The position numbers and the translations under genes were made by a program. DNA of 21,233 nt, taken from a virus. This document shows positions 1-21,233 of the stretch, piece after piece. How positions within the stretch are numbered: the first letter of the stretch is position 1; each line of letters begins with the position of its first letter. A model generated the notes under the pieces. That model saw nothing but the letters and a program-made list of their open reading frames with translations, had not been told where the DNA came from and did not search any database. Where the stretch lies: the IMG/VR virus record IMGVR_UViG_3300009155_000321, positions 1 through 21,233 of that record; one strand, written 5' to 3'.

Positions 1-53
1 ACCTCGATTGATAGCTTAGAAGGCTACTGTTCTATCCATTGAACTATGACCAG
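1..53 (-). tRNA. tRNA-Arg(UCU), 3' part cut by window edge
   Basis: Read on the minus strand, the stretch gives a D-stem GTTC/GAAC, the D-loop AATGGATA, and an anticodon arm with loop CTTCTAA (anticodon TCT, reading AGA). The T-arm and acceptor 3' strand lie outside the window, so the exact 5' end (around 51-53) cannot be checked by pairing. Confidence 0.8.
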
Positions 54-58
54 GTGAT

Positions 59-134
59 TGGTGCCGGTTGTCGGTTTCGAACTGACCACCTGACGCTTAC
101 AAGGCGTCTGCTCTACCAAATGAGCTAAACCGGC
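59..134 (-). tRNA. tRNA-Thr(UGU)
   Basis: Complete cloverleaf on the minus strand: acceptor GCCGGTT pairs with AACCGGC, D-stem GCTC/GAGC, perfect anticodon stem GACGC/GCGTC with loop CTTGTAA (anticodon TGT), T-loop TTCGAAA. The 3' CCA is encoded (59-61). It reads ACA, an A-ending codon common in AT-rich phage genes. Confidence 0.96.
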
Positions 135-138
135 AAAA

Positions 139-213
139 TGGTGGAAGATAAAAGGATCGAACTTTTGACCTTCGCCTTGTAAGGGCGTTGCTCTACCGCT
201 GAGCTAATCTTCC
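139..213 (-). tRNA. tRNA-Val(UAC)
   Basis: Acceptor GGAAGAT/ATCTTCC, D-stem GCTC/GAGC, anticodon loop CTTACAA (anticodon TAC), T-arm AAAAG/CTTTT with loop TTCGATC, encoded CCA. The outermost anticodon-stem pair (27-43) is A-A, a mild mismatch. It sits 4 nt from the Thr tRNA. Confidence 0.95.
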
Positions 214-260
214 AAATACAACAGGTTCTCTTTTTTTGATTGCTAGACGCATCCTAAAAT

Positions 261-335
261 TGGCTCCCCAGCGTGGGATCGAACCACGGACCAATTGGTT
301 AACAGCCAACTACTCTACCGCTGAGCTACTAGGGA
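261..335 (-). tRNA. tRNA-Asn(GUU)
   Basis: Acceptor TCCCTAG pairs with CTGGGGA (one G-U pair), D-stem GCTC/GAGT, anticodon stem GTTGG/CCAAT with loop CTGTTAA (anticodon GTT), T-arm CGTGG/CCACG with TTCGATC, discriminator G, encoded CCA. Confidence 0.95.
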
Positions 336-342
336 ATGTATA

Positions 343-537
343 TTACGCTTTTACTTTTGCTTCTTTACGAGTGTTTTTCTCGTCAGTAATTTCATTGCGT
401 CTTGCTTTGATTGCTTTTGACATTTCAGCTAACGCCTTGCGAGCACGTGTGCCTGCTGAGGAATTGCCTTTTTCAAACTTTTCGTTCTCCATCAAGTAGT
501 CATCAAAATGCGTTTTAATATCTATATGTGCACTCAT
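343..537 (-). CDS. Histone H1/Hc1-like small DNA-binding protein
   Basis: A 64-residue, lysine/arginine-rich protein. Its core, KFEKGNSSAGTRARKALAEM (about residues 20-39), matches the KGN-x-AAGTRARK signature of the Hc1 histone H1-like family found in chlamydiae, Bacteroidetes and some phages. From family knowledge such proteins bind and compact DNA without sequence specificity. A good ribosome site (AAAGGAAA) stands 8 nt before the ATG. The gene lies inside the tRNA array, 23 nt downstream of tRNA-Pro and 7 nt upstream of tRNA-Asn, with no promoter of its own visible. It is therefore probably cotranscribed with the tRNAs, and tRNA processing would free the message. Inference: it could coat phage DNA or alter host nucleoid structure. 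Confidence 0.82.
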   Translation of the reverse strand: MSAHIDIKTHFDDYLMENEKFEKGNSSAGTRARKALAEMSKAIKARRNEITDEKNTRKEAKVKA

Positions 538-560
538 CTTTTTTTCCTTTAAAATTTATA

Positions 561-637
<77 letters not shown>

Positions 638-644
638 TAATTAT

Positions 645-719
645 TGGTGGAGGATAGCGGAATCGAACCGCTGACTCATGCGTGCAAGGCAAGTGTTTTC
701 CCAATTAGACTAATCCCCC
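645..719 (-). tRNA. tRNA-Ala(UGC), slightly degenerate
   Basis: Acceptor GGGGGAT/ATCCTCC contains the G3-U70 wobble pair that identifies alanine tRNAs. The anticodon loop is CTTGCAC (anticodon TGC) and CCA is encoded. Two mismatches are visible: U28-U42 in the anticodon stem and C12-A23 in the D-stem. The identity call is firm; full activity is less certain. Confidence 0.9.
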
Positions 720-729
720 ATTTTATATA

Positions 730-806
730 TGGTGCCCCAGGCGAGACTCGAACTCGCAAAATTTGGCTTCTAAGACCAACACGTATACCAATTCCGTCAC
801 CGGGGC
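730..806 (-). tRNA. tRNA-Leu(UAG) with a short variable loop
   Basis: The acceptor (GCCCCGG/CTGGGGC), the Leu-type D-arm (TGACGGAATTGGTATACG) and the anticodon loop CTTAGAA (anticodon TAG) indicate leucine. The variable region is only five bases (ATTTT), whereas bacterial leucine tRNAs are class II with a long paired variable arm. The whole gene with CCA is 77 nt. The T-arm GCGAG/CTCGC with TTCGAGT is normal. Confidence 0.88.
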
Positions 807-813
807 AAAAATC

Positions 814-888
814 TGGCGGCTCCAAGGAGAATCGAACTCCTATTAATGGCGTGACAAGCCACCGTACTAACCATTATACTATGAAGCC
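814..888 (-). tRNA. tRNA-Asp(GUC)
   Basis: Acceptor GGCTTCA/TGGAGCC, D-stem GTAT/GTAC, anticodon loop TTGTCAC (anticodon GTC), T-arm AGGAG/CTCCT, discriminator G as expected for Asp, encoded CCA. It is spaced 7 nt from tRNA-Leu. Confidence 0.94.
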
Positions 889-894
889 AAATTC

Positions 895-979
895 TGGTGG
901 ATGCGGTTGGAGTCGAACCAACAATGCCAGGGGCGGGAGATTTACAGTCTCCTGGGGTTACCAGTTTTCCTACACATCC
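895..979 (-). tRNA. tRNA-Tyr(GUA)
   Basis: Acceptor GGATGTG pairs with CGCATCC, anticodon stem GGAGA/TCTCC with loop CTGTAAA (anticodon GTA). The variable arm is the long class II type expected for bacterial tyrosine tRNAs, in contrast to the neighbouring Leu gene. T-loop TTCGACT, encoded CCA. Confidence 0.95.
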
Positions 980-980
980 A

Positions 981-1190
981 AAATTAGGATAAGCTACTGG
1001 GTTCCACCCCAGCCCTTAATTGAGCGGTTACTCTGTCCATCCCATTTATTCTGTTGTCTGTGTGCAGTTAGGAATCTGCCTATCAGAGCCTGAGGAGTTA
1101 CCTCGCTAACGGTTTTCTGCCACCGGATCTCTATCGTTAATCAAACGCTACTTTAAGGAAAGTAGTAACCGGATCTTGTTACTTGTTTCT
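981..1190 (-). ncRNA. Structured non-coding leader, possible ncRNA
   Basis: This 210-nt stretch between a strong promoter (1191-1218) and tRNA-Tyr has no convincing ORF or tRNA. It folds locally: CTACTTT/AAAGTAG (1148-1154 with 1159-1165, 4-nt loop), CGTT/AACG (1135-1138 with 1144-1147), GAGG/CCTC (1092-1095 with 1101-1104) and CTGGG/CCCAG (997-1001 with 1008-1012). The 9-mer ACCGGATCT occurs twice (1122-1130, 1168-1176), flanking two of the hairpins. No known RNA family is recognised. It may be an untranslated leader, a small RNA or the wreck of former tRNA genes. Confidence 0.35.
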
Positions 1191-1218
1191 ATTATAACAC
1201 CTTAACAATATTTGTCAA
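1191..1218 (-). promoter_or_regulatory. Sigma70-like promoter for tRNA-Tyr side of the array
   Basis: On the minus strand TTGACA (1218-1213), a 16-nt spacer and a perfect TATAAT (1196-1191). The bases before -35 (ATGCTTGACA) and before -10 (GGTGT) recur at the promoter at 1566-1594. Confidence 0.85.
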
Positions 1219-1230
1219 GCATTATTTTTC

Positions 1231-1308
1231 TGGAGTCTGGGGTGAGATTCGAACTCACGATTTTACGGATTTGCAATCCGTTGCAATTGACCGCTCTGCC
1301 ACCCAGAC
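1231..1308 (-). tRNA. tRNA-Cys(GCA)
   Basis: Acceptor GTCTGGG/CCCAGAC, anticodon stem ACGGA/TCCGT with loop TTGCAAA (anticodon GCA), T-arm GTGAG/CTCAC with TTCGAAT. The discriminator is U, as required for cysteine, and CCA is encoded. The -35 box of the promoter at 1191-1218 lies just downstream of this gene. Confidence 0.95.
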
Positions 1309-1348
1309 ATTTACCATTATTTTATAGCCTGAACAAGCTACAGAATAA

Positions 1349-1424
1349 TGGCGTCCTGTACGAGATTCGAACTCGTGTGAATAGCGTGAAAGGCTACTAT
1401 CCTAGGCCTCTAGATGAACAGGAC
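1349..1424 (-). tRNA. tRNA-Glu(UUC)
   Basis: Acceptor GTCCTGT/ACAGGAC, the typical glutamate D-arm (ATCTAGAGGCCTAGGAT), anticodon loop CTTTCAC (anticodon TTC), T-arm ACGAG/CTCGT, discriminator G, encoded CCA. It is very close to the enterobacterial form. Confidence 0.96.
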
Positions 1425-1427
1425 ATA

Positions 1428-1501
1428 TGGTCCTCTCGGATGGTAACGATCCAACGTCTATCGCTTATCAAGCGAGTGCTCTACCTTTGAGCTACGAGAG
1501 G
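1428..1501 (-). tRNA. tRNA-Ile(GAU) with unusual T-arm
   Basis: Acceptor CCTCTCG/CGAGAGG, D-stem GCTC/GAGC, anticodon stem CTCGC/GCGAT with loop TTGATAA (anticodon GAT), encoded CCA. The T-arm is odd: the loop reads ATCGTTA instead of TTCGANT and the stem has a U-U mismatch. It starts 3 nt from tRNA-Glu. Confidence 0.82.
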
Positions 1502-1532
1502 AAAATGGTACGCTAAATTGTAAATGAACTTT

Positions 1533-1556
1533 ATTTAAATAGCGATCTATTTAAAT
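1533..1556 (-). repeat. Perfect 10-bp inverted repeat in tRNA leader
   Basis: ATTTAAATAG (1533-1542) and CTATTTAAAT (1547-1556) form a perfect 10-bp stem with a CGAT loop. It sits between the array's leading promoter (1566-1594) and tRNA-Ile, so it would be in the 5' leader of the primary transcript. It lacks a T-tract, so it is more likely a processing or stability hairpin than a terminator. Confidence 0.6.
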
Positions 1557-1565
1557 TATGTGCTT

Positions 1566-1594
1566 ATTATAACACCTTATAGTAACCTTGTCAA
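1566..1594 (-). promoter_or_regulatory. Sigma70-like promoter leading the tRNA array
   Basis: Minus strand: TTGACA (1594-1589), 17-nt spacer, TATAAT (1571-1566). It is preceded by ATGC and has GGTGT before the -10, like the promoter at 1191-1218. It lies upstream of tRNA-Ile. Confidence 0.88.
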
Positions 1595-1630
1595 GCATAA
1601 GGGTATTAATAAAAAGGTTTTAAGAAAGGA

Positions 1631-1662
1631 AAACCTCGGACGTTAGGGGTACCGAGGTTTTT
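1631..1662. terminator. Bidirectional rho-independent terminator
   Basis: A 9-bp stem AAACCTCGG (1631-1639)/CCGAGGTTT (1652-1660) with a 12-nt loop. It is followed by Ts on the plus strand (TTTTTG) and by four Ts on the minus strand. It sits between the minus-strand gene group ending at 1686 and the tRNA promoter, so its likely job is to stop minus-strand transcription before the array. Confidence 0.8.
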
Positions 1663-1685
1663 GTATTTAGAAAATTACTACTACA

Positions 1686-1793
1686 TCAACCCCGTTCTAG
1701 ACTCCATTCTGATACTGTACGTGCAAAAGCATCCTGTGGCTTATAATTACCATAAGAATGTCTGCACGTAATGGGTAGAAGATTGAGAAGCAC
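1686..1793 (-). CDS. Putative 35-residue late microprotein
   Basis: This short frame starts with GTG at 1793 and ends with TGA at 1686-1688. It encodes 35 residues beginning MLLNLLPITC and ending VSEWSLERG. Support comes from context rather than homology: an AAAGGAAA ribosome site lies a few bases upstream, and a T4-type late promoter TATAAATA lies at 1825-1818. The distance from promoter to start codon (25 nt) is exactly that of the metallopeptidase gene at 4065-4589. A terminator follows at 1631-1662. The product is not recognised. It has no clear membrane segment. The 8-bp inverted repeat TACGTGCA/TGCACGTA (1718-1725, 1763-1770) lies inside it. Confidence 0.5.
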   Translation of the reverse strand: MLLNLLPITCRHSYGNYKPQDAFARTVSEWSLERG

Positions 1794-1817
1794 TTGATTT
1801 CCTTTAAACATATAATT

Positions 1818-1825
1818 TATTTATA
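1818..1825 (-). promoter_or_regulatory. T4-type late promoter TATAAATA
   Basis: Exact TATAAATA on the minus strand, overlapping the stop codon of the sugar dehydrogenase gene. A ribosome site and the GTG of the 35-residue ORF follow. TATAAATA is the late -10 element recognised by gp55 in T4. Confidence 0.6.
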
Positions 1826-2636
1826 CAGCTTCCACCTTGTATAGCTCAGGTCTTGCAACTTTATTTGCGCTAATTGCCCCATCTAATACTTTTAGTTCAA
1901 TGCCCCAGCTCTTGGCAAATTGCAAAAGGGCAGCAGTGTCCTTTGGAAAGCACATCCCACCAAATCCAAAACTACCATCGGGGCCTGGTACGGCCATGTG
2001 ACTAGTACCAACACGAGTATCACATTTAACCATCTCGGAAATTGTTTCATAATTGCATTGCATTTTTTGTGCAAGTGTATACATCTCATTCATATGAGCA
2101 ACCTTAATTGCTAAAAAAGTATTAATAGTATACTTTGCTAATGCAGCTTCACCTATGCTGCAATGAATCACTCTATTAAGATTGTGCTGCGTAACTCTTA
2201 TGATACGTTCTGCTTCTCTAATATATGCTTTGGTATTCCCACCAATGAAGGCAAATGAACCATATGCAAAATCTAAACTAGCCTTTGCTTCAGTTAAAAA
2301 TTCTGGAGCATGTACTAAATTATGATACTTTTCATTTAGCTTTTGATATACATCTATTGGAGCTGTAGACTTACTAATAATTACACCACGGTAGCCTTCT
2401 AGTTTTTCTAAAACATCTACTAGCGCGGATACATCACATGTACCATCTTGATCCTGCGGTGTAGGAGTACATACAAATATACCATCGCAGAAAAATAGAT
2501 CTGAAAAGTGATGCGTGCTCTTTTCAGGATCTATATCATATACGTGTAGCTCAACTTGATGTAAGTCTTTGATGTTTGCTATAATAGCACTACCAACGAC
2601 ACCCGCACCTATAACACCTATTTTAGTTTTCAGCAT
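1821..2636 (-). CDS. Short UDP-glucose/GDP-mannose dehydrogenase-like protein
   Basis: Members oxidise the C6 alcohol of a nucleotide sugar to a uronic acid using NAD+. Counting from the ATG at 2636 (271 residues), the protein shows an N-terminal Rossmann GAGVVG (10-15), the PEFLTEA segment (111-117) that matches the family's NPEFLREG, the K-x-x-x-N pair K168/N172 and the catalytic cysteine C229 in GFGGMCFPKD. The usual enzymes are about 390-450 residues, so the C-terminal nucleotide-sugar-binding domain is missing, although the frame is intact. I prefer the ATG at 2636, with GAGG upstream, over the TTG four codons earlier. It ends an operon behind the promoter at 3322-3350, after two small genes. 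Likely role: sugar precursor for surface glycan; substrate unknown. Confidence 0.85.
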   Translation of the reverse strand: MLKTKIGVIGAGVVGSAIIANIKDLHQVELHVYDIDPEKSTHHFSDLFFCDGIFVCTPTPQDQDGTCDVSALVDVLEKLEGYRGVIISKSTAPIDVYQKLNEKYHNLVHAPEFLTEAKASLDFAYGSFAFIGGNTKAYIREAERIIRVTQHNLNRVIHCSIGEAALAKYTINTFLAIKVAHMNEMYTLAQKMQCNYETISEMVKCDTRVGTSHMAVPGPDGSFGFGGMCFPKDTAALLQFAKSWGIELKVLDGAISANKVARPELYKVEAV

Positions 2637-2644
2637 AGATGACC

Positions 2645-2836
2645 TCAATTATCCAAATCCATAGAATTCCATTCTTTGACAACTGCAAGCATTTCATCTT
2701 CTGTATTGCAAATTATCTTAGTGGATTTCCAATCTTGCTTTTTATCGCGGCCACCTACCTCAACCATCCAACCGTTGTCATAACGATTGATGGTAATTGA
2801 TTCGTTAACTTTCATTAACTTATTTAACTTTGCCAT
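2645..2836 (-). CDS. Conserved-looking small phage protein, unknown function
   Basis: A 63-residue protein with no recognised domain. The centre (ITINRYDNGWMVEVGGRD, about residues 15-32) looks like a compact beta-rich fold followed by a helix ending NSMDLDN. I believe similar proteins occur in marine T4-like phages, but this is from memory. AAGGAG lies 7 nt before the ATG. It sits between the 134-residue gene (20-nt gap) and the sugar dehydrogenase gene, whose ATG follows after 8 nt. All three appear to share the promoter at 3322-3350. Confidence 0.75.
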   Translation of the reverse strand: MAKLNKLMKVNESITINRYDNGWMVEVGGRDKKQDWKSTKIICNTEDEMLAVVKEWNSMDLDN

Positions 2837-2855
2837 TGAATGGCTCCTTATAAGA

Positions 2856-3260
2856 TCAAACCGTTGCTGGTTCTTGCATCGCTTCTGAGAGTGACTTGAT
2901 TTCTGTCACTTCAAGATCTTCCACAACTTTGGGCTTGGAGATTTTAACTTGTTTTGCTGCAGGCTTAGCTACCTTTGCGGGTGCTGCTTTTGCCTTGGGC
3001 GCCTTTGTAACTTTTACAGTAGGAATTTTCTTACCCATAGTCTCGATGATAAGACCTGACCATTGTTCAAACACGCCACCTTTGTCCAACAGATATTGGC
3101 AAGCTTCTGCCTTATCCATCAGGTTAGGCAACTCAATCAGTTCCAACGGAGCGTGACCGCCTTTGGCCAATACCTTAGTACGAGAAACGATATCGTTCGC
3201 GAAACGAACTTTAGTGATACCATGCTGAGTAGAAACACCTGCAACTGAAAATTTAGACAT
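2856..3260 (-). CDS. Small protein with Lys/Ala/Pro-rich histone-like tail
   Basis: A 134-residue protein of unknown function. The first 75 residues form a compact domain starting MSKFSVAGVSTQHG, with the motif VRFAND (18-23) and a segment LAKGGHAPLELIELP; similar N-terminal domains occur as hypothetical proteins in marine T4-like phages (recollection). Residues about 77-111 are a low-complexity stretch of lysine, alanine and proline resembling histone H1 or AlgP tails. An acidic end (EDLEVTEIKSLSEAMQE) follows. The tail suggests nucleic-acid binding; this is inference. AAAGGAAAG precedes the ATG. It is the first gene of the operon under the promoter at 3322-3350. Confidence 0.75.
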   Translation of the reverse strand: MSKFSVAGVSTQHGITKVRFANDIVSRTKVLAKGGHAPLELIELPNLMDKAEACQYLLDKGGVFEQWSGLIIETMGKKIPTVKVTKAPKAKAAPAKVAKPAAKQVKISKPKVVEDLEVTEIKSLSEAMQEPATV

Positions 3261-3321
3261 TTGTCTTTCCTTTAAAAATGATATAAAAACTTTTCACCAA
3301 GAACTCACTGTTCTTAATCTT

Positions 3322-3350
3322 ATTATATAGCCTTTTACATCCTGTGTCAA
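3322..3350 (-). promoter_or_regulatory. Sigma70-like promoter for the 3260-1821 operon
   Basis: Minus strand TTGACA (3350-3345), 17-nt spacer, TATAAT (3327-3322), with ATGC immediately before the -35. It lies about 60 nt upstream of the ATG at 3260. Confidence 0.87.
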
Positions 3351-3374
3351 GCATTAAGTTGTGCTGTTGTTCTT

Positions 3375-3743
3375 TCACAACAACTCCTTAACTTTGGCTG
3401 AATGTTTGCAAACTCTTCGGAATTGGAAACCAACGCAATCACATTGAACAGTGCCATCTTCAGAAATGACCGTATACGACTTGCCCGAAGATTTTGATTT
3501 GACATTGAATATGCGCGCGATACTTCTGGATTCTGTAAAAGTATGCCCAACTATAAACTTCTTATGAATATGAGATATGGGATATTCCAAAGTGCCAGTA
3601 TGAAGCGAGATGTAGTCTGTGTCCAACCATTTAGGATTTGGAACGACTTTACCCTTGAAGGTTTTAATGTCGAACTCTTGTCCTAGAATGTTTGACTTCC
3701 ACTTTGTCGTCAATTCTATATCTGCACCTATCGAAAAATTCAT
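3375..3743 (-). CDS. Small SWIM zinc-finger protein
   Basis: A 122-residue protein whose C-terminus carries a SWIM-type zinc finger, C-x-C-x8-C-x-H, with ligands C101, C103, C112 and H114 (CDCVGFQFRRVCKH). SWIM fingers bind DNA or proteins and occur in bacterial SNF2-type ATPases, MuDR transposases and some recombination mediators. Here the finger stands almost alone behind a 95-residue domain I do not recognise. The preceding residues (SGKSYTVISEDGTVQCDC) resemble the beta-hairpin that usually enters a SWIM finger. It is monocistronic, with its own promoter at 3768-3796. Inference: an early DNA- or protein-binding factor. Confidence 0.82.
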   Translation of the reverse strand: MNFSIGADIELTTKWKSNILGQEFDIKTFKGKVVPNPKWLDTDYISLHTGTLEYPISHIHKKFIVGHTFTESRSIARIFNVKSKSSGKSYTVISEDGTVQCDCVGFQFRRVCKHSAKVKELL

Positions 3744-3767
3744 AATCTTTTCCTCATTCGAACCATT

Positions 3768-3796
3768 ATTATATAACCGTTTGGATCAGAAGTCAA
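3768..3796 (-). promoter_or_regulatory. Sigma70-like promoter for the SWIM protein gene
   Basis: Minus strand TTGACT (3796-3791), 17-nt spacer, TATAAT (3773-3768), again with ATGC before the -35. It lies just downstream of the terminator at 3809-3837. Confidence 0.85.
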
Positions 3797-3808
3797 GCAT
3801 TTTCTGCC

Positions 3809-3837
3809 AAAAAAATACCCCAGTCCTTGCTGGGGTA
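3809..3837 (-). terminator. Rho-independent terminator
   Basis: Minus strand: perfect 8-bp stem TACCCCAG/CTGGGGTA (3837-3830 with 3823-3816), 6-nt loop, followed by seven Ts (3815-3809). It ends the metallopeptidase and 59-residue gene transcript. Confidence 0.92.
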
Positions 3838-3854
3838 AAATTAATTATTAATTA

Positions 3855-4034
3855 TTAGTCTTTGGCTTTGATGATTTCCGCATCTTCTGTGACTTCCACG
3901 ATGCCCTTGTCTTCTAAAAATCCTATCGTATCAGAAATTCCTTTTTGGTAACCGCTGATTTTACAAGCCCAGCATGCGGCCAACAATAATACAATTTGCA
4001 CCACATCATAAAATGTAAAGGTTAAATGTTCCAT
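3855..4034 (-). CDS. 59-residue single-pass membrane protein
   Basis: A short frame from ATG at 4034 to TAA at 3855. The protein starts MEHLTFTFYDVVQIVLLL and has one hydrophobic segment (about residues 8-26, including LLLAACWAC), then a polar, mostly acidic cytoplasm-like tail ending EIIKAKD. A strong ribosome site (AAGGAGAAGAA) precedes the ATG. Single-pass proteins of this layout are common among small T4-like phage genes, but no function is known to me. It lies downstream of the metallopeptidase gene (30-nt gap) and immediately upstream of the terminator at 3809-3837, so it is probably expressed late with it. Confidence 0.8.
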   Translation of the reverse strand: MEHLTFTFYDVVQIVLLLAACWACKISGYQKGISDTIGFLEDKGIVEVTEDAEIIKAKD

Positions 4035-4064
4035 CTTTCTTCTCCTTATAATTAAATTTGGGAT

Positions 4065-4589
4065 TCATACTTTTAGCATTTCATCCAAATCATATTCTTC
4101 ATCAAATACAAACCAATCGGCATGCTTTTGTTTAAGCGTTTTGAATTGGTCATGTTCAATTAAAAATTTAGCAACAAGACTTTGTTCTAAACCATATGCT
4201 TCGATTTCCCATGGCTGATCCCAGTATGAAATATCGTCTTCATATGTTTCACCTCTATATACTGTTACATATTTTGATTTTTTGTACCTATCCTTCATTT
4301 CCCCCTTCGCCATCTGTTTCAGATGAACCATTTCATGGGCAAGGATCAAAAACATATGTATTTTTGTTTTTATTCTTTTGATCTCTATATTGAATGTTCT
4401 AGGTAATGGTAGCCCTTCATATTCATAATCACAGTAACCTCCGGCATCAAGTTTATCCTTAATGTAGATGTTTAATGTTATATTTTTACTTAGTTGAGGG
4501 GATATTAGTTTTTCGGCAAAGAAGTTAGCCGCCATCTTTAATAGCTTAGTTAGTTGATTGTCTTTTGCTCCTCTAACCTTTACTATCAT
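4065..4589 (-). CDS. HExxH zinc metallopeptidase, SprT-like, late gene
   Basis: A 174-residue protein with the zinc-protease motif HEMVH (85-89) following a hydrophobic helix (MFLILA). A second block, DQPWEIEAYGLE (about 124-135), matches the P-W-E-x-E-A-Y pattern in which an acidic residue supplies the third zinc ligand. The layout resembles SprT-like or minigluzincin-type phage peptidases. Substrate unknown; virion maturation or host-protein degradation are possible. An exact late promoter TATAAATA lies at 4621-4614 and a ribosome site (AAAGGAAAAG) just before the ATG. This is unlike the surrounding early genes and suggests expression during virion assembly. Confidence 0.82.
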   Translation of the reverse strand: MIVKVRGAKDNQLTKLLKMAANFFAEKLISPQLSKNITLNIYIKDKLDAGGYCDYEYEGLPLPRTFNIEIKRIKTKIHMFLILAHEMVHLKQMAKGEMKDRYKKSKYVTVYRGETYEDDISYWDQPWEIEAYGLEQSLVAKFLIEHDQFKTLKQKHADWFVFDEEYDLDEMLKV

Positions 4590-4605
4590 AACTTTTCCTT
4601 TGTGG

Positions 4606-4851
4606 CTACTTTTTATTTATAATTTTAAATTCCCCTATATCTTTAGCCATGGTTATTACTTGATTAGATTGTAGATTTTGGAGTTCTTTTAAATCATCAA
4701 TATCAAAAGGAATCGGAGATTCATCAATAGTAATGAAGGTATTACTATTCGACATTGTTTTAAGATTTGTGCCTGCCAATCTACTTCCAGAAAGTCTTTG
4801 CATATTAAACCCTAATCTTTGAGAAGTCTCTCTTGTTACTAAAGATGCCAT
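4606..4851 (-). CDS. Small protein downstream of gp41, unknown
   Basis: An 81-residue frame with no recognised domain; it contains Ser/Thr/Asn-rich residues and an acidic segment IPFDIDDLKELQNLQSN. Its start is uncertain. The ATG at 4851 overlaps the helicase gene by 47 nt with AGGA 4 nt upstream. A second ATG at 4803 would begin 1 nt after the helicase stop with AGGG 6 nt upstream, giving 65 residues; such 1-nt gaps are common in this window. The late promoter of the metallopeptidase gene lies inside its last codons. Confidence 0.62.
   Translation of the reverse strand: MASLVTRETSQRLGFNMQRLSGSRLAGTNLKTMSNSNTFITIDESPIPFDIDDLKELQNLQSNQVITMAKDIGEFKIINKK
4614..4621 (-). promoter_or_regulatory. 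T4-type late promoter TATAAATA
   Basis: Exact TATAAATA on the minus strand, 25 nt upstream of the metallopeptidase start codon at 4589. The same spacing is seen for the site at 1818-1825. Confidence 0.75.
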
Positions 4852-6214
4852 CGAATCCTGGATCCGCAGCTTTGTTCTGTCTAGGAGCTTCGTGACGAAT
4901 ACCAGAATCAGAGATACCTTTTTGTGCGGATTGTTCTAGATCATAAAGTTTCATCTTTGCCCTATCAACACCAATAACAAATCTCTTGTTTTGTGTAGGA
5001 TCATTATATCTATTCTTTAATTGCTTAACCATCAACTGATTTAATGCTTCCATTTCTTCTGTAGATATCAAAGCAAACATAAAGTCAACTGTTGCAGGCA
5101 AGCCGAAAGATTCTGAAGTATCTGTAAGTTCAACATCTGTGTTACCATAGCCACCCCTGGTAGTCTGTGTAGCTGATAGAATAGGAACATTCTCTTCAAC
5201 TGCCAAGCCTCGAAGTTCTTCAGCAATAGATTTAATTAGTGTGTAGGAATTAATATTAGCTCCACCCTTGAATCTGGAGCTTGCACAAATATTCAAATAG
5301 TCAATAACAATTAAAGCTGGCTTGAACTGTTTCTTTAGTTGTAATTCATTCAACAAAGATTTAAAATGACCACTATGTGCGCCAGCAGTAGGATATTCTT
5401 TAATGATTAGAGAACCTTCAGTCTTGTTTCTGATTTTTTCAATTCTACTATCAAACAAAGCCTTCGGTAGATCTTTAAGTTGATCCATAGTAATGTTCAT
5501 CAAGTTTGCATCAATACGTTCTGCAATACGTTCTTCTGCCATCTCTAAAGTAATATAAAGAACATTTTTACCTTGCGCTAATACTGATGCTGCAACGTGA
5601 CACATAAACAAAGACTTACCAACACCGGTACCTGCCAAACAGACATTCAATGTCTTATTCGGTATACCACCATTAGTAATTTTGTTGAAATAGTCTAGAT
5701 CAAAAGGTATGCGAGATTCTTGGCGATGATAGAATTCATATCGACTATCTGCGCTTTCAAGATAATCATGTCCAACATTATTGTCGAAGCACACTCCTAA
5801 AGCATCTTGTAAAAGCTGCGGAATGCCATCTTCAGATTGTGCTTTGTCTCTACCATCTATGATTGCGATAGATGCAAGAATAGCATTATAGATTGCTTTG
5901 TCTTTACAGAATTTTTCTGTTTCTTTGTAGAGCCATTCTTTGTTGTGCTCCGTTGCATCAAGGTCATGAATATATTCTACAACCTCTTTATATTGATCTT
6001 CGTTTAATGATTTGTCATTTTGAACAGCGATAACCAAAGCATCCTTACTAGGTATCGCATTATAATCATCTATAAACTTACTGATCTTTTCATAAATTAT
6101 TCTTTCATTGTTATCCAAAAAGTAATCTCGTTTCAAAAACGGAATTACCTTTCGCATAAACTCATCGTCATTCGCCAGATTCTGGAGAATTACCTTTTCT
6201 ATTTTCGTAGTCAT
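4805..6214 (-). CDS. 41: Replicative DNA helicase, DnaB family (T4 gp41-like)
   Basis: This 469-residue protein is the hexameric 5'-3' helicase that unwinds the lagging-strand template. The N-terminal segment (IEKVILQNL..., FMRKVIPFLKRDYF) aligns with the start of T4 gp41. The RecA-like core shows Walker A GTGVGKS (195-201), the catalytic-glutamate segment ITLEM (221-225), Walker B LIVIDYL (301-307), the SATQTTR loop (347-353) and the arginine-finger stretch LKNRYNDP (399-406). T4 gp41 is 475 residues, so the length is normal. The start overlaps the preceding small gene by 47 nt. It follows uvsX and that small gene on the same strand and is probably cotranscribed from 7587. No gp61 primase or gp59 loader is seen in this window. 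Confidence 0.96.
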   Translation of the reverse strand: MTTKIEKVILQNLANDDEFMRKVIPFLKRDYFLDNNERIIYEKISKFIDDYNAIPSKDALVIAVQNDKSLNEDQYKEVVEYIHDLDATEHNKEWLYKETEKFCKDKAIYNAILASIAIIDGRDKAQSEDGIPQLLQDALGVCFDNNVGHDYLESADSRYEFYHRQESRIPFDLDYFNKITNGGIPNKTLNVCLAGTGVGKSLFMCHVAASVLAQGKNVLYITLEMAEERIAERIDANLMNITMDQLKDLPKALFDSRIEKIRNKTEGSLIIKEYPTAGAHSGHFKSLLNELQLKKQFKPALIVIDYLNICASSRFKGGANINSYTLIKSIAEELRGLAVEENVPILSATQTTRGGYGNTDVELTDTSESFGLPATVDFMFALISTEEMEALNQLMVKQLKNRYNDPTQNKRFVIGVDRAKMKLYDLEQSAQKGISDSGIRHEAPRQNKAADPGFDGIFSNKRDFSKIRV

Positions 6215-6470
6215 CTAATGCCTTTTGCAGAATGTCTTTTATAATAAAACTAATCACTTCATTAAACTCATCACCAGCGACATCTTCAACGACCATTCCA
6301 TCTGGTGCCGATAGAATAGTATAATCTAATTCTAAAGATTGGCTACCATCATTCTCATCCAATTCATTAATGGAGAATGTAGTGTTTTCAAACTTGCCGT
6401 CTAGGATCTTGACGCCCCAAACTTCTTTTTCATCGTTTCTAATTACCCATGGTTCATAATTCACTTGCAT
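6168..6470 (-). CDS. Conserved small protein between uvsX and gp41
   Basis: A 100-residue acidic protein (MQVNYEPWVIRND...) of unknown function. Its N-terminal half looks beta-rich (WGVKILDGKFENTTFSINEL) and its C-terminal half helical. The ATG at 6470 is preferred because AGGAG stands 7 nt upstream inside the end of uvsX; a TTG two codons earlier is the only alternative. It overlaps uvsX by 17 nt and the helicase gene by 47 nt. A small ORF at this place is, as far as I recall, common in cyanophage relatives. Inference: an accessory of recombination or helicase loading. Confidence 0.75.
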   Translation of the reverse strand: MQVNYEPWVIRNDEKEVWGVKILDGKFENTTFSINELDENDGSQSLELDYTILSAPDGMVVEDVAGDEFNEVISFIIKDILQKALDDYENRKGNSPESGE

Positions 6471-7533
6471 GCTCAAACTCCTCTTCTATTGAACCTCCAG
6501 ACATCTCAGTACCCACCATATCAATTGACGCTACTTTATACTGACCTTCAATATATTCGCGGAATTGTTTAGCTGAAATAATAGGCATCCAGAACTCTTT
6601 TGTGTATGTATCTTTGATACGATATTTCTTATCCTCGACTACGCCTGTCTCGGGATCTACTTTGGAATACCATCCATTAGATGGCTTAACAACAAACTTA
6701 CCTTCAAGCGCAACATCAAGCAATCCTGACCATGTACTAATACCACCTTCAAATGTTACCTCAACAGGTATCTTAGACTTCTCACGAACAAAGCGAGACT
6801 TTTCCACGTTCATAATAAAATTATATCCAACAACATCTGCGCCATTTTTTTCTTGTTGGCGACCAATAATAAAGATATTGTCTGCAGAATAATAAATGCC
6901 TGTACCACCAGATACAATCTGTTTAGGATACAAACCAATTTCTGCATAGGTATGATTAACAACGACCATTGGAATATCTTTAATATTCAAATGAGGCGTA
7001 ACCATTCTAAACAAAGATTTCATTTGCTTTGCTCTGGTCATGTCCGCAACAGACTTGCCTTCTAAAGCATCATCAACTTCTTTCTTAGAAGCAAGGTTGC
7101 CTACAGAATCAATTACAATTATGATATGATCACCTCGCTCAATCTGATTAATTTGAGACATGATGTCAAATTTTAATTGTTCAATATCTGTTATAGGTGT
7201 ATGAAGTACTCGACCGGTATCGATCCCGAAACTATCAAAGTAAGACTGAGGACTGCCGAACTCAGAGTCATAAAATAAAACCATAGCATCTTCATATTTG
7301 TCCAAGTAAGATTTAGCAAGCAATAATGAAAACGCTGTCTTAAAGTGTTTAGATGGACCTGCAAATACAGTTAGTCCAGGAATCAATCCTCCATCTAAAC
7401 TACCAGACAGCGCAACGTTAATCATAGGAACAGAAGTCTGAATCATATCTTTCTTGTTAAAGAATTTAGATTTATTCATGACCTCAGTTTCTTTGATTGT
7501 AGAATTTTTCTTCAATTTGTCAAGTAACGACAT
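6454..7533 (-). CDS. uvsX: UvsX RecA-like recombinase
   Basis: The 359-residue strand-exchange ATPase coats single-stranded DNA and drives recombination-dependent replication and repair. The match to T4 UvsX is extensive: the PMINVALSG segment, Walker A GPSKHFKT (59-66), YDSEFG (88-93) with the likely catalytic E91, Walker B IIIVID (137-142), NLASKKE and DMTRAKQMKSLFR, then FVVKPSNGWYSKV near the C-terminus. T4 UvsX has about 390 residues; the acidic tail is shorter here. AAGGAG lies 6 nt before the ATG, and a sigma70-like promoter lies directly upstream at 7559-7587. The gene leads the uvsX, 100-residue gene, gp41 group. Confidence 0.97.
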   Translation of the reverse strand: MSLLDKLKKNSTIKETEVMNKSKFFNKKDMIQTSVPMINVALSGSLDGGLIPGLTVFAGPSKHFKTAFSLLLAKSYLDKYEDAMVLFYDSEFGSPQSYFDSFGIDTGRVLHTPITDIEQLKFDIMSQINQIERGDHIIIVIDSVGNLASKKEVDDALEGKSVADMTRAKQMKSLFRMVTPHLNIKDIPMVVVNHTYAEIGLYPKQIVSGGTGIYYSADNIFIIGRQQEKNGADVVGYNFIMNVEKSRFVREKSKIPVEVTFEGGISTWSGLLDVALEGKFVVKPSNGWYSKVDPETGVVEDKKYRIKDTYTKEFWMPIISAKQFREYIEGQYKVASIDMVGTEMSGGSIEEEFEHASEL

Positions 7534-7558
7534 AATAACTCCTTAAGTATATTTCAAT

Positions 7559-7587
7559 ATTATATAGCATAATGCAATTTTAGTCTA
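7559..7587 (-). promoter_or_regulatory. Sigma70-like promoter for uvsX
   Basis: Minus strand TAGACT (7587-7582), 17-nt spacer and TATAAT (7564-7559). The -35 matches consensus at four of six bases and overlaps the stop codon of the nuclease gene. The extended ATGC element of the other promoters is absent. Confidence 0.65.
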
Positions 7588-8397
7588 GTCATCTTTGCCG
7601 CATTTTGCTCTTTTGTCTTTGGTTAGTTTACCAAAGTCTACTTTCCATTCAGAACCTGGCGCCAATTCTTTGCCCGTTTTCGGTACATAGAATGTAATAC
7701 CTGATTCTTTTTCTACATCAACAACACGTACACGATACTTTGTTAAGTCATTTCCTAAATTAGGATATGGTGCAACGTGAGGAAACATCCATGCTGCGTA
7801 TTCATTTGTTTTCTGATTGATTACGATTTTATAAAATTTGTGTGGGACAACTACACCCGAACCAATCTTTTTATCTTGGTCATTATAGATGCCTCCGCCA
7901 AAAATTGTATATGGTGTATTAGATTGAACTGTCCAACCACGTACACTTGTTTCTAACAATTTCCAAATACCTCTGTTCAATGAGCCGGCTTGAGGAACCA
8001 TATTAGTCATCAGAAAACTTTCAAATTCAACTTGAACATCCCATGATAAATCTCCGTCGGGAGATACGTGACCTTTGTCATATCCGGTACCTGCATAGTC
8101 GCCAGGTACTGCTCCGCCTTTAACGGATTGATCTGCAGCAAAAGCATTTGTTCTTGCAACACATCCTAGTGCATTTTGTGGAAGTAATGTATATGCTACA
8201 TATGCAGGGATCTTTGCAGGTGCATCATATGCTACAAGATAGCCCTGTCGACAAATATAATTTAGTACTTTTTTAGTATCAGCCAAACCATATGGTGAAT
8301 GGGATTGACATTGTTGAGCGGGTAGAGGTTGTCTCTGATCCCAAGCTTGTGCAGATAAACCTGCAAACATTGCTAACGCAATTAATAATTTTTTCAT
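7585..8397 (-). CDS. Secreted non-specific DNA/RNA endonuclease (beta-beta-alpha metal type)
   Basis: A 270-residue nuclease of the NucA/EndoG family, which cuts DNA and RNA without sequence preference using Mg2+. The active-site motif DKGH (107-110; usual DRGH) carries the catalytic H110. TNMVPQ (131-136) and N141-x-G-x-W follow as in the family's metal-binding helix. The first 18 residues (MKKLLIALAMFAGLSAQA) are a clear signal peptide, so the product should go to the periplasm or outside the cell. The ATG overlaps the polymerase stop in an ATGA, indicating coupled translation. A periplasmic nuclease might degrade competing DNA or released nucleic acid for salvage; this is inference. Confidence 0.92.
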   Translation of the reverse strand: MKKLLIALAMFAGLSAQAWDQRQPLPAQQCQSHSPYGLADTKKVLNYICRQGYLVAYDAPAKIPAYVAYTLLPQNALGCVARTNAFAADQSVKGGAVPGDYAGTGYDKGHVSPDGDLSWDVQVEFESFLMTNMVPQAGSLNRGIWKLLETSVRGWTVQSNTPYTIFGGGIYNDQDKKIGSGVVVPHKFYKIVINQKTNEYAAWMFPHVAPYPNLGNDLTKYRVRVVDVEKESGITFYVPKTGKELAPGSEWKVDFGKLTKDKRAKCGKDD

Positions 8398-10895
8398 CCG
8401 AATAATCCTTCTAATGTTGCCTGTGGTTTAGCAGACCAACCGATACCGTGTAATATTGTATTCATAGGTTCTAGAAAAGATTTATCAAACATAGTCTCAT
8501 AATCTATAAACTTTAGTAGATCTAATTCAAGAGGTATTACAGTATTGAATGCTATACAATTTTCGCCGATAGTATTTGGTTCTTTTAAATAAACGAACTT
8601 GATCTTATCGCCCTCTTTAATTTGCTCATATTTTTTATCTAAGCCATGTTTCTTAGTATAGAAATTATAAAGCAAGGCTCCTCTGACATGCATCGGAGTT
8701 CCTCCCTTATATATATTAGCCTTGTCTGTATACTTATCTATACCATTAACGCCTCGAGGAAATGAGATGTCTTCTGGTTTTAATTTCCTATACTCAGTCT
8801 CAAAGTCCATGATATACTTTTGAAGACTATCTTGGTCCGAAGTCAAAACCATTTTAACAGCTTTTCGCAAACCTTCTCTGATTGGTTCGGGTGTAGATGA
8901 TCTGACGATTTCTAATCCCATGACCTTTAGTTTAGGTTCGGCGTATTTAACACCTTCGTTGTTTAATACATTTAACGCATATCGTTTCTTAGCAACCCAC
9001 ACACCTGTCTCCGCGATTGCTTCTCGCTTGAATGAAATTTTATTATCGAAAGCATTAGTGTATTCAGAAATTTCTCCACATACCTTGTTCAATACTTCCT
9101 GAATTTTAGTCTCGCAAATTTGATCTAGTATGTCTACAATTTTTTCTGGTTCTTTACCTTTGTAGAATTTTTCTACAAGAGGAGCAAGGGTAACATAACA
9201 AGAATCAGTATCAGAATAAAATGAATACTCAAAATCTTTTGTGCCACATACCTTATTCAAATAATCATTTAATGCTACGCCTACTTTCTGAATAATATAC
9301 TGACCTGTTAGAGTAATACCTTCAGCAACTCGGTCATCATAAAATCTAAAGAACTCATTTGCCATTGCGCCAAATAAAGAATTCATCTGAATCTTACGAG
9401 CCATCTGAAAATTATTATACTTAGATATTTCTTTTAACCAGATTTTATCTTTTGTTTCTTCATACTTTGCCTGAGCAGACAACATCAAATTCTTATACTG
9501 TTTTCTATCATCAAATAACTTTTGAACGATCTCAGGAAATATACCTTGCTTGTCATTGGTATAGCATACGCCATTAGATGCCATGCAAATATTCTTTTCT
9601 GCTAAGTCCGAAGTATTAACTTTGTTCTCAAGCAAATCACTGACCTTAATATCCAAATAACTTTTTTCTATCGCCATTGTTTCTGGAGACATATTATACT
9701 GCATAATGATTGAAGGATACAGACTTGTTGCATCAAAAGAAACAACCCAATCATATTTGCCAGGTCTCGGAGTCTGTACATACGCTCCTGCAATTTGTCT
9801 GCCCTGATTACGCTGATTCTGATGAACCATAATATTTTTCTTAAGCAGTTGATTATATAGAATACAATCCCAAGTTCTTACTGCTGAGAAAATATCTACA
9901 TAGTTACATTTCGCATCATATGCCATTGTTAGAATCAACTCAATAAGTTTCATCTTTTCTTCCAGCTCGTCTACCAGTTCACAATCAATTACGTTATAAC
10001 GAACAAACTTTTGCCAATCACCTTTCCAAAATTCATTGAACGATGAAAACTCATCATAGTTCAATTTTTCTTTGCCGAGTTCTACTTTAGCAATATGATC
10101 CAACTTATATGATTCCTGATTACCATAAGTAAACTTCTTATAAAGATCAAGATAGTCTAGAATAGCAATACCCATTACATTGAATGAAATATTCTCTTTC
10201 TTAAATTTAAGTATGTTCTTTTCTTCAACAACCTTCCAAGGAGAAAATTTCTTCAAAGCATCTTCGCCTAGAATTTTGGTGATACGATTACATAGATATG
10301 GGATGTCAAAGAACTCCACGTTCCAACCTGTAATGATATGAGGATAATCTTCTGAGATATATTCCAAGAATTGTTTCAACAGATCCACTTCATCTTTACA
10401 TTGAACATAAGTGTGATTTGCTTGTTCTGGCTTGAAGGGAAACAATCCAAAAGACACAATCTGTTTACTCACGAAATCTCTAGTGGTAATAATCAATACT
10501 TTTTCTTGAGGATTCGCAATGTCAGGGAATCCATTTTCTGCAGATGTCTCAATATCCAATGTCCAAATCTTTAATTGAGACATATCAAATTCTACTTCTG
10601 CAGGCCATTGCTGAGAAATATATTGATATCCATAATTTGTATTTCCGTAGATTTCGAATCCCTCTACTTCCTTATACATTTTAACATATTCTTTGGCATC
10701 ATTGATACTTTCGAATTTGATCTCTGCAAGAGGTTTACCATAAAGAGATTTTGCAGTTGCTTTATCCCTGTTCATAGTTGTTGGTACAAATAATGACGGT
10801 TTAAACGGTATTCTATCTTGTACAGCGTGGCCGTTATTCAAACCTCTAACCAAAATATTGTTGCCGTACTGATTGACGCTTGTGTAAAACTTCAT
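8394..10895 (-). CDS. 43: DNA polymerase, family B (T4 gp43-like)
   Basis: This 833-residue polymerase replicates the phage genome. Proofreading exonuclease motifs: DIET (114-117), NVEFFD (192-197) and Y300-x3-D304. Polymerase motifs: A, DATSLYPSII (388-397); B, KIQMNSLFGA (501-510); C, YSDTDS (560-565) with D562 and D564; and KKRY (636-639). The C-terminal ATLEGLFG resembles the hydrophobic tail by which gp43 binds the gp45 clamp. T4 gp43 has 898 residues, so this is a compact form, intact as read. AAGGG precedes the ATG and a promoter lies at 10929-10957. The nuclease gene follows with a 4-nt overlap. Confidence 0.98.
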   Translation of the reverse strand: MKFYTSVNQYGNNILVRGLNNGHAVQDRIPFKPSLFVPTTMNRDKATAKSLYGKPLAEIKFESINDAKEYVKMYKEVEGFEIYGNTNYGYQYISQQWPAEVEFDMSQLKIWTLDIETSAENGFPDIANPQEKVLIITTRDFVSKQIVSFGLFPFKPEQANHTYVQCKDEVDLLKQFLEYISEDYPHIITGWNVEFFDIPYLCNRITKILGEDALKKFSPWKVVEEKNILKFKKENISFNVMGIAILDYLDLYKKFTYGNQESYKLDHIAKVELGKEKLNYDEFSSFNEFWKGDWQKFVRYNVIDCELVDELEEKMKLIELILTMAYDAKCNYVDIFSAVRTWDCILYNQLLKKNIMVHQNQRNQGRQIAGAYVQTPRPGKYDWVVSFDATSLYPSIIMQYNMSPETMAIEKSYLDIKVSDLLENKVNTSDLAEKNICMASNGVCYTNDKQGIFPEIVQKLFDDRKQYKNLMLSAQAKYEETKDKIWLKEISKYNNFQMARKIQMNSLFGAMANEFFRFYDDRVAEGITLTGQYIIQKVGVALNDYLNKVCGTKDFEYSFYSDTDSCYVTLAPLVEKFYKGKEPEKIVDILDQICETKIQEVLNKVCGEISEYTNAFDNKISFKREAIAETGVWVAKKRYALNVLNNEGVKYAEPKLKVMGLEIVRSSTPEPIREGLRKAVKMVLTSDQDSLQKYIMDFETEYRKLKPEDISFPRGVNGIDKYTDKANIYKGGTPMHVRGALLYNFYTKKHGLDKKYEQIKEGDKIKFVYLKEPNTIGENCIAFNTVIPLELDLLKFIDYETMFDKSFLEPMNTILHGIGWSAKPQATLEGLFG

Positions 10896-10911
10896 TGTAA
10901 AACCCTTAGGA

Positions 10912-10919
10912 TATAAATA
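10912..10919 (+). promoter_or_regulatory. T4-type late promoter for the plus-strand operon
   Basis: Exact TATAAATA on the plus strand, 57 nt upstream of the ATG at 10976. It stands inside the divergent 80-nt spacer between gp43 and the membrane-protein operon. Confidence 0.65.
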
Positions 10920-10928
10920 TTAGTATTA

Positions 10929-10957
10929 ATTATATTATATAAGCCGTTGAAAGTCAA
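10929..10957 (-). promoter_or_regulatory. Sigma70-like promoter for gp43
   Basis: Minus strand TTGACT (10957-10952), 17-nt spacer, TATAAT (10934-10929). A second TATAAT overlaps at 10939-10934. It lies about 35 nt upstream of the gp43 ATG. Confidence 0.75.
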
Positions 10958-10975
10958 TATAATAAGGAGAAAAAG

Positions 10976-11521
10976 ATGGCTGAACAAACAAAACCCCTAT
11001 CTAGAAGCGAACGAGAAGCTCTAATTAAAGATAAAGCTGGATGGGTAATTACTGTACTTGCTGCATTCTTAGCTATCAACACATTAATGGGCGGTAGTAA
11101 TAGTAGTAAAATTCTTAATAACACCATAGAAGCAAACAATACATGGGCTTTCTATCAAGCCAAATCCATCAAGCAAACTTTAACTGAAATGCGATACGAC
11201 GATGCAGTATCTGCAAATAAAGTAAAGCGAGCAGGGGAATTAAAATCTAAAATGGATAGATATGAATCCGATCCTGCAACAGGAGAGGGTAAAAAGGAAC
11301 TAATGGCCAAAGCTCGTAAGCTTGAAGAAGATCGAGCAGTAGCTAAATCTAGAAGTCCTTGGTATACATACTCGGGCAGTCTCTTCCAAATTGCTATTGT
11401 CTTGTTAACAGCAAGTATTTTAGCAGTTAACATGAGATTGTATTGGGCCAGCATTGGCGTAGGATTAATTGCATTTATATCTATGTCTCAAGCGATTTGG
11501 TTATGGATACCGTTTATGTAA
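10976..11521 (+). CDS. DUF4337-like membrane protein, first gene of late operon
   Basis: A 181-residue protein with three predicted membrane segments (about 23-39, 134-152 and 156-178) and a charged, helical middle part. The stretch ANNTWAFYQAKSIKQTL (53-69) after the first membrane segment is the hallmark of DUF4337, a family of bacterial and phage membrane proteins of unknown function. AAGGAG stands 5-6 nt before the ATG. It is the first of four tightly linked membrane-protein genes on the plus strand, opposite to everything else here, behind a late promoter. A role in the envelope, such as lysis timing, superinfection exclusion or a channel, is conceivable but not shown by the sequence. 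Confidence 0.82.
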   Translation: MAEQTKPLSRSEREALIKDKAGWVITVLAAFLAINTLMGGSNSSKILNNTIEANNTWAFYQAKSIKQTLTEMRYDDAVSANKVKRAGELKSKMDRYESDPATGEGKKELMAKARKLEEDRAVAKSRSPWYTYSGSLFQIAIVLLTASILAVNMRLYWASIGVGLIAFISMSQAIWLWIPFM

Positions 11522-11524
11522 CAA

Positions 11525-12367
11525 GTGGATCCGTTTACACTCTTTGCGTTAGCCAACGGGGCAGTTGCGGCTGTTAAGAAGGGTTGCCAACTATATAAAG
11601 ACATCAAAGGTGCTGCCGGCGAAGTCAAAGCGGTCTTAAAAGATCTTGACGATCAATTCAATAAAGCACATCCTCCAGACAAGCCTGCCTCACCTGCGGC
11701 TGTAAAGCAATTAGCAGAAGAAAAAGCTCGTGTTAAAGAATTAAATAAAAAGAGCGAAGACACAACTAACATATATGTAGAGATAGGTGATTACTTAGGC
11801 CAATACTATGATGCTTATTTCAAATGCCTAGCTGTACTTGAAGAAGAGGAAAGACGCAGCAAGACTGAAGTATATTCCGGTGATGCAAGTTTAGCTAAAC
11901 GCGCCCTACAAAGAGTTCTAATGAAAAAACAATTAGAACAAATGGGCACAGAACTTCGCGAATTGATGATATACCAAAGTCCTCCAGAACTTGGCGCATT
12001 GTATACTGAAGTTGAATCAATGACCAAAGAGTTAGGTGCTCAACAAAAAATTCTTATTGCTAAACAAATGCAAGCAGAAGCATTTAAAGCTAAGCAACGT
12101 AAAGAACGAATGGCAAAATATCAATTTGAATTTGCTCTAGGTATCGGCGCTCTTACAGTAATGCTTTTTATGGGAGGCGTATTTATGTATATTGCATACG
12201 ACGCACAGACCCGTTGGGGCAACTATATTAACAGACCAAATAATTTTCGAGAACAAGAACAAGCTATAAGAAAACAAGAATGGTTTGAGCGTCAAAAGAA
12301 AATACAAGAATACGAAGAGTTTTTAAAAGCAAAACGAAGACGGGAAGAACAACAAAATGAAACCTGA
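11525..12367 (+). CDS. Coiled-coil single-pass membrane protein, unknown
   Basis: A 280-residue protein starting with GTG 3 nt after the previous stop, with no clear ribosome site of its own, so translation is probably coupled. The N-terminus (MDPFTLFALANGAVAAVKKG) is amphipathic and is followed by long charged helices rich in Lys/Glu (about 55-200, with a KHPP-like AHPPDKPASP linker at 48-57). One membrane segment lies at about 204-225, and a very basic, glutamine-rich C-terminal helix follows. I know similar hypothetical proteins from marine T4-like phages, but no function. The coiled-coil plus single membrane anchor suggests oligomers at the inner membrane. Confidence 0.78.
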   Translation: MDPFTLFALANGAVAAVKKGCQLYKDIKGAAGEVKAVLKDLDDQFNKAHPPDKPASPAAVKQLAEEKARVKELNKKSEDTTNIYVEIGDYLGQYYDAYFKCLAVLEEEERRSKTEVYSGDASLAKRALQRVLMKKQLEQMGTELRELMIYQSPPELGALYTEVESMTKELGAQQKILIAKQMQAEAFKAKQRKERMAKYQFEFALGIGALTVMLFMGGVFMYIAYDAQTRWGNYINRPNNFREQEQAIRKQEWFERQKKIQEYEEFLKAKRRREEQQNET

Positions 12368-12698
12368 AACTGAAACATTAATTTTGGTTATTGGTTCTTT
12401 ATTTGGATTCTTTTTAATACCCACAATGCTAATAGTATTGCATGCATATTTGCTTGCTATACTTTTTATTGGGCTAATGATATCTACAATCGGGTTAACC
12501 ATCTATTATGGTTATATTGAATTGTTACCGATAGTAAGAAAAAAACATTTACATGATCAAGAAATCGAAGATAGGTTTCACGGAGACCCTAATAAGATTA
12601 AATTCTATAAAGGGTTTATGAATTTTTTTGCAGGTAATCTAGATCAAAAAGGACTACAACATTGGTTTGAAAATCATCCAACAAAACTCAAAAAATAA
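12357..12698 (+). CDS. Two-pass membrane protein, third gene of late operon
   Basis: A 113-residue protein with two adjacent membrane segments (about 8-30 and 32-54) and a 58-residue basic, soluble tail (RKKHLHDQEIEDRFHG..., ending HPTKLKK). Its ATG overlaps the end of the 280-residue gene by 11 nt. No family is recognised. The next small gene begins 2 nt after its stop. The arrangement implies that the four proteins are made together and perhaps form one complex. Confidence 0.75.
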   Translation: MKPETETLILVIGSLFGFFLIPTMLIVLHAYLLAILFIGLMISTIGLTIYYGYIELLPIVRKKHLHDQEIEDRFHGDPNKIKFYKGFMNFFAGNLDQKGLQHWFENHPTKLKK

Positions 12699-12700
12699 AA

Positions 12701-12841
12701 ATGTCAAAATCTTTTTTAGATGAACTTCGAATACAAGTAGAAGAAGCTGCCAGTATGGGGTTTTTTCTTTTAGTAGTAAGCCTCCTAATAGCAATCGCAA
12801 TGATTGTACTAGGAGGAGTCTTCTTACTTACTAGACGGTAA
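12701..12841 (+). CDS. 46-residue single-pass membrane protein
   Basis: A small frame from ATG 12701 to TAA 12839-12841. It has an 18-residue charged amphipathic start (MSKSFLDELRIQVEEAAS), one strongly hydrophobic segment (about 19-43) and a terminal RR. The layout resembles a holin accessory, pinholin or other phage micro-membrane protein. It begins 2 nt after the previous stop. Its 3' end overlaps the convergent Sm-like gene by 18 nt, and a long hairpin (12781-12816) is encoded inside it. Confidence 0.72.
   Translation: MSKSFLDELRIQVEEAASMGFFLLVVSLLIAIAMIVLGGVFLLTRR
12781..12816. terminator. Long nested hairpin at the convergent gene junction
   Basis: CCTCCTA (12781-12787) pairs with TAGGAGG (12810-12816). 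Inside it GCAATC (12791-12796) pairs with GATTGT (12802-12807, one G-U) around a GCAAT loop. For the minus strand the hairpin begins 7 nt after the stop codon of the Sm-like gene. For the plus strand it lies in the last codons of the 46-residue gene, followed by a T-rich stretch. Neither side has a long T-tract, so it may be an mRNA 3'-end stabiliser or a weak bidirectional terminator. Confidence 0.5.
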
Positions 12842-13138
12842 ATTGCCAGTCACAATTTGAATCCCCGATTCAAAGATTGAATTATATTGATTCAACACAT
12901 CGTCTGCTAATTCTGCAGTCCATACTAAAGACTTTTTATAAATCTCTATACTATGGTCTGCAGTATATGCAGCATATGGAATCAAAGCCATCGAATGTTG
13001 ATCAGGGGTTGATTTCGAAGAAACCAACATAACAGCACATGGTTTGTCAACCGTGATTCTGTCATCATGTGGTCCCGATGGCTTCATATCACCAATCACT
13101 TCCTCGCCTGTGACGAGTTTAATTACTTTAATTGTCAT
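12824..13138 (-). CDS. Small phage protein with Sm-like appearance
   Basis: A 104-residue protein beginning MTIKVIKLVTGEEVIGDM. The opening pattern V-x-K-L-x-T-G-E-E-V-I, then ITVDKP, LIPYAAYT and a final GIQIVTGNLPSSK, occurs in many cyanophage hypothetical proteins and looks like the short five-strand Sm/LSm barrel. If so, it could bind RNA; this is inference from pattern only. AAGGA precedes the ATG. It follows the DUF3563-like gene (14-nt gap) and is the last gene of the hsp20 group, ending in a convergent overlap with the late operon. Confidence 0.7.
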   Translation of the reverse strand: MTIKVIKLVTGEEVIGDMKPSGPHDDRITVDKPCAVMLVSSKSTPDQHSMALIPYAAYTADHSIEIYKKSLVWTAELADDVLNQYNSIFESGIQIVTGNLPSSK

Positions 13139-13152
13139 TACATATCCTTAAT

Positions 13153-13317
13153 TTAAATATAATATATATGCTTATTCATTTTTGAATTATACTCTAAAGT
13201 TAGTCTCTCTACATCACCAGGATGTGAAGGATTACGGGCAATAATATATTCTTCTAGATCAGAACCGTAACTTTTTTTAAAGACTGAGGTAAGTAATTGC
13301 TTGATATATTTTATCAT
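13153..13317 (-). CDS. 54-residue DUF3563-like protein
   Basis: A small frame from ATG at 13317, overlapping the hsp20 stop by one base (TAATG), to TAA at 13153. It begins MIKYIKQLLTSVFKKSYGS; the second half, LEEYIIARNPSHPGDVERL (21-39), matches the pattern of DUF3563 proteins (an E-x-Y-L...D-x-x-D-L-E-R core). The N-terminal helix is basic and amphipathic. The function of that family is unknown. It is translationally coupled to Hsp20. Confidence 0.75.
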   Translation of the reverse strand: MIKYIKQLLTSVFKKSYGSDLEEYIIARNPSHPGDVERLTLEYNSKMNKHIYYI

Positions 13318-13829
13318 TATAGATTCCTTTCCAAAGGATCTTCTGTTAGCAATTGGGCTTTTCCGGTTTTAGAGGGTGTATCTTCTTGAACATCTTTAAC
13401 CTCAATTTTCTTGGGTTTCTTATGTTCTGGAATTATGCGTTCCAAGAAGATTTTTAGCATGCCATTTAACATAGCTGCATCTTTTACTTCAACTGTGTCA
13501 TCTAAAGCAAATGATCTAGTAAAGTTTCTACCTGCAATTCCTTTAAACAGGAATGTATCAGTATCATCTGTGCTTTGTACATTACCCTTTACAAGCATTT
13601 TACCATCAGCCAATTCAATCTCAATGTCTTGCTTAGCAAAGCCAGCGACAGCCAGTTCAATAACATACGTGTTATCGCCTGTTTTCTTGATATTGTATGG
13701 AGGATAGTTGGGAATGTTTTTTGTCAGGTCATCGTGCATCTTTGCGATGCGATTGAATTGATCATCGAAACCGATAAAGAATTTATCGAAGTCTTTGAAG
13801 CCTGGACCGAATACAGATAAGTGTGTCAT
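13317..13829 (-). CDS. Small heat-shock protein (Hsp20/IbpA-like)
   Basis: A 170-residue ATP-independent chaperone that holds unfolding proteins. The alpha-crystallin domain (about 45-145) contains NYPPYNIKKTGDNTYVIEL-type entry strands, AVAGF, GRNFTRSFALDD and the terminal block ERIIPEHKKPKKIEV, close to bacterial IbpA. A charged tail (about 146-170) extends past it. Hsp20 genes are a recurrent feature of cyanophage and related T4-like genomes, where they are proposed to help virion protein folding. AGGAG lies before the ATG. It leads the group hsp20, DUF3563-like, Sm-like gene. No clear promoter is visible in the 107-nt spacer 13830-13936, which holds only short hairpins (e.g. TCCCA/TGGGA near 13917-13930). 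Confidence 0.93.
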   Translation of the reverse strand: MTHLSVFGPGFKDFDKFFIGFDDQFNRIAKMHDDLTKNIPNYPPYNIKKTGDNTYVIELAVAGFAKQDIEIELADGKMLVKGNVQSTDDTDTFLFKGIAGRNFTRSFALDDTVEVKDAAMLNGMLKIFLERIIPEHKKPKKIEVKDVQEDTPSKTGKAQLLTEDPLERNL

Positions 13830-13936
13830 AGTTTTCTCCTATTAAGCGAGTTAAAAATTACTACCCTTGCGGCGTAGCGTAGTGACGGTTTTATTGGGAT
13901 CCGCCAACCCTCGTCCATCCCATCCCTGGGATAAAA

Positions 13937-14371
13937 TTATTTATTACTAGTGTTTAACTTTTTCTTACCAATGTTATACTTTGTTTCCAATTTCCAATCA
14001 TCTTTCTCCTTATGAGAAATGACTTTAATTTGGGACAAAGGAGCATAGTCTGTAAAATTCTCAGCATTACTAATAACTATCAAACCCCAATCTACTAGTA
14101 ATTTTGCGATTGTGTTTCTTCGTTGTAAATCGTTTTCTGATAGGTCAGCGGTCTTTCCATCCAAAGCAAAAAGCTCTTTAAAATGCACAATAAAATATCT
14201 ACCCTGTTTGTGTAGTATGTGGCATGATTGATATAGAGTTTTGTCCTTCCTAGAAGCGACACCTATACGTGTTAGAGTTTCTCTTACTTTTAAAAAATCG
14301 TCTGGTTCAGATAGTACTACTTCCAAAGGGACATATCCCGGGAAGTTAATGTGTATGATATCAGTACTCAT
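13937..14371 (-). CDS. regA: RegA translational repressor
   Basis: RegA binds the ribosome-binding regions of many early phage mRNAs and blocks translation. The match to T4 RegA is clear: DFLKVRETLTRIG, KDKTLYQSCHILHKQG, YFIVHFKELFALDG and RRNTIAKLLVDWG in order, over most of the protein. From the ATG at 14371 it has 144 residues (T4: 122), with a slightly longer start and a basic C-terminal tail. I chose this ATG because a GGTGGAAAG ribosome site precedes it; the alternative GTG at 14380 adds three residues. It overlaps the gp62 gene by 11 nt and closes the clamp-loader run. In T4 regA lies directly before gene 43; here another 3 kb intervene. Confidence 0.95.
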   Translation of the reverse strand: MSTDIIHINFPGYVPLEVVLSEPDDFLKVRETLTRIGVASRKDKTLYQSCHILHKQGRYFIVHFKELFALDGKTADLSENDLQRRNTIAKLLVDWGLIVISNAENFTDYAPLSQIKVISHKEKDDWKLETKYNIGKKKLNTSNK

Positions 14372-14804
14372 TCTTTCCACCTTTTGTTATTCTTCTTTTC
14401 ATTTCATCAATAATCGAATCGTTTAGAAGTGGGAGTACTTGTTTGGCTTTTTCTGTGCTGTAACCATAGTATTCTTTTATGACTTCCAAATCATCGATTT
14501 TCTCAGCCTTGATCCATTTATTAAATCTTTTCTTAGGCCTAATGATATTTATTAAAAAATGAAATTGAAGAATTTTGTCCAGGTGGGGACGAGAATTCAT
14601 TTCGTTTGCGGGGATTACTGTATCGTGACCATATGATAAACCCTTATTAATGATAAAGGGATTATACTGTTTTTCCGACCAATCGTCAACTATCAGATTA
14701 TCTTTGCTATAATGTATAGCATTGATAAAATCAAACGGCGTTATTGCTGGAGCTTTGTATGGTTCAATCTCAGGCTTTACTACAGGGGTTCCGAATAGGC
14801 TCAT
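14361..14804 (-). CDS. 62: Clamp loader small subunit (gp62-like)
   Basis: A 147-residue protein matching the cyanophage-type gp62: ITPFDFINAI near the start, YNPFIINKGLSY (about 47-58), a central ANEMNSRPHLDKILQFHFLIN and RPKKRFNKW, then EYYGYSTEKAKQVLPLL. gp62 joins four gp44 subunits to load gp45 clamps on DNA. It is shorter than T4 gp62 (187 residues), as in cyanophage relatives. It overlaps the upstream membrane-protein gene by 4 nt (ATGA) and regA by 11 nt. The call rests on pattern and position between gp44 and regA. Confidence 0.9.
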   Translation of the reverse strand: MSLFGTPVVKPEIEPYKAPAITPFDFINAIHYSKDNLIVDDWSEKQYNPFIINKGLSYGHDTVIPANEMNSRPHLDKILQFHFLINIIRPKKRFNKWIKAEKIDDLEVIKEYYGYSTEKAKQVLPLLNDSIIDEMKRRITKGGKNEY

Positions 14805-15088
14805 AACACCATCCTTAGTAATCCTATAGAATCAATGGTTACTAGGAGCATATAGTTAGCCAGCATACCAAATGATTTCCTAGTGTAAGCAGCCCAAGCG
14901 TACATAGCACAACCCACAATCCATATAGGATAAAGAACAAATAGGGGTGGATTTGGTACCGTGGATGCCATCGTAATAGAACACCCGATAGATATAGCCC
15001 AAGCAAACAACTCAATAAAAAAACGAAACCTATTACTAGTATAATCATTGCGAATCCAATCAAAGGTGGGTCTAAATAACTCTATCAT
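14801..15088 (-). CDS. Small membrane protein between gp44 and gp62
   Basis: A 95-residue protein with about three hydrophobic segments (near 23-42, 48-68 and 74-94) and a polar start (MIELFRPTFDWIRNDYTSNR). No family recognised. It is placed between the two clamp-loader subunits with ATGA-type overlaps on both sides, so it is made together with them. It may anchor replication at the membrane or be unrelated; the sequence does not decide. Confidence 0.75.
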   Translation of the reverse strand: MIELFRPTFDWIRNDYTSNRFRFFIELFAWAISIGCSITMASTVPNPPLFVLYPIWIVGCAMYAWAAYTRKSFGMLANYMLLVTIDSIGLLRMVL

Positions 15089-16026
15089 TTGAATTCCACC
15101 GCAGCCATGATCTCAGTCAAACACGCTACTAGATTAATTTCTTGATCTGCGCAGAATGCTGCCTTGTACTGATAATCTGCAAGCAGAAGAACTAATTGAG
15201 GAACCTGTTGGACATGATCTGTTAATGTATCATACAGTTTTCTAAAGATCGTACCAGGATCATTATCTAAGTTATTAACAACCCATGTTCGCATCTTCTT
15301 CCAATCGCCATCTTTAAGCGATGCAATTAATTCTTGCATATTGGATTCGTTAAGGCTTACAAAAATACCCTCATCAATTCTACCCGATGCTGCATATCTT
15401 TGTAGCTCATTTAATACCCGACGATAATCAGGAAAATGTTTCTCAATTACCTTTGCAATAACTTTACCATCTGCTTCTATCTTTTCGATAGACATGATTT
15501 CATTCACACGCTTGAAGAATGCAGATGCAATCTTAGGCTTCTCTGCTTTAGGAAGTTTAAATTCAATGACCGCAGTTCTAGAATGAAGCGGAGGAATGAT
15601 TCTATTCTTAAAGTTACAAGTTAAGATGAACCGACAGTTTGCTGAGAATTCTTCTATAAATGCTCGTAATGCAGGTTGTGTAGAATTAGGATTCAAATAA
15701 TCTGCCTCGTCTAAAATAACAACCTTTGGCTTACCACTGAATGATACAGTGGATGCAAACTGTTTAATCTTAGTGCGAAGAACATCAATGCCCGATTCTT
15801 CTGAACCGTTAATGATGATATAATCTGTTTCTAACTCTTCACATAGTGCTCGGGCAACTGTGGTCTTGCCCATACCTGCGCCACCGCAAAGTAGCATATT
15901 TTGAATCTCACCTTTGGCAACCATCTCTTGAAAGATAGACTTTTGATCCGCAGGTAAAATACAATCTTCTAGTTTGCGTGGCCGATACTTTTCAACCCAC
16001 AAAAATTCATTTTCACGATAATCCAT
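15085..16026 (-). CDS. 44: Clamp loader ATPase large subunit (gp44-like)
   Basis: A 313-residue AAA+ ATPase that opens and closes the gp45 clamp around primer-template DNA. WVEKYRPRKLEDCILP (10-25) is the typical clamp-loader start. Walker A GGAGMGKTT (48-56), Walker B VVILDEAD (102-109), sensor LTCNFKNRI (135-143) and the SRT arginine-finger motif (149-151) follow. T4 gp44 has 319 residues. GAGG lies 7 nt before the ATG. The 28-nt gap to the upstream 60-residue gene is one of the few spacers in this operon. Confidence 0.97.
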   Translation of the reverse strand: MDYRENEFLWVEKYRPRKLEDCILPADQKSIFQEMVAKGEIQNMLLCGGAGMGKTTVARALCEELETDYIIINGSEESGIDVLRTKIKQFASTVSFSGKPKVVILDEADYLNPNSTQPALRAFIEEFSANCRFILTCNFKNRIIPPLHSRTAVIEFKLPKAEKPKIASAFFKRVNEIMSIEKIEADGKVIAKVIEKHFPDYRRVLNELQRYAASGRIDEGIFVSLNESNMQELIASLKDGDWKKMRTWVVNNLDNDPGTIFRKLYDTLTDHVQQVPQLVLLLADYQYKAAFCADQEINLVACLTEIMAAVEFK

Positions 16027-16054
16027 AATAACCTCATAATATAATAAATCAATT

Positions 16055-16237
16055 TCAGGGAAGTCTTACTTCTTTAACATCTTGAAGTTCTTTAATACGA
16101 TTTTCTAATACACCAATTGCTGTATTGAAATGCCCTGTACCTTCTTCCAAAGGATTAAAGTAAAATCGTTTAAGTGTTTCTACTTCTGTTTGAAGTACTG
16201 CAACATATTCATCTCTAGTTGTATTAAATGGTTTCAT
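16055..16237 (-). CDS. 60-residue coiled-coil protein downstream of gp45
   Basis: A small, mostly helical protein (MKPFNTTRDEYVAVLQTEVE..., ending KEVRLP). The pattern DEYV-x-x-L-x-x-E-x-x-x-L and the central GTGHFNTAI suggest two helices linked by a turn. Comparable small ORFs follow gp45 in some cyanophages (recollection). The ATG at 16237 begins 1 nt after the gp45 stop; the longer frame reaching 16351 would overlap gp45 fully and is rejected. Function unknown. Confidence 0.75.
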   Translation of the reverse strand: MKPFNTTRDEYVAVLQTEVETLKRFYFNPLEEGTGHFNTAIGVLENRIKELQDVKEVRLP

Positions 16238-16238
16238 A

Positions 16239-16895
16239 TCACACCACCGAATCAGGTTCCATTGCGATAAAATATTCCAATGCTTTTGTAGCATGTTTAA
16301 AATGGAATGCTTTCTTTTTAGAAATTGTAACTGTATAAGCATCAGGAACAATCTTAAAGTTTTCTACTGCCATATGGCAATCAAAACTATGTTCGCTCTT
16401 ACCAATAATTTTCTTATAGGTATTTGCAGTATCATTTTTCTTATCACCGATAGTCAAATTAACATCTCCACCCTTACCAGAAATTGTGATAGTAGGTGCA
16501 CCCGTAATAGCAGCTGCTTTAATAATCATACCAACATCATCTGAGGTCAAGCTAAACTGATAATGATTATCTACTTCAATACTCTTGTCCGGAGCTGCTA
16601 CAATAACAGTAGGGCTAGAATAAAAATACTCAAACTTACCATTGTCTTTTGAGATGGTCAAACTCTTTTCACCGAATTCAACATTCTGATTCTCCATCAA
16701 TGTTAGCAAAGCCAACAAAGAATTTAAATCATATACTGCGACTTCTGTTGGAAAGTCTTCTGCTACATCTGCTTTCGCAAAAATATTCTTAGCAGTACTA
16801 ATTGTGGACAATGTCTTGCCCTTGCGAATCAAAATGTTACTATTGATCGCAGCAAAGTTCTTTAGAACTTGGATCGTTTCATTACTAAATTGCAT
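16239..16895 (-). CDS. 45: Sliding clamp (gp45-like)
   Basis: The 218-residue processivity clamp forms a trimeric ring that tethers gp43; in T4 it also activates late transcription with gp33 and gp55. The start (MQFSNETIQVLKNFAAINSNILIRKGKTLSTIS) and the block FPTEVAVYDLNSLLALL are diagnostic of gp45, followed by a second clamp domain ending KALEYFIAMEPDS. T4 gp45 has 228 residues. The role in late transcription agrees with the TATAAATA motifs in this window. The gene overlaps the preceding DUF3310-like gene by one base. Confidence 0.96.
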   Translation of the reverse strand: MQFSNETIQVLKNFAAINSNILIRKGKTLSTISTAKNIFAKADVAEDFPTEVAVYDLNSLLALLTLMENQNVEFGEKSLTISKDNGKFEYFYSSPTVIVAAPDKSIEVDNHYQFSLTSDDVGMIIKAAAITGAPTITISGKGGDVNLTIGDKKNDTANTYKKIIGKSEHSFDCHMAVENFKIVPDAYTVTISKKKAFHFKHATKALEYFIAMEPDSVV

Positions 16896-17173
16896 TATTT
16901 AATCTCCTTGGTTTCAATGTCATGCGTATATAAAAGCATTAATGCATAGTGTAACACCTTTAGTACGTCTTGTCTATTCCTTCCGGCTTTCTTTCCGTAT
17001 CTTTGGGCATACTTAATTATATTCCCAACCGTAAAGCCTACGCCGTGACCTGCATCAATTACGAATTCGGTTGTTTGGAATTTATTTTGCGAATAATGTT
17101 CGCCATATGTTTTGTCAATGTACTCTTTAAGTTCTTTTAAAAGAGTTTCTTCATTATATTTGTATTCTGTCAT
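16895..17173 (-). CDS. DUF3310-like small protein
   Basis: A 92-residue protein. The part GNIIKYAQRYGKKAGRNRQDVLKVLHYALMLL (about 51-82) follows the pattern (N-x-I-K-Y-x-x-R-x-G-K-K...D-L-x-K-x-x-H-Y) of DUF3310, a phage family often annotated as a nucleotide kinase without direct proof. It lies between the glycosyltransferase-like gene (4-nt ATGA overlap) and gp45 (1-nt overlap), linking the sugar cluster to the replication genes. Confidence 0.75.
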   Translation of the reverse strand: MTEYKYNEETLLKELKEYIDKTYGEHYSQNKFQTTEFVIDAGHGVGFTVGNIIKYAQRYGKKAGRNRQDVLKVLHYALMLLYTHDIETKEIK

Positions 17174-18009
17174 TTTACACTTTCAAATTTCTGTTGATGT
17201 AATTTTATTCTATCTTTCCAATATTCCAATGTCACCATATCTCTATTTAGTTCAAGCACAGGTAAAGAATTAATATCCTTACACACGTTCCAATCAGTTA
17301 TAATAATAGCACCCATCTCTTGATATAAAGGATCTAAATCAGAAGTCATTACTATAGGTATACTATTACACACAATCGATTCTACAAATCTATGAGAATC
17401 TAATGCGTTACCTCGAGGACAGCAAGAATACTTAGATATAGATAGTAATGTTAGAAAATGACTATAACTTATTCTATCTTTTAAATTTAAAATGCCGTCG
17501 CCATATAAATTATTTAAATCTGATCTACTATTATGAGTATCTCCAAATGGAGTTATAACTAAAGGTATAATTTTTTCTACAGGCAAATCTATATAGTCCA
17601 AAAAACTATTAGGTCTTTTATCCCCTAGTTCAGTAAACCCCATTGGTATTTGTAAAAATCTTTCGTCATATTTTTTAAAATTATGTCCAGACCAGCTTAC
17701 AACTTTGGTTTGTAAAATGCGATTTACTGTTGAATCATTTAAAAGCCTATCAGCATTACCTGTTAATAAATGGTAAGGTACAGATATATTTGCAAGTATA
17801 TCTACACATTGATCTAACAAATCTGCATTAACAAATATAGTATCATATGGTTCTACTTTAGTCCAACCAATTGGTTTATTGTGCGCAACAGTAACACCCC
17901 ATCCTTTATAGTAATCTACAGAATGGTCTAATATATAATCTGCAAGAGCGGGTAAACTATTATATCTAATATAACTAAATTTACCGCCCTCGATATAATA
18001 CTGATTCAT
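17170..18009 (-). CDS. Glycosyltransferase-like protein (exostosin/GT47-like C-terminus)
   Basis: A 279-residue protein. The segment CPRGNALDSHRFVESIVCNS (197-216) followed by IPIVMTSDLDPLY matches the donor-binding motif of exostosin-like glycosyltransferases (PxGxxxDxHRxxEAlxxGxIPIV). The N-terminal part is not clearly alignable but fits one Rossmann-like GT-B half. Such enzymes add sugars to surface polysaccharides or proteins. No signal or membrane segment is visible, so it probably acts in the cytoplasm. It overlaps its upstream neighbour (1 nt) and downstream neighbour (4 nt). Donor and acceptor unknown. Confidence 0.78.
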   Translation of the reverse strand: MNQYYIEGGKFSYIRYNSLPALADYILDHSVDYYKGWGVTVAHNKPIGWTKVEPYDTIFVNADLLDQCVDILANISVPYHLLTGNADRLLNDSTVNRILQTKVVSWSGHNFKKYDERFLQIPMGFTELGDKRPNSFLDYIDLPVEKIIPLVITPFGDTHNSRSDLNNLYGDGILNLKDRISYSHFLTLLSISKYSCCPRGNALDSHRFVESIVCNSIPIVMTSDLDPLYQEMGAIIITDWNVCKDINSLPVLELNRDMVTLEYWKDRIKLHQQKFESVK

Positions 18010-19211
18010 TAATACCTAGACTTTCGTTCAACAATAATAGCCGGGCGTCCGCTGAATACTGCTCTATGATATGCGTCTTCAAAATCATTACCTGTGACAG
18101 GATCATATACGGGGATACTAACAGCAGCTTTAAACATATTTGTAAAGTCTTGTGTATGTGTAATACCTGAATAGAATGGTCCTGCATCTGCAGTAACAGC
18201 TCTAATAATTACTGGTACTTTATATTCGCCATGTGATATACGTTCAATCTTATCAATATGGTTTACAATAGCATCCATTGCAACTAGAATAAAATCATGT
18301 CGTTCAATATATAGTACAGGTTTATATCCTTCAAAACTCATACCTATACAAAGTCCTGCCATTAAATTTTCAGCAACAGGTGTTTCCAATTTCTGATTAT
18401 CTGGTACATTCTTCAATGTACCCATGGCATTTCCACCTGGGGCATTGTTAACATTATACCCAACAAAGATAAAACCTTCATTGCCTAACTCTGTCATAAC
18501 CTTTGTTGCTGTTTCTTTATAACTTAAATTAGATGTAGTAGTTGCAGGATAAGATATTTCGGGCAACTTTGGAAAGTAATCATCATCTGTTTTCTTAACA
18601 GCTTTAGACAAATCAATCATGCCAGGTTTTCTTGCATGTGGATATGTAATGTTATAGTAGTACTTAATTACAGAGGGCGAATTCCAAACATAATCTGCTT
18701 GCTTGCCCCAGCGCTCTTCATTAGAAGCTTCTACAGAACGGTTATTATTTTCAATAACAAATTTACAAGGTAAATCCCAACCATCTACATAGCGAATTGC
18801 CTCATATGTATGACCGTTGTCTTCTGTGCCATCGCCAATAAAACACCATACCTTTTTGTCTGAGCCTTTACGCTTTAGTGCCCAAGCAATACCTGCAGCA
18901 ATAGCAGGGGTACCGCCAATAATAGCAGAACAAAAAAAGTTTCTATCGCGATCATAGATAAACATACTACGACCATTTAAAATTCTATCCTCAACAACCT
19001 CCGGAGGAATACCATGAAGCAAAGCATGATAATGACTACGATGATTAGAAATAACATAGTCACCTTCTTTAATATCTTTGAAAATATCAATTAGTTCTTT
19101 TTCATTTCCGCCAGATAGATGAAACAGAAAAGGTAGCTTATTATCTAAATATAATTCTCCGATTCTATCTTCAAAAGCAATAAGCTCTTGTTCTGTCCAA
19201 GTCTTTCTCAT
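18009..19211 (-). CDS. Fused E1-alpha/E1-beta thiamine-diphosphate enzyme
   Basis: This 400-residue protein joins two halves of 2-oxoacid dehydrogenase E1/transketolase-type enzymes. Residues about 1-215 look like E1 alpha: SHYHALLHGIPPEVV (59-73), a GRSM segment (80-83), IIGGTPAIAAGIAWALK (97-113) and the thiamine-diphosphate motif GDG (126-128) ... NN (155-156). Residues about 235-398 look like the E1 beta pyrimidine domain: LETPVAENLMAGLCIGMSFE (275-294) with the cofactor-activating glutamate E281, and DAIVNHIDKI. The C-terminal transketolase domain of about 120 residues is absent. The reaction is unknown; a carbon-carbon bond-forming or 2-oxoacid-decarboxylating step on a sugar or short acid is likely. 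The spacer to the dehydrogenase gene is 2 nt. Confidence 0.88.
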   Translation of the reverse strand: MRKTWTEQELIAFEDRIGELYLDNKLPFLFHLSGGNEKELIDIFKDIKEGDYVISNHRSHYHALLHGIPPEVVEDRILNGRSMFIYDRDRNFFCSAIIGGTPAIAAGIAWALKRKGSDKKVWCFIGDGTEDNGHTYEAIRYVDGWDLPCKFVIENNNRSVEASNEERWGKQADYVWNSPSVIKYYYNITYPHARKPGMIDLSKAVKKTDDDYFPKLPEISYPATTTSNLSYKETATKVMTELGNEGFIFVGYNVNNAPGGNAMGTLKNVPDNQKLETPVAENLMAGLCIGMSFEGYKPVLYIERHDFILVAMDAIVNHIDKIERISHGEYKVPVIIRAVTADAGPFYSGITHTQDFTNMFKAAVSIPVYDPVTGNDFEDAYHRAVFSGRPAIIVERKSRY

Positions 19212-19213
19212 TC

Positions 19214-20221
19214 TTACTCCTTAAAATTAATAACTATTCTACCGGCTTCTCCATTTCTCATCATTGAGAAGCCTTCATTTATTTTATTCAATCCTATAGT
19301 ATGTGTAACTAATTTGTTTGCCATACTTAAATTATTTTTGACATGCTTTACAATATTTGGAAGATCTACATCAGGTACAAAATTGCCACCATCTGAACTA
19401 AATATTTTAATCCCGTCAAATATAGATAGTGCATTTTTCAATACTAAATCTGTTCCTATTCTAGGCTGACCCACAAGTATCAAAGAACCTTTCTTTTTAA
19501 TTAAAGAAAATCCTTTAGAGATAACATCCACATTTCCTGTAGTATCTACAACATAATCATATTTGTCCGTACTTAAATTATCCAATGTAGAAAATGCTGC
19601 GCCAAATTCTTTAACATATGCTTCTTTAGATTCATATTTGTCTACTACAACTACACTAGTATTATATAATACTTTTAGCCAGAATGCAATAGTTAAACCT
19701 AGTCCTCCAGCTCCAGTGATCAAAACAGATGAATCAGGTTTGATGTCCGATTTAACTATACCATATGCTGTAGATAAAGCACATCCCATCAATGGATATA
19801 AGTTTGTTAAATCGGAATCAAAATCAACTTTGGTTACTCTATTTTCAGCAACAATAGTTTGTTCTGCGAATGTAGTAACAGGCCCCGATCCTACTATACC
19901 CAATTTACTAAAATATTTTCCACCAAAGCAATCACAGCCGCTTCCAACTTTCCAATGTAATACTACATAGTCTCCGACTTTTACTGTAGTAACATCTTCA
20001 CCAAATGCAATAACTTGACCAAAACCTTCGTGCCCCATAAAATGAGGTAGGTATTTATCCTGCCCCTTTACTGCATCTATCTCATTAATTTGTGCGCCAC
20101 ATAAACCTGAGGTAATCATCTTTACAAGAACTTGACCTTTGCTTGGTTGTTCTGTACTGAATGTTTCTAGGGATAGAGGTTTATAGTGTTCTCGTAACAC
20201 TGCTGCTTTAAATTGTGCCAT
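19214..20221 (-). CDS. Zinc-dependent medium-chain alcohol dehydrogenase family protein
   Basis: A 335-residue NAD(P)H-dependent oxidoreductase. From the ATG at 20221, residue C41 (SGLCGAQ), H64-E65 (GHEGFG) and C147 (MGCALSTAYG) fit the catalytic zinc ligands, and GAGGLG (170-175) is the Rossmann loop. D194 after the second strand (VVVDK) favours NAD. Only two cysteines (C96, C98) remain in the structural-zinc lobe, so that site is probably lost. The ATG at 20221 is chosen because it begins 1 nt after the kinase stop with GGAAG upstream; a longer frame to 20278 would overlap the kinase gene. Likely an oxidoreductase for a sugar or polyol; substrate unknown. Confidence 0.9.
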   Translation of the reverse strand: MAQFKAAVLREHYKPLSLETFSTEQPSKGQVLVKMITSGLCGAQINEIDAVKGQDKYLPHFMGHEGFGQVIAFGEDVTTVKVGDYVVLHWKVGSGCDCFGGKYFSKLGIVGSGPVTTFAEQTIVAENRVTKVDFDSDLTNLYPLMGCALSTAYGIVKSDIKPDSSVLITGAGGLGLTIAFWLKVLYNTSVVVVDKYESKEAYVKEFGAAFSTLDNLSTDKYDYVVDTTGNVDVISKGFSLIKKKGSLILVGQPRIGTDLVLKNALSIFDGIKIFSSDGGNFVPDVDLPNIVKHVKNNLSMANKLVTHTIGLNKINEGFSMMRNGEAGRIVINFKE

Positions 20222-20222
20222 A

Positions 20223-21152
20223 TTATCTTCCAAATAAATCTTCTTTGTTTGCTCTATATTGTATACCAGAGGAAACAAATTTTGCAGCTAATTTATTTGC
20301 ATAATCAACACTGCTCATAAATGAATATCCTTCAGAGAAACAATAACTTAATACTGCGAGAACGGAATCTCCTGCTCCGCTTAATTCTTTAACTTCAACC
20401 TGTTCTGCTTTAGAATGAATGAGACCTTCATCTCTATCAAAAGCATATATACCTTCATTACCTGCAGTAATAACTATTTTTTGTATATTAAGTTTATCAC
20501 AAATTATTTTACATGCACTTTCCATATCATGATCTGGTGCATATCTTAATCTGATTTTTTCAAATTCATACTTATTTGGTTTAATGATTGTGCATCCTGC
20601 ATAACAACTTAGATCATCTTTTTTTGTATCTACGTATATTGGTATGTTGTTTGTATTACCATATTCTATAATAGCATGTGCAAGTTCTTTAGTAACAACA
20701 CCTTTTTTATAATCAACAATTATGATGTTATCTATATCTTTACTATTGGCAATATATTCTATAATACCAAGTTCAATTTCTGGTAGTATATCTTTAATTG
20801 TTTCATGGTCATATCTCAATAAGTGAGTATTTTTATACTCAGAAATGAGTCTAGTTTTAACTGAAGTTTTTCTTTCATGTTCAGCAAGAATTATAGGTTT
20901 ACAATTACTATGAAATTGGTCACCAAAAGAGTGATACATATCTTTAAATTCTGTACCAGTGACAGTAACAAATTCACACGTATGTCCGAGAGAACATATA
21001 TGGGCAACAACATTATATGCGCCGCCCAACATATCAATTTCTTTATCTACATCTAATACTAATGTAGGTGCTTCTGCAGATATTCTATTTGCGTTTCCGT
21101 AAATAAATTTATCAAGGATTAGATCGCCAATAACCAAGTGGTGTTTGTTCAT
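20223..21152 (-). CDS. PfkB-family sugar kinase, HldE/RfaE N-domain-like
   Basis: A 309-residue ribokinase-fold kinase. VIGDLILDKFIYG (7-19) followed by RISAEAP (23-29), GGAYNV (43-48), VDYKKGVVT (147-155), KPNKYEFEK and the catalytic GAGD (260-263, base D263) follow the kinase domain of HldE, which phosphorylates D-glycero-D-manno-heptose 7-phosphate on the way to ADP-heptose. The nucleotidyltransferase domain of HldE is absent, and no other heptose gene is certain in the window. The substrate could be a heptose or another sugar phosphate. It starts within the end of an upstream gene (41-nt overlap) and ends 1 nt before the dehydrogenase ATG. Confidence 0.9.
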   Translation of the reverse strand: MNKHHLVIGDLILDKFIYGNANRISAEAPTLVLDVDKEIDMLGGAYNVVAHICSLGHTCEFVTVTGTEFKDMYHSFGDQFHSNCKPIILAEHERKTSVKTRLISEYKNTHLLRYDHETIKDILPEIELGIIEYIANSKDIDNIIIVDYKKGVVTKELAHAIIEYGNTNNIPIYVDTKKDDLSCYAGCTIIKPNKYEFEKIRLRYAPDHDMESACKIICDKLNIQKIVITAGNEGIYAFDRDEGLIHSKAEQVEVKELSGAGDSVLAVLSYCFSEGYSFMSSVDYANKLAAKFVSSGIQYRANKEDLFGR

Positions 21153-21233
21153 AATTAACTAAGTTCCATTCTAAACGGGTATCAATTGTTTTAAAGTCAT
21201 CTCGCACATCATGAAAATAGCGAGCACATATAG
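21112..21233 (-). CDS. C-terminal end of an upstream gene (partial)
   Basis: An open minus-strand frame enters from the window end and stops at TGA 21112-21114. The visible end (ARYFHDVRDDFKTIDTRLEW..., finishing PLGYWRSNP) is rich in aromatic and charged residues, as in a real protein. It overlaps the kinase start by 41 nt. The kinase gene has only a weak ribosome site, which agrees with coupling to this gene. Family not recognisable from this fragment. Confidence 0.5.
   Translation of the reverse strand, partial: ICARYFHDVRDDFKTIDTRLEWNLVNYEQTPLGYWRSNP

Follow-up and report, generated by a model that had tools for sequence, protein, structure and literature searches.

The DNA analysed here, referred to as the window, is the whole of a 21,233-base virus record from a T4-like phage. 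The only likely coding genes of its plus strand are four small genes, designated A to D, which stand behind a T4-type late promoter motif at the following positions:

10912..10919, plus strand: TATAAATA, late promoter motif of T4 type, placed 64 nt ahead of the start of A
10976..11521, plus strand: gene A, 181 aa, DUF4337 protein with a long helical hairpin and three segments predicted to lie in the membrane
11525..12367, plus strand: gene B, 280 aa, GTG start, helical part followed by one membrane pass and a variable tail
12357..12698, plus strand: gene C, 113 aa, hydrophobic N-terminal half and conserved soluble C-terminus, overlapping B by 11 nt
12701..12841, plus strand: gene D, 46 aa, one-pass microprotein

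A sequence-only reading of the window had described these genes as a tightly packed cassette of membrane proteins lying alone on its strand between two replication blocks, and that description was reproduced: the ORF list returns the same coordinates and lengths, the spacing is +3 nt between A and B, -11 nt between B and C and +2 nt between C and D, every coding gene on either side lies on the minus strand, and hydrophobic segments are predicted in all four proteins (three in A, one in B, a stretch of about 45 residues in C, one in D). On one side of the cassette lies the gp43/uvsX/gp41 block and on the other the regA/62/44/45 block. The family B DNA polymerase gp43 (8394-10895, minus strand) and a clamp-loader gene of the minus strand were identified by profile match; we read further translations of the window as UvsX, the helicase, RegA, the sliding clamp and the other clamp-loader subunit. 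The left end of the window carries 11 tRNA genes.

Several other minus-strand genes of the window were recorded. Between gp43 and uvsX, positions 7585-8397 encode an Endonuclease_NS-type nuclease (E 6.6e-38) that appears to carry a signal peptide, and members of its family (f10) are found near A/B or the holin gene in other relatives. Between the two clamp-loader genes, positions 14801-15088 encode a small membrane protein of a family (f17) that L039, L043 and L050 also encode, two genes away from B. Genes of sugar or surface-polysaccharide type at 1821-2648 and 17170-21152 were recognised by reading translations only, as a nucleotide-sugar dehydrogenase and glycosyltransferase-like, transketolase-like, alcohol-dehydrogenase-like and sugar kinase genes.

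Regarding translation signals, A is the only gene of the cassette with a strong ribosome site (AAGGAG), and C is preceded by a weak one (GGGAAGA). Since B and D lack a ribosome site and start 2-3 nt past the preceding stop, their placement suggests translational coupling of A with B and of C with D.

Comparison with relatives, by dN/dS and by homologues, confirms that A to D are real genes. In comparisons with close relatives, A has a dN/dS of 0.06-0.11, B of 0.09-0.14 and C of 0.18-0.23; for D it is 0.33-0.61, calculated over only 46 codons, and the case for D is made mainly by its 15 homologues, which extend down to 30% identity and share an invariant M1, D7, L37 and R45 in a 16-sequence alignment. 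The order A-B-C-D is repeated in the close relatives L002-L006 and in part in L030, L054 and L069, and A-B-C is found in many more relatives than the full four-gene order; recurrence of the gene order beyond chance is confirmed by these comparisons.

Gene A encodes a member of DUF4337, the match to PF14235 (E 1.7e-31; 110 bits, the cut-off being 27) spanning 148 residues and profile positions 7-158 of 161. An AlphaFold2 model of A (pLDDT 80.5, the other four models being much less confident) predicts three membrane helices to which a long hairpin of helices is attached. For both A and B, sequence and fold searches of the PDB gave nothing significant, and a search of a viral fold library gave uncharacterised proteins of uncultured phages only. 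DUF4337 is widespread, with many members on bacterial chromosomes, where, in contrast to phage A, neither B, C, D nor lysis genes lie nearby. The closest bacterial relatives of A are betaproteobacterial (62-67% identity), and in three close relatives of this kind the gene region also encodes an MscS-like protein (MS_channel_2nd, E 3.9e-19) or a ligand-gated-channel-like protein (a weak match under the cut-off, E 1.4e-4), suggesting that the betaproteobacterial branch of the family has a role connected with channels. In L152:2116-6590, in L155 and partly in L153, the A relative is flanked on one side by an MscS-like gene that includes a periplasmic-binding domain and on the other by a ligand-gated-channel-like gene.

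The cassette might be read as serving a channel or membrane-homeostasis function acquired from the host, with A retaining a bacterial DUF4337 role in ion flux or envelope stress that aids late phage production and with B, C and D assisting. The wide distribution of DUF4337 in bacteria and the position of close betaproteobacterial relatives of A between an MscS-like gene and a weak ligand-gated-channel match speak for such a host-derived function, but no conserved neighbour or general operon partner of DUF4337 was found across bacteria in general, and the literature searched describes no function for DUF4337 and holds nothing on DUF4337 in phages. On balance, this origin of the function is considered unlikely.

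Gene B encodes a protein with a conserved helical part of about 195 residues, then a membrane pass (hydrophobic segment at about 203-221) and a variable tail, as seen in a 57-sequence alignment; the AlphaFold2 model is all helix (pLDDT 84.9). Profile-profile comparison (hhalign) joins B to the family f22 (PHROG 32327, including gp60 of HMO-2011 and similar proteins) with a probability of 98% over 158 columns and an E-value of 2.4e-13 for the single comparison, with collinear N-terminal motif, helical body and membrane pass, and direct hmmscan of B against PHROG 32327 is weak (E 0.21). Like B, members of f22 have an MDPxT start, a helical body, one membrane pass and a lysis-region neighbourhood; they are shorter than B (about 150-220 aa) and have no annotated function, and HMO-2011, a 55-kb phage of Candidatus Puniceispirillum, is not T4-like, unlike the phage of the window. 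In HMO-2011 and in small metagenomic phages, genes of this B/f22 superfamily adjoin those for lysozyme, M15 peptidase, GH19 endolysin, holin or spanin. A match of B to cullin (E 0.03) was taken as chance helical similarity. In the group L112-L139, f22 is preceded by a tiny secreted-looking protein (f43) of about 50 aa with two conserved Cys-Trp stretches, and some B proteins carry a Cys-containing tail similar to f43, possibly a split or fused pair.

Neither B, C nor D matches a characterised family in Pfam or PHROGs. The hydrophobic stretch of C reads as two membrane passes, one of which passes a strict cut, and the soluble C-terminus is conserved in the available 18-sequence alignment. The 3' end of D overlaps a convergent minus-strand gene (12824-13138) by 18 nt; D lies on the same strand as C in the clade of the window and on the opposite strand, convergent, in L007-L025. 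Against L006, D shows fewer synonymous changes than C (dS 0.40 vs 1.93, a small sample), and the low dS of D may reflect constraint on the DNA or recombination.

Late expression, which the sequence-only reading had proposed, gained support from relatives. The motif TATAAATA occurs once on the plus strand of the window and is kept at some 64 nt upstream of A among the closest relatives; L073, L075 and L079 have CATAAATA in its place, and in L047, L119 and L132 the motif is again present though the upstream DNA aligns poorly with that of the window. In G020, a 222-kb relative in which 237 of 258 mechanically called ORFs are on the minus strand and A-B-C-f9 is one of three plus-strand runs of at least four genes, the 32 motif sites (about 41 expected) show no overall over-representation, yet 17 of them are intergenic and close ahead of a start, while the control TATAAATG has 2 of its 28 sites so placed (Fisher p 2e-4). 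The cassette of this 222-kb relative has CATAAATA at the corresponding position. Genes behind these sites include those for the major capsid protein, head scaffold, tail tube, baseplate tail-tube cap and head closure. NATAAATA has been reported as the late promoter motif of cyanophages (PMC2984593). Late transcription of the cassette is therefore well supported as a prediction, by the conserved motif at promoter distance before A, the same motif before late genes of the lineage in G020, and the use of NATAAATA in cyanophages. Another copy of TATAAATA, at 4614 on the minus strand, lies 25 nt upstream of a putative metallopeptidase-like gene (4065-4589, minus strand; PHROG 10499), at the same distance as in G020, where the homologue weakly matches DUF6782.

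Late timing would also fit virion or morphogenesis proteins, for instance proteins holding head or tail assembly at the membrane, and in some relatives A or B is found among large secreted or repeat-rich genes (f15, f19, f13). Against this, A to D have no structural-protein match in Pfam or PHROGs and carry one to three membrane passes, which is unusual for virion proteins of tailed phages. We regard a virion or morphogenesis role as very unlikely.

Regarding co-occurrence, pattern scans of IMG/VR returned 264 stretches encoding a relative of A and 68 encoding a relative of B, while a search of deposited phages returned no relative of A and only three records for B, all from one metagenomic source. 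Of 30 records searched whole, 27 have A, 16 have B and 8 have C, the gene calls in relatives being mechanical (longest ORF plus conservation), so that small genes may have been overlooked or called in excess and some starts are placed too far upstream. Thirteen records hold both A and B, which lie less than 3 kb apart in twelve; in the thirteenth, G018, an interrupted A lies 9 kb away. All eight records with C also hold A and B, and C is always directly downstream of B. Seven records with A and without B have f22 beside A, in G004 and G009 a weakly matching protein (f192) adjoins A, and some records, e.g. G001, G002, G003 and G006, have A with neither B nor f22. Other small genes, f9, f47 and f42 among them, take the place of C or D in relatives.

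These patterns divide what had been suggested from the window. Of the proposed co-occurrence of four genes, the pairing of A with B and the presence of C with A and B held up, but A, B and D were also found apart. Independent occurrence in relatives had been set beforehand as counting against a joint complex, and it was found in part: the idea of one complex of four is weakened by relatives with A without B, with B without A, and often with D on the opposite strand, and an obligate four-protein complex is not supported by the gene content of the records. Judged by occurrence across the records, the stable unit is A with B or a B homologue, and C is a frequent third member; given the distribution of A, B, f22, C and D, the four-gene set of the window is best described as a local version of a more general A plus B-type module.

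It could also be that A, B, C and D have no joint function and are separate small late genes that share only a promoter and a tolerant insertion site, as might be expected from the finding of A, B and D apart in relatives and from the small genes (f9, f47 or f42) that stand in for C or D. The proximity of A and B in twelve of the thirteen records holding both, at several genomic locations, argues against mere co-location, as do the restriction of C to records with A and B among those searched and the lack of ribosome sites of their own in B and D; we consider this reading quite unlikely.

Regarding lysis genes, no holin, endolysin or spanin gene was recognised in the window, and the cassette of this phage was accordingly not found within a lysis cassette. 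In relatives, genes were identified for an endolysin (f8; PHROG 181, E 4e-75), an i-spanin (f16; a weak match, E 0.0013), an o-spanin (f14; LysC, E 1.4e-7) and a holin-like protein (f4; PHROG 3427, E 6e-6, with Pfam GTA_holin below cut-off). An endolysin or holin gene lies less than 3.5 kb from A or B in 14 of the 20 records in which A or B is present and an endolysin or holin was located, where uniform placement would give 3.0, a descriptive count since the large records were hand-chosen and are partly related to each other. In G001, G005, G007, G008, G013, G014 and G026, A abuts the holin or endolysin gene (4-36 nt). Two gene orders recur, spanins-endolysin-A-B-(C)-D-holin and spanins-endolysin-f43-f22-f51-A-holin, and in phages with the second order the neighbouring genes read as terminase, PhoH and portal genes, not as T4 replication genes. 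In G020, which shares the arrangement of the window, the module lies 96 kb from the nearest lysis gene, and it is also unlinked to lysis genes in G004, G006, G016, G021 and G022. In L016, L034, L041, L047, L056, L085, L103, L120 and L142, a second peptidoglycan-acting phage gene lies near A or B; it encodes a D-Ala-D-Ala carboxypeptidase (f42; Peptidase_S11, E 9e-44 in L041) that appears to carry a signal peptide.

An association of the module with lysis is thus probable from its gene neighbourhoods. Lysis control was the best of the roles suggested earlier, with A, B and B homologues found repeatedly among endolysin, spanin and holin genes, but the module is detached from such genes in the clade of the window. 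No match of A to D to a holin or to a spanin was obtained in Pfam, PHROGs or NCBIfam, and because separate genes for these functions adjoin A/B in several relatives, A to D are themselves unlikely to be a holin, endolysin or spanin.

The same neighbourhoods bear on superinfection exclusion or late envelope protection, in which A to D would change the inner membrane and block DNA injection by later phages, proximity to lysis genes reflecting shared late transcription. Consistent with exclusion, all four are predicted membrane proteins made late, and the module shifts between genomic locations in the manner of accessory genes and is detached from lysis genes in the clade of the window. The repeated tight linkage to endolysin and holin genes in several phage groups argues for a different role, and A to D match no known exclusion or defence family; comparison with the PADLOC-DB defence models gave no credible match, a weak and partial match of C to DpdD (E 0.0033, 14.7 bits) being taken as chance. 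Exclusion is considered rather unlikely.

With holin, endolysin and spanins separately encoded, accessory lysis or envelope proteins appear the most likely identity of A to D. The explanation that we put forward, tentatively and at somewhat less than an even chance, is that a late inner-membrane core of A and B is accessory to the separate holin, endolysin and spanins and most likely modulates the opening of the holin. The cassette would belong to the lysis-region gene repertoire of aquatic Caudoviricetes and, in the clade of the window, would occupy the gp43-regA junction with a late promoter of its own; the A plus B core would be made late, enter the inner membrane and modulate when or how the holin opens the membrane, and C and D would be auxiliary membrane subunits. 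We infer the topology, the physical complex and the action on the holin.

A bolder form of this proposal is that the A plus B-type proteins constitute an undescribed lysis-timing apparatus, widespread in aquatic phages, that jointly gates or inhibits the holin in the role of the T4 r genes; this is doubtful. Lysis inhibition by proteins unlike those of T4 has been described in phage N4 (PMC12642591), and the T4 r genes have been reported as absent from cyanophage genomes (PMC2984593), which would leave a lysis-timing role without a known holder in related aquatic phages. If the module tunes lysis, it would represent a way, common among aquatic phages and so far undescribed, of controlling phage release. 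From its gene context, a first hypothesis on the function of the bacterial family DUF4337 and of the B/f22 superfamily can be framed and tested.

Compared with known systems, B resembles Rz-type spanins in its long helices, single membrane pass and spanin-gene neighbours in relatives; it differs in that the relatives encode their own i-spanin (f16) and o-spanin (f14) beside A/B, and B as an i-spanin was ruled out on these separate genes and the lack of a spanin match. In T4, lysis inhibition involves the holin t with the antiholins rI and rIII. The likeness of A to D to this system is one of possible working only, as small late membrane proteins that could tune a holin, and A to D have no sequence match to any lysis family in Pfam, PHROGs or NCBIfam. 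Similarly, ORF52 of phage BSPM4, a holin modulator that tunes lysis timing and is encoded outside the lysis cassette (PMC11657625), provides a precedent for holin tuning, likened by role alone and set as a single protein beside the gene cluster A to D.
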